A stretch of 47,554 nt of DNA, from assembly GCA_023819255.1 (NCBI GenBank), contig JAMWBU010000013.1, positions 1 to 47,554 of the forward strand, in the 5' to 3' direction. The stretch comes from Candidatus Omnitrophota bacterium (GTDB lineage Bacteria; Ratteibacteria; UBA8468; B48-G9; DTJG01). A program made the position numbers and the translations under genes. Below are positions 1-47,554 of this stretch, in pieces (the stretch's first letter is position 1; every line of letters begins with the position of its first letter). The notes under the pieces are model-generated. The model saw only the letters and a program-made list of their open reading frames with translations. It was not told where the DNA came from and searched no databases.

Positions 1-2
1 TA

Positions 3-371
3 GAAAATGCATACGATGACCTTGCTGCGCAGAGAAAAAGAAAGCTGAAAATAGTTACAATTTCATCAGTGTTGAGCAGGTTTTCAAGGATAAAACTTGA
101 TATATCCGATGTTATTGACCGGCTTGAAAACTTTTTGAAGCTTGTTGGGGATCTTTATCTTGCAAAGGTATACACAGCTGCGTCAAACCGCTTTTATCTC
201 GACAGGTGGAAACTTGCTGTAAGAAACAAGTTAAATATTATTGAGTCACTCTACGCCAAGGAATGGGAGAGATTTCAGACAACAAGAATGGTTGTCGCAG
301 AGATAGCGATTGTTGTTCTTTTCATCATAGATATCATTTTAATTTTGTTTGAGGTCTTCAAATCAAGATAG
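3..371 (+). CDS. DUF155/RMND1-like membrane protein, C-terminal part (5' truncated by window edge)
   Basis: The reading frame is open from the left edge, so this is the last ~122 codons of a longer gene and the true start lies outside the window. The end of the protein has the pattern I associate with the DUF155 (RMD1/RMND1/Sif2) family: a helical stretch with YLAKVYTAASNRFYLDRWK, then a conserved LNIIESLYAKEWERFQTTR helix, then one C-terminal membrane anchor (AIVVLFIIDIILILFEVF). Family members are membrane-anchored; the mitochondrial ones support translation, and the bacterial role is unknown. The next gene starts 10 bp downstream on the same strand. The family call is from pattern memory of the C-terminus only. 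Confidence 0.6.
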   Translation, partial: ENAYDDLAAQRKRKLKIVTISSVLSRFSRIKLDISDVIDRLENFLKLVGDLYLAKVYTAASNRFYLDRWKLAVRNKLNIIESLYAKEWERFQTTRMVVAEIAIVVLFIIDIILILFEVFKSR

Positions 372-381
372 GGATTAAAAG

Positions 382-1413
382 ATGTATGGTGGAATTACAA
401 TAAAGCCTTCGGACTCATTATGCCTGATATGTCATCTCGGGAAAAGTCCTGATGGTCCTTTTGAAGCAAGGTTGAAAAAAATTCTTGAAAGAGTCGAAAA
501 AAAACCTGACATTCCTGTTACTTTACGGTGCAAAGCAGGAGACATTTTTTCTTTCCAGGATTTAAAAGGCGAAAAAAGCACTGGTACAAGAAAGAGAGAC
601 CTTGAGATACTTCAGAAACTTGACCTTTCACCCGGTGTAACCCTTACCGCGCGGATTCTTTTTATCAGGATTTTTCATAAAATCAGAAACCTCAATGGCA
701 TCTGTCTTTTTGATGGAAAGCCATTATGCGAGAATGCCGCAAAAGGATACTATGAAAAATCAAGAGAAACACAGTTATCTTTGACTGCGCTGTATTGTAA
801 CGAATTGTCAAAAAGTATAGCGTCGCACAAGGCAAGAAAACAGGGCATCAGAATAATAATTCCACCAAGAACCCCTGATGATATTGAAAAAAGCAAGAGA
901 GAATCATTGAAAGCAATGTATGAAGCGAAAAAAACAGGAATAAAAACAAGACCTCACATTCTTTTGTGCGCCGTATGCCAGTATGGAGGCGGAGTAAAAC
1001 CATCTCAGGCATACGATAATCTTCCTGAAATGCTTCAGCTTATTCTGAGACAACCAGATGTTAAAATCACACTTGTTGAAGGAGCTGACTGGATGATGTG
1101 CGGACCGTGCCCTTCGCGGGCTGAAAACAAATGTGTTCATTCCCTTGGAAAAGGCGGTCTTTCAAACCAGCTGAGGGATATGAGAGTATTGCAAAGATTG
1201 GGACTTGACTACGGCGTTACAATGAATGCACTAGCTCTGTACAGAATGATTCTTGAAAAAATTCCGTCCACACTTCAAATATGCAGGTTTGACAATCCCT
1301 CAACTTCAATGTGGCACAGCGGATGCGGAAAAAGAAGGGTAAATAGCCCTGATTATGAAAGGGGAAGAGAAAAGTTGATGAAGATTATGGGTATAAAAAA
1401 GGAGGCAGAATGA
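382..1413 (+). CDS. Duplicated Cys-motif (DUF1284-like) protein
   Basis: A 343-residue protein of unknown function made of two related halves. Each half opens with a C-x2-C (C14/C17; C196/C199) and closes with a helical block: residues ~68-110 (RDLEILQKLDLSPGVTLTAR...) match ~266-303 (RDMRVLQRLGLDYGVTMNAL...), each followed by a C-[LR]-F-D motif. The second half also keeps a C-x2-C-x7-C group (C240, C243, C251), while the first half has only C50 there. The layout resembles the short DUF1284 proteins, thought to bind a metal or Fe-S cluster; here two copies are fused and the first looks degenerate. No signal peptide or membrane segment. Start ATG follows GGGAT. It overlaps the next gene by 4 bp (ATGA), so the two are probably co-translated. 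The family link is moderate, the duplication clear. Confidence 0.6.
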   Translation: MYGGITIKPSDSLCLICHLGKSPDGPFEARLKKILERVEKKPDIPVTLRCKAGDIFSFQDLKGEKSTGTRKRDLEILQKLDLSPGVTLTARILFIRIFHKIRNLNGICLFDGKPLCENAAKGYYEKSRETQLSLTALYCNELSKSIASHKARKQGIRIIIPPRTPDDIEKSKRESLKAMYEAKKTGIKTRPHILLCAVCQYGGGVKPSQAYDNLPEMLQLILRQPDVKITLVEGADWMMCGPCPSRAENKCVHSLGKGGLSNQLRDMRVLQRLGLDYGVTMNALALYRMILEKIPSTLQICRFDNPSTSMWHSGCGKRRVNSPDYERGREKLMKIMGIKKEAE

Positions 1414-1715
1414 GGTGCCGGCTTTTTACTATTGCTTTCTCTATTTTTCTTTGTATTACCTGCTATGCAGAAAAAAGAGAAAGAAATCAGGGCGAGGTAG
1501 TATCAGTGGATACTTCTCTGTATTGCTTCAAAATAAGAGATCAGCAATCAAATGAAACAAGATTTTTTGCTCCAGAAAACAAACTCAAAACGATATCCGC
1601 GGGTGAAAATGTTCAGGTGAAATATAGAAAGACCACGGATGGACAATTGAAGGCGCTTGATATAAAACCAGTAAAGGAAAAGAAGAAAAAAAGAAGCAAA
1701 AAGGAATCACAGTAG
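1410..1715 (+). CDS. Small secreted Lys-rich protein, unknown function
   Basis: 101 residues. An N-terminal signal peptide (about residues 1-20, hydrophobic FTIAFSIFLCITCYA then AEK) is followed by a short beta-rich segment (GEVVSVDTSLYCFKIRD...FFAPENKLKTISAGENVQVKY) that looks like a small OB/SH3-like barrel. The last ~15 residues are almost all Lys, Arg, Ser and Glu. The ATG overlaps the stop of the upstream Cys-motif gene (ATGA), so it is translationally coupled. I do not recognise the family; export to the periplasm or cell surface is the only supportable inference. It converges on the DUF1646 transporter gene with a 16-bp gap. Confidence 0.6.
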   Translation: MRCRLFTIAFSIFLCITCYAEKRERNQGEVVSVDTSLYCFKIRDQQSNETRFFAPENKLKTISAGENVQVKYRKTTDGQLKALDIKPVKEKKKKRSKKESQ

Positions 1716-1731
1716 AATAATTTTATAAAAA

Positions 1732-2793
1732 TCACTGGTGCAGTGAGGCATACATAATAACGAAATACACCACAAGCAATACGAAACCCAGAGGAAGCCC
1801 GAATTTTGCCCATTGTTTACTCTTAATATCAAGTTTGCTTGCCGCGATAATATTCGGGATATTTCCTGGAATAAGCATTCCGCCTGAAATCAAAAGCCCC
1901 ATCAGAGCAAACTGAATCTGGTCAATACGCATTCTCGGGCTTATTTCAGCAGAGGCAAGCGTCGCATTGTCTAAAACAGCAGAAACCGTGTTTATCCAGT
2001 AAAGCGCGGCATCTCCGAGTGGAACAATATACATATCAATTACCGGCTTAAATCCTGAGCCGAGAAAAATTAAAGCCATAACAAAAAGATAAACCTTGCC
2101 GGCTCTTAATGAAATTTCTTTTGTTCCTTCTTCAGAAAGTTTCTTTGATTGAATTGAACCATTTTTTGATTGTTGCGCTCTTAAAAAAGCACCGATGATA
2201 CCAAGAAGTATAACCGCTGGAACAACATAAACCCACAGATGCTTGAACAAAAATAAAAATCCGGCATGGTATGGGTCTCCTTTAAGTTTTGCTGTCGCTA
2301 TTGTTGAAAGTGGCTCTCCTATCGGAGTTAAAACAGCCCCGATTCCTATTGCGAAACAGGCGATTATGGTCATTCTTATCTCAAATTTTCTATCAAGCGG
2401 GAGCGCGTTTATTATTTCAACCAGTACTATTGCCGCAATAATCGCTGTGATTATGCTTGAAATAAACCCCAGGATAACAATGAACAAAAATGCAAAAAGA
2501 CGCGGTCCAAGAATCTCCTCGCTTTTTGCTATGCCAGCAGTAAGTTGCTGCCTGAATTTTTTGAAAATAAATCCAGCAATAAAAACAGCAAGTGTAATCT
2601 TGATTGGTTCGATAAGCGCTTCTTCAACAAGATGCAGGGACCAGACATTTTCAGGACCAAAAAAGTGAGAAATTGAAGCAGAAATAATTCCCATCAAAAA
2701 CAAAAACAACTCAAGGTTTTTTTCCACCCTGTGAACAGTTAAGGGCAAAAACAAAACAATTAGAATAATCGCGACCAGACTTGCTATAAACAT
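1732..2793 (-). CDS. DUF1646-family membrane transporter (putative cation antiporter)
   Basis: 353 residues, almost entirely hydrophobic, with roughly ten membrane segments. The central part contains IITAIIAAIVLVEIINALPLD and a conserved GIGAVLTPIGEPLSTIA loop, and the C-terminal half has MLIPGNIPNIIAASKL. Loops rich in Gly and Pro around TPIGEP and PGNIPNI are typical of the ion-transporter superfamily that includes DUF1646 and the NhaD/ArsB-type antiporters. Substrate unknown; Na+ or another cation is inference. Last gene of a minus-strand group: its start lies 3 bp after the stop of the C45-type hydrolase gene, indicating co-transcription with that gene and the propeller/SIS gene. Confidence 0.72.
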   Translation of the reverse strand: MFIASLVAIILIVLFLPLTVHRVEKNLELFLFLMGIISASISHFFGPENVWSLHLVEEALIEPIKITLAVFIAGFIFKKFRQQLTAGIAKSEEILGPRLFAFLFIVILGFISSIITAIIAAIVLVEIINALPLDRKFEIRMTIIACFAIGIGAVLTPIGEPLSTIATAKLKGDPYHAGFLFLFKHLWVYVVPAVILLGIIGAFLRAQQSKNGSIQSKKLSEEGTKEISLRAGKVYLFVMALIFLGSGFKPVIDMYIVPLGDAALYWINTVSAVLDNATLASAEISPRMRIDQIQFALMGLLISGGMLIPGNIPNIIAASKLDIKSKQWAKFGLPLGFVLLVVYFVIMYASLHQ

Positions 2794-2796
2794 TTT

Positions 2797-3945
2797 TCAG
2801 TCCCATAAAAAAACATTTTCAAATTTCACCTCTGGCATCGGATTTTCAAAGGATGGTTTATCCTTCTGCCTTGCCCACCATAGAGCCCTGCCTTCTTTAA
2901 GAAGCCATATTATGGTTCTTACAGTGTATTCTGACGGAGGACATCCCGGCGCATAAATCTCGCCATTTCCGCAAACATTGCCCTTTTCAGGGTCTCTGAA
3001 CTGAATAAATTTTCTCATTGTTTTAAGGGTGGGATTTTCCCTCGCTTTTTCAAGAAGCGTATTCATCAGTTTTCTGCGACTATCCTGTTTTTGCCAGTAA
3101 ATCTCATCGCAGTTTCCTGGCTTCAAGTTTCTTGCCTTCAATGATGCCTGCCTTCTGTCATTGAGATAAGCATTCATTTCAGGATGTTCCGCGGTCATCG
3201 CGGTAATAAAACCAAATCCGTCCTTTGACCATCTGACGCCAATTCTACAACTGCTTTTTTCAATCATCGCGCATCTTTTGTCTCTGTCAACAACGATGGC
3301 ATTGCACGGCCCCCAGAACTGGTTGTATTTTTCAAGCATCTCAGCAGCTTCAGCTGCATTTCTGCAGTATCTTGCCACAATCCTGAAAACAGGAGCAGGA
3401 AAAATTTCTTCTGGCTCCTCATCAAGAAACACTCCTGAAGAAACAGTTCCAATTATTAAGTGCTCGTTCAATGCAGGCCACTCCGGTGGACCAAAAGGTT
3501 CCTCAGGGGAGGTGTCAAGATTGTTGGCAAGCAAAGGACCATAATCGCTATGTGGAAAAAAGATATAACTGCAACCTGCTTTTTGTGAAAAACCATCCAT
3601 TTTTCCAAGTTTTCCTGTGGCAATAATTCTGTGATAAAAATGAAATCCATTTGTGTAGATTGCTAACTCCCCATCATCAATTCCGGCTCCATCCTTTATG
3701 CCTTTCCATTCAGCCAGAATGAGTTCTTTCATTCCCCGAAGCTCAACATATTTTTTCAAGTCCACTGGAGCATTAATTCTTTTGTTGCTATATTCAATGA
3801 GAAATTCTTTTATTTCATCTTCGCTTTTTTCAGGAATGTGTTTTTTCAACAGCTCCAATGTCAGCCGTGTCATTTTTTTAACAAATTCCCTGTGTTTTAT
3901 TGCATAGTTTTTCGCTTCATTGTACCAGTTTTCCTGCGTCCACAT
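2797..3945 (-). CDS. C45-type autoproteolytic acyltransferase/hydrolase (Ntn fold)
   Basis: 382 residues from the ATG at 3945, which has AAGGAGG just upstream; a longer upstream reading would overlap the preceding gene and lacks a ribosome site. The protein has the layout of peptidase family C45 (acyl-CoA:6-aminopenicillanate acyltransferase-like, Ntn hydrolases): a helical N-terminal segment, LRGMKELILAEWKGIKDGAG, then GCSYIFF with the presumptive nucleophile Cys125 after a Gly, LLANNLD (residues 138-144) in the place of the family's N-x-D motif, and a later CNAIVVDRDKRCAMIE strand. Family members self-cleave before the Cys and hydrolyse or form amide bonds. No signal peptide is visible. The substrate is unknown; neighbours are a secreted propeller/SIS protein and a DUF1646 transporter. 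Confidence 0.72.
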   Translation of the reverse strand: MWTQENWYNEAKNYAIKHREFVKKMTRLTLELLKKHIPEKSEDEIKEFLIEYSNKRINAPVDLKKYVELRGMKELILAEWKGIKDGAGIDDGELAIYTNGFHFYHRIIATGKLGKMDGFSQKAGCSYIFFPHSDYGPLLANNLDTSPEEPFGPPEWPALNEHLIIGTVSSGVFLDEEPEEIFPAPVFRIVARYCRNAAEAAEMLEKYNQFWGPCNAIVVDRDKRCAMIEKSSCRIGVRWSKDGFGFITAMTAEHPEMNAYLNDRRQASLKARNLKPGNCDEIYWQKQDSRRKLMNTLLEKARENPTLKTMRKFIQFRDPEKGNVCGNGEIYAPGCPPSEYTVRTIIWLLKEGRALWWARQKDKPSFENPMPEVKFENVFLWD

Positions 3946-3972
3946 AATTAAACCTCCTTGCGGATCTGCTGA

Positions 3973-3978
3973 ATTATA
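3973..3978 (-). promoter_or_regulatory. Candidate -10 box ahead of the C45-type gene
   Basis: On the minus strand the sequence reads TATAAT 27 bp before the ATG at 3945, followed by an AAGGAGG ribosome site. No convincing -35 lies at the right distance, so this may be a weak or activator-dependent internal promoter within the 43-bp gap of the operon. Confidence 0.3.
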
Positions 3979-3988
3979 ACACAAATTA

Positions 3989-6502
3989 CTATTTTTTTTG
4001 AGAAAGGAGACGTGAAAGCACCTCAACATTTAAACATTCATATGCAACAATTTGCATTATTCCGCTGGGTGGCAGAATTCTTACTGGAAGGCCTTCTATC
4101 CATACGCAGGCGTCTCCAAAGGCATATCCCATATCAATGTAAACATCAATGCCATCAGGGATTTCCCAACCTGGCTGATTTTCTGAATCGTTTTCTGCGC
4201 TGATTAAAATAACCCTTTGTTTTTTCTGTGCGAAAATTCGCTTTGAATCAGGATCCATGCCAGTATAGCCAAGCCGCACGATGAGGCAATTATCTTTGGT
4301 ATTTTTCATGTATTTTTCAACCTGTGCAGAAACATTGGTGTGCAGGTCAAAATTTTCAGCCCACTTTGAATCTTCGTATTTTCCAACATATGTCCACGGC
4401 ATATGTCCCATTGATGCAACAGGTATTTTTTCACCTTTTTTCAGTTCTCTAACTATTAGGTCCACTGCTTTTTGTATATTTGAAAATTGCGTATTTTGAA
4501 ATTTTCTTACATGATATCTGATGCCATCAAGAAATGCTTTTGCAAGCTCTTCCGGTGGAATTGGTTTAACAGGATATTGATCCATAAACTGTTGTTTAAA
4601 TAGAAACTGGTTTCCCCATTCTTTGCCATCCTTATAGACGTATGACTTCCACATCGCAGGAGTATGGCTTTTCCTTGTGATCGCTGAAAAAATCTCTGCT
4701 GCTAAAGCCCACGCATTCAAAGCATTAACAAGATGATTGGTACGTCCTGCCTTTGAGTCATCCAGAAGATTGACGCATCTATCATCTATTCCTGCGCCTG
4801 TGTCAAACCATTTATCACACAGCTGCACCTGTTCTGCCAGTTCAGGAAGGTCTTTCGGGCCAAATCCAATAATGTATCCGCCCCTTTCCTTAAATGTCTT
4901 CATTCTTAACGCTTCATCTTTCCCAACCGGTTTTGTCTGCCAGCCAATGATTGAAACATCCAGTTTTTTTTCTTCTTCTGTTCTATTTCTTTTAAAAGGC
5001 CTGTCAAAGCCCATATTGACCATTGAGCCGCTACGGCCCCAGAGTTCATCCTGAAGTCCCTGATAAACAATTGGATAAAAACCTATTAATCCACCTTTCA
5101 TATGCCTTTCTGCGACAATCTCTGCGACTTTGCTGATTTCTGAAAGATTTGATTCAACCCTGTCGCAGGCATCAAGGACTGCTTTGCAGTATTGCGTTGC
5201 TGCGTAATTTCTGTCAGCAGGCTTTAAATTTTTTTCCGGGAGCCTGAAATCATCAATTCTAAGCAATGTAAATGGGTATAATACAGTTGCATAAAGGGTG
5301 CCATCTTGTGTTGCAATCATTGCCTGATGCACATAAAGCGGTGTTAAGGTTCCATCAGGAAGTTTATGAAAACCATGTGTAAATGGCTTTGGTTTTCCAT
5401 CAGCACCCGTACTGAAATCAAAATAATCAGGATTTTTTATTGCAATAACACCGAGGTCTTCCATTTTATTTTTCTTAACATCGTATCTTACAAGATGGTG
5501 GAGATAGCCGGAACCAAAGCCTGTTTCATTGTTAATCCTCCAAAGGCAATAAACATTTCCATCAGGATGGAGGCAGAGAGAACTGCGAGAGTCAGGGTTT
5601 TTGCCTTTTATCATTCTACCGAGATTTTTTGCTTTCACTGCATTACCTGTTGAAGAAAGGTCTATTTTATAAAGATCTGGAAAACTTATCATCGTCATAT
5701 AGGCACTTTTCTTGTCCTGCGCCAGAGTCCAGCAGGGTATTGCATAGCCGTGTCCTTCTGGTTTTTTGAAAAGTTTGCCGGATATGGCCATTGGCCGAAC
5801 AATCACCTTATCAGTAGAAGGGTCGTATGTCGCAATTTTGAAATCTTTTGTTATCGCATGAGCTCTTCCTTTTCCATCAATTAAGGTCGTTGCATAGGGC
5901 ACTAGCATTGGACCGAGTTCCCTGTATTTTTTTGTTTTCATATCGTAAAGCATCCAGTGCTGATCTTCGCAGGTAACAACATAAATCAGATTTCTTTTTT
6001 CATCTGCGACAACATCAATTACACCCTGACCCGGATATGGCATTCCAAGCGATTCTGGTTTCTGGGTTGATGGGTCGTAAACCATAACATAACCGCCAGG
6101 ATATTCTGAGGTATCTCCTGTAGAACGATATCCCTGTTTGCTGCCAACATAAATTTTTCCGCTTTTCCCGACAAAGTTTTTTGTATGTATCTTTGCCTGG
6201 GCAGCATAGCCGGTTGCATTGATACCGCATACTTTATGGGTATCAATGACAATCTTCTGTCTTTCTGTATAAGGGTCAAACTCCACAAGATAGGAGTTTT
6301 CATTGTATTTTGTTGTGCCGATATAGAGCTTTCCGTCAAGTCCTTCACATACAGAAAAATAACCTGATTCATTATTGTGTGTGCCAGGTAAAACATGATA
6401 TGCTTTTGCAAGAACATATCTGAAAGGCAAATCATTTGCTTGCAACCTGACGCCAAGAAATAGCGCGCACACAGACAACGCAAGAATAAACTTTTTCTTC
6501 AT
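3989..6502 (-). CDS. Secreted beta-propeller protein with C-terminal SIS-like domain
   Basis: 837 residues. Residues 1-22 are a signal peptide (KKKFILALSVCALFLGVRLQA). Residues ~45-430 are a run of repeated blades with G-x-[IV]-Y-[VI]-G, VEFDP and MVYDP strands (GKLYIGTTKY, GKIYVGSKQG, NLIYVVTCED, GNVYCLWRI, GTLYATVLY), that is, a seven-bladed or similar propeller. Residues ~440-830 form a helical/alpha-beta region with VAEIVAERHMKGG, GFDRPFKRN, LDVSIIGWQTKP, GGYIIGFGP and NHLVNALNAWALAAEIFSAI, which recalls phosphosugar-binding SIS folds; that part is a low-confidence call. ATG preceded by a GGAGGAAA site. It starts a minus-strand group with the C45 hydrolase and DUF1646 transporter. Periplasmic handling of a sugar- or amide-containing compound is plausible but unproven. 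Confidence 0.6.
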   Translation of the reverse strand: MKKKFILALSVCALFLGVRLQANDLPFRYVLAKAYHVLPGTHNNESGYFSVCEGLDGKLYIGTTKYNENSYLVEFDPYTERQKIVIDTHKVCGINATGYAAQAKIHTKNFVGKSGKIYVGSKQGYRSTGDTSEYPGGYVMVYDPSTQKPESLGMPYPGQGVIDVVADEKRNLIYVVTCEDQHWMLYDMKTKKYRELGPMLVPYATTLIDGKGRAHAITKDFKIATYDPSTDKVIVRPMAISGKLFKKPEGHGYAIPCWTLAQDKKSAYMTMISFPDLYKIDLSSTGNAVKAKNLGRMIKGKNPDSRSSLCLHPDGNVYCLWRINNETGFGSGYLHHLVRYDVKKNKMEDLGVIAIKNPDYFDFSTGADGKPKPFTHGFHKLPDGTLTPLYVHQAMIATQDGTLYATVLYPFTLLRIDDFRLPEKNLKPADRNYAATQYCKAVLDACDRVESNLSEISKVAEIVAERHMKGGLIGFYPIVYQGLQDELWGRSGSMVNMGFDRPFKRNRTEEEKKLDVSIIGWQTKPVGKDEALRMKTFKERGGYIIGFGPKDLPELAEQVQLCDKWFDTGAGIDDRCVNLLDDSKAGRTNHLVNALNAWALAAEIFSAITRKSHTPAMWKSYVYKDGKEWGNQFLFKQQFMDQYPVKPIPPEELAKAFLDGIRYHVRKFQNTQFSNIQKAVDLIVRELKKGEKIPVASMGHMPWTYVGKYEDSKWAENFDLHTNVSAQVEKYMKNTKDNCLIVRLGYTGMDPDSKRIFAQKKQRVILISAENDSENQPGWEIPDGIDVYIDMGYAFGDACVWIEGLPVRILPPSGIMQIVAYECLNVEVLSRLLSQKK

Positions 6503-6978
6503 TTTTCCTCCATTTCAACTTTGTACTGTCAAAAACTTTTATATTTTCCCTCTTCCGTCAGAGAGAGAATTGCAAGGATAAGTCAGGATTTCATTTTACA
6601 CGAACCTTAATAACTCATTTCCTTATCCCGTAAAAAAAAATGATCTATTTTTTACCTTTTTTTACGCTGCCAATCTTCCTTATTAAATAGACGGACAAAC
6701 AGGTCATATCAACTATAAGATAGAAAAAAAAATATTGCAAGAAGCGCAAAAAAAATTCAGCAAATTTTCAAAAACAGGGGCTTTGTTTTTTTAGAAACTA
6801 TCGCCTTTTTATCCGCCTCTAATATCTATTTGACAGTCAACCGTAAAAGTTGTAGATTAATACAGATTTGATTTTTTTTCGCAGGAAGCCATTTGCTGAA
6901 ATTTTTCTGATAATGTTAATATTTTTCCTGTAAATACTGAATGAGTTGTAGTTGTAAAATTCTCATGCGGAGCGAAAA
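6503..6978. other. 476-bp divergent intergenic region
   Basis: Non-coding, very AT-rich gap between the divergent propeller/SIS gene (minus) and the Gfo/Idh/MocA gene (plus). It contains A- and T-tracts (6632-6672, 6720-6760) that would give intrinsic curvature, and one clear plus-strand promoter at 6830-6858. I found no ORF worth calling, no tRNA and no strong stem-loop. A regulator for both flanking gene groups could bind here, but I see no convincing palindrome. Confidence 0.6.
6830..6858 (+). promoter_or_regulatory. Sigma70-type promoter for the sugar-metabolism gene cluster
   Basis: TTGACA (6830-6835), a 17-bp spacer, then TAGATT (6853-6858). The predicted start near 6865 leaves a 5' leader of about 110 nt before the ATG at 6979. 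It is the only strong promoter match in the 476-bp divergent region and should drive the plus-strand cluster up to 13531. Confidence 0.65.
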
Positions 6979-8160
6979 ATGAAAAAGAAATGTCTCAAGA
7001 TAGGGGTTATTGGCGCTGGCGGAAGGGGACGGCTCGCCTATCTTGCCCACAAACCCGACCAGGGATCTGAGCTTGTTGCAGGTGCTGATACAAACACAAA
7101 GGTTCTCAGGGAGTTCAAGGAAAAATTTCCTGAAGCATTTGTCAGCGCTGATTACAGGGAGCTTCTGGATATCAAAGAGATAGATGCTGTTTTTATTACA
7201 ACCCCTGATTTCCTTCACGAAGAACATTCTCTTGCTGCGATAGAAGCAGGAAAAGCAGTCTATCTTGAAAAGCCAATGACCATTACCATAGATGGTTGCG
7301 ACAGGGTTTTACAGAAGGCGAAAGAAAAAAAGGTGAAGCTCTATGTTGGCCATAACATGCGGCATATGGCAGTTATTTTGAAGATGAAGCAACTTATCGA
7401 TTCAGGAATTATTGGCGAAGTAAAAGCAGGCTGGTGCAGGCATTTTGTTGCATATGGCGGAGACGCCTATTTCAAGGACTGGCACGCAGAAAGATCAAAA
7501 ACTACAGGGCTTTTGCTTCAAAAGGCAGCGCATGATATAGATGTTTTGCACTGGCTCTGCAGGGGATATTCAAAGAGGGTTGTCGCTTTCGGTGGATTGA
7601 CTTTGTACGACAGGATTAAGGACAGGCACGCACCAACAGAAAGAGGCGACGCATCCTTTAGAATGGAAAACTGGCCGCCATTAACCCAGAAACAGCTCAA
7701 CCCGATTATTGATGTTGAGGATATAAGCATGATGCTGATGGAGCTTGACAATGGGGTTTTCTGTTCATATCAGCAGTGCCATTACACGTCTGATGCCTGG
7801 AGAAACTACACAATAATTGGAACGCACGGAAGGATTGAAAATTTTGGAGATAGCCCGGGAAATGCGGTGATAAAGGTATGGTATCAGAGGACCACTTATA
7901 ATCACTATGGAGACATTCAATACTTCATTCCGCCGGTTTCAGGTTCTCATGGCGGAGCAGACCCATCAATTGTTGATGAATTCTTAAGATTTGTAAGGGA
8001 CGATGAGCCGATTAGAATTTCGCCTGTTGAAGCAAGAAACAGCGTTGCAGCAGGTTATATGGCTACAATGTCATTGAGAAACAACGGCAAACCAATGGAC
8101 ATTCCTGATGTGCCAGAAGAAATTGTAAAATACTACGATAGATTTGTTGAAAAAAAATAG
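6979..8160 (+). CDS. Gfo/Idh/MocA-family NAD(P)-dependent oxidoreductase
   Basis: 393 residues, the usual length. N-terminal Rossmann fold (GVIGAGGRGRLA, residues 9-20, with acidic ADTNT at the end of strand 2), then VFITTPDFLHEEHSLAAIEAGKAVYLEKP with the diagnostic EKP at 97-99, then the C-terminal beta-sheet domain with QKAAHDIDVLHWL, which supplies the catalytic His-Asp region. These enzymes oxidise or reduce hydroxyls of sugars, inositols or related polyols. ATG follows GGAGCG. First gene of a same-strand cluster with an isomerase-like TIM barrel, a DegT aminotransferase and two amidohydrolases. That context suggests it makes a keto-sugar that a later enzyme isomerises or transaminates. 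Exact substrate unknown. Confidence 0.9.
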   Translation: MKKKCLKIGVIGAGGRGRLAYLAHKPDQGSELVAGADTNTKVLREFKEKFPEAFVSADYRELLDIKEIDAVFITTPDFLHEEHSLAAIEAGKAVYLEKPMTITIDGCDRVLQKAKEKKVKLYVGHNMRHMAVILKMKQLIDSGIIGEVKAGWCRHFVAYGGDAYFKDWHAERSKTTGLLLQKAAHDIDVLHWLCRGYSKRVVAFGGLTLYDRIKDRHAPTERGDASFRMENWPPLTQKQLNPIIDVEDISMMLMELDNGVFCSYQQCHYTSDAWRNYTIIGTHGRIENFGDSPGNAVIKVWYQRTTYNHYGDIQYFIPPVSGSHGGADPSIVDEFLRFVRDDEPIRISPVEARNSVAAGYMATMSLRNNGKPMDIPDVPEEIVKYYDRFVEKK

Positions 8161-8221
8161 CCTTGAATCAAGGTTTGAATTTCTGTATAATAAATGCCAT
8201 AAATTTCAATGGAGGATTCCT

Positions 8222-9250
8222 ATGGAAAAGGGATACAGGTTTTCTTTTGGTCCATGGAACATTCATACTGGTGCAGATCCTTTTGGTCCGCCTGTTAGAG
8301 AAGAATTTTCTTTTGATGAAAAGCTTGATATCGCATTTAATCTGAAGTTTGACGCAATACAGTTTCACGATGACGATATAGTTGATGTAAACCTTTCTGC
8401 TTCTGAGATTGAAAAAAAAGTTAAAGAGATTAAGAAAAAACTTGATGACAAAAATCTTGCCGCAGAGTTTGTGGCGCCAAGGATCTGGGAACATCCATTA
8501 ACAGTTGATGGAACTTTTACCTCAAACAATCTCGAAGCAAGAAAATACGCGGTTGAAAGAACAAAAAAGGCGATTGATATCGCTAATCTTATTGGCGCAA
8601 AAAACCTGGTGCTCTGGCCTGCAAGAGAAGGTTCTTACACAAGGGAAGCCAAAGACGCAAAATTAGCCATTGACAGGTTTGTTGAGTATCTTAACTCGGT
8701 CCTTGATTACGATAAAAACATAAGAATTCTTGGCGAGATGAAGCCAAATGAACCGATGGACGCAAGTTTCTGCCCGACAACAGGCCATTTTCTTGCGCTT
8801 GCCTCAAGAACAATAGATCCTGGAAGGGTTGGAGTACTGATAGAAACGGCTCATACAATTCTTGCAGGTCTTGAACCATCTGATGAGATGGGTTTTGCTC
8901 TTTCATTTGGAAAACTCTGGGGAATTCATCTCAATGACCAGAATGGTTTGAAATTTGATGAAGACAGAACATTCGGGGTTGTTAATCCGAAAAGGGCTCT
9001 ATCTCAGGTTTATCTTCTTGAAAAATACAAGTATGGAAGAAATGGCGAATATGTCGGGCTTGATGTAAAGGTTTTAAGGACACAGAAGAAAGCGGTTTCA
9101 TATAAGCATCTTCAGTACAGCAGGCAGATTTTCCTTGCTCTTGTTGATATTGTGAGATCTCTTGATGAAAATAAGCTGGAGCAATTGAGAGCCAGTCAGG
9201 ACTATGAAGAGATCGACTATTACATAACAAACAAAATTCTTGGCAGATAA
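8222..9250 (+). CDS. Xylose-isomerase-like TIM-barrel protein (sugar isomerase/epimerase)
   Basis: 342 residues from the ATG at 8222, which has GGAGGA 6 bp upstream; an upstream in-frame start at 8144 would overlap the previous gene and has no ribosome site. It looks like a xylose isomerase-type barrel: FSFGPWNIHTGADPFGPP at the N-terminus, FDAIQFHDDDI on strand 2, GAKNLVLWPAREG, ILGEMKPNEP with the metal-ligand Glu, VGVLIETAHTILAG, and LWGIHLNDQNG ending with D-R-TFG. These are the positions of the divalent-metal ligands (Glu, Glu/Asp, His, Asp) in aldose-ketose isomerases. It may isomerise the product of the upstream oxidoreductase. The family is clear, the particular sugar unknown. Confidence 0.82.
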   Translation: MEKGYRFSFGPWNIHTGADPFGPPVREEFSFDEKLDIAFNLKFDAIQFHDDDIVDVNLSASEIEKKVKEIKKKLDDKNLAAEFVAPRIWEHPLTVDGTFTSNNLEARKYAVERTKKAIDIANLIGAKNLVLWPAREGSYTREAKDAKLAIDRFVEYLNSVLDYDKNIRILGEMKPNEPMDASFCPTTGHFLALASRTIDPGRVGVLIETAHTILAGLEPSDEMGFALSFGKLWGIHLNDQNGLKFDEDRTFGVVNPKRALSQVYLLEKYKYGRNGEYVGLDVKVLRTQKKAVSYKHLQYSRQIFLALVDIVRSLDENKLEQLRASQDYEEIDYYITNKILGR

Positions 9251-9262
9251 ACGGAGGATTTT

Positions 9263-10453
9263 ATGTACAGAATGGGAGAACAGGAGGTAAAAGAATTAAA
9301 AAAGGTCTTTAAAGCAAAACAACTTTTCAGGGTTGGGGATCCTGCTACAGGTCATCTTGGTGAGGTTGTAAGGTTTGAACAGGCCTGGGCAAAACACATC
9401 GGTACACAGTATGCGCTTTTAATGTCTGGCGGGGGAACAGCCGCGCTTATGTGCTCTCTTGTTGGTCTGGGCATCGGCCCAGGAGACGAGGTGCTTATAC
9501 CAACCTATACATTTATGGCAACTGCGAGCGCAGTTCTGGCAGTCGGAGCAATTCCAGTTCTTGTCGAGGTTGATGATTCCTGCACAATGGATCCTGATGA
9601 CCTTGAGAAGAAAATAGGTCCTAACACTAAGGCAATAATTCCTGTTCATATGGTTGGAATGCCGGCTGATATGGAAAAAATTTGCGCAATTGCAAAGAAA
9701 CACAATCTGAAAGTAATTGAAGATGCCTGCCAGGCAGTCGGCGGCAGTTTTAAAGGGAAAAAACTTGGCAGCTGGGCAGATGCAGGAGCGTACAGTTTTA
9801 ATGTATTCAAAATTATAGGCTGCGGAGAAGGAGGTGGTTTTGTTACAAATGACAGAATGATTTATGAGCGCGCTTCAATATTTCACGATAGCGGCACTGC
9901 ATTCAGGCCGTATGCAGGAGATTTTACTATCCCCATATTTCTCGGACTGCAATTCAGGGCAAGCGAAATAATGGGCGCAATTATGAATGTGCAGCTTGAG
10001 CGGCTTGAAGGGATACTGAAGGATTTAAGAAGGATAAAAAAGGTCTTTATGGAGCAGCTGTCAGAAGTTGATGGGATTGGTTTTGCAAGGTCTAACGACA
10101 TTGAAGGTGATTGCGGAGTTGTTGTTGCATTCAGGTTTGAAACACCTGAAAAAGCGCTTGAATTTGCTCAATCAGAGGGTGTAGGTGGCTGGAGACCCAT
10201 TGATAGCAGAAAACATGTCTGGTTTGACTGGGAGCCAATTGTAAACAAAAGAATTGCCGGCCATCCTGCAATGAATCCTTACAATTTCCCGCAAAATGCA
10301 AACCTGAGGAAAGATTACGCAAAACAGATGTATCCGAAATCAATCGAAAATCTTGGAAGAACTGTTTTTATTTCAGTTAACCCTGACTGGAAGGCAAAGG
10401 AAATCAAGGAGAGAATCAAAGCATGCAAGAAGGCAGCAAGCAGATTAAAATAA
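9263..10453 (+). CDS. DegT/DnrJ/EryC1/StrS-family PLP aminotransferase
   Basis: 396 residues, typical length. It has the fold-type I signature MSGGGTAALMCSLVGLGIGPGDEVLIPTYT split around residues 54-83, EDACQAVGG (153-161) with the cofactor-binding Asp, and SFNVFKIIGCGEGG (178-191) where Lys183 should carry PLP. These enzymes add an amino group to keto-sugars or keto-cyclitols, usually from glutamate or glutamine. A strong GGAGGA site precedes the ATG, 12 bp after the previous stop. Next to an oxidoreductase and an isomerase, transamination of a keto-sugar is the natural reading. Some family members are regulatory or act as dehydratases; Lys183 favours a transaminase. Confidence 0.9.
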   Translation: MYRMGEQEVKELKKVFKAKQLFRVGDPATGHLGEVVRFEQAWAKHIGTQYALLMSGGGTAALMCSLVGLGIGPGDEVLIPTYTFMATASAVLAVGAIPVLVEVDDSCTMDPDDLEKKIGPNTKAIIPVHMVGMPADMEKICAIAKKHNLKVIEDACQAVGGSFKGKKLGSWADAGAYSFNVFKIIGCGEGGGFVTNDRMIYERASIFHDSGTAFRPYAGDFTIPIFLGLQFRASEIMGAIMNVQLERLEGILKDLRRIKKVFMEQLSEVDGIGFARSNDIEGDCGVVVAFRFETPEKALEFAQSEGVGGWRPIDSRKHVWFDWEPIVNKRIAGHPAMNPYNFPQNANLRKDYAKQMYPKSIENLGRTVFISVNPDWKAKEIKERIKACKKAASRLK

Positions 10454-10466
10454 AAAAGGGCTCATT

Positions 10467-11228
10467 ATGGAAAAAATAGAATTTTTTGATGCAAATGTTT
10501 TTATTGGAAGACCTCACAATGGAATGTTTGGCGCAGTAAACAATTCCGAAGGACTGTTTGAGGAAATGGATAAACAGGGAATTTCGAGAGCAATTGTCTG
10601 GCATATTTTTCAGTATGAAGGCAGTCCGGTTGAAGGTAACAGAATTCTTGCTGAAGAAATTTCAAAATCAGACCGTTTTTATGGTTGCTGGACAATTCTT
10701 CCGCCGCAGACACAGGAGATTATCACAGAAGATTTTTTCAAGCAGATGAAGGAAAACAAAATAGTGTGCCTGAATGTTTTCCCTGACTGGCACAGGTTTG
10801 TAATGGACGCAGTAACTTTTGGGGATTTTTTCCAGCAGATTTCAGAAAGAAATATCCCTCTGTTTCTTACAATGGGAAGAAGTTGTATTTCATGGGACTC
10901 TTTATACAGGTTGATGAGAGATTTCCCGCGTCTTACCTGCGTTTTGTGTGATATAGGAATATGGGGGGTTGACAGATACACCTGGCCTTTGCTTGAAAAG
11001 TTTGAAAACTTCTATCTTGAATCGAGCCAGCTTTCGCTTGAAGAGGGCGGTGTGGAAGCAACTGTAAAGAGATTTGGTTCTGAAAGGATTATTTTTGGGA
11101 CGGGTTTTCCTGTAAGGTATCCAAAGGCGTCAATCCTTCAGCTTGTTCATGCCGATATCTCACAGCAGGATAAAATAAACATTGCGTCAAAAAATCTCGA
11201 AAGAATTCTCAAAAAGGAAAAATTATGA
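10467..11228 (+). CDS. Amidohydrolase-2-like protein lacking metal ligands (possible pseudoenzyme)
   Basis: 253 residues with the fold markers of PF04909-type TIM-barrel hydrolases, paralogous to the next gene. The metal ligands have been lost: the N-terminal D-x-H-x-H is DANVFIG (residues 9-15), and the C-terminal FGTD-W-P is FGTGFP, so the catalytic Asp is Gly. The mid-barrel histidines are also missing (LTMGRS and VLCDIGIWG replace LLHTW and MGHSCHG). It is therefore unlikely to use the standard metal-dependent mechanism and may be a non-catalytic partner of its neighbour. Start ATG follows AAGGGCT. It overlaps the next gene by 4 bp (ATGA), a spacing often seen for subunits. Confidence 0.72.
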   Translation: MEKIEFFDANVFIGRPHNGMFGAVNNSEGLFEEMDKQGISRAIVWHIFQYEGSPVEGNRILAEEISKSDRFYGCWTILPPQTQEIITEDFFKQMKENKIVCLNVFPDWHRFVMDAVTFGDFFQQISERNIPLFLTMGRSCISWDSLYRLMRDFPRLTCVLCDIGIWGVDRYTWPLLEKFENFYLESSQLSLEEGGVEATVKRFGSERIIFGTGFPVRYPKASILQLVHADISQQDKINIASKNLERILKKEKL

Positions 11229-12028
11229 ACTCTTTATGGGGAAAATTTCTTGAAAATGGCAGGGTTAAGGAGTGTCCTGTATATGATATGCACGCGCATA
11301 TGGGTTCTTTTAACAGAATTTATCTCCCGTTCGGGGATTTTAATCCTGAGATAACAAAATCAAGGCTTGAAAGAGCAGGGATTAAGATGCTTATTTTTTG
11401 CTCTCACTGGACGCTTTTTTCTCCTGACATAGGAAACAGAGCAAATATTGAAGTGGTGAGACAACTTCCTGATAAGCTCCGGGCTTACTGCGGGCTTAAT
11501 CCAAATTATCCTGAAATCATTGAAAAAGATGTTGAGGATTTTGAGAAATACAGGGATGTCTTTGTTGGTTTTAAGCTGCTTTCAGATTATCATCAAAAGC
11601 CCGTCTCTCACGAAAATTATTCTCCTGCATGGAAATATGCCGATAAAAAAGGACTTATTGTGCTTTTGCATACCTGGGGCGGAAGCCAGTTTGATGGTCC
11701 TGAACAGGTAAGGATTGTTGCTGAGAAATACCCTGGCGCAAAGATACTTATGGGACATTCCTGTCATGGCGCCTGGGACGAAACGATTCAGTTAATGAAG
11801 GACTTTCCAAATGTTTATGCTGAGCTTTGCGCAGTTGTCGATGACAGGGGCGGGCTTGAACAAATAATGGATGCCTGCGGTTCAAAACAGATAGTTTTTG
11901 GGACTGACTGGCCATGGTTTAACCATCATTATTACATTGGCGCAGTTATTGATTCAGGTATTTCTGATCAGGACGCCCACAATATCTTTCACAGAAACGC
12001 AGAAAAACTTCTTGAAGGTTTGATTTAG
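11225..12028 (+). CDS. Amidohydrolase-2 family metal-dependent hydrolase or decarboxylase
   Basis: 267 residues. It keeps the PF04909 metal site: YDMHAHMG (H-x-H) near the N-terminus, LLHTWGG, MGHSCHG and FGTDWPWF near the C-terminus, giving the expected His, His, His, His, Asp set. The family includes amide, lactone and ester hydrolases and decarboxylases. It is paralogous to the upstream gene, which lacks these residues, and the two start/stop codons overlap (ATGA), so a heteromer of an active and an inactive subunit is plausible. Cluster context (oxidoreductase, isomerase, aminotransferase) hints at hydrolysis of a sugar- or cyclitol-derived lactone or amide, which is inference. Confidence 0.8.
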   Translation: MNSLWGKFLENGRVKECPVYDMHAHMGSFNRIYLPFGDFNPEITKSRLERAGIKMLIFCSHWTLFSPDIGNRANIEVVRQLPDKLRAYCGLNPNYPEIIEKDVEDFEKYRDVFVGFKLLSDYHQKPVSHENYSPAWKYADKKGLIVLLHTWGGSQFDGPEQVRIVAEKYPGAKILMGHSCHGAWDETIQLMKDFPNVYAELCAVVDDRGGLEQIMDACGSKQIVFGTDWPWFNHHYYIGAVIDSGISDQDAHNIFHRNAEKLLEGLI

Positions 12029-12035
12029 TATCTAA

Positions 12036-12779
12036 ATGTTTTCGGCTTTTACCTTCTGGGATATCACTCTCGTTGCGGTTGTTACAGTACAGGCAGGAAT
12101 TCTTGCATATGTTTCTGATCCAAGAAAAAAGTCGCTTGTGCTTGTTTTTCCTTTTCCTTTCACAATTGCAACAATTTCTACTGGATGTGCAATTGACGCT
12201 ACAAATGTTGCTGGACTTGTCAATCTTGCTATTTTCACATTTGGCGTCTGGTTTTTTTATAATAATACAAAGGTCAACATAGTTTTACTGATTATCCTTT
12301 TTGCTCTGCTTTACTGTGCTCTTGGAATAGCAGGCGCAAGAATTTTACCGAAAAGCGAGCTGGCTTTCTGGGTTTTTGTACTTTTTGTTGTAATATTTGC
12401 GCTGCTTGTTGCTATTTTTTCAGGATGTGCAGAGGATAAACCATACAGGACTGACCTGCCTTTGCTTATAAAAATCCCGATTATTCTGGTTGTTATTTTT
12501 ACACTGGTGCTTTTGAAAAATCATCTAAAAGGTTTTATGACTGTTTTTCCAATGGTCGGAGTGATTGCTGTGTACGAAAGCAGGTTTATGCTTAAAAGTG
12601 TGTGCAGGCAATTGCCTGTTTTAATGGTGTGCCTTGCTTCAATGATGATGGTTTTGAAAATTATGATGAACTTTACAGACCTGTTTATTGCTTTTGCCTG
12701 CGGGTGGGCAGTTTTTCTTTTTGTACTTAAAACGACTGGCGCTTTTTTATGGGGAAATCTATGTCTGAAAAGATTATAA
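12036..12779 (+). CDS. Integral membrane protein of unknown function
   Basis: 247 residues with about seven to eight hydrophobic segments evenly spread (WDITLVAVVTVQAGILAYV, LVLVFPFPFTIATISTG, VNIVLLIILFALLYCALGI, LAFWVFVLFVVIFALLVAIF, IKIPIILVVIFTLVLL and others). Polar loops include SDPRKKS and SGCAEDKPYRTD. No family motif is recognised; the size and regular helices would fit a small transporter or permease. It starts 8 bp after the amidohydrolase stop, without a clear ribosome site, and its end overlaps the start of the alpha/beta hydrolase gene. The genomic position suggests uptake or export of the compound handled by the cluster, but nothing in the sequence proves it. Confidence 0.6.
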   Translation: MFSAFTFWDITLVAVVTVQAGILAYVSDPRKKSLVLVFPFPFTIATISTGCAIDATNVAGLVNLAIFTFGVWFFYNNTKVNIVLLIILFALLYCALGIAGARILPKSELAFWVFVLFVVIFALLVAIFSGCAEDKPYRTDLPLLIKIPIILVVIFTLVLLKNHLKGFMTVFPMVGVIAVYESRFMLKSVCRQLPVLMVCLASMMMVLKIMMNFTDLFIAFACGWAVFLFVLKTTGAFLWGNLCLKRL

Positions 12780-13531
12780 ATGTGAGTTTTATCTCAACCT
12801 TTGACAGGACCCGGCAAACATATTTGATGCAGAAACCGAGAAATTCAAAATGCTGCGGTATTTTTATCTACCTTCATGGAGCGACAAACCATCAGGAGCA
12901 GGGATTTGACAGAGAAATTTTTAATGGAACATTCGCAAGATTGCAGGATTTTCTTTATGAAAGCAACTATGTTTATGTCTGTCCTGAATACAGAGGTGAT
13001 TCCTGGATGAATGAGCCAGCTGAGAGTGATATGAAACAGTTGATAGGTTTTCTTAAAGAAAAATTTAATACAGTCAACATCTTTATTGCGGGCGGTTCAA
13101 TGGGAGGCACAGGCAGTCTTATTTTTACCGCAAGAAACACTCATCTTGTTTCTGGCGTTTTAGCGTTATGTCCAGCAACAGACATAACAGAACTCTATTT
13201 CAGCTGGTCAAACCCTGATAAGGATTTTCTTGCAAGAACAATTGAATCCGCCTATGAAGGAGATCCAGAAAAAGTTCCTGATGAATACAGAAGAAGGTCA
13301 GCCATATATCTTGTAGAAAGATTTCATTCAATTCCATTGGCAATCATCCACGGAGACGCAGATATGTTAATACCTGTGGAGCATTCAAGGTCTTTTGTGA
13401 AAAAAGCCATCGATTGTGGAATAAGGATATTTTATCGAGAAATTAAAGGCGGAGATCATGATTCTCCTGTAAAGGATTTTAACCTGATCAAAGAGGCATT
13501 GATCTGGATTATGTCCATCAAAGCGCGATAA
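12761..13531 (+). CDS. Alpha/beta hydrolase (dienelactone-hydrolase/esterase type)
   Basis: 256 residues from the ATG at 12761, chosen because GGGGA lies 6 bp upstream; an ATG at 12749 is possible. Catalytic triad visible: nucleophile Ser in AGGSMGGTGSL (G-x-S-x-G), Asp in IHGDADMLIP, His in GGDHDSP. The oxyanion region is FIYLHGATNHQEQGFD. This is the pattern of S9-like/dienelactone-type serine hydrolases of short esters or peptides. The gene begins inside the end of the membrane-protein gene, and its stop overlaps the convergent EamA gene by 14 bp. As last gene of the 7-13.5 kb cluster it may remove an acyl group from the pathway's substrate. Confidence 0.85.
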   Translation: MSEKIINVSFISTFDRTRQTYLMQKPRNSKCCGIFIYLHGATNHQEQGFDREIFNGTFARLQDFLYESNYVYVCPEYRGDSWMNEPAESDMKQLIGFLKEKFNTVNIFIAGGSMGGTGSLIFTARNTHLVSGVLALCPATDITELYFSWSNPDKDFLARTIESAYEGDPEKVPDEYRRRSAIYLVERFHSIPLAIIHGDADMLIPVEHSRSFVKKAIDCGIRIFYREIKGGDHDSPVKDFNLIKEALIWIMSIKAR

Positions 13532-13925
13532 GAATAATTGATGCGCAAGCCACAATAAGTCCTGCAATCTGACGAATGGTTGGTTTTTCCTTCCATATGA
13601 GATTTGCGAGAACTGTTACCAGAAATAAGCTTGCGCAGCTTGCCACAGGAAAAAAAACAATGCCTGGAAGCACAAGTATCGCTTTTAATGAACACAGCCC
13701 ACCTGCGATTAATGTAAATCCGATAATGGCTCCAAGATAAAACTCAATTTTTCTGATTTTTTTGTTTCTTATGATAATTGCGATTATTGAAGATACAAGC
13801 GCAAAAATGTGAAAAAGAAGAAGATAGGTGAAAACATAATCAGAACCAGCTTCTCCTGCCATTTTCCAGGTGGTATCTGATATTCCGCACAGAAGAAAGC
13901 TTATAAAAATGTACTTCAGCCACAT
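13518..13925 (-). CDS. EamA half-transporter, second half (DMT superfamily)
   Basis: 135 residues, about five membrane helices, one EamA unit. It carries the family's second-half motifs AGGLCSLKAILVLPGIVFFPVASCAS and a terminal LIWKEKPTIRQIAGLIVACASIILI (re-entrant Glu-Lys-Pro turn, then last helix). Most EamA permeases have two such units in one ~300-residue chain; here each is a separate gene. The start overlaps the end of the first-half gene by 10 bp, so the halves are translationally coupled and likely form a heterodimer. Last gene of the rplY-pth-malic-enzyme operon; its end overlaps the alpha/beta hydrolase gene on the other strand. Substrate unknown. Confidence 0.78.
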   Translation of the reverse strand: MWLKYIFISFLLCGISDTTWKMAGEAGSDYVFTYLLLFHIFALVSSIIAIIIRNKKIRKIEFYLGAIIGFTLIAGGLCSLKAILVLPGIVFFPVASCASLFLVTVLANLIWKEKPTIRQIAGLIVACASIILIAL

Positions 13926-14338
13926 TTTTTCTCTTTTCTGTCTTCCTGTAAAAGAAAGATTGCAAGGGGCACAAGAAATAGCCCTATCATTTGCTTTGAG
14001 TTTGGTATCTCATTCCAGAAAAAGATCGAAGCGATTACTGGTATGACTACAGACAGGTTCACAGCTGTCCAGGAGCTTGAAATTTTTCCGTATTTCAGAG
14101 AAGCAAGAAGCGCGACTCTTGAAATAAAAATCGTTATTCCTCCAATGAAAGCAATTATTGTTATGTCCAGAGATGGCTTAAAAGAATCAAAAAAAGTTAT
14201 GAAAAGTATCATCAAGACAACAGCCGAGATTCTTTCAGCCGCGATAATTGAGAGTTTATCGCAATTGATCTGGTTTGAGTGTTTATATAATAGAGCGGCA
14301 ATGGCGTAGAAAAATACGCTTAAAAAAAGGTAGATCAT
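13916..14338 (-). CDS. EamA half-transporter, first half (DMT superfamily)
   Basis: 140 residues with about five helices: FLSVFFYAIAALLYKHSN, ISAVVLMILFITFFDS, DITIIAFIGGITIFISRVALLASLKYG (the typical helix-3/4 region), VNLSVVIPVIASIFFWNEIPN with the conserved E-x-P turn, and a last helix GLFLVPLAIFLL. This is one EamA unit. It begins 3 bp after the malic-enzyme stop with no ribosome site of its own, so translation is probably coupled, and it overlaps the second-half gene by 10 bp. Together the pair would equal one full DMT permease. Substrate unknown; the presence after malic enzyme might hint at metabolite export. Confidence 0.78.
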   Translation of the reverse strand: MIYLFLSVFFYAIAALLYKHSNQINCDKLSIIAAERISAVVLMILFITFFDSFKPSLDITIIAFIGGITIFISRVALLASLKYGKISSSWTAVNLSVVIPVIASIFFWNEIPNSKQMIGLFLVPLAIFLLQEDRKEKKCG

Positions 14339-14341
14339 GTT

Positions 14342-15499
14342 TTATTTAGAAAGTGCAACCTTTTTTACTGCTCCTGCCACAGCTTTTGCCACAGCTTTAT
14401 TAAAGGGAGAAGGAATAACATAATCAGGGCACAACTTTTTCTCTGGTATTATGGCTGCTATCGCCTTTGCGGCTTCAATCTTCATTTTTTCAGTAATTTG
14501 CTTTGCTCTTGCATCAAGGACTCCCCTGAAAATGCCCGGGAAAGCAAGCAGATTGTTTATCTGATTGGGATAATCACTTCTCCCGGTTCCAATAATAAAC
14601 GCTCCTGCCTTTCTTGCTTCTTCTGGCATAATTTCAGGAACAGGATTAGCCATAGCAAAAACTATGGGGTTTGGTTTCATTCTTTTAATCATTTCAGGAG
14701 TGACAAGATTTGGCCCTGACAGTCCAATGAATATATCTGCATCCTGCAGAGCGTCAGAGAGTGTTCCGCAGGGAGATTCAGCGAGGTATTTCAGAATTTC
14801 AATCTTTGCGTAATTCATACCTTTTTTTCTGGATTTACAGATTATGCCATTTCTATCACATAGAAGAATTGTTTTTATTCCATAACGGCGAAGTATTCTT
14901 GTTACAGCAACACCCGCAGCGCCAGCACCGTTTATTACAGCCTTAACAGAAGAAGCTTTCTTCTTGGCAAGTTTCAAACTATTAATAATTGCGGCCAGCA
15001 CCACTATTGCTGTTCCATGTTGGTCATCATGAAAAACAGGAATTTTTAATCTTTTTTTCAATGCTTTTTCAATGATAAAACATCTCGGGCTGGAGATGTC
15101 TTCAAGGTTTATTCCGCCAAACCCAGGTGCTATAGCGCAGACAATTTCAATAATCTTTTTTGCGTTTTTTGTTGAAAGGCAAACAGGATACGCGTCGACT
15201 CCTCCAAATTCCTTGAAAAGTATCGCTTTGCCTTCCATCACGGGCATTGCGGCTTCAGGTCCGATGTCTCCAAGTCCGAGCACAGCGCTTCCGTCAGTTA
15301 CCACAGCAACAGAATTCCCCTTTATTGTATAGTCATAAGCCAGTGATGGAGTTTTTTCAACAAGTTTACAGACCTCTGCCACGCCCGGAGTGTAAGCAAT
15401 AGAAAGATCCTGTCTTGTTTTTAGAGGCGCTTTTATAGAAATGCCAAGTTTTCCTTTTATATGACTTTTAAGGATTTTATCAGTTGGAATTTTTATCAT
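14342..15499 (-). CDS. NAD(P)-dependent malic enzyme
   Basis: 385 residues, the short bacterial form without the phosphotransacetylase-like C-terminal domain. It decarboxylates malate to pyruvate with NAD(P)+ reduction. Visible motifs: SIAYTPGVAEVC (catalytic Tyr), GNSVAVVTDGSAVLGLGDIGP, PVMEGKAILFKEFGG (catalytic Lys), INLEDI and PVFHDDQHGTA (metal ligands), and the Rossmann motif INGAGAAGVAV. The ATG overlaps the pth stop by 4 bp, so it is translated with rplY and pth. Product pyruvate could feed the ferredoxin-dependent oxidoreductase whose PorG/PorD subunits lie at 31-32 kb. The family is certain, the cofactor preference not determined. Confidence 0.93.
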   Translation of the reverse strand: MIKIPTDKILKSHIKGKLGISIKAPLKTRQDLSIAYTPGVAEVCKLVEKTPSLAYDYTIKGNSVAVVTDGSAVLGLGDIGPEAAMPVMEGKAILFKEFGGVDAYPVCLSTKNAKKIIEIVCAIAPGFGGINLEDISSPRCFIIEKALKKRLKIPVFHDDQHGTAIVVLAAIINSLKLAKKKASSVKAVINGAGAAGVAVTRILRRYGIKTILLCDRNGIICKSRKKGMNYAKIEILKYLAESPCGTLSDALQDADIFIGLSGPNLVTPEMIKRMKPNPIVFAMANPVPEIMPEEARKAGAFIIGTGRSDYPNQINNLLAFPGIFRGVLDARAKQITEKMKIEAAKAIAAIIPEKKLCPDYVIPSPFNKAVAKAVAGAVKKVALSK

Positions 15500-16071
15500 A
15501 CCGGTTTTCCTTTTCCGTTAATCAGAGCCATCGCCTTTTCAATCCCCTGGTTTAATACAATCTCAACGGCTGTGGCTCCCTGGCTTATCATCTGTTCCAC
15601 CATATTCTTTTCTTCTTCTGTAAAGTCTGAAAGCACATATTCGACAAGATCCTGCCCTGGCTGCGGCATACCTATGCCCATTTTAAGCCTCGGAATATCT
15701 TCGGTGCCAAGGCTGTCTATTATCGACTGCACTCCTTTATGACCGCCGCTGCTTCCCTTTCTCTTTATTCTCAGTATGCCCATTTCAAGATTAACATCGT
15801 CATAAATCACAAAAAGTTCACCGGGTTTTATATTAAATTTTTTACATATGCCAAGCGCCGCCTTACCGCTTTCATTCATAAATGTGCGCGGAACCGCCAC
15901 AATCGCATATCCTGAAGATATTTCTATCTCGTTTGCAAGGAAATGCCTGCAACGCCATTTTTGATTAATGGACGCAGGCCTCTTAAGAAGTTCTTCTGCA
16001 ACCCTTGCTCCGATATTATGCCTGTTATTGCAATACTTCTTCCCGGGATTTCCCAGACCGAGAATAACCAC
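15496..16071 (-). CDS. pth: Peptidyl-tRNA hydrolase
   Basis: 191 residues, normal length; GTG start at 16071 directly after the rplY stop (0 bp gap). It releases peptides from stalled peptidyl-tRNA. All key residues are in place: ILGLGNPGKKY (Asn of GNPG), RHNIGARVAEELL (catalytic His of RHNIG), TFMNESGKA (Asn), IYDDVNLEMG (Asp) and GSSGGHKGVQSI. Downstream of rplY (ctc), as in Bacillus, where ctc and pth (spoVC) close the spoVG-glmU-prs-ctc-pth locus; here the spoVG-glmU-prs part is 20 kb away on the same strand. Overlaps the malic enzyme gene by 4 bp. Confidence 0.96.
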   Translation of the reverse strand: MVILGLGNPGKKYCNNRHNIGARVAEELLKRPASINQKWRCRHFLANEIEISSGYAIVAVPRTFMNESGKAALGICKKFNIKPGELFVIYDDVNLEMGILRIKRKGSSGGHKGVQSIIDSLGTEDIPRLKMGIGMPQPGQDLVEYVLSDFTEEEKNMVEQMISQGATAVEIVLNQGIEKAMALINGKGKPV

Positions 16072-16788
16072 TTAGCTACCTTTTTCAGTTTCTTTCTTTG
16101 CCTCTTTTTCTTTTCTTCGTTCTTCGGCGATTTCCTGAGTGATAACCTTTGGTTGCTGAACTTCTTCCGCAGCGGCAGCAGTTTCCTCTGGCACGGGCAC
16201 TTCTTCTGCTTTCGGAGCAAGAATCGTTACAACCACATGTTCAGAATCCACCAGCGATCTTACGCCTTCAGGAAATTTTACATCTTTTACATAGACGCTA
16301 TCATTAATTTTCAGACTGGTAATGTTGATTTCTATACTCTCAGGGATTACATCAGGGAGACCTTCTATTTCAATTTCTCTCAATTCATGTTCCAGTATTC
16401 CACCCTCTTTAACTCCCGCGCTTTCACCTGTAAGTTTTACCGGGATGCTCAGTTTTACGGGCTGGTTTTTACCTATATGATAGAAATCCAGGTGCAAAAT
16501 TTCACCTGTGATAGGGTTTGTTTGGACTTCTTTAACAATTGTTTTAAAACTGGATTGCGAATTTGATTCTTCAATCACAAGATCAGCCATAATGTTGTGC
16601 GCAGCTGTGTGCCTCAGATTTTTTTCCGCGGATTTCCTGTCAATGGCAATGAGTCTTGTTTTTTCCCCGGCTCCATAGAGTATGCCAGGAACAAGTTTTG
16701 CCCTTCTCAAAGCACGGCTTACAGATTTGCCTGCGGAATCCCGGGGTTTTGCAATAAATTTTATTTGTTTCTTTTCTTTTTCTGTCAT
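16072..16788 (-). CDS. rplY: 50S ribosomal protein bL25 (CTC form)
   Basis: 238 residues. The N-terminal ~95 residues are the 5S rRNA-binding L25 domain (RALRRAKLVPGILYG, TIVKEVQTNPITGEILHLDF), followed by the CTC beta-domain (VKLSIPVKLTGESAGVKEGGILEHELREIEIEG..., SVYVKDVKFPEGV...) and a charged Glu/Lys-rich tail (residues ~195-238). A GGAGG site lies before the ATG. First gene of a five-gene minus-strand operon (rplY, pth, malic enzyme, two EamA halves), driven by a promoter at 16827-16854. Confidence 0.95.
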   Translation of the reverse strand: MTEKEKKQIKFIAKPRDSAGKSVSRALRRAKLVPGILYGAGEKTRLIAIDRKSAEKNLRHTAAHNIMADLVIEESNSQSSFKTIVKEVQTNPITGEILHLDFYHIGKNQPVKLSIPVKLTGESAGVKEGGILEHELREIEIEGLPDVIPESIEINITSLKINDSVYVKDVKFPEGVRSLVDSEHVVVTILAPKAEEVPVPEETAAAAEEVQQPKVITQEIAEERRKEKEAKKETEKGS

Positions 16789-16826
16789 TTTTTTTCCTCC
16801 GAAGGTAAATTAAAAGCAGTGTATAA

Positions 16827-16854
16827 AGTTTACCATTAAAAGCCATATTGTCAA
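16827..16854 (-). promoter_or_regulatory. Promoter for rplY-pth operon
   Basis: On the minus strand: TTGACA (16854-16849), 16-bp spacer, TAAACT (16832-16827). Its -35 box overlaps the -35 of the oppositely directed promoter for the deacetylase gene by five base pairs, so the two promoters must compete for RNA polymerase. Confidence 0.6.
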
Positions 16855-16876
16855 TAGCGCTGTTATATGGTAAAAA
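16848..16876 (+). promoter_or_regulatory. Promoter for the deacetylase-ASKHA-priA genes
   Basis: TTGTCA (16848-16853), 17-bp spacer, TAAAAA (16871-16876). The -10 ends 8 nt before the ATG at 16885, so the transcript would have almost no leader. The -35 is shared in opposite orientation with the rplY promoter. Confidence 0.45.
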
Positions 16877-16884
16877 ATACAGTT

Positions 16885-17748
16885 ATGGAAATCCTTTTCA
16901 GAAAAGAACTTTTAGAGTACAATGAACCAGGCCATCCAGAATCTCCACAGCGGCTTGAGTCGATTATTTGTTTTCTTGAGAAAAAAGGAAGAAATAATTT
17001 TCTCGAGTTTGAAGAGGTTTCAGAGTCCCTGCTTGAAGAAGTTCACTCGCAGAAGCATATCAGTGCGGTTAAAAAAGGCAATTTTTTTGATCCTGACACT
17101 TCAAGTCTTCCAGAGATTTACAGATATGCGAAGCTTTCTGCTGGTGGCGCTGTCGCCGCGGCCAAATTAACTTTTGATAAAAAGGATGCCTTTGCTCTTA
17201 TTCGTCCGCCAGGTCACCATGCAGGCAGGGATTTTCTCGGCGGATTCTGTTATTTTAACAATATCGCGATTGCCGTGAAATATTGTTTGAAATCAGTAAA
17301 AAAAGTTGCTATTTTAGATCTGGACGGCCATCACGGAAATGGCACAGAATCCATATTCAGAGAATCAAAACAGGTCATATTTATATCCATTCATCAAGGT
17401 CACTGTTATCCCTGGACAGGCCTTATGAGTTTTTCTAATTGCTATAATTTTTCCGTGAAGAGAGGCACAGGTTTTTCAGATTACAAGATTTTTCTTTTTG
17501 AATCAATTGCTCTGATAAATAGATTTGCTCCAGAACTGGTTGCTATATCACTGGGTTTTGATACGCATAAGAACGATCCTTTGCTTGACCTTTGCTTTGT
17601 GGACTCAGATTATTATCATCTGGCTAAAATGATCGCCACAGGCATTTCTGTCCCATGTTTTTTTGTTCTTGAAGGTGGATATGATGTAAAATCCATAGGC
17701 AACTCGTTTTATTGCTTTCTCTCGGGCTGGGAAAAGTGCAGAAGTTAA
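16885..17748 (+). CDS. Histone-deacetylase-superfamily amidohydrolase
   Basis: 287 residues from the ATG at 16885. An ATG at 16867 would add six residues but puts the start inside the predicted -10 box. Typical arginase/deacetylase-fold motifs: YNEPGHPESPQRLESI near the N-terminus, IRPPGHHAG (catalytic His pair), GGFCYFNNIAIAVKY, LDLDGHHGNGTE (zinc ligands Asp and His), SLGFDTHKNDPL (third ligand Asp) and EGGYD. Bacterial members deacetylate polyamines, acetoin-related or other small N-acetyl compounds. No ribosome site is evident. 60 bp separate it from the ASKHA gene, which may be co-transcribed. The substrate cannot be read from the sequence. Confidence 0.9.
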   Translation: MEILFRKELLEYNEPGHPESPQRLESIICFLEKKGRNNFLEFEEVSESLLEEVHSQKHISAVKKGNFFDPDTSSLPEIYRYAKLSAGGAVAAAKLTFDKKDAFALIRPPGHHAGRDFLGGFCYFNNIAIAVKYCLKSVKKVAILDLDGHHGNGTESIFRESKQVIFISIHQGHCYPWTGLMSFSNCYNFSVKRGTGFSDYKIFLFESIALINRFAPELVAISLGFDTHKNDPLLDLCFVDSDYYHLAKMIATGISVPCFFVLEGGYDVKSIGNSFYCFLSGWEKCRS

Positions 17749-17808
17749 TCGTATGTTGACTTTTTCTGGCGCAAAAGATATATTTATCAGGCAAAAAAGG
17801 ATATAGAA

Positions 17809-19584
17809 ATGAAAAATGTGCGTGTTACCTTTGAGCCAGGAATGATTGAAGTAGAGATTCCTGCTGGAAGCAAAATAGTTTCTGCTATCGAGAAGGCAGG
17901 CATTCCTTTTGAACTTCCATGCGGCGGAAAGGGCATCTGCGGAAAGTGCTTGGTAAAGGTTCTTCAAGGCGCTTCAGAACCAACAGAAACAGAGAAAAAG
18001 CTCCTTGGCGGAAAGGTGGAGGATGGATGGCGTCTCGCCTGCCAGTCAAGGATATTTAACAATTCAAGGATTTTTGTTGAAAGTAAATTGTTTTCTTATC
18101 ATAAAATTTTGACGTCAAAAGGTCTTTGCGATAGGTATAAAAAAAATCCGCACATTGTAAAAAAAGACCTGAATATTCCTCCAATTACACTTGAAAACCC
18201 TGTTTCACTTGAACAGCAGATTGCGACCGCGCTTGGAATTAAAACAGGAGTTCTCAATCCTTTCCTGTTAACGGATCCATCTCTTTGTGGACAGACCAGG
18301 TTTACAGCCATTTTTTACAACAAGAAAATGATTTCTCTGGAAAAAAAACATGACAGGCACCATCTGTACGGTATTGGTTTTGATCTTGGCACAACAACAA
18401 TGGTTCTGACTGTGTTTGATCTGGAAGAATGCAGAGAAGTCATAACAGTTGTCAGGCCAAATCCGCAGATAAAATTTGGAGATGATGTAATAAGCAGGAT
18501 TGACTTTAGCATGAAAGAAGGAGGTTTAAAAAAACTTAATTCCATTGTGGTTGAAGAAATAAATAAGATGATAGATGAAGCAGTAAAGAGTTCTGGAATA
18601 AAAAACCAGCACATATATCAATTTGTTCTTTCAGGCAATACTGTTATGGAACACATTTTTCTGAAACTTCCGCTGAATTCGCTGGCAACAATTCCTTTTA
18701 ATCCTGTGGCCAGGGGACCATTTGAAATAGAAGCTTTTAGAACTGGATTGCACATAAATCCTGAAGGCGTTGTTTTCATTTTTCCTGTTCTTGGAGGTTT
18801 TGTCGGCGGAGACACCGCAGGTCTTATTTTAGCCACAGCCATCCACAGGTCTGAAAAAATGCAAATTGGCATTGATATCGGAACAAACGGCGAAATAGTC
18901 ATCGGCAACAAAGATGGAATCATTGCGACATCAACCGCGGCAGGACCAGCGTTTGAAGGAGGAAGGATCACTTTTGGCATGAGGGCTCAAACGGGAGCGC
19001 TTGAAAAATGCTGGGTTTCTGATGGTTCTCTTAAGTGGCAGGTGATTGGTGGAAATAGATTGAAGGGTATTTGTGGATCGGGCCTGGTGGACATTGTCAG
19101 TGTATTGAAAGAACATAAAATTATCAACGATTCAGGCAGGTTTGAAGAATTTTCAGAATCTGAATTAAAGAAACACATGATGGATGGGGTTTTCGTTTTT
19201 GAACCAGGACAGGAAAATTCAATATATCTAACTCAGAAGGATATCAGAGAATTTCAGGCAGCCAGGGCGGCCATCAGAAGCGGAATGGAAATTTTGATGA
19301 GAATAAAAGGTGTAAAGTTAGAGGAGATTGAAAATGTTTATCTTGCCGGAGCGCTGGGAAATTTCGCCAATCTGGAAAACCTCAAGAAGATTAAAATGCT
19401 GCCTGATTTTCCGACAGAGAAAATTATTCCTTCAGGGAACACTTCTCTTGCATCCACACTTCTATTTTTGTGTAATTCTGACTTGAAGAAAGAACTCCTA
19501 GAGATTGCGGAAAAAACAAAAACTATAGAATTATCAAGACACCCTGATTTTCAGAATGTTTTTACTGAATCTCTTTTCTTCTGA
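17809..19584 (+). CDS. ASKHA/2Fe-2S ferredoxin-like protein (DUF4445; corrinoid reductive-activator family)
   Basis: 591 residues. An N-terminal plant-type 2Fe-2S domain has Cys38, Cys44, Cys47 and Cys78 (C-x5-C-x2-C...C). After a linker (85-185), the C-terminal ASKHA ATPase domain shows GFDLGTTTMVLTVFD, GIDIGTNGEIVIG, AAGPAFEGGRITFGM, GICGSGLVDIV and YLAGALGNF. This is the architecture of RACo/RamA-like activators, which use ATP to push electrons to the corrinoid cofactor of methyltransferases. No corrinoid protein or methyltransferase is nearby, so the partner is unknown. An AGGAT site precedes the ATG. The priA gene begins 3 bp after its stop. Confidence 0.88.
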   Translation: MKNVRVTFEPGMIEVEIPAGSKIVSAIEKAGIPFELPCGGKGICGKCLVKVLQGASEPTETEKKLLGGKVEDGWRLACQSRIFNNSRIFVESKLFSYHKILTSKGLCDRYKKNPHIVKKDLNIPPITLENPVSLEQQIATALGIKTGVLNPFLLTDPSLCGQTRFTAIFYNKKMISLEKKHDRHHLYGIGFDLGTTTMVLTVFDLEECREVITVVRPNPQIKFGDDVISRIDFSMKEGGLKKLNSIVVEEINKMIDEAVKSSGIKNQHIYQFVLSGNTVMEHIFLKLPLNSLATIPFNPVARGPFEIEAFRTGLHINPEGVVFIFPVLGGFVGGDTAGLILATAIHRSEKMQIGIDIGTNGEIVIGNKDGIIATSTAAGPAFEGGRITFGMRAQTGALEKCWVSDGSLKWQVIGGNRLKGICGSGLVDIVSVLKEHKIINDSGRFEEFSESELKKHMMDGVFVFEPGQENSIYLTQKDIREFQAARAAIRSGMEILMRIKGVKLEEIENVYLAGALGNFANLENLKKIKMLPDFPTEKIIPSGNTSLASTLLFLCNSDLKKELLEIAEKTKTIELSRHPDFQNVFTESLFF

Positions 19585-19587
19585 ATT

Positions 19588-21414
19588 ATGAAAAAAATTG
19601 AGGGTTTGGTTTCCATCGCAGTAGACATACCTGTCAGAACAGTTTTCACCTATAAAACCGAAACTGGCCTGTTGCCCGGTCAAAGGGTCAGGGTTCCTTT
19701 TGGCAATAGAAAAGTTACTGGCTGGGTTGTCGGCCCTGGTGTTCCTGGAGATTACAGGTATAAAAACATACTGAATGTATATGATGAATCTCCGATTATT
19801 CCTGAATATCTTCTTTTGCTGGCACAAAAGATATCAGAAAACTACTTTTCTTCCACTGGAAGTGTTCTTGCTGCAATGAGCAAAGGGCTTACGGTTAAAA
19901 AGATGCTTTATAGAATTGAACAACCTGAAAAATCAGCCTATTTTTCTTTCAGCGAAAAACCTCTCCCACAGAATGTTCTGGAAATGATGAATGTATATGC
20001 CAAAAATACGAGCATTGTGAAATTTTCAACTCCTGAAAAAAAGAAAAATTTTTTATCACAGGCGCCAGTGGCGTGCAGTGGCTCTTGTTTGATGGTTTTC
20101 AGCAATCAGTTAGATGCTAAGCGCTATTATGAGATTTTGCGACCTTTTTATGGTAACAGGGTCATTTTTCTCACAGGTGAGATGAGAAAAACAGAAAAAA
20201 CAATAAGATGGAAAAGGATCTTAAATGAAAAAAATCTTATAGTTATTGGCACAAGATTCTGTCTTTTTTCACCGGTTTCTGACCTGTCTCTTGTTATTGT
20301 GGACGAACCTTCAGAATATGGACATAAGGAAAACAAGGACCCGAGATACAATTCAAGGGAAGTTGCACTTATGATTTCAGAAATTCTGAAGATTCCTGTA
20401 ATTTTTACTGTTTTTCAACCTGATGTCACAGACGTTTTTATGATAAAGAGTAAAAATGCTGCCCTGGTGGAAATTGGCGAGAAAAATGGCAATGTCAAAG
20501 TCGTTATAAGCCAGATTCAGGACCAATCTCAAAAACAGATTCTCACAGATATTTCAAAGCATCTTCTCGAAAAGACGATCATTGAAAAAAATAAGGTTGT
20601 GATTATTCACAACATCAAGGGTTATGCGCGGCTTGTTATATGCAAAAAGTGCCATAGCGTTTTTGCATGCCAGAAATGTGGTGGTTATGTTGTGCCGGTT
20701 TCCGACAGATATGTTTACTGCAGCATTTGTAAGAAGTTAGCAGATATTCCAAAAAAGTGTCCGGTATGTAAAGGGGGAACTCCGGGCATAAGGCAGCCGG
20801 GCATTCAAAAACTTATCGAGGTTCTAAAAACAATTTATCCGGATTTTAAGGCAGGCACCATAACTGAAACAGAGGGGGGTGATTTCAGCCCTGAAATTTT
20901 AATCGGCACTCAGGGCATAGTTCAACATCTTGAAAAGATTTCGCCAGGGCTTGTGATTTTTGCTAACGCAGACACAATTGCCGCAAGAAGCGTTTTCAGA
21001 AGCGAAGAAAAATTTTTTCTTCTTGTGGGAAAAATCAGGACATTTTTGCAACCACAAAATGGCACCATAGTGATTCAAACAAGAAATCCAGGTCTTGATG
21101 TTTACGGCGATGTGGTCAGAAACGATTACGAGGGTTTCTACAAAAGGGAACTATCAATAAGGGAAAAACTGATGTTCCCTCCTTATGGGGACCTGATTGA
21201 AATTGGTTTTTACGGAAATAACTGGAAACGCAACAAAGACGCTGTGTTTGAAGAATTGAAAAGATGCGGCGAGATTTATGAAATTTCCACAGACAGGAAA
21301 GAGACATTTTTGTGGAAAGTAACCAGCAGGGAAACGGCTTTTGAAATACTTGAAAAAGTTGTTGAAAGACACAGGATTACAAAAATCAGTGTGGATACAA
21401 ATCCATTCTTTTGA
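19588..21414 (+). CDS. priA: PriA-like primosomal protein with degenerate helicase motifs
   Basis: 608 residues, against about 730 for typical PriA. The N-terminal 3' DNA-binding domain is intact (VDIPVRTVFTYKTE...GQRVRVPFGNRKVTGWVVG). The zinc-binding module is complete: four Cys pairs at 352/355, 361/364, 378/381 and 391/394. The ATPase core is recognisable (IGTRFCLFSPVSDLSLVIVDE) but inactive-looking: where Walker A GxTGSGKT should stand there is PVACSGSC, the DEEH box reads DEPS, the SAT motif is replaced, and the GRAGR motif has become VGKIRTF. It probably keeps fork binding and partner recruitment without unwinding DNA. Actinobacterial PriA is a known case of the same loss. No ribosome site; coupled to the ASKHA gene. 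Confidence 0.85.
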   Translation: MKKIEGLVSIAVDIPVRTVFTYKTETGLLPGQRVRVPFGNRKVTGWVVGPGVPGDYRYKNILNVYDESPIIPEYLLLLAQKISENYFSSTGSVLAAMSKGLTVKKMLYRIEQPEKSAYFSFSEKPLPQNVLEMMNVYAKNTSIVKFSTPEKKKNFLSQAPVACSGSCLMVFSNQLDAKRYYEILRPFYGNRVIFLTGEMRKTEKTIRWKRILNEKNLIVIGTRFCLFSPVSDLSLVIVDEPSEYGHKENKDPRYNSREVALMISEILKIPVIFTVFQPDVTDVFMIKSKNAALVEIGEKNGNVKVVISQIQDQSQKQILTDISKHLLEKTIIEKNKVVIIHNIKGYARLVICKKCHSVFACQKCGGYVVPVSDRYVYCSICKKLADIPKKCPVCKGGTPGIRQPGIQKLIEVLKTIYPDFKAGTITETEGGDFSPEILIGTQGIVQHLEKISPGLVIFANADTIAARSVFRSEEKFFLLVGKIRTFLQPQNGTIVIQTRNPGLDVYGDVVRNDYEGFYKRELSIREKLMFPPYGDLIEIGFYGNNWKRNKDAVFEELKRCGEIYEISTDRKETFLWKVTSRETAFEILEKVVERHRITKISVDTNPFF

Positions 21415-21420
21415 TCGTAT

Positions 21421-23622
21421 TTAAAGCTTCCGTACAAATATGGCCGCTATCAATTTAATTGTTCCAAAAAAAACACAGGATAGAACTATTCCTGAGAACG
21501 GAACAAGAACCAGCGTCACAACGATACTGCCTGCTGTTGCTCCAGCAAGGTCTAAAGCATAAAAGGTGCTTATCGATCTGGAAAAAAGATTTTTGTCTGA
21601 AATATAAATCCTGTTGACAAGAGGGAACTCCCATCCAGAAAAGATGCCAATTATGGCCATTATGATAAAGAATGGCATAATGGATACTGCTATTTTTGAA
21701 AGCAGGGCGATAAAAACAACGGCAAAAAATGCAAAGCTCATCTGCGCCAATTGCCATATAAAAAGAATTTCTTTCCAGTTTTTTGTCTTTTTCGACAGGG
21801 TTGCAAAAGCAAGACTTCCAGCAGCCATACCTGACATAAACGTTCCTGTTAGCACACTGAGATAGAAATACAAAGAACCAAAATACATCTGAAACAAAAA
21901 TAGAAAAACGAGTTCCCACGCAATAGAAAGGAAACCTGTTGAGAAAACAGTGAATTCAAGAATCCGTGTATTTTTTTTTATACCGGACAAGAAAACAACA
22001 GAGATTGCAAAAAGAATAATTAAGGTTGTCAGAAAAATTGGCTTTTTTATATTTCTCAATTCACCTGAGGACAGAAAAATCCAGTATCTAATTGCAGGTA
22101 TGATAATAAATGGCCTGTTTACTGAATTTTTAAATTCCTTCCCTGATTCTATCATCTTTAAGAAGTGTCGCTTCTTTTCATTGTCAAGCCTGTCTTTCAG
22201 ATAAAATTCAGTAATAACTGTTGTGGATATACCCTTTTCTTTTTTTCTCAGGGCTAATAATTCGTCAGACATTTCAGGTGGGTTTATTGCTTTTGCGGCG
22301 CAATATCCAGTTAGATAACCCGGGACAATTGAAACAGAAGGAAATACAGAGCCAAGCGTTGAATGCGTAATTTTATGAACATCTACAAGCGGGTCAGACA
22401 TATATTCAGGGGAACCCTCAATTCCGATATACAGTATTCCCTGCTCTGAAAGATGGCTTTTAGCCAGTTCAAAAAACTCTTTTGTGTAAAATCTGGCGGT
22501 TTTCAGCGAAAAAGGAATGCCGGCATCCACAATGATGACATTCCAGCGTTTTCTGGTTTTTCTCAGCAACCGTATGGCGTCGTCTTCAATTATGTTGATT
22601 TTATCATTGTCAAAAAACTGAAGGTGAGAAGGTGAGAATTTTTTAATAACCTGAACAATCTCAGGATTTGTTTCAACGCAATCAATACTCTGGACTTTGT
22701 ATTTCATTATTTCAGGAATAATTCCTTTTATTCCAGCGCCTATTATAAGGATTCTTTCTGTTTTATTAGCATAAAGAAGCGGGAAATGGGTTATACTTTC
22801 TATCCATTCAAGATCAGGATGAGGCGCGGTAAAGAAAAGTTGACCATCCAGCATAAACGAAAGTTGCTGGTTATTTTCAAAAACAGATATATTTCCGTAG
22901 TGCGTATTGGCATAATATACAGGCGGATTTTTAGCTTGCCATTGTTTCATCAGGGAAATTACATTCAATCGCGAGTATAAACCCTGTTGTGGAAAAAAGA
23001 AGAAAAAGGAAGCCAAAAATAATAACGCAACATACGAAAAAATCAGTGATTTTCTTTTTTGAAACGAAAAAACCGGCAGAAAAGATATCATATTGATTAT
23101 TGCAATAAAAGCCGCTGTTTGAAAGGGATCCGTATATTTCTGAATAAGAAAGGCAAAAACAATTCCTCCCGCAAGCGCTCCTGCTGCCTCCCAGCCATAA
23201 AACAGTCCTGCAGAGCTATTTTGACCTGCTGCGGCGCGCATCAGATTAGCTCCAGAGACAAACCTTATGCCCTGACTTAAACTAAAAATCCCTGCGGTTA
23301 TGAATATCAGCAAGATTGCCTGCGAAATACCCATAATTTGACCGGGAAAAAGACCAAAAATACTGTGGTATGACCGTATCAAAGCAAGAGAAAATAAGAG
23401 CCAGAATCCTTCAAATACGATGAGAGTGAAAAAAAACAGTGTCAGGCGTTTTCTTGTGTATCTCGCGATGAAACTGCCCAGCGCTCCTGCTAAGAGCCAG
23501 ATTGCAAAATATGCGCCAGAACAGAGTTCGTTCCCGGCAAGGATAATGAAAAACTCTCTCAGGAGAAGAACCTGAGCGCAAAGGGCTGAAAATCCTTTAA
23601 GGAGAAAGGTAAAAGCGATCAT
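21421..23622 (-). CDS. Spermidine-synthase-like methyltransferase-fold protein in a multi-pass membrane frame
   Basis: 733 residues. About seven helices at the N-terminus (residues 1-205), a cytosolic Rossmann domain (~225-450), then six to seven more helices (~500-733). The middle domain resembles polyamine aminopropyltransferase: YYANTHYGNISVFENNQQLSFMLDGQLFFTAPHPD, then LIIGAGIKGIIPEIMKY (the SAM/dcSAM-binding loop, GAGIKG instead of GGGDG), SIDCVETNPEIV and VIIVDAGIPFSLKTARFYTKEFFELAKSHL. Such membrane-bound SpeE homologues occur in many bacteria and their substrate is unsettled. The gene converges on priA with a 6-bp gap. No strong ribosome site at the ATG at 23622. Confidence 0.8.
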   Translation of the reverse strand: MIAFTFLLKGFSALCAQVLLLREFFIILAGNELCSGAYFAIWLLAGALGSFIARYTRKRLTLFFFTLIVFEGFWLLFSLALIRSYHSIFGLFPGQIMGISQAILLIFITAGIFSLSQGIRFVSGANLMRAAAGQNSSAGLFYGWEAAGALAGGIVFAFLIQKYTDPFQTAAFIAIINMISFLPVFSFQKRKSLIFSYVALLFLASFFFFFPQQGLYSRLNVISLMKQWQAKNPPVYYANTHYGNISVFENNQQLSFMLDGQLFFTAPHPDLEWIESITHFPLLYANKTERILIIGAGIKGIIPEIMKYKVQSIDCVETNPEIVQVIKKFSPSHLQFFDNDKINIIEDDAIRLLRKTRKRWNVIIVDAGIPFSLKTARFYTKEFFELAKSHLSEQGILYIGIEGSPEYMSDPLVDVHKITHSTLGSVFPSVSIVPGYLTGYCAAKAINPPEMSDELLALRKKEKGISTTVITEFYLKDRLDNEKKRHFLKMIESGKEFKNSVNRPFIIIPAIRYWIFLSSGELRNIKKPIFLTTLIILFAISVVFLSGIKKNTRILEFTVFSTGFLSIAWELVFLFLFQMYFGSLYFYLSVLTGTFMSGMAAGSLAFATLSKKTKNWKEILFIWQLAQMSFAFFAVVFIALLSKIAVSIMPFFIIMAIIGIFSGWEFPLVNRIYISDKNLFSRSISTFYALDLAGATAGSIVVTLVLVPFSGIVLSCVFFGTIKLIAAIFVRKL

Positions 23623-23711
23623 TCAGATTTTGGTGCTCAGTTTTGATACCGGATTCAACTTTAACCTTTTTCTCCATCAGGGAAGCCGACGTTAAAAGAA
23701 TACTATGATAC

Positions 23712-24524
23712 CTACTTTTTATTTTCTATGACAGAATAATCAACTTCAACCCTGTATTTATTTCTAAGTTGTTGTTCAAAATCCATTATTCTTTCCTGCT
23801 CAAGCTTCCTTTTTATTTCCTGGGAAACCTCTGCAAATGATTTTTGGCTACAAGGCGTAATATCATCGACCCTTATTATATGATAGCCAAACTGAGTTTT
23901 GACGATGCCGCTCGTTTCACCTTTTTTTAGCGCAAAAGCGACATCTTCAAATTCCTTTACGTAGATGCCTTTCTGTCCCCAGCCAAGGTCTCCTCCTCTT
24001 TGTTTTGTGGCATCTGAATTGTTATTGCTTGCAATTTCTTCAAAGCTGGCGCCTTTTTTTAATTGTTCAAGGATTTCTTTTGCCTTTGCTTCATCCGACA
24101 CAATTATATGTCGCAACTTCCTTTTTTCCGGGGTTTGATATTGCTGTGGATTTTTTTCATACATTGCCTTTAATTCTGTGTCCGTGACAGGGTGTTCCTG
24201 AAGAAGTGTCGAGACATAGTTGGTTATTATGTACATTGTTTTTAATCTTTCAATGTTTTTTTTCTGTTCTTCTGTCAGTTTCGTGTCTGCATCTCTGGCC
24301 GCAGTGAGAAAAACCTTTTCTCTTACAAACTGATCCAGGGTTCTTTTTTTCATATCAGGGTTTAGATTCGCAAAATTTATTCTCATCTGGCTGAGGTTTT
24401 CTTCAAAATCATTAAGCGTAAAATTCTGTTTCCCTATTTTCAAAACAACCTTACTTTTGTCTGTTTGCGCTGATAAGATAACGGCAAAACACAATAGAAC
24501 CAAAATAAACATAAATTTTTTCAT
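23712..24524 (-). CDS. Exported parvulin-type peptidyl-prolyl isomerase (SurA/PrsA-like)
   Basis: 270 residues. Signal peptide at 1-19 (KKFMFILVLLCFAVILSAQ). Residues ~25-130 form the helical chaperone domain typical of SurA/PrsA proteins, and residues ~133-230 are a parvulin domain: KRKLRHIIVSDEAKAKEILEQL, GASFEEIASNNNSDATKQRGGDLGWG, and TSGIVKTQFGYHIIRVDD, with the usual H-x-x-x-S, GGDLG and GYHII motifs. It folds exported proteins in the periplasm or outside the membrane. AGGAGG ribosome site, and a textbook promoter upstream (24558-24586). Single-gene transcription unit. Confidence 0.92.
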   Translation of the reverse strand: MKKFMFILVLLCFAVILSAQTDKSKVVLKIGKQNFTLNDFEENLSQMRINFANLNPDMKKRTLDQFVREKVFLTAARDADTKLTEEQKKNIERLKTMYIITNYVSTLLQEHPVTDTELKAMYEKNPQQYQTPEKRKLRHIIVSDEAKAKEILEQLKKGASFEEIASNNNSDATKQRGGDLGWGQKGIYVKEFEDVAFALKKGETSGIVKTQFGYHIIRVDDITPCSQKSFAEVSQEIKRKLEQERIMDFEQQLRNKYRVEVDYSVIENKK

Positions 24525-24557
24525 TTCATTCCTCCTGAAAGATTAATCTGCCTATCA

Positions 24558-24586
24558 ATTTTATTTTTTTGCTTAATCTATGTCAA
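24558..24586 (-). promoter_or_regulatory. Sigma70-type promoter for the parvulin gene
   Basis: Minus strand TTGACA (24586-24581), 17-bp spacer, TAAAAT (24563-24558), about 35 nt before the ATG at 24524. Confidence 0.72.
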
Positions 24587-24693
24587 GAAAAACTGCGCTT
24601 TCAGGTTAATTTTTTCTGTTAAATTCTCCATTCTTACTGAATTCTTCCATTTTTCGTAAAGAGCGGGGGATTGCTACGACAGGATTGCTGTTT

Positions 24694-24722
24694 TTGACCG
24701 TGTTTCTAAAAAAAAGTATAAT
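24694..24722 (+). promoter_or_regulatory. Promoter of tRNA-Cys
   Basis: TTGACC (24694-24699), 17-bp spacer, TATAAT (24717-24722). The predicted transcription start falls within a few bases of the mature 5' end at 24731. Confidence 0.75.
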
Positions 24723-24730
24723 TTTTTTAT

Positions 24731-24802
24731 GGCCAGGTAGCCAAGCGGTAAGGCAACGGTCTGCAAAACCGTTATTCACCGGTTCAAATCCGGTCCTGGC
24801 CT
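24731..24802 (+). tRNA. tRNA-Cys (GCA)
   Basis: 72-nt cloverleaf. The acceptor stem pairs 24731-24737 (GGCCAGG) with 24795-24801 (CCTGGCC). D arm GCC...GGC; anticodon stem ACGGT/ACCGT closing a CTGCAAA loop with anticodon GCA at 24763-24765; T stem ACCGG/CCGGT with loop TTCAAAT. The discriminator is U. CCA is not encoded. A strong promoter ends 8 nt upstream, so it is a stand-alone tRNA unit. It converges on the HAD phosphatase gene with only 4 bp between. Confidence 0.96.
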
Positions 24803-24806
24803 CTTT

Positions 24807-25457
24807 TCAAAGCAGTCCCTGTTTTAGCATTTCTAAAATTTCAAAGAGAGAATTGCAGATCCTTGAAGGATTGCTTGTTTTCAGTTCTTCTATGGTTGAA
24901 GAACCAGTTGAAACAACAAATGTATCTATGCCTGCTTTTTTACCCGTAGCCGCATCTATATCCATATCTCCGACAAAGATAGCATTTTCTCTATCAATCT
25001 TAAAATAGACAAGTATCTTAATCAATATTTCAGGGTCGGGTTTCTGGTTGGTTACCTGGTCGCCAAACATCATTTTATCAAAAAAATGTTCTATACCGAG
25101 ATTTCTTACCAGAAGTATCCCTGATTCAGATGGTCTGTTTGAAGCCACTGCGATGTTTCTTTGTGTTTGTTTAAGCACTTCAAGCAAATCTTTTGCTCCA
25201 GGAAGAAGCTTTGCTTTTCCATTCAGGGATTTCAGATGATATTCTCTATAAATTTTTGATGCTTTGTCCACATCATCAGGTTTGAAAAAACGAGGTATGT
25301 AATTCTTATCACCATGCCCAACCGCTCTTTTTGCTGTCTGGAAATCAACAGGTGGATACCCGAGTGTCTTCAGCGTATGCAAAAGGGTTTCCCATATCGA
25401 AATGTAAGCGTCAATCAAAGTTCCGTCAAGGTCAAAGATAAAGAGTTTCTTTTTCAT
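24807..25457 (-). CDS. HAD-superfamily phosphatase (phosphoglycolate-phosphatase-like)
   Basis: 216 residues. Motif I FDLDGTLID (residues 8-16, nucleophile and acid Asp), cap helices (~17-85), motif II VASNRP (Ser/Asn), motif III Lys in NQKPDPEI, motif IV VGDMDIDAATGKKAG. This matches subfamily IA phosphatases such as Gph or beta-phosphoglucomutase-like proteins; GD-x-x-x-D at motif IV favours Gph-type phosphatase. The cytosolic substrate is not defined. The start codon lies 10 nt after a TATAAT box with no ribosome site, so the mRNA may be nearly leaderless. Single gene, convergent with tRNA-Cys. Confidence 0.87.
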   Translation of the reverse strand: MKKKLFIFDLDGTLIDAYISIWETLLHTLKTLGYPPVDFQTAKRAVGHGDKNYIPRFFKPDDVDKASKIYREYHLKSLNGKAKLLPGAKDLLEVLKQTQRNIAVASNRPSESGILLVRNLGIEHFFDKMMFGDQVTNQKPDPEILIKILVYFKIDRENAIFVGDMDIDAATGKKAGIDTFVVSTGSSTIEELKTSNPSRICNSLFEILEMLKQGLL

Positions 25458-25467
25458 AATGCCACAA

Positions 25468-25495
25468 ATTATACCTGATTCTTACGAGAAATCAA
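25468..25495 (-). promoter_or_regulatory. Promoter of the HAD phosphatase gene, nearly leaderless
   Basis: Minus strand TTGATT (25495-25490), 16-bp spacer, TATAAT (25473-25468). Transcription would begin 3-5 nt before the ATG at 25457. Confidence 0.6.
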
Positions 25496-25606
25496 GCCAT
25501 TGAATATATAACAGCAAAGCTTTTCCTTTTATCAGTGAGACAGGTTATCGGTTTTGTATTGAAAAACTGGCATCGTAAACCGCACAGTTTATTATTCGTC
25601 TAAAAA

Positions 25607-25633
25607 TTGACAAAGCAAAGGATTGGATATAAT
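25607..25633 (+). promoter_or_regulatory. Promoter for the coiled-coil secreted protein
   Basis: TTGACA (25607-25612) and TATAAT (25628-25633), both perfect, with a short 15-bp spacer. The start would be near 25640, about 14 nt before the ATG, leaving room for the GGTGA ribosome site. Confidence 0.6.
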
Positions 25634-25653
25634 TTATTATACCAGGTGAAAAA

Positions 25654-26052
25654 ATGAAAAAAGCGATCGCGATAACAGGAATTTTTGGAATTGTTATTAG
25701 TTGTGTCTATGCCGGAGAAGGTCCTTTATTAAGAACATCTCAGCAACAAACTTCTATTGAAAAACCTGCGTCAGAAGCGTCTGAAATTGCTGGCAGGGTG
25801 AAAGAACTTCTTGAACTGCAGAAAAAGATGTTTGATATTGAAAGAAATGTTATTCAGCAGGATCAGGAGTTGAAACAACTGGCTGAACAAATAAGGCAAC
25901 TTCAGCAACAATTAAGAGAAAAAATAGAGGAAAAGTTGAAGGATAATGAAGAATATCAAACCATGAAGCAACGCAGGGAGCAGATACGACAGGAATATAA
26001 GAAGGTTGATTTCAGCAAGCAATATAACTGGAGAAAACTGGATAAGAAATAG
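25654..26052 (+). CDS. Secreted coiled-coil protein, unknown function
   Basis: 132 residues. Signal peptide at 1-20 (KKAIAITGIFGIVISCVYAG), a Ser/Gln-rich linker, then a long amphipathic helix (~45-120) rich in Gln, Glu, Leu and Lys with clear heptad spacing (VKELLELQKKMFDIERNVIQ, ELKQLAEQIRQLQQQLREKI), predicted as a coiled coil. No enzyme motif. It could be a small periplasmic or envelope-associated structural protein; no family is recognised. Start supported by GGTGA and a strong promoter. 44 bp before the CvpA-like gene. Confidence 0.65.
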   Translation: MKKAIAITGIFGIVISCVYAGEGPLLRTSQQQTSIEKPASEASEIAGRVKELLELQKKMFDIERNVIQQDQELKQLAEQIRQLQQQLREKIEEKLKDNEEYQTMKQRREQIRQEYKKVDFSKQYNWRKLDKK

Positions 26053-26096
26053 GCCCTGCCGTTTTTTTCTTTCCTGAAAAATGTTATCATATTTCA

Positions 26097-26963
26097 GTGT
26101 TTGGCGGACTTGATGTTATCGTTATAATGTTTGTGCTGGGAGGCATTTTAGGCGGAGCCGGACGTGGTTTTCTTGGTACAATGATAGACATCTGCGGAAT
26201 TGCCTCCGGTATTGTTATTGGCTCATTTGTTTATCCTGCGCCTGTAAAACTTTTTGCGAAATTTGGAATAACCGGGACTTCTGTTGAACTCATTTTTTTC
26301 GTCCTTTCAAGCGTATTTTTCTGCCTCGCTTTTATTCTTTTGCTTGAATCAGTCAGGAGAAAGGTTGAAATAAAACCAGCTATTGACAGAATTTTTGGTG
26401 GACTATTCGGCACAATAAACGGGTTTGTTGCTGCCGCGAGCATACTGGTCATTATGACTTCTTCAGTAAAGATGGGTCAGGAGATAGACCAGGCAAGGTT
26501 TGCTCCTTCCGTGAGGTACGGGTTGCTTAAGTTTTATGAACAAATTGAAAGGCATAATATTACGCTGCCCAAGATGATTATTCTTCCTGTCGCGTACAGG
26601 GATGAATTCGGACAGGATGTAATAAAAGCAAGGCTAATCAAGATGAATTTTACGAAATTTGAAGGTTACACATGCATCAACTGCGGCGGAAAAGTTAAAT
26701 TTGATGGATATTCTGCAAAATATGGCGCCGGTATAGTTCCTAAATTTGTATGTGAAAAATGCGGCAGGGTTTCAGATGGCTGTCAGACATATGAAGGTTA
26801 TCACAAACTTTACAACGCCTGTCCTGTTGAGCTTGCGCGTCAGGATGTTAAATTTGATTGTGGAACATGGAGTAATCGAAGCTGGGTAACACCCACAGGT
26901 CCCTGCCCTGTCGACAACAACAAACTTGACATTATGCTGTGGCGTGAACCAATCAAGTATTAA
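26097..26963 (+). CDS. CvpA-like membrane protein fused to an eight-Cys ribbon domain
   Basis: 288 residues, GTG start at 26097. The N-terminal ~125 residues have four membrane helices and the CvpA pattern (GLDVIVIMFVLGGILGGAGRGFLGT, AIDRIFGGLFGTINGFVAAASILVI with a conserved Gly-rich helix). The C-terminal 100 residues are soluble and contain Cys193/196, 219/222, 229, 242, 255 and 270; the first four form a C-x2-C...C-x2-C zinc-ribbon arrangement (INCGG, EKCGR). CvpA proteins act in envelope maintenance and colicin V production; this tail is not part of the family. A -10-like TATCAT ends 6 nt before the GTG and no ribosome site is seen. Confidence 0.72.
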   Translation: MFGGLDVIVIMFVLGGILGGAGRGFLGTMIDICGIASGIVIGSFVYPAPVKLFAKFGITGTSVELIFFVLSSVFFCLAFILLLESVRRKVEIKPAIDRIFGGLFGTINGFVAAASILVIMTSSVKMGQEIDQARFAPSVRYGLLKFYEQIERHNITLPKMIILPVAYRDEFGQDVIKARLIKMNFTKFEGYTCINCGGKVKFDGYSAKYGAGIVPKFVCEKCGRVSDGCQTYEGYHKLYNACPVELARQDVKFDCGTWSNRSWVTPTGPCPVDNNKLDIMLWREPIKY

Positions 26964-26966
26964 AAA

Positions 26967-27719
26967 ATGGAATTAATATCTATCCTTGAATCTTTTGTTG
27001 CCGGATTAATCGCAGGGTTTATTTGCGGATTGACCGGTATGGGCGGCGGCACTATTTATGTTCCAGTGTTTTACTTTATGTTAGGGTCCATAAAAAAAGC
27101 CATTGGCACAAGTTTGCTTGTTATACTGGTTTCTTCTGTTTCTGCTTTCATTTCTCATATGAAAGCAGGCCAGGTAAACTTCAAAATGACCGGTTTTCTA
27201 ATTATTTCAGGCATTACTGGGGCGCAATACGGGAGTTTAATAACAGTTAAACTTCCGGATATCGCAGTGAAGATTTTTTTTGTGTGTCTTACAATCTTTC
27301 TATTTATTAATATGTGGAAGGAAAGAACAAACGATGACCAGAATTGTTCCACTCAAATAAGATCTTCGCCAGTCAATCTCACACTGATTGGTTTTATCGG
27401 AGGACTTATTTCAGGTATGGGTGGAGTTGGTGGAGCAATTGTTCTTGTTCCTCTTCTTCATTTGTGGATTGGCTTGCCGATAAAGATTTGTATAGGCACC
27501 ACATTATCTGTGGTGATGTTTAATTCTCTCTCGGGAGTCGCAGGATATATTCACCATGGACTTGTTGATTTTCGTATGGGAGTGATTGCAGGTTTTGTTG
27601 CTGTTTTTACGGCGATGGCCGGGTCTAAAATAAGTTTGCGCACAGACAATCGGAAATTGAGAAAAATCTTTTCAATTGTGCTTTTATTTGCGGGAATTGC
27701 TGTTTTGGTAAGACGATAA
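26967..27719 (+). CDS. TauE/SafE-family sulfite/anion exporter
   Basis: 250 residues and about eight membrane segments in two similar halves. Each half has the family motif: AGFICGLTGMGGGTIYVPV (~residues 17-35) and GFIGGLISGMGGVGGAIVLVPLL (~residues 140-162), followed by ...IGTSLLVILVSS and ...IGTTLSVVMFNSL. Family members (TSUP) move sulfite, sulfoacetate or other anionic sulfur compounds and sometimes other organic acids. It starts 3 bp after the CvpA fusion, so the two are probably translated together. The substrate cannot be deduced. Confidence 0.9.
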   Translation: MELISILESFVAGLIAGFICGLTGMGGGTIYVPVFYFMLGSIKKAIGTSLLVILVSSVSAFISHMKAGQVNFKMTGFLIISGITGAQYGSLITVKLPDIAVKIFFVCLTIFLFINMWKERTNDDQNCSTQIRSSPVNLTLIGFIGGLISGMGGVGGAIVLVPLLHLWIGLPIKICIGTTLSVVMFNSLSGVAGYIHHGLVDFRMGVIAGFVAVFTAMAGSKISLRTDNRKLRKIFSIVLLFAGIAVLVRR

Positions 27720-27751
27720 ATCTGTTTCTGGAGTTAGTTTGTACATTCTGG

Positions 27752-27757
27752 TATAAT
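27752..27757 (+). promoter_or_regulatory. -10 box directly before the sigma factor gene
   Basis: TATAAT ends 6 nt before the ATG at 27764, placing the transcription start at or next to the start codon. No -35 consensus is visible at 16-18 bp. There is no ribosome site, so leaderless translation is likely if this promoter is used. Confidence 0.4.
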
Positions 27758-27763
27758 TAATCT

Positions 27764-28390
27764 ATGGAACAAAGTTCATCAAAGGCGCTTGCCTTACTGA
27801 AAGAAAACGAACTGATAGAAAGGGCAAAAAGCCGGGATAACGCTGCTTTTGAAGAACTGGTGAAAAGAAACCAGGCCAAAATTTACAATCTCGGATTAAA
27901 GCTTCTTGGAAACAAAGAAGATGCCGCAGATCTTCTTCAGGAAACTTTTATTAATGCTTATTACGCGCTTCCTAAATTTGAGGGTAAATCCGCTTTTTCA
28001 ACATGGCTTTACAGGATAGCGACAAACAACGCTTTTATGAAGATGAGAAAAAAGAAAATTCCCCTTGTAAGGTTCGAAACAGAAAGGAGCGATTCAAGCA
28101 GGGAAGAATTTTCTCTGGGTATGTCAGATTGGTCCAATGACCCCGGCGCTCATCTGAGAAACCAGGAATTGAAGCTTCTCATAGAAAAATCCATTAATGC
28201 TCTTCCCGGTAAATATAAAACAATCTTTGTGCTTCATGATATTGAAGGTTTTTCGACTGAGGAAATCAGCAAAATGCTTAATCTATCAGTTCCTGCCGTG
28301 AAATCAAGGGTGCATAGAAGCAGAGTATTCTTAAGAGATAAGCTTTCTTCTTATTTTCAGCCAGGTGTAAAACAGGGGGCAAACCTGTGA
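27764..28390 (+). CDS. ECF RNA polymerase sigma factor
   Basis: 208 residues. Sigma2 region: NAAFEELVKRNQAKIYNLGLKLLGNKEDAADLLQETFINAYYAL and KFEGKSAFSTWLYRIATN (residues ~25-95). After a linker, sigma4 region: LIEKSINALPGKYKTIFVLHDIEGFSTEEISKMLNLSVPAVKSRVHRSR (~145-190), with helix-turn-helix. It directs RNA polymerase to a stress regulon. Its stop overlaps the start of a small anti-sigma gene (GTGA), the usual arrangement of a sigma/anti-sigma pair. The downstream NrdG-like, CcdA and TrxR-like genes suggest thiol or redox stress as the signal. Confidence 0.95.
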   Translation: MEQSSSKALALLKENELIERAKSRDNAAFEELVKRNQAKIYNLGLKLLGNKEDAADLLQETFINAYYALPKFEGKSAFSTWLYRIATNNAFMKMRKKKIPLVRFETERSDSSREEFSLGMSDWSNDPGAHLRNQELKLLIEKSINALPGKYKTIFVLHDIEGFSTEEISKMLNLSVPAVKSRVHRSRVFLRDKLSSYFQPGVKQGANL

Positions 28391-28635
28391 AATGTGAAAA
28401 ATATCTTGAATTGATATCCCTGTACATAGACAGAGAACTTGATCAGGATCTAATTGATGTTCTTGAAGAACATCTTTCTCTCTGCCAGGATTGCCTGGTT
28501 TTTTTTCACACAATGAAAAAAACCGTAACATTATCAAGGACTTATTATAAAAAAAAGTGTTGCAGGGTTCCAAAAGCGGTTTCCACAAAGATTTTCTATC
28601 ATTTGCGGTTAATTTACAAGAAAGAACAATTTTGA
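28387..28635 (+). CDS. Soluble zinc anti-sigma factor (zf-HC2/ZAS type)
   Basis: 82 residues, GTG start overlapping the sigma stop. It contains the ZAS motif His29-x3-Cys33-x2-Cys36 with an N-terminal Cys3, the four candidate zinc ligands, plus a Cys58-Cys59 pair. There is no membrane segment, so it is a cytoplasmic anti-sigma factor of the RsrA/ChrR kind, not a membrane-bound RseA type. ZAS anti-sigma factors release their sigma factor when the zinc-binding cysteines are oxidised. Small, but well supported by position and motif. Confidence 0.85.
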   Translation: MKCEKYLELISLYIDRELDQDLIDVLEEHLSLCQDCLVFFHTMKKTVTLSRTYYKKKCCRVPKAVSTKIFYHLRLIYKKEQF

Positions 28636-28648
28636 TTTTTATTCCAGA

Positions 28649-29371
28649 ATGAAATATTCAATCAAAGGATGGGTGAAAAATTCCTTTTGCGACTGGGACG
28701 CAAAGATTTCTTCTGTTGTTTTTTTGCCAGGCTGCAATATGATGTGTCCGTTCTGTCAGAACTGGCAGCTTGTCAAAGAGCATCGAATTATTGAAGATAT
28801 CGATTGGGATATGATAAAGAGCTATCTCGCTGACAATAAAGATTTTATTGACGGACTTGTTATAACAGGGGGCGAGCCTTTTATTTCTGATTTTCTATTA
28901 GAAATGATAAAAGAAGTTAAACAGATGAGCATTGCAGTAAAGGTTGACACAAATGGTACTTTTCCGCATAAATTGAAGTATCTGATAGATAATTCTTTGA
29001 TAGATGCTGTGGCTATGGATATTAAAAATGCGTTCGAACCAGAAATTTACTCAAGAACATGCGGAGTTCCAGTTGACGATAGGATGCTCGGGAATATTCT
29101 TTCTTCCGCGAAAATTTTGATAGGTTCCAGTATTGACTATGAGTTCAGAACAACGCTTGTCCGCACATTACATACTCTTGAAAATATCAAACGGGTAGCA
29201 ATGGAATTGAATGGCGCAAAAAAATATGTACTTCAACAATACAGAAAAATCGGTGTAAGAGATTTTGATGGTGGGAAACCGTTTTCCAGAGAGGAGATGG
29301 AAAAATTCCGCGACGAGGTCTCGCAGTTTTTTAACCAGTGTTGTATAAGATATTATGATAGAGACACTTGA
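28649..29371 (+). CDS. Radical-SAM activase (anaerobic ribonucleotide reductase activating-protein-like)
   Basis: 240 residues. FLPGCNMMCPFCQNW (residues ~25-39) supplies Cys29, Cys33 and Cys36 (C-x3-C-x2-C), which bind the 4Fe-4S cluster that cleaves SAM. VITGGEPF is the SAM-binding GGE motif, and VKVDTNGTFP and IDAVAMDIKNA follow in the right order. This matches NrdG2-type or PflA-type activases that make a glycyl radical in a partner enzyme. No partner (NrdD, Pfl) is in the window. It starts 13 bp after the anti-sigma gene and overlaps ccdA by 17 bp, so it belongs to the same transcript. Confidence 0.9.
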   Translation: MKYSIKGWVKNSFCDWDAKISSVVFLPGCNMMCPFCQNWQLVKEHRIIEDIDWDMIKSYLADNKDFIDGLVITGGEPFISDFLLEMIKEVKQMSIAVKVDTNGTFPHKLKYLIDNSLIDAVAMDIKNAFEPEIYSRTCGVPVDDRMLGNILSSAKILIGSSIDYEFRTTLVRTLHTLENIKRVAMELNGAKKYVLQQYRKIGVRDFDGGKPFSREEMEKFRDEVSQFFNQCCIRYYDRDT

Positions 29372-30041
29372 AAACTTTGCGTCAGGATTGTATGCGGGTT
29401 TTCTTGTAAGTTTTCTGGCTGGCATTTTCTCTTTTTTCTCGCCGTGCATTCTGCCTCTGGTTCCGGCATATTTTTCTTTCATTCTCGGTTCAACTCTGGA
29501 CCGAATCAAAGATAAAAAAAAATCTCTTGTTTCATCAATTTTACTTTTTTGTGCTGGTTTCACTCTTGTTTTTGTTGTGCTCGGCGCCTCAGCCACATCT
29601 CTTGGCAGGTTTCTCGCATTTCACCTTAAGTATTTTAGAATGCTGGCTGGAATAATAATGCTTGTTTTCAGTCTTGAGACTCTGGAACTTACACACCTGT
29701 TTTCTATCCACAAAGGGTTTTCTCCTGAATTCAGGAGAAAACCGTCTGGCTCTGGCGCAATTGTTTTTGGAGCAGCACTCGGGATTTCCTGGACTCCGTG
29801 TGTTGGTCCTGTTCTTGGAGCAATTCTCACTATGGCTTCAACACAGGAGACCGTTGCAAAGGGCGTTTTAATGCTTCTTTTTTATTCCATCGGTTTATCA
29901 ATTCCGTTTTTTGTTTTTGCCACATTTTTTTCTTCGTACAGGAAATCGCAATCATTTATGATGCTTCATGCAAAAATTGTGAGAATGTTTGCCGGTGTTA
30001 TTCTTCTTTTGTTTTCCTTTTATCTTCTTTCAAGGGGGTAA
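29355..30041 (+). CDS. ccdA: CcdA-type thiol-disulfide membrane reductase
   Basis: 228 residues with six membrane helices. The two redox cysteines sit in the typical places: FSPCILPLVPAYFSF on helix 1 and GISWTPCVGPVLGAIL on helix 4. CcdA carries reducing equivalents from cytoplasmic thioredoxin across the membrane, for cytochrome c maturation or disulfide correction. The gene lies between an NrdG-like activase (17-bp overlap) and a TrxR-like flavoprotein (3-bp gap), a natural electron-supply order: flavoprotein, thioredoxin, CcdA. No thioredoxin gene is in the window. Confidence 0.92.
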   Translation: MIETLENFASGLYAGFLVSFLAGIFSFFSPCILPLVPAYFSFILGSTLDRIKDKKKSLVSSILLFCAGFTLVFVVLGASATSLGRFLAFHLKYFRMLAGIIMLVFSLETLELTHLFSIHKGFSPEFRRKPSGSGAIVFGAALGISWTPCVGPVLGAILTMASTQETVAKGVLMLLFYSIGLSIPFFVFATFFSSYRKSQSFMMLHAKIVRMFAGVILLLFSFYLLSRG

Positions 30042-30044
30042 AGA

Positions 30045-30905
30045 ATGGACCTTGTTATTATTGGTTCTGGACCTGCTGGCATTTCCGCGGCTATTTATGC
30101 CGCGAGAGCAAATATTTCTTTTGTTGTGCTGGAGAGGATGTATCCGGGCGGAAAGCTTGTCTGGATTGAAAAAATTGAAAACTATCCAGGTTTTCCAGGC
30201 GGCATATCCGGACCCGAGCTTGCTGAAAGGTTTTACAATCATGCCACAAAATTGAATGTAAATTTTACATTCCAGAATGTGCGCAAAATAAAAAAGCAGG
30301 AAGGGATTTTCAAGGTTTATGCTGGAGAAAACATTTACGATGTCAGGTTTGTGATTGTTGCTTCAGGATCAGTGCCGTCAAAACTTGGAATTAAGGGCGA
30401 AGACGAGTTTTCTGGAAGAGGTGTTTCATACTGTGCGATATGTGATGGTGCATTTTTCAAAAATAGAAAGGTCGTAGTGATTGGTGAAGGTAAACATGTG
30501 GAAGCTGACATAAACTATCTCAAAAGTTTTTCTTCTGTTGTATGGCTGCGCAAGCCAGGTGTGGTTGAAAAAGATATTTTTGGCGTGTCCATTATTAAAG
30601 GGATTCCTGTAGAGATAAATGGGGAAAATTCTGTCAGGTCTATTGTTGTTAAAACAGAATCAGGAATCAAAGAGATTGAGACAGACGGTGTTTTTATTTT
30701 TGCTGGTTTCAAGCCATCATTTGATTTTTTGCCTTCTGATGTGGCTCTTGATAGTTCGGGTTATGTGAAAACAGACGCGCATCTTAAAAGTTCCGTAGAT
30801 GGCATTTATGCCTGCGGAGACATAAGAAGTGGTTCTTTGAAACAAATCGTTTCTGCTGTGAATGATGGGGCTATAGCCGTTAATGAAATAAGAAAAAGAA
30901 TTTAA
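30045..30905 (+). CDS. Thioredoxin-reductase-like flavoprotein lacking NADPH motifs
   Basis: 286 residues, shorter than the usual ~310. FAD motif IIGSGPAGISAAIYAARA (5-22); redox-active Cys130-x2-Cys133 in YCAICDGAFF; second FAD motif GIYACGDIR near the end. In place of the NADPH-binding GGGxSA it has GEGKHV (147-152), and in place of HRRxxxR it has LRKPG. It therefore may not take electrons from NADPH. Ferredoxin-dependent flavin thioredoxin reductases of anaerobes lack the same motifs, and this one could use ferredoxin. Ribosome site AGGGGGT. Downstream of ccdA in the sigma-factor operon. Confidence 0.82.
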   Translation: MDLVIIGSGPAGISAAIYAARANISFVVLERMYPGGKLVWIEKIENYPGFPGGISGPELAERFYNHATKLNVNFTFQNVRKIKKQEGIFKVYAGENIYDVRFVIVASGSVPSKLGIKGEDEFSGRGVSYCAICDGAFFKNRKVVVIGEGKHVEADINYLKSFSSVVWLRKPGVVEKDIFGVSIIKGIPVEINGENSVRSIVVKTESGIKEIETDGVFIFAGFKPSFDFLPSDVALDSSGYVKTDAHLKSSVDGIYACGDIRSGSLKQIVSAVNDGAIAVNEIRKRI

Positions 30906-31068
30906 CTTATGACAGCTCGCCTTCAAAAAAATAAGCATCCCTTGTATGTTCTCCTTTTGCTCCTTTTCACAAATGAGCAGGGATCGAATGCAAATATTAA
31001 CAATTGGAACCAGAATAGAGATTGACTTGTTCTTATCCAAAACCGGACTTTTTAATAAGATCTGGCGA

Positions 31069-31347
31069 TCACTCTGTTCTACTTGCCTTTTCAATTTTCT
31101 CGCGCGTTTGACTCAAGCTTTCCTTAAGTTTCTCAAATTCGGAAATCATTCTGTCAATCTCAGCAATTGTCTGGTCGAGATTTTTTGTAAGCCCTCCGAT
31201 TGATTTAACCTGCGAATCAAGCTGCTGAACGCGAGATTGAAGTTGAGCGATCTGTTTTGTGGAATTAATGTGCTGAATAAAAAAGGCGATCCAGCCCGAA
31301 AGGATAAGAACGCCTATCAACCAGAAAACAAGTTTTGTTTTCTTCAT
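31069..31347 (-). CDS. Small membrane-anchored coiled-coil protein
   Basis: 92 residues from the ATG at 31347, which overlaps the PorD stop by 4 bp. One N-terminal membrane helix (LVFWLIGVLILSGWIAFFI), then a long amphipathic helix (QIAQLQSRVQQLDSQVKSI, LTKNLDQTIAEIDRMISEF, LKESLSQTREKIEKA) with regular Leu/Ile spacing, hence a coiled coil. Role unknown; overlap with porD suggests co-translation but not function. No family recognised. It converges on the TrxR-like gene after a 163-bp gap in which I see no gene. Confidence 0.65.
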   Translation of the reverse strand: MKKTKLVFWLIGVLILSGWIAFFIQHINSTKQIAQLQSRVQQLDSQVKSIGGLTKNLDQTIAEIDRMISEFEKLKESLSQTREKIEKASRTE

Positions 31348-31628
31348 TTTTTCTCTGGCTCCATCACTATGGCATCCTTGGGACATTCATAAGCGCATAT
31401 TCCACATCCCTTGCAATAATCATAGTCAAATTCGAGAAATTTCCCGTCTTTTGTTTTTATCGCGCTATCCGGACAATAAACCCAGCAGATAAGACAATTA
31501 ATGCATTTTTCTGGGATATGCACAGGTTTTACGCTTCTCCAGTTTCCTGTCTTGAAGTTTTTTGATGTGCCTGCTTCAAGGACATCGCATTCGGGGAGTT
31601 CTTTCCAGGACAATTTTTTTTCTTCCAC
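31344..31628 (-). CDS. porD: 2-oxoacid:ferredoxin oxidoreductase delta subunit (PorD-type ferredoxin)
   Basis: 94 residues, GTG start behind GAGGAGG. Two 4Fe-4S motifs: C-x2-C-x2-C-x3-C-P in CINCLICWVYCPDSAI, and CKGCGICAYECPKDAI, joined by KTKDGKFLEFDYDY, the usual PorD linker. It transfers electrons from the thiamine-diphosphate subunits to ferredoxin. It lies 10 bp after porG, the usual gamma-delta order, but no alpha or beta subunit gene follows; instead there is a small membrane coiled-coil gene and then a convergent gene. Confidence 0.93.
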   Translation of the reverse strand: MEEKKLSWKELPECDVLEAGTSKNFKTGNWRSVKPVHIPEKCINCLICWVYCPDSAIKTKDGKFLEFDYDYCKGCGICAYECPKDAIVMEPEKK

Positions 31629-31638
31629 GATGACCTCC

Positions 31639-32220
31639 TCAGTTCAATGTTTTCACCTGATCATATGCCTTCTGGACTGCTTTGAGATTCCCTTCTATTA
31701 CCTCTGGCTTGTTTCTGAATTTCAGTTCAAGTTTGTGTTTTATGTCCTCCAGGACAGCATTAATGTCCAGGATGCCTGTGATTTTAATCAAAGCGCCCAT
31801 CATTGGAGTGTTGGGAATTTCCCTTCCAATTGTCTCAATGGATATTTTTGATGCGTCCACAGTGCAGACGCGACCTTTAAAATTCAGTTTTCTGGCAAAT
31901 TCTTCCGGGTCCCTGGATGAGTTAAGAAGAATAATCCCTTTTTCAGGGTCCAGGCCGGATGTGACATCAACCTGTTCGATAAGTGACACATCAAGCACAA
32001 TCACAACATCCGGGTTTGATATGGGTCCGTGCGTCCTTATCGGCTTTGAGCTTATCCTGTTGAATGAAACCACTGGAGCGCCCATTCTTTCAGGGCCGTA
32101 TTCCGGGAATGCCTGTATATGTTTTCCGGTTGAACAGGCGGCGTCTCCGAACAGCAGCGCTGCAGTTTTTGCTCCCTGTCCGCCGCGTCCATGCCATCTG
32201 ATCTCAAACATTTCTTTCAT
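31639..32220 (-). CDS. porG: 2-oxoacid:ferredoxin oxidoreductase gamma subunit
   Basis: 193 residues from the ATG at 32220, which has AAGGAG 8 bp upstream. PorG signatures: IRWHGRGGQGAKTAALLFGDAA, FPEYGPERMGAPVVSF, VVIVLDVSLIEQVDV, and PNTPMMGALIKITG. This is the domain that completes the pyruvate/2-oxoacid:ferredoxin oxidoreductase active site. It overlaps the upstream membrane-protein gene by 17 bp and is followed by porD. PorA and PorB are not in the window, so their genes must be elsewhere or the complex is unusual. Confidence 0.93.
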   Translation of the reverse strand: MKEMFEIRWHGRGGQGAKTAALLFGDAACSTGKHIQAFPEYGPERMGAPVVSFNRISSKPIRTHGPISNPDVVIVLDVSLIEQVDVTSGLDPEKGIILLNSSRDPEEFARKLNFKGRVCTVDASKISIETIGREIPNTPMMGALIKITGILDINAVLEDIKHKLELKFRNKPEVIEGNLKAVQKAYDQVKTLN

Positions 32221-32935
32221 GATTGCGCTCCTTTTCATAAAATAAGAACAAAGAACTGATAAATCCAACTTCAAAAATGCTCGCGGTAATACTTTTGTAA
32301 ATCGTCCATGCAGTTGACTCAAAATTATACAGTTTTTCTGGTAAATATACAAGCAGCCCGATTGAAAAAAAATAAAAGAAAGCAATTACTATTATTTCAT
32401 TCAGAAATTTCCTGGTAAAAATAATGCCCATTTTGATTGACTGAAATATTTCTGTATCCTGGCTGAATAGCACTACCGGAGCAAAAAGGGATAGAACAAA
32501 ATAATACGCAGGAATGGCAAGCCAGACCAGCCATAAAAACGCAATGCTTGCTGCCGCAGGTAATGAAAGTTTTCCTGCTGCTTCGACAACAATTAAAAGC
32601 AGGCCTGCAAAAAAAATCACAAAAATGATAAACAACATCTTTATTAAAAGAAACCTGATGAAAAATTTAAGCGCGCTGGAGATAAAAATTTTATGTGTGA
32701 ATTTTATTCCCGAAATCGTTTTTTTCAGTGACCCATAAACGCCACATGTAAGAAAATTTTCAACCATAAGTATTGCAAGCAGGGATAACATCAGTGTTTG
32801 TTCATTTACTTTTTTGCTTGTGTACTCAAAGGTTTTTATCAAAAATAGAGTTGAGCAGGCGACAATAAAGAAAATCTTGATTCTATCCCTTGCTGGCGTC
32901 AATCCTGATTTTATGATCACTGATATATTTTTCAT
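32204..32935 (-). CDS. Integral membrane protein, unknown function
   Basis: 243 residues with about six hydrophobic helices (IKIFFIVACSTLFLI, LMLSLLAILMVENFL, LLIKMLFIIFVIFFAGLLLIVV, IAFLWLVWLAIPAYYFVLSLFAP, IIVIAFFYFFSIGLLVYL, ASIFEVGFISSLFLFY). The pattern, with a lead-in of GLTPARDR and a QSIKMG segment after the fourth to fifth helix, resembles uncharacterised DUF975/YciC-like multi-pass proteins. No catalytic motif. It overlaps proS by 4 bp (ATGA) at its start and porG by 17 bp at its end, so it is in one transcript with them. Function cannot be assigned. Confidence 0.6.
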   Translation of the reverse strand: MKNISVIIKSGLTPARDRIKIFFIVACSTLFLIKTFEYTSKKVNEQTLMLSLLAILMVENFLTCGVYGSLKKTISGIKFTHKIFISSALKFFIRFLLIKMLFIIFVIFFAGLLLIVVEAAGKLSLPAAASIAFLWLVWLAIPAYYFVLSLFAPVVLFSQDTEIFQSIKMGIIFTRKFLNEIIVIAFFYFFSIGLLVYLPEKLYNFESTAWTIYKSITASIFEVGFISSLFLFYEKERNHERNV

Positions 32936-34080
32936 GCAGGATTTTTCAAAGCGGAAATAAGGAATTGTTTCACATTTTCTATTGCGATATCGTGTGATTT
33001 TTTTGTTTTCCTTTCTAATATTTCCACTTTCCCTTCAGAAAGTTTTCTTCCCAGAATGATCCTGTAAGGAATTCCAATAAGATCTGCGTCAGCAAATTTA
33101 ACCCCGGCGGATTCTTCTCTGTCATCCAGAAGAATATCAATCCGTGCTGATTGGAGTTCATCGTACATTTTGTTTGCGATCTCGACCATATTGCTGTCTG
33201 ACATATTCACGGGAATAATCGTAACGATAAAAGGCGCGACTGAAACTGGCCATATGATGCCTTTTTCATCATGGTTTCCTTCAATGATTGCTGCAACAAT
33301 CCTGCTGACACCTATTCCATAACAGCCCATCACCGCAGGTTTTTCATTTCCGTCCTTATCGACATACACAATATGCAGTTTTTCTGAATAATCAGTGCCG
33401 AGTTTGAAGATGTGGCCTATTTCAAGTTCCGCGCAATCTCCCGTGGCTACAAATTCCTCTGAAAACTTTCCGCCAATAACGCCTGAATCCGCTGTTTGAA
33501 TTGTGACGGCAAGTCCGCACCTTTCAAAAATTTTTATGTATGCTTGTTTCATCTTAAAATAGGACTGTTCTGACTCCAGGTCTGTTCTGTCAAAGCTGTA
33601 ACAATCCTTCATAAGAAACTCTCTTGATCTGATGATTCCAAACCTTGGTCTGATTTCATCCCTGTATTTTGTCTGAATCTGATAAAGCATCACTGGCAGG
33701 TTTTTCCAGCTTTTCACATACTTTCTTACGATATCTGAAACGACTTCTTCGTGGGTTGGGCCAAGAAGCATTTCGCGATTATGACGATCTTTGAAAACAA
33801 TCATATCTTTCCCCATTTTTCCGTATCTTTTTGATTCTTTCCATAAAGATGCGGGTTGAAGAGCTGGCATCAGGATTTCAATAGCTCCTGATTTATTCAT
33901 TTCTTCCCTTATTATATCCGAGACCTTTTGCAAGACCTTCAGACCATGGGGCAGATAAGAATAAACTCCGGAAACAAGTTTATCTATCATTCCTGCCTGA
34001 TGCATCAATTTCTGGCTTACTGTTTCAGCGTCTGCCGGCGGTTTTCTCGATGTAAAAATAAAAGAACAGGTCCACTTCAT
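32932..34080 (-). CDS. proS: Prolyl-tRNA synthetase without the editing insertion
   Basis: 382 residues against ~570 for the bacterial-type enzyme. Class II catalytic core: GVYSYLPHGLKVL, LGPTHEEV, motif 2 around RDEIRPRFGIIRSREFLMKD (140-159), and motif 3 MGCYGIGVSR (251-260); the anticodon domain (VAPFIVTIIPVN...DDREESAGVKFADADLIGIPYRIILG) is complete. The ~180-residue INS editing domain that normally lies between GGxxSEEF and EIGHIFxLGTxYS is gone: GGKFSEEFVATGDCAELEIGHIFKLGTDYS (203-232) joins the flanks directly. The same loss is known in some alphaproteobacteria, where a free-standing editing protein clears Ala-tRNA-Pro. The gene is in frame throughout. A promoter lies at 34118-34145. 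Confidence 0.93.
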   Translation of the reverse strand: MKWTCSFIFTSRKPPADAETVSQKLMHQAGMIDKLVSGVYSYLPHGLKVLQKVSDIIREEMNKSGAIEILMPALQPASLWKESKRYGKMGKDMIVFKDRHNREMLLGPTHEEVVSDIVRKYVKSWKNLPVMLYQIQTKYRDEIRPRFGIIRSREFLMKDCYSFDRTDLESEQSYFKMKQAYIKIFERCGLAVTIQTADSGVIGGKFSEEFVATGDCAELEIGHIFKLGTDYSEKLHIVYVDKDGNEKPAVMGCYGIGVSRIVAAIIEGNHDEKGIIWPVSVAPFIVTIIPVNMSDSNMVEIANKMYDELQSARIDILLDDREESAGVKFADADLIGIPYRIILGRKLSEGKVEILERKTKKSHDIAIENVKQFLISALKNPA

Positions 34081-34117
34081 TTTTTCTCCCCTTTTCGCTC
34101 TTGAAGAATTACAAAAT

Positions 34118-34145
34118 ATTATACCGCATGGGTCCAGGATATCAA
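34118..34145 (-). promoter_or_regulatory. Promoter ahead of proS
   Basis: Minus strand TTGATA (34145-34140), 16-bp spacer, TATAAT (34123-34118), about 38 nt before the ATG at 34080. It overlaps the last codons of the glycosyltransferase gene, so proS and the genes after it can be transcribed separately. Confidence 0.6.
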
Positions 34146-35674
34146 TTTGAAGGACGGATTTTTCTTATTTCGTCCAGAAATTTTTTTGCGTAATGATGGT
34201 CGGATTTCAACTCCAGAGTTTTGACAAGTTCTTTTTCTGCATCAATCATATTGCCCTTTTGCGCATAGGCACAGGCAAGGAAAAAATGACTGTCAGGGTC
34301 CTGCGGAAGAAGTTTTTCGTAATCTTTTGCTATTTTTTCAGCAAGGTCGTTATTGTTTATTTGCAAATTATACACAATATTTGCTTTGCTCAGTTTTGCA
34401 AATATTCTCCAGTACATATCAGCAAACGATTGTCCGGGTTCCCATCCAGATATATATGCCCACAGGCCGGCCAGAATAAGCCATGCAGCTGGACGCAGAA
34501 ATTTTCTTGCTCTAATTTCATCTATAGATTGTTTTATCAAGAATCCTGCCGTAACTGTCAAACATGCAACGGCCGGAAATCTGTAACGGTCAGTGATGAA
34601 AAACATAATAACCCACATAATCTGAACTATTGTAAATGAAACAAAAAGGAAATTTTTTCTATTTCTTGCCGAAAGGAAAATTCCCACAATGCCAAGAGAA
34701 ACGATAAATCCAAACCTTACAAAAGCGAATTTCAAAGCCGGAATGATTTCCCTGGCGATATAAATGCTGAGGTTCTGTGGCCATTCATAACTGTTAAAGA
34801 AAAGAAGAAATTTCTTGAAGAATAGTTTCCAGAAATCAAATTCCAAAGGATGTAAAAGGGACCCTTTCGGATAACAGAAAAGCCCGACTGAATCAGAACT
34901 GTTTCCAATCTGCCAGTTTACCGGTCCATTTGTGCATATCAATACGAATTTTCCGCTTACCACCAGGTTTCTCATCGTCACGGGAAGCATTATCATAGCG
35001 CAACCAATAGCGCCGAGCGCAAGCGCCTTAACCAGATGTATTAATCTGGTTTTCTTTTCTAATGGAACGACAAGCTGGCTTTCAGGCCATAACCATAGAC
35101 CGATGATGATAAAAGGGATAAATGCAAGAATCGTAGGTTTTGCAAGCGCGGCAAATCCGAGAATTACTCCACTGAAAAACCAGGACGAACGTCTTTTTGT
35201 TTCAAGCGCTCTGTAAATAGCAAATATAAGGAGAATATTCAAAAAAATGATAAGTCCATCGCTCAAAATCGTAATAGAGTAAAGAATGACTGTCTGATAA
35301 AACGCATAGAAAAATGCTGCAATAATACCTGTATCTTCATCCTTAATTTTTCTGCCGAGCAGGTAGATAAGGAATATTACAAAAGTATCCAGCAGTCCCT
35401 GGATAAGACCCGCAAAAAAAACGCTTCCTCCAGAAATAGCATACAAAATTGCCAGAAAATACGGATAAAGAGGAGCCATATAGAATGCCTGGCCATCGAC
35501 ATAAACCGGGTGTTTTATAATAGATTGGGCCCATAAATGGAATGTTTTCTGATCGTGTTTGTCCATAAGAACAGGATTGTAAAATGTTGTTGAAGATATC
35601 TGTATCAGCGTGAATATTCTAAGTGCAAATCCTGTGAAAAGTATAGCGAGGATTATGAGTTTTCTATATTTCAT
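34142..35674 (-). CDS. GT39-like (ArnT/PMT-type) membrane glycosyltransferase with TPR-like tail
   Basis: 510 residues. About ten membrane helices in the first 400 residues with the family's early loop FYNPVLMDKHDQKTFHLWAQ, which has acidic residues near the acceptor site, and FYMAPLYPYFLAILY, GVILGFAALAKPTILAFIPF. Such enzymes move a sugar from a polyprenyl phosphate to a lipid or protein on the outer face of the membrane. The C-terminal ~80 residues (YEKLLPQDPDSHFFLACAYAQKGNMIDAEKELVKTLEL) form about two TPR-like repeats. It overlaps the epimerase gene by 4 bp. The acceptor is unknown. Confidence 0.82.
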   Translation of the reverse strand: MKYRKLIILAILFTGFALRIFTLIQISSTTFYNPVLMDKHDQKTFHLWAQSIIKHPVYVDGQAFYMAPLYPYFLAILYAISGGSVFFAGLIQGLLDTFVIFLIYLLGRKIKDEDTGIIAAFFYAFYQTVILYSITILSDGLIIFLNILLIFAIYRALETKRRSSWFFSGVILGFAALAKPTILAFIPFIIIGLWLWPESQLVVPLEKKTRLIHLVKALALGAIGCAMIMLPVTMRNLVVSGKFVLICTNGPVNWQIGNSSDSVGLFCYPKGSLLHPLEFDFWKLFFKKFLLFFNSYEWPQNLSIYIAREIIPALKFAFVRFGFIVSLGIVGIFLSARNRKNFLFVSFTIVQIMWVIMFFITDRYRFPAVACLTVTAGFLIKQSIDEIRARKFLRPAAWLILAGLWAYISGWEPGQSFADMYWRIFAKLSKANIVYNLQINNNDLAEKIAKDYEKLLPQDPDSHFFLACAYAQKGNMIDAEKELVKTLELKSDHHYAKKFLDEIRKIRPSN

Positions 35675-36639
35675 CTGGAAGAACCAATACAGTCAATAGT
35701 GTCCTTTATGATTTTATCAATTGTGCTGGATGGCACAAAACCTGTTAGTTTTTTCAGTTTCGTGATATCTGGCACCCTTCTATTCATATCCTCAAAGCCA
35801 TTTTTGTAAACTGTATCAGGTTTAACAAAAACAATCTCTGAACTGCTTTTTGTGATTTTCTTAACAATCCGGGCGAGATTCAGAATGGAAATTTCTTCAG
35901 TACTGCCAACATTGATAATCTGACAGTTTGCTTCAGGCAGGCGCGACAATTTTAAAAGTGCCGTCACAACATCCTGTACATGGGTGAAACATCTTGTTTG
36001 ACCACCGTTTCCGAAGATTGTTATTGGCTGGTTTGTCAGCGCCTGTTTTATGAATCGGGGAAGAACCATTCCATACCTTTCTGTCTGTCTGGGCCCCACA
36101 GTATTAAAAAGTCGTACAATTATGATATTCAAATTCATTTTTTCTGCGAAAGCAAGCCCGAGAAACTCATCAAGGGCTTTGCTGCATGCGTATCCCCATC
36201 TTTTTCTTGAAGGGCTTCCAATAATAATATCATCTTCCTCATTAAAAGGAACTTTTTCGTTTTTTCCATAAATCTCTGATGTTGATGTAAAAAGAACCTT
36301 TTTGTTATATCTTGAAGCGGATTCAAAGACATTTTTTGAACCCTGTATATTTATTTCAATCGATTCGAGAGGCTTTTCCAGAACAGTTTTGACTCCAACG
36401 GCAGCTGCAAGGTGAAAAACGAAATCTGTCTGAGAACACAATTGTTCAACGATATATTTATTAAGGATGCTATCAATGAAAAGGTGGAATCTTCTGTTTT
36501 TCAAATGATGGACTATGTTTTCAATTGAACCTGTAGAGAGATCATCAATAACTGTTATATCATTACCAGAATCTGAAATGAGAGCATCTACAAGATGCGA
36601 TCCGATGAAGCCCGCTCCGCCAGTAATAAGATACTTCAA
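35671..36639 (-). CDS. NAD-dependent epimerase/dehydratase (nucleotide-sugar)
   Basis: 322 residues. Start is a TTG at 36639 with a strong AAGGAGG 5 bp before it. Short-chain reductase fold: ITGGAGFIGSHLVDAL (G-x-x-G-x-x-G), DDLSTG, FHLAAAVGV, STSEIYG and the active-site YACSK (Y-x3-K), then FNTVGPRQTERYGMVLPRFI and FTHVQDVV typical of GalE/UDP-glucuronate-decarboxylase-like proteins. It makes or converts nucleotide sugars in the cytosol. The next gene (4-bp overlap) is a GT39-like glycosyltransferase, so a role in glycan precursor supply is likely. Confidence 0.9.
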   Translation of the reverse strand: MKYLITGGAGFIGSHLVDALISDSGNDITVIDDLSTGSIENIVHHLKNRRFHLFIDSILNKYIVEQLCSQTDFVFHLAAAVGVKTVLEKPLESIEINIQGSKNVFESASRYNKKVLFTSTSEIYGKNEKVPFNEEDDIIIGSPSRKRWGYACSKALDEFLGLAFAEKMNLNIIIVRLFNTVGPRQTERYGMVLPRFIKQALTNQPITIFGNGGQTRCFTHVQDVVTALLKLSRLPEANCQIINVGSTEEISILNLARIVKKITKSSSEIVFVKPDTVYKNGFEDMNRRVPDITKLKKLTGFVPSSTIDKIIKDTIDCIGSSR

Positions 36640-36665
36640 TGATTCCTCCTTCTTGACTATTAAGA

Positions 36666-36671
36666 ATTATA
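36666..36671 (-). promoter_or_regulatory. -10 box ahead of the epimerase gene
   Basis: TATAAT on the minus strand, 26 bp before the TTG start at 36639. The -35 at 36693-36688 (TTCAAC, 16-bp spacing) is weak, so only the -10 is convincing. Confidence 0.4.
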
Positions 36672-36727
36672 CCTGAAGAAACGAAAAGTTGAAAATATCG
36701 ATCGGTAAGCGGGAGAATTCTGTCATG

Positions 36728-36757
36728 TTGACCGACAAATATTTTTTGCTGTATAAT
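36728..36757 (+). promoter_or_regulatory. Promoter for the small basic-peptide gene
   Basis: TTGACC (36728-36733), 18-bp spacer, perfect TATAAT (36752-36757). The transcript would start near 36764, about 33 nt before the ATG at 36797. It is among the strongest promoters in the window. Confidence 0.7.
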
Positions 36758-36796
36758 AAAAGCCAGAATCCTGAACAATAACGCAAAGAAGGAAAA

Positions 36797-36871
36797 ATGA
36801 GAAGAAAGAAAAGAAAACTCAGATGGCGATCAAAAAGGGCAAATCACAGAAAAAAACCCGCAATGGGTTGA
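36797..36871 (+). CDS. 24-residue, very basic ribosomal bL37-like protein
   Basis: ATG at 36797, stop TGA at 36869-36871; an AGAAGGA ribosome site lies just upstream. The peptide MRRKKRKLRWRSKRANHRKK (then PAMG) has 13 Lys/Arg in 24 residues. The block SKRANHRKKP closely recalls SKANHGKRP of mycobacterial bL37, which is also 24 residues long and binds 23S rRNA near the peptidyl-transferase centre; that comparison is from memory. A strong TTGACC-18-TATAAT promoter serves it alone, and it fits exactly in the gap, stopping 2 bp before the convergent prs gene. Alternatives are another small rRNA-binding peptide or a chance ORF; promoter, ribosome site and composition argue against chance. Confidence 0.7.
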   Translation: MRRKKRKLRWRSKRANHRKKPAMG

Positions 36872-36873
36872 TT

Positions 36874-37803
36874 CTAAATAAAAAGAGAACTTACAGAGGT
36901 TTCTTCGTGTATCCTCCTGATGGCTTCTCCGAGCAGTTCTGCGACTGAAAGAACAATAAATTTTTCAGGAAGTTGAGGATGAGGAATTGTATCAGTTATA
37001 ATAATTTCTGAGATGTCTGATTCTGTAAGTTTTGGTACCGCGTGCCCTGAAAGAACTGGATGAGTGCAGCTCACAAGCACCCTCGAGGCGCCATTTTCAA
37101 GAAGCACCCGGGTTGCTTCTATCACCGTGCTTCCTGTTGAGATAAGGTCATCTACAATGATTACCTCGCATCCGTCCACTTCGCCGATAAGATGGGTCGC
37201 TTCAACTGAGTCCGGACCATCTCTTCTTTTGTCAACTATCACGAGACGAGAATTGATCCTTTTTGCAAACGCTCTAGCCATCTTTACGCTTCCGACATCA
37301 GGCGCCGCGATTACAGGGTTCTTCATACTCTTGCTTTTCAAATAATTTATGATCACAGGCGCGGCAAAGAGATGATCGACAGGAATATCAAAAAAACCCT
37401 GTATTTGAGGAGCGTGAAGGTCCATTGTAAGTATTCTCTGTGCGCCTGCAGCCACCAGAAGATTTGCGATAAGTTTTGCGGTAATTGGAACTCTTGGCCT
37501 CTCTTTTCTGTCCTGACGGGCATATCCATAATAAGGCACAACTGCGGTTATTCTTTGCGGAGACGCCCTTCTGAAAGCATCAAGCATAACAAGCAGTTCC
37601 ATTATGTTTTCATTCACTGGTGAACAGGTGGGCTGGATAATAAAAACATCTTTTCCCCTGACATTTTCCTCAATCTTGACGGATATTTCGCCATCATTGA
37701 ATCTTGAAACTTCAATCTGTCCCAGAGGTTTTTCAAGAAATTTGCATATCTTTTCGGCAAGGGGTTTATTCGAGTTGCCTGTAAAAATCAAACAATTATT
37801 CAT
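36874..37803 (-). CDS. prs: Ribose-phosphate pyrophosphokinase
   Basis: 309 residues from the ATG at 37803 behind GAGGAG; the start overlaps the glmU-like stop by 4 bp. It makes PRPP for nucleotide, His and Trp synthesis. Motifs: FTGNSNKPLAEKICKFL, SRFNDGEISVKIEENVRG, FIIQPTC, MDAFRRASPQRITAVVPYYGYARQDRK split over residues 84-110 (ATP flexible loop), MDLHAPQIQGFFDIPVDHL, and the PRPP-binding VIIVDDLISTGST. Position after spoVG and glmU matches the Bacillus order. Last gene of the 43.9-36.9 kb operon. Confidence 0.97.
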   Translation of the reverse strand: MNNCLIFTGNSNKPLAEKICKFLEKPLGQIEVSRFNDGEISVKIEENVRGKDVFIIQPTCSPVNENIMELLVMLDAFRRASPQRITAVVPYYGYARQDRKERPRVPITAKLIANLLVAAGAQRILTMDLHAPQIQGFFDIPVDHLFAAPVIINYLKSKSMKNPVIAAPDVGSVKMARAFAKRINSRLVIVDKRRDGPDSVEATHLIGEVDGCEVIIVDDLISTGSTVIEATRVLLENGASRVLVSCTHPVLSGHAVPKLTESDISEIIITDTIPHPQLPEKFIVLSVAELLGEAIRRIHEETSVSSLFI

Positions 37804-38549
37804 ATTTTTCTCCTCAGACTTAAAAAATATTGTTCGGCTCTTTTCAGGTCTTCCGGAGTGTTTATGCCTATTGTTTCCTCTGGCGCAGGGGTTGTCCATG
37901 ACGCCACTTTTTTTCCGGTCGATACGAAATTTCCTATAACATCGGTCAGATAGTATTCTTTTTTTACCGGGTCTGGTTTTATTTGTGCGAGGGCTTCGAA
38001 AAGAGCGTCTTTTACAAATATATAAACGCCAGCATTGATTTCCTTGATTTGTTTTTCTTTCTCGTTTGCGTTCGCCTGTTCAACAATTCTTATTATTTCG
38101 CCTGAATTATTTCTTATTATTCTGCCGTACCCGTACGGATTATCAATTATTGCGGTGAGAAGTGTGCAATGGGCGCGAAGGTTCCTATGCGTCTGCCGTA
38201 GAGCTTTTAATGTATCAGCTGTTAAAAAAGGGACATCCCCGCAAAGAACAAACACATTTCCTGAGAAATTTGAAAGAACAGCCTCAGTCATCATTACCGC
38301 GTGTCCTGTGCCCAGAAGTTGCGTCTGTTCGACAAAAGTTACATCTTCATTTTTTAATTCTTCAATCACTTTCTCCTTTTGAAATCCGATTACAACAATG
38401 ATTTTTGCGAGATCGCATTGTTTTAGTGTGCCAATAAGATGGACCAACATTGGTTTGCCAAGTATTCGCATCAATGTCTTTTGATTTTCCCCGCCAAGCC
38501 TTTTGCCGTATCCGGCAGCCAGTATTATTGCCGTTGTTTGAACATCCAT
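37800..38549 (-). CDS. glmU: GlmU-like UDP-GlcNAc pyrophosphorylase, nucleotidyltransferase domain only
   Basis: 249 residues from the ATG at 38549; longer upstream starts would run into the tRNA-Gln gene. N-terminal GlmU domain: ILAAGYGKRLGGENQKTLMRILGKPMLVHLI, VVVIGFQKEKVIEEL, VEQTQLLGTGHAVMMTEAVL, VFVLCGDVPFLTADTLKAL, NPYGYGRIIRN, and EINAGVYIFVKDALFEAL. It joins UTP and GlcNAc-1-phosphate. The left-handed beta-helix acetyltransferase half is absent, so GlcN-1-P acetylation must come from another protein. It lies 15 bp after tRNA-Gln and has no visible ribosome site. Order spoVG-glmU-prs supports the symbol. Confidence 0.85.
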   Translation of the reverse strand: MDVQTTAIILAAGYGKRLGGENQKTLMRILGKPMLVHLIGTLKQCDLAKIIVVIGFQKEKVIEELKNEDVTFVEQTQLLGTGHAVMMTEAVLSNFSGNVFVLCGDVPFLTADTLKALRQTHRNLRAHCTLLTAIIDNPYGYGRIIRNNSGEIIRIVEQANANEKEKQIKEINAGVYIFVKDALFEALAQIKPDPVKKEYYLTDVIGNFVSTGKKVASWTTPAPEETIGINTPEDLKRAEQYFLSLRRKI

Positions 38550-38563
38550 TTTTTTATGAAATG

Positions 38564-38634
38564 CTGCCCGGCGAGGATTTGAACCTCGAACCACGGCTCC
38601 AAAGGCCGGTGTGTTACCGTTACACCACCGGGCA
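38564..38634 (-). tRNA. tRNA-Gln (TTG)
   Basis: 71-nt cloverleaf on the minus strand. The acceptor stem TGCCCGG (38634-38628) pairs with CCGGGCA (38571-38565). D arm GTG...CAC; anticodon stem CCGGC/GCCGT with one C-U mismatch at the outer pair; loop CTTTGGA with anticodon TTG at 38602-38600; T arm CGAGG/CCTCG with loop TTCGAAT. The discriminator is G and CCA is not fully encoded. It sits inside an operon, 10 bp after spoVG and 15 bp before glmU, so it must be cut from a long mRNA. Confidence 0.94.
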
Positions 38635-38644
38635 AAATATGTCG

Positions 38645-39043
38645 TTAATTTCCTGTACTCTCTTTTCCGGTGGTGTCGCTTTGTTTTTGCTGATTATATT
38701 GTTCAACAATTTTTTTCTGCAGATAATCCCGGAATTGAGTGTTTATTGGATGAGCAATGTCCTTATGCTGCTGCGCCCCTGTCTTCTGATTTTTTTGCTC
38801 CGCCGTCTTTATTTCCGCGCCGCATTGTCCGCAGTATTTGTTTGTTACGGGATTCTTGAAATTGCATCTGGGACACGGTTTTTGCATCTTCCTGCTGGGC
38901 ATGGCTATAAAAAGGCCATTTTTACCTTCAATGACCCGGATTTCGCGGATGACAAAAGAATTGTCAAATGTCACAGAGGCGTATGCGCGTAATCTACTAT
39001 TCGGTTTGTTGATTGGCGATATTCTTGTTTCAGTTATTTCCAT
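38645..39043 (-). CDS. spoVG: SpoVG-family protein with inserted zinc ribbon
   Basis: 132 residues, against ~90-100 for SpoVG. The N-terminal part is typical (MEITETRISPI...LRAYASVTFDNSFVIREIRVIEGKNGLFIAMPSRK in residues 1-52) and the C-terminal part resumes at HKDIAHPINTQFRDYLQKKI (93-112). Between them, residues ~53-92 hold a zinc ribbon with Cys57-x2-Cys60 and Cys71-x2-Cys74 (CPRC...CGQCG) and a Gln/Lys-rich linker. SpoVG is a nucleic-acid-binding regulator; the ribbon could add a binding surface. AGGAGG site; overlaps ispE by 14 bp; followed by tRNA-Gln, glmU and prs. Confidence 0.9.
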   Translation of the reverse strand: MEITETRISPINKPNSRLRAYASVTFDNSFVIREIRVIEGKNGLFIAMPSRKMQKPCPRCNFKNPVTNKYCGQCGAEIKTAEQKNQKTGAQQHKDIAHPINTQFRDYLQKKIVEQYNQQKQSDTTGKESTGN

Positions 39044-39932
39044 GTTGTTCCTCCTTTTGCGCGCTTGTGCGATAACTTTCGGTTCTGTAGCGTCGACAGA
39101 GCCGGATTATTTCCGGCGAATTAATCGAAATATGCTCATCCTTTTTTCCTATAGCATAAACACCTCCCCCGGAGCCAGTAAGGATAAACTTTTTTCCTGA
39201 ACTTATTTCGAGAACTTGAATGATCCGCGCTATTTCTTTGTTAATCCTCAGCGTCACCTCCTCTAATTTGTTGAACAAAAATTTTTCCATTTTTTCTGTG
39301 TCCAAATTTCTCCACAGGTCCAGAAGAATTTTAATCTGTGAGCGGGCTTGTGTCAAATCAGATATATGTTCAGCAGCAACATTTTCATATACTTTTTTTG
39401 TCGAAATTTGAAATGCAGGCACAAATAACTCAAACATAAGAGATGGGAATTCTTCCAAAGGATATACAACATCGCCTCTCCCTTCTATTATGCATGGACC
39501 TTCATATAAGAATAGAGGAACATCCGAACCTATGCGGGCAGCAACTTCAACCAGATTTTTTTCATCCAGTCCAATATTCCACATCTTGTTGCATATTTTC
39601 AAAATGGATGCGGCATCGCTGCTTGCCCCGCCGAGTCCGCTTCCTGGTGGAATTTTTTTGTTTACAACTATTTTTAATGGGTTCTTTTTCGCTGCGTTCG
39701 GAAAAAGTGATGAAAGTTCTTTGAGTGTTTTTGTGACGGTGTTTTCTTCAGGTACTGTCCATTGCCCGGCGAATTCCACCGATGTCGTCTCAGAAAAGGA
39801 AATTTTTATTTCATCAACAAGATTTATTTTTTCTACAAGAGAACAGATGTTATGATAACCATCCGGACGTTTTCCTGTAACCTCGAGAAAGAGATTAATT
39901 TTTGCCGGCGCCAGTACTGTTAGTTTTTCCAC
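39030..39932 (-). CDS. ispE: 4-diphosphocytidyl-2-C-methyl-D-erythritol kinase
   Basis: 300 residues, GTG start at 39932 inside the grpE end (38-bp overlap). GHMP kinase of the MEP isoprenoid pathway, phosphorylating CDP-ME. Motifs: LAPAKINLFLEVTGKRPDGYHNI, the ATP-binding PPGSGLGGASSDAASIL, and IGSDVPLFLYEGPCIIEGRGD; C-terminal LTGSGGGVYAI. It lies immediately before spoVG (14-bp overlap), as in Bacillus where ispE is near spoVG. No ribosome site of the AGGAGG type; translation is probably coupled to grpE. Confidence 0.95.
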   Translation of the reverse strand: MEKLTVLAPAKINLFLEVTGKRPDGYHNICSLVEKINLVDEIKISFSETTSVEFAGQWTVPEENTVTKTLKELSSLFPNAAKKNPLKIVVNKKIPPGSGLGGASSDAASILKICNKMWNIGLDEKNLVEVAARIGSDVPLFLYEGPCIIEGRGDVVYPLEEFPSLMFELFVPAFQISTKKVYENVAAEHISDLTQARSQIKILLDLWRNLDTEKMEKFLFNKLEEVTLRINKEIARIIQVLEISSGKKFILTGSGGGVYAIGKKDEHISINSPEIIRLCRRYRTESYRTSAQKEEQHGNN

Positions 39933-40467
39933 TGGATACCTTCACCTGGGCAGGTTTTAATAGTTTTCCGTTCATAATATATCCTGAACGGACTTCTTCA
40001 ACAACCGTTCCTTCTGGTTTATCATCGGTTTCAACTATTTCTACTGCTTCATGTATCATCGGGTCAAACTTTCTCCCCACTGTTTCCAGTTTTTTCACAC
40101 CGAGAGATTCAAGCAATGATGAAGATTGTTTTTTCAGCATAAGAAGACCATCCGCGATGTTTTTGCTAATTCCGGGATCAGAACACACATCATTGACGAT
40201 TTTTTCAAAAATTTCATCAAAAAAAAGAAGTTTTTCTGCAAAGGTTGCCTGTAAAAACGCAGCAAAATCTATTTTTTCCTTTTCAACCCTTTTTCTCATA
40301 TTATCCAGATCAGCCGCCACTTTCTTTGTTCTTTCCTTCCAATCAGAAAGCTCTTTTTCTAAAGATGCGACTCTTTTTTCAAGTTGCTTTGCTCTTGTTC
40401 TGAAAGTTGCAACCTTTCTGAAATCCTTCTCTTTAATGTGGATGATTTTTTCTTTGTTATCGGTCAT
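39895..40467 (-). CDS. grpE: GrpE nucleotide-exchange factor
   Basis: 190 residues. A long N-terminal coiled coil (AKQLEKRVASLEKELSDWKERTKKVAADLDNMRKRVEKEK, residues ~28-66) and a C-terminal beta-wing with LESLGVKKLETVGRKFDPMIHEAVEIVE and GTVVEEVRSGYIMNGKLLKPAQVKVS, the family signature. GrpE swaps ADP for ATP on DnaK. No dnaK, dnaJ or hrcA is in the window, so it is separated from its usual partners. It overlaps ispE by 38 bp and follows lepB by 6 bp. Confidence 0.95.
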   Translation of the reverse strand: MTDNKEKIIHIKEKDFRKVATFRTRAKQLEKRVASLEKELSDWKERTKKVAADLDNMRKRVEKEKIDFAAFLQATFAEKLLFFDEIFEKIVNDVCSDPGISKNIADGLLMLKKQSSSLLESLGVKKLETVGRKFDPMIHEAVEIVETDDKPEGTVVEEVRSGYIMNGKLLKPAQVKVSSGKTNSTGAGKN

Positions 40468-40473
40468 AGCTTA

Positions 40474-41052
40474 TTACCTTATAAAACCCATTCTCCATGG
40501 CGGCCAGTAGATAAAAAGGGCTTTCCCAACCAGATTTTTTGAAGGCACAAACCCCCAGTATCTGCTGTCTTTGCTGTTAATACTGTTATCTCCAAGAACA
40601 TAATACGCTCCAGAAGGGATTTTTATTTCTTCATTAACTCCGTAAGAGCCGTCGCTGTCATCATAATAATAAAGAGGGGTTGAAACGTTTTCAGGCTGGT
40701 TCATAACCTGTCCATTTACATAGATATGCCCATTTCTTATTACCACAGATTCTCCGCCCAGTCCCGCAAGTCTTTTCACAAAATATTTTTTCGGATCTTC
40801 TGGATATTTAAATATTATGACCTCCCAGCGTCGTGGTTCCCTGATTTTATAGATGATCTTATTAGCTAACAGCCTGTCATGAATCTTGAGGGTTGGTTTC
40901 ATTGATTCACTCGGAATTACAAAGGCCTGAACAAAAAACTGTCTCAAAATTAAAACAAACAAAATCGCCCATACCCAGGAAAGGATTTCCTTTTTCCTTT
41001 TCTGTTTTTTTGAAATTACCTGCGGGGTTTTCTTGTTATCCTTGTCTTTCAT
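40474..41052 (-). CDS. lepB: Signal peptidase I
   Basis: 192 residues. One N-terminal membrane helix (LSWVWAILFVLILRQFFVQAF), then the catalytic Ser in IPSESMKPTL, box C around DRLLANKIIYKIREPRRWEVIIFKYPEDPKKYFVKRLAGLGGE with the catalytic Lys in YFVKRLAG, and box E GAYYVLGDNSINSKDSRYWGFVP. It cuts signal peptides on the outer face of the membrane. The N-terminus is Lys-rich and short. It follows the glycosyltransferase gene by 5 bp. No ribosome site is seen. Confidence 0.95.
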   Translation of the reverse strand: MKDKDNKKTPQVISKKQKRKKEILSWVWAILFVLILRQFFVQAFVIPSESMKPTLKIHDRLLANKIIYKIREPRRWEVIIFKYPEDPKKYFVKRLAGLGGESVVIRNGHIYVNGQVMNQPENVSTPLYYYDDSDGSYGVNEEIKIPSGAYYVLGDNSINSKDSRYWGFVPSKNLVGKALFIYWPPWRMGFIR

Positions 41053-41057
41053 ATTTT

Positions 41058-42176
41058 TTATGATGAGTTTACCACCAATTTTGTTTCATTTCTTTCCGAA
41101 AGCAGAAAATTATAGATCTCACAGTACTTTTTTACCATTGTGTCGGAAGAAAATTTTTCGACCCGTTTTAAGGCGTTGTTTCCCATCTGCCGTCGCATTT
41201 CTGGTTTTGATAGCAATAAAATTATGGCGTTTGCCAGCGCTTCTGGTTTTCCATGTTCCACGATTATTCCTGTTTTGCCGTTTTCAACAATCTCCGGTAA
41301 ATCTCCAGCATCTGTCGCAATAACCGGTTTGCCACATGCCATAGCTTCCAGTGCCACAACCGGGAAGCCTTCCCAGATAGAAGGTATGACAACGATATCA
41401 AAATTCACCATATAATTATACACATCTTCCACAAATCCATAAAGTTTTACAGATTCGACAAGATTGAGCTTCTGGATTTTTTCTTTCAGACGTGATTCTA
41501 AAGGACCTTTTCCCAGTATTTCAAATCTTATGCCCTTTCTTTTTTTGCAGATTATTTCAGCCGCGTCTATGAGCACATTATAACCTTTGGCTTTTCGCAA
41601 ATTTCCAATAGACCCGACGATTATTTCTGTATGATGAAAAGTTTTTGCCAGTTTCAGTTTTTCTCTTATTTGTTCGAGATCAATTCCATTGGGAATTACC
41701 CTGATTTTATACGGATTTACGCCTGCTTTTTCAATCAGAACCCTTTTTCCTGCCTTTGAATTAGATATTATGAGCGGACACAAAAAACTCGTAAATTTCT
41801 CAATTTTCCAGTGGATTGCTTTTTTCCAGTCGTCAGTGCTTCTCTGGGAACAGACAAGGGGTATCCAGAAGAAAATTCTCAAGCACCTGGCAAACATATT
41901 TCCAGCAAAAAGGAAAGAGTGCATAATGCGGGGTTTCTCCTTAAGAAAAATAAACAATGTTCTGACTATTGCCTGTAACGGTTTTTTTTTCACATCCAGA
42001 AAGTAATTCCTTAAATGGTTGGCATCAAGCATTTTATGAAAGAAGCCCCTTCGTTGCAGGGTCAAAACGACTGGTTCGAAACCTGCTTTTGATATGCCTT
42101 TTGCCAGCACTATAACCATTTTTTCTGTTCCGCCGATCTCTTCGCTTGGTAAAATGTAAAGTATCTTATTTTTCAT
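41058..42176 (-). CDS. Glycosyltransferase family 4 protein
   Basis: 372 residues, GT-B fold. N-terminal ILPSEEIGGTEKMVIVLAKGISKAGFEPVVLTL (acceptor domain, G-G-x-E/xK loop), centre RVIPNGIDLEQI and GSIGNLRKAKGYNVLIDA, and C-terminal donor site IPSIWEGFPVVALEAMACGKPVIATDAGDLPEIVENGKTGIIV with the E-x7-E motif. It transfers a sugar from a nucleotide donor to a glycan or lipid, cytosolic side. It overlaps tsaB by 11 bp and sits in a housekeeping operon, so a role in envelope glycan assembly is a reasonable guess. Confidence 0.92.
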   Translation of the reverse strand: MKNKILYILPSEEIGGTEKMVIVLAKGISKAGFEPVVLTLQRRGFFHKMLDANHLRNYFLDVKKKPLQAIVRTLFIFLKEKPRIMHSFLFAGNMFARCLRIFFWIPLVCSQRSTDDWKKAIHWKIEKFTSFLCPLIISNSKAGKRVLIEKAGVNPYKIRVIPNGIDLEQIREKLKLAKTFHHTEIIVGSIGNLRKAKGYNVLIDAAEIICKKRKGIRFEILGKGPLESRLKEKIQKLNLVESVKLYGFVEDVYNYMVNFDIVVIPSIWEGFPVVALEAMACGKPVIATDAGDLPEIVENGKTGIIVEHGKPEALANAIILLLSKPEMRRQMGNNALKRVEKFSSDTMVKKYCEIYNFLLSERNETKLVVNSS

Positions 42177-42780
42177 AATAAGGTTGGTTTATTGGCCTGA
42201 CGGCGTTTTTAATCCTTTCTAAAGCAAGAATTGCATTTAAGACCGGGCATGGTCGCACTTTCCTTACAGTTTTTTCGGGTTTGAACAATGAAAGAATTTT
42301 TTCGTCCGGTCCAGCGATAACGCAAGCTTTTTCCAATTGTGAACGCAATTGGTCTAAATTGCAGGTGAACAATTTTCCATGTTTTTTTCCAAGTAATGAA
42401 GGACTTTTGAAAAATCCATAATGAACAGAAGTTCCTGCGGAAGGCAAAAACACTCCTGCTGATCCAGAATTTCTAAATTTATATGCAATGGATTCAATGG
42501 TGCTCAATCCTAAGATTTTTTTTTCATTTGCGGCAGAAAGTCCGTATGCGACAGAGAAACCCAACCTTATTCCGGTCCAGGATCCTGGTCCTGAAGATAC
42601 AATGAAATAGTCAAATATGTCAGGACTCATTTTTGTTTTTTTAAGAAGTTCATCAATCGCTGGCAGGATTTCCATGCTTGCATCCTTGCTTTTCCATATT
42701 TTTTTTGCAATAACCCTATTATTCATCATTATCGCTATGCCAGTGAAAATCGTGGAACACTCAATGGAGAGCAGACGCAT
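42166..42780 (-). CDS. tsaB: tRNA threonylcarbamoyladenosine biosynthesis protein TsaB
   Basis: 204 residues. N-terminal ASKHA-like start LLSIECSTIFTGIAIM, then DYFIVSSGPGSWTGIRLGFSVAYGLSAANEKKILGLSTIESIA, the diagnostic GPGS[FW]TG[IL]R motif. TsaB is a paralogue of TsaD and scaffolds the t6A complex that modifies ANN-reading tRNAs. The C-terminal half is shorter and more diverged than in E. coli. It lies 3 bp after the DUF3108 lipoprotein gene and overlaps the glycosyltransferase gene by 11 bp. Confidence 0.9.
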   Translation of the reverse strand: MRLLSIECSTIFTGIAIMMNNRVIAKKIWKSKDASMEILPAIDELLKKTKMSPDIFDYFIVSSGPGSWTGIRLGFSVAYGLSAANEKKILGLSTIESIAYKFRNSGSAGVFLPSAGTSVHYGFFKSPSLLGKKHGKLFTCNLDQLRSQLEKACVIAGPDEKILSLFKPEKTVRKVRPCPVLNAILALERIKNAVRPINQPYYEK

Positions 42781-42783
42781 GGG

Positions 42784-43920
42784 TTAGAGAGCAGAGGTTA
42801 GAATTTCGGTAAGAAACCTGCTATCGGTTGAAAAATTTTCTTCAAGGTCTCTTCGTGAAACAAGCTCCACAGTGGCTGTTCCGAGCGGCACTCTTCCTTT
42901 GAGAAGTAATGGAAGTCGTTCATTGTCGGCCGATATGGATATAAATAATTTTCCTTTCTTGAAAATGGCTTCGTTTTCTGATGCTTCGGATTGTATCAGC
43001 CAGTAATGCCTGTTTCCAACAGCGAAATCGTCGGTTCCTCTTTTAAGAAAATATATGTAAATTTCTGTAATCTTTGTAATTCCAACTGGCATTTTTGAAG
43101 GCGCCATGCTTTCTCCGGCAATGCCCCTCATTGCGTAGATAGCCGATAGTCCGTCGAATACAATCCCTTCAAAATTTACCTTACCGGTTTTATAACCGTA
43201 TTGTTTGCCTTCCTTATACTTTTTTATCTCGTATGTGAGGGCTTTTGTTTTCTGATCAATAACGCTTTTTGTAATTTGATATGCAGAAGAAGACGCAGAG
43301 TAGTTGTAATAATAAAAAGGAAGATTATTTTTACTATCAATATAAGAATCGAACCTGTTATAACCATTGCCAACTTTTGTCCAGATTCCCTCTGGCACAG
43401 TAATGCCCATGATATGATAGACATCCTGATTATTCATTTTTTCTTTCTTACACGCGAGCAGGAGCTTGCCAACATTTACAGAGTTCCATTTTATTCTATA
43501 AATCAAGCATTCACCAGCCATAATAACAATCGGGCTTTTATACGTTTTGATTTCGGATTCAGTTTTTCCGTCTCTGGTATCTTTCTTTTTTGAAAGGGTT
43601 TTCGTATCTTCTGTTTTTTTCTGAACGGAAAAATATTCTGTGAGCCGGGTGTCAGATTCCACTTTTTCGTCCTTTTCCTCTGACTTCGGGACGGATTTTT
43701 CAGTCGCGACCTTTATTTCAGGAACGGGTGATTCATGTCGCTCCGGTTTTTCAGCTTCTGTTTTCTGAGGAAGCATAACAACAGCAGGAATGGTTTCTTC
43801 GGAAATATCTTCTGCAGGAATTCTTTCTATTTTTTTGATAACAGTTTCTTGTTTTTCAAAGCAACCGCTGAGAAAAACAAGCGTTAAACAGGTTAAGAGT
43901 ATGATTATTGTTTTTTCCAT
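42784..43920 (-). CDS. DUF3108-family lipoprotein
   Basis: 378 residues from the ATG at 43920, chosen because the signal peptide then starts MEKTIIILLTCLTLVFLSGC, a type II (lipobox LSGC) signal; a GTG at 43938 is an alternative. A charged, Glu/Lys/Pro-rich linker follows (~20-125), then the DUF3108 domain with GECLIYRIKWNSVNVGKL, YNRFDSYID, LPFYYYNYSASSSAYQITKS, and FDGLSAIYAMRG. Family members are exported beta-rich proteins of unknown function. It heads the operon with tsaB, the glycosyltransferase and lepB. Confidence 0.82.
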   Translation of the reverse strand: MEKTIIILLTCLTLVFLSGCFEKQETVIKKIERIPAEDISEETIPAVVMLPQKTEAEKPERHESPVPEIKVATEKSVPKSEEKDEKVESDTRLTEYFSVQKKTEDTKTLSKKKDTRDGKTESEIKTYKSPIVIMAGECLIYRIKWNSVNVGKLLLACKKEKMNNQDVYHIMGITVPEGIWTKVGNGYNRFDSYIDSKNNLPFYYYNYSASSSAYQITKSVIDQKTKALTYEIKKYKEGKQYGYKTGKVNFEGIVFDGLSAIYAMRGIAGESMAPSKMPVGITKITEIYIYFLKRGTDDFAVGNRHYWLIQSEASENEAIFKKGKLFISISADNERLPLLLKGRVPLGTATVELVSRRDLEENFSTDSRFLTEILTSAL

Positions 43921-44132
43921 TTTTAAGATCTTTTCCACCGCTTTGTTTATTTTATCATAATAAGACGGTTTAGAAAAACTTCAGGTTTATAATGCGCTGT
44001 GTTCCTTGCATCCCATGCTGGAAAATCGTGAATGAAATTTACTCTATTCTCAGGGTCAGTTCAGTATAATGTTTATAGTCAAGAACCATAATTTTGAATG
44101 GGATTTTTATTCAGACTCTTACAGGTGTATTT

Positions 44133-44159
44133 TTGATTCTGTGTTTTTTTTGATAAAAT
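44133..44159 (+). promoter_or_regulatory. Promoter of the Fur-FeoB-DtxR operon
   Basis: TTGATT (44133-44138), 15-bp spacer, TAAAAT (44154-44159). Start expected near 44166, inside the palindrome at 44163-44177. No ribosome site is visible between it and the ATG at 44193. Confidence 0.5.
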
Positions 44160-44162
44160 AAA

Positions 44163-44177
44163 TGAGATTGAATCTCA
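44163..44177. promoter_or_regulatory. 7-1-7 palindrome, probable Fur-family operator
   Basis: TGAGATT-G-AATCTCA: perfect 7-bp arms around one base, the architecture of Fur, PerR and Zur boxes. It covers the predicted transcription start and lies 15 bp before the Fur-family start codon, ideal for autorepression. Confidence 0.65.
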
Positions 44178-44192
44178 AAAACACTTAATGCA

Positions 44193-44600
44193 ATGAGAAC
44201 AGATAAATGGATTTCAAAAATTGAGGCATTCGCCAGAAATGCGGGACATTTCAGGGTTCAGGACCTTATTGATTTGATGAAAGCATCGGAAATCCCGGTT
44301 TCGCGGGCGACAGTGTATCGCGCAATAAATAAACTTCTAACAGCAGGCAAAATTGTGCAGATTTCCAGTGCCAGAGAAAGATATTTTGAGTTTGTGAATG
44401 AACAAACTCACTATCATTTCAGATGCAAAAAATGCGGCAAAATCCTTGAATTTTTCTTTGATGAAATTGAAAAATCTATACAGGAAAGCGCAGAGAAGCT
44501 GGCTGTTTTATTGACGGAACAGAAGCTTCTTATTGAGGGCTTTTCCAACCGGTGTTGCAGGAGAAGAAATGAAAGAAAAAAAAGATCTGTCAGAAAATAA
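44193..44600 (+). CDS. Fur-family metal-dependent regulator
   Basis: 135 residues. N-terminal winged helix (RVQDLIDLMKASEIPVSRATVYRAINKLLTAGKIVQI) and the metal-binding domain with HYHFRCKKCGKILEF, including the H-x-H and the first structural C-x2-C. The second Cys pair, usually C-x2-C near the end, appears as CC in IEGFSNRCCRRRNERKKRS, so the structural zinc site may be altered. It probably senses iron, given FeoB downstream, and represses its own operon through the 44163-44177 palindrome. Its end overlaps feoB by 32 bp. Confidence 0.88.
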   Translation: MRTDKWISKIEAFARNAGHFRVQDLIDLMKASEIPVSRATVYRAINKLLTAGKIVQISSARERYFEFVNEQTHYHFRCKKCGKILEFFFDEIEKSIQESAEKLAVLLTEQKLLIEGFSNRCCRRRNERKKRSVRK

Positions 44601-46530
44601 AAGCGCAACAAGGGAACAAAAGGTTATTCTTGTCGGTAATGCAAATGTTGGTAAGAGCGTTGTTTTCAGTCTTCTTACAGGAACTTACGCCATTGTTTCA
44701 AATTATCCTGGCACGACAGTAGAGATAAGCCAGGGCAGGGCAAGAATACAAAACAGGCATTTTATTGTCATAGACACTCCCGGGGTGGTGGATTTTCTCG
44801 GCCGCACAGATGACCAGAAAGTTACAAGAGACATATTGCTTGATAATCCGGACGCCATTTTTGTTAACATAATAGATGCAAAGAACCTCAATCGCGGGCT
44901 TGTTTTAAGTTTATACTTATGTGAACTTGGCGTAAAACATATTATTGTATTAAACATGATGGATGAGGCGAATGACAGGGGGATTTTTATAGATCATAGA
45001 AAACTTTCTGAAATTTTCCGGGTTAATGTTGTGCCGATGATCGCGACAGAACGTGTGGGGTTGCAGCATCTAAAAAAAGCAATAATCGAAGCGTCTTTCG
45101 GGAAATGTTTGGTTTCGCATACGAATGACGTGGAAAGGGTTATTACCAGTATAGAAGAAAAACTGCCAGATACAAATTTTAAGAAAAAAGGACTTGCTGT
45201 TTTTCTCGCAGGAGCCACTGACCAGCTTGGAAGCATATGCAGCAGGATTTCAGGTGTGGATCTCAAAAATATTGAAACCGTCTGGGAGAACCTTCAGTAT
45301 TCTCTGTCGCAACCCATTTATTATCTCATAACCACAGCATACATGAAACAGGCCGAATATGTCGCATCTCTGGTGTCAACAGAAGGCAGAGTTTCAAAAG
45401 GCAGGATACATATCTTTCTCAGCAGGCTAACAATTCATCCGGTTTCAGGAATATTCATAGCTGTGCTGGTGCTTTTTTTTATGTATATTGTTGTCGGAAA
45501 ATTTGGGGCTGGATTTCTTGTGGACATTTTTGAAAAAAAACTTTTCGGTAACATTGTCAATCCATTTTTTATAAATCTTTTTTCGCGAACACAACCGCTG
45601 TTGAGAGAATTTTTTGTCGGAGATTATGGCGTTATCACGATGGCGCTTTCGTATGGATTGGGAATAGTTCTTCCTATTACAGCAGTTTTTTTCCTGTTTT
45701 TTGGGTTTCTTGAAGATTGCGGATATTTTCCAAGGCTGGCTTTTTTAACTGACAGAGTTTTCAAATCTGTTGGTTTAACAGGAAAGGCGATTTTGCCGAT
45801 TGTTCTGGGGTTTGGATGCGGCACCATGGCAACATTGACAACGAGGATTCTTGATACTCGAAAGGAAAAGATTATAGCGACGATTCTTCTTGCTGTTGCG
45901 ATACCGTGTTCAGCCCAGCTTGGCGTCGTGCTTGGAATACTCGGGTCTATTTCAAAATTAGCACTCTTGATCTGGGCTGCCTCAATCTTAATTGTAATGA
46001 TTATTGTCGGGAGCGCCGTGAATCTTCTTATTCCGGGAGATTCTTCTTTCTCGATGGAAATTCCGCCTTTGCGAATGCCACATATGAGAAATATTGGAAT
46101 TAAAACAGGAAGAAGAGTTCTCTGGTATCTTAGAGAGGCCTTACCTTTTTTCATTCTCGGAACAATTATCCTTTTTTTACTGGATGTCGCAGGTGTTCTT
46201 GCGCGTTTTATTTCAATTCTTTCTCCTGTGGTAACAACAATGGGGCTTCCCTTGGAAATGAGCAGGGTTTTCATTATGGGTTTTTTGAGAAGGGATTACG
46301 GAGCCGCAGGTATGTTTGACCTTTTTAATAGAGGCGTTCTTGATGTCGGCCAGAGTGTTGTAAGCGCTGTAACCTTGACTCTTTTTGTGCCATGCGTCGC
46401 CCAATTTTTTGTGATGATAAAAGAAAGAGGATTTGCCACAGCGATTTTTACTTTTCTTTTTGCCACTATTATTGCTTTTGTTGTTGGCATTATACTTAAT
46501 GCCATTATTACTGTTTCCGGATTGTTTTAG
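44569..46530 (+). CDS. feoB: Ferrous iron transport protein FeoB
   Basis: 653 residues from the ATG at 44569 behind CAGGAGA; upstream in-frame starts are inside the Fur gene. N-terminal G domain: GNANVGKSVVFSLLTG (G1), NYPGTTVE (G2), DTPGVVDF (G3), LNMMDEA (G4). Then a helical spacer and ~10 membrane helices. The pore/gate motif reads GFGCGTMATLTTRILDTRKE and the second gate LLAVAIPCSAQLGVVLG, differing from E. coli (GFGCNVPAIMATR, SCGARLPV) but matching a FeoB subgroup I recall in several anaerobes. It imports Fe2+. The partner FeoA domain is fused to the next gene's product. Confidence 0.92.
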   Translation: MKEKKDLSENKSATREQKVILVGNANVGKSVVFSLLTGTYAIVSNYPGTTVEISQGRARIQNRHFIVIDTPGVVDFLGRTDDQKVTRDILLDNPDAIFVNIIDAKNLNRGLVLSLYLCELGVKHIIVLNMMDEANDRGIFIDHRKLSEIFRVNVVPMIATERVGLQHLKKAIIEASFGKCLVSHTNDVERVITSIEEKLPDTNFKKKGLAVFLAGATDQLGSICSRISGVDLKNIETVWENLQYSLSQPIYYLITTAYMKQAEYVASLVSTEGRVSKGRIHIFLSRLTIHPVSGIFIAVLVLFFMYIVVGKFGAGFLVDIFEKKLFGNIVNPFFINLFSRTQPLLREFFVGDYGVITMALSYGLGIVLPITAVFFLFFGFLEDCGYFPRLAFLTDRVFKSVGLTGKAILPIVLGFGCGTMATLTTRILDTRKEKIIATILLAVAIPCSAQLGVVLGILGSISKLALLIWAASILIVMIIVGSAVNLLIPGDSSFSMEIPPLRMPHMRNIGIKTGRRVLWYLREALPFFILGTIILFLLDVAGVLARFISILSPVVTTMGLPLEMSRVFIMGFLRRDYGAAGMFDLFNRGVLDVGQSVVSAVTLTLFVPCVAQFFVMIKERGFATAIFTFLFATIIAFVVGIILNAIITVSGLF

Positions 46531-46539
46531 GAGACTGCC

Positions 46540-47184
46540 ATGGATAAAGAGATGGAAGACATTCTTGAACAGTTGTGGAAAAAAAGGGAAAAGAGGGAAT
46601 GCACCGCTTTCGGGTTTGATTCCGGGAAGATTGAGAAACTTAAAAAAATGGGGCTTGTAGATGTTTCACAGAGCGGTGTTTTTCTTACAGAAAAAGGCGA
46701 AGGACTTGCAAAGATGCTGGTGAGAAGACACAGATTATGGGAAGTTTTTTTGCATGATATCCTGGGAATGAAGGAATTTAATGAAATTGCCGGTTTTCTT
46801 GAACATGAGTCATCGGGAAACATTGATGAGGCCCTCTGCGATTTTCTTGGACATCCACAGCAATGTCCTGATGGCAAACCTATTCCCAGAGGGCAATGTT
46901 GCAGGAAAAGGATGAAACAAAGGACAGGATGGGGGTTTTTCCACAATATTGGAATTATGAGATTGTGCGATGTGCCAAAAGGAAAAAAAGTAAAAGTGGT
47001 ATGTCTGCGAGGCAAACTGTTTCCGAAACTTTCGGGCTACGGAATTATTCCTGGTTCAATCATTCGCATTCAGGAGACCTTTTCAGGGTTTTTGATTAAG
47101 ATTGGGCAATCAGAAATTGCCCTGGACAGAGAATCCTGCGCTGACATCCTTGTTCAGGTGGTTCAGGATACAGAAGAAACATAA
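46540..47184 (+). CDS. DtxR/MntR-like regulator with C-terminal FeoA domain
   Basis: 214 residues. Short winged-helix region (~1-60, ending LTEKGEGLAKMLVRRHRLWEVFL), the DtxR dimerisation segment with FLEHESSGNIDEALCDFLGHPQQCPDGKPIP (residues ~88-118) and GQCC, then a FeoA-type SH3-like domain (RLCDVPKGKKVKVVCLRG...KLSGYGIIPGSIIRIQETFSGFLIKIGQSEIALD, ~145-200). The N-terminal HTH is weaker than in canonical DtxR. It could act both as an Fe/Mn-dependent regulator and as the FeoA partner of FeoB. An AGGAGA site overlaps the feoB stop, 9 bp before the ATG. Confidence 0.85.
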   Translation: MDKEMEDILEQLWKKREKRECTAFGFDSGKIEKLKKMGLVDVSQSGVFLTEKGEGLAKMLVRRHRLWEVFLHDILGMKEFNEIAGFLEHESSGNIDEALCDFLGHPQQCPDGKPIPRGQCCRKRMKQRTGWGFFHNIGIMRLCDVPKGKKVKVVCLRGKLFPKLSGYGIIPGSIIRIQETFSGFLIKIGQSEIALDRESCADILVQVVQDTEET

Positions 47185-47356
47185 TTCATAGCGGGTAAAT
47201 TCTTATTGAACCCCTGGCTACCAGATTAGAGAATCAAAAAACTCGTTTAACTGGCTGATTCAGAGTATCCTTGTTTTCGCCTTTATAAATTTTCTTTTTT
47301 GTTGTGTCCAGCAATAAACAGGTTCCGCAACAACAAAAATAATCATCTCTTTTCAT

Positions 47357-47376
47357 ATCTGAGACCCAGATTTTTT
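47357..47376 (+). terminator. Weak candidate terminator after the FeoB operon
   Basis: ATCTG/CAGAT stem with a 5-nt loop followed by six T residues. The 5-bp stem is short and AT-containing, so termination efficiency is doubtful. It lies about 170 bp after the operon's last stop. Confidence 0.25.
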
Positions 47377-47433
47377 ATTACTTTTTTGCGTCAAGAAAAA
47401 ATAAATTTTACAGAATAACAATAGAATTTTAAT

Positions 47434-47462
47434 TTGACAGTCCAGGACAAAAAGTATAAATT
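47434..47462 (+). promoter_or_regulatory. Candidate promoter near the right edge
   Basis: TTGACA (47434-47439), 17-bp spacer, TAAATT (47457-47462). The downstream gene, if any, is outside the window. Confidence 0.35.
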
Positions 47463-47554
47463 TAATATAAACCAGAGTCTCAGCAAATACTTTCAGTTGG
47501 CAATAGAATAAGAAATAACAAGAATAACAGTTTCTTCTGTCAATCATATTTCGC

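Follow-up and report, generated by a model that had tools for sequence, protein, structure and literature searches.

A near-invariant 24-codon gene convergent on prs in an order of uncultured bacteria, probably encoding a bL37-type ribosomal protein

Introduction

The ribosomal protein bL37 has been called specific to Actinobacteria or mycobacteria in structural papers (PMC5876184, PMC10085706, PMC10618245), and its pocket is made of 23S/5S rRNA, namely H39-H42, H72 and H89 (PMC5876184, PMC10085706). The bL37 proteins of Mycobacterium smegmatis, M. tuberculosis and Cutibacterium acnes (NF047428; PDB 5o60_3, 7kgb_v, 8crx_V) have 24 residues and are encoded by stand-alone genes; about half of their residues are Lys or Arg, and a basic N-terminal half is followed by an ANHxKxP segment (ANHGKRP in bL37). 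Two other small basic elements have been reported in the same pocket, an extension of uL30 in Borrelia and the 22-residue CLaSP of Coxiella (PMC10618245, PMC13392368). Here, we describe a short gene from a Candidatus Omnitrophota bacterium whose product shares the size, composition and ANHxKxP segment of these bL37 proteins.

Results

Gene locus

The window is the whole stretch of DNA analyzed, 47,554 nucleotides of contig JAMWBU010000013.1, and belongs to a 2.02 Mb assembly in 78 contigs. The features of the locus are as follows.

36728..36757, + strand: sigma-70-like promoter (-35 TTGACC at 36728-36733, 18 bp, -10 TATAAT at 36752-36757; 11/12 consensus matches)
~36764, + strand: expected transcription start, predicted from the promoter
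36787..36793, + strand: ribosome-binding site AGAAGGA, upstream of the ATG
36797..36871, + strand: probable bL37-like gene, 24 codons and a TGA (ATG 36797-36799, TGA 36869-36871), identified by conservation, purifying selection and bL37 kinship
36839..36859, + strand: ANHRKKP, codons 15-21, the motif common to bL37 (ANHGKRP)
36855..36869, - strand: weak terminator-like hairpin, five pairs and then a T-run, within the 3' end of the small gene
36874..37806, - strand: prs, ribose-phosphate pyrophosphokinase (Pfam), a conserved convergent neighbor

The small ORF reads ATG AGA AGA ... GGT TGA and is translated as MRRKKRKLRWRSKRANHRKKPAMG. With Lys and Arg at 13 of its 24 residues (54%), it is the only one among the window's 328 ATG ORFs of 15-60 aa to contain at least 50% of these two residues. 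The original prediction, made from the sequence of the window alone, had described a strong promoter, a ribosome-binding site and a product of 24 residues that is more than half Lys/Arg, and these elements were all found as described. It had also placed the end of the ORF 2 bp before prs; this distance to the prs stop codon (36874) is correct, but the orientation had been left out. Since prs lies on the opposite strand, the two genes stand tail to tail and do not form one operon.

Three promoter-like sites were counted in 401 bp, against 0.9 expected from shuffles. The identical boxes, TTGACC-18-TATAAT, precede the gene in a close relative (G002); promoter boxes were not recognizable in all congeners of the window genome. 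In most congeners, the ATG is preceded by purine-rich stretches of the AAGGA or GGAG type. The hairpin on the minus strand, one found where 0.4 were expected and of doubtful significance, is possibly the prs terminator, in which case the last codons of the small gene may serve both strands. At 38645-39043 (-), the window also encodes a member of the SpoVG family whose C-terminus carries a zinc-ribbon-like stretch (Pfam SpoVG, and DZR below the cut-off).

Among 41 genomes searched, the small gene was found in 22, all from the order of the window genome, with 83-100% identity over all 24 residues. The search of related genomes that had been proposed as a check thus returned conservation of all 24 codons in 22 genomes rather than its absence. 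A profile search of the phylum (35 genomes) recovered the same 22 genomes and nothing else convincing, and a scan of IMG/VR found no relatives of the peptide. As had been predicted, the gene is unannotated: no Pfam or NCBIfam model annotates the peptide.

Relationship to bL37

The peptide has the traits of the bL37 type, as it is a short, stand-alone, basic protein (24 aa in 22 genomes, within the range of 24-32 aa) with a C-terminal motif of the ANHGKRP type. The likeness of its SKRANHRKKP block to the mycobacterial SKANHGKRP, on which the original prediction was built, turned out to be weak when taken alone, and kinship by profile search was obtained only through intermediate sequences. With the window peptide as a single query, Pfam, NCBIfam and PDB gave no family above noise, and a direct hhalign comparison with bL37 reached a probability of 41. 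Pairwise identity to bL37 is 43-48%, with ANHxKxP as the common element, a similarity that is only suggestive since 0.5-1.7% of the shuffles with matched composition score at least as high. It should be noted that the shared core amounts to only ~12 residues, that Lys/Arg-rich sequences easily resemble each other, and that the helix part is offset from actinobacterial bL37 by a gap of one residue.

When the 22 members were scanned against NCBIfam (18,950 models), seven touched the bL37 model NF047428 (best E 0.27), and the remaining matches were a weak one to NF047429, also bL37, and chance matches to IscB. The best member scored 11.5 bits against the mycobacterial model NF047428 (cut-off 30 bits) and 10.1 against the planctomycete model NF047429 (cut-off 40 bits). 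Neither model accepts the bL37 of the other lineage at its cut-off either; both are therefore lineage models, and the window gene, falling below both, is filed under neither. That bL37 is best known from Actinobacteria, as had been stated, is right, but NCBIfam already holds a planctomycete model, so its presence beyond this phylum is in itself no novelty.

A search profile built from the window group together with bL37 sequences, a composition that favors bL37 similarity, retrieved short ORFs in unrelated lineages (MGARKKKKNKLRWRSKRANHGKAPCSRGKK, MRKGTGRRGSKIRWRSKKANHGRRPCIGKRK, MSKGKHKKCQKLRWRSKKANHGSRPNKGK, MRKTRHKKRHKLKWKSKKANHGTKPCAGRR and MGRKNRNRKKRKNKLRWSSKKASHRKLPGMSKVS) that share the motif KLxWRSKKANHGxxP, as well as bL37 of the planctomycete type and of Actinobacteria. 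An ORF of this intermediate type is present in 12 of 14 genomes of the G314 phylum, often after a Shine-Dalgarno-like stretch. The low-scoring matches in G373, G244, G127 and similar genomes were discarded as chance matches inside other frames. One family member, at L071:1501-1578 (G242), reads MSKRKRRGKLK-TGA-RSKKANHGRKPNLG and has a TGA at the otherwise invariant Trp codon; the neighboring ORFs of G242 contain 15 TGG and no TGA codons, and five relatives from its phylum have no match to this member. The in-frame TGA may reflect a sequencing error, a decayed gene or recoding. For a 30-aa intermediate, AlphaFold returned a model of low confidence (pLDDT 63), which was set aside.

Because the intermediates were first found with a profile that contained bL37, each link was tested separately. 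Against a profile of the window group only, the intermediates scored 20-31 bits, and the best of 20,000 composition-matched shuffles reached 15.9. In the reverse direction, a profile of the intermediates gave ten window-group peptides 30-41 bits, again above all 20,000 shuffles. Of six planctomycete and actinobacterial bL37 sequences compared with the intermediate profile, five were beaten by 0-5 of 20,000 shuffles and the sixth by 25. Seven members, six from the G314 phylum and the one of G091, scanned against the same 18,950 NCBIfam models, matched only the two bL37 models, in register, with E values of 0.004-1 and scores below the cut-offs. A family profile free of bL37, searched against 177,635 PDB sequences, gave six matches at E<=10, five of them bL37 sequences and the sixth Tetrahymena mL102, and its hhalign comparison with bL37 reached a probability of 91 (E 1e-6). 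Each of these tests is modest by itself; in combination, they make it likely that the window peptide and bL37 are homologous.

A different explanation would be that the peptide is a tiny ribosomal or RNA-binding protein of separate origin that has converged on an ANHxKxP-like loop, much as Coxiella CLaSP occupies the pocket with an unrelated sequence. The weak direct similarity would fit such convergence, and so would the occupancy of the bL37 pocket by both CLaSP, which has no substantial identity to bL37, and the Borrelia uL30 extension (PMC13392368, PMC10618245), since the pocket then seems to attract unrelated basic peptides. We nevertheless regard it as unlikely, because graded intermediates combine the KLxW(R/S)SKKA of the window group with the ANHGKRP of bL37, and because the database-wide searches yielded bL37 only, to which PDB adds mL102.

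Conservation and selection

All 22 copies in the order start with ATG, comprise exactly 24 codons without an indel and have their stop directly after codon 24. Fourteen of the 24 columns are invariant, and the W, H, N and P positions are fixed or almost fixed: ANH(R/G)K(K/R)P is found in most copies, with ALH in two of the 22 and G in place of P in three. Differences per codon position are 0.14, 0.09 and 0.42, the third position thus changing three to four times as much as the first and second, and pN/pS over the 22 genomes is 0.107, an approximate ratio because synonymous sites are near saturation. Each of the 22 copies lies convergent to prs, with a gap of -4 to 166 bp that is mostly <=10 bp. 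Six genomes of the order are without the peptide and have no prs match either, so its absence there is best read as assembly gaps. In the sister orders f4 and f5 (seven genomes, prs present), profile searches detected no copy, and no equivalent gene lies downstream of prs at three of the seven loci; as the prs end was located at these three only, absence from the two orders rests on the profile searches. The small ORF is a real, conserved, unannotated gene under purifying selection.

In many genomes of family f2 (loci L011, L012, L017 and others), the bL37-like gene is immediately preceded on its strand by a Lys/Ala-rich, histone-H1-like ORF; in three of them, the stop of this ORF and the start of the gene overlap as ATGA, which suggests translational coupling. 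The arrangement could be taken to mean that the peptide is a basic nucleoid protein of the H1 type or a remnant of these preceding genes. This is very improbable, as the upstream ORFs are repetitive and variable, no such ORF precedes the small gene in the window, and the peptide is nearly invariant with its W, H, N and P held, a constraint that H1 tails are not known to show. Least probable of all is a conserved DNA or RNA element that encodes no protein, such as a prs terminator on the other strand: the weak hairpin with its T-run does overlap the 3' codons, but third-position changes dominate, the ORF keeps the same start, length and stop between variable flanks and at a variable distance from prs, and other lineages have related ORFs with no prs next to them.

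uL30 context

On the ribosome, bL37 has uL30 as a neighbor, which normally braces the adjoining surface. No uL30 was detected in any of the 35 genomes of the window's phylum, with a control search that succeeded in 13 of 14 reference genomes, and in the spc operons that were read (L061-L066), uS5 is directly followed by uL15. Neither uL30 nor an extension of the Borrelia type is therefore available for that area, and the bL37 pocket is not taken by a uL30 N-terminal extension here. Replacement of uL30 as the sole reason for the gene was considered and rejected. The sister orders f4 and f5 lack both, so the peptide is not simply a substitute for uL30, and G065, G091, G314 and G177 have both, as does the actinobacterium G143; in these five genomes, no long Borrelia-like N-terminal extension of uL30 was evident.

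Discussion

Our preferred reading, to which we give a probability of roughly 0.85, is that the product of the small gene is a large-subunit ribosomal protein of the bL37 type. The bL37-like ribosomal peptide of the original prediction is upheld as to kinship, by way of the bridging profile, the PDB search and hhalign, while binding to the ribosome, position and role are deduced from that kinship. With uL30 missing, and with the pocket and role of bL37 as published, we infer the same pocket and role for the window peptide. The basic N-terminal part, RRKKRKLRWRSK, would fold into a short helix, with the ANHxKxP segment as a loop, and both would occupy the rRNA pocket that H39, H40, the H41/H42 junction, H72 and H89 form below the 5S rRNA tip. 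By linking 5S rRNA with the buried side of H89, behind the peptidyl transferase center, the peptide would stabilize the H89/5S region and its assembly, and it may be one of few protein contacts near a surface that lacks uL30.

The profile comparisons support placing the peptide, as a bL37 variant, in a larger family whose core reads KLxW(R/S)SK(K/R)ANHxxxP. We lean towards the view that bL37 as a whole is a patchily retained bacterial ribosomal family defined by this core, present in several candidate phyla and with a descendant, mL102, in ciliate mitoribosomes; it would have been overlooked because its members are 24-34 aa long. A near-invariant gene of the bL37 type throughout a uL30-less order, in the majority of genomes from a second phylum and as single occurrences elsewhere would make the pocket protein far more widespread, and the intermediates unite the two known bL37 models. 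The gene also exemplifies a class that annotation pipelines overlook.

Compared with the bL37 of NF047428, the new group has its own W10 and L8, one residue fewer before ANH and a C-terminal MG. The planctomycete bL37 (NF047429) begins with MAK and has a similar core, RKLKKANHGKRP; its bearers G169 and G306 have no detectable uL30, as here, but the protein, 32 aa long, is shorter in its N-terminal part and ends in a basic tail. The best PDB match of the bL37-free family profile is mL102 of the Tetrahymena mitoribosome (6z1p chain AQ), in which residues 68-79, KKANHGARPCSS, match the family core (E 0.018). This protein differs in having 109 aa, of which only the loop part matches, and in belonging to a mitoribosome without 5S rRNA. 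From its place between central protuberance and stalk, it extends as far as the A-site acceptor stem (PMC7326499), which we judge to be the same neighborhood as the bL37 pocket; this location together with the match means that mL102 may be a mitochondrial bL37. The Borrelia element differs in being part of uL30 and CLaSP in its sequence, whereas here there is no uL30 and the element has a gene of its own. Taken together, bL37, the uL30 extension, CLaSP and perhaps mL102 suggest that the pocket behind H89 has been filled again and again.
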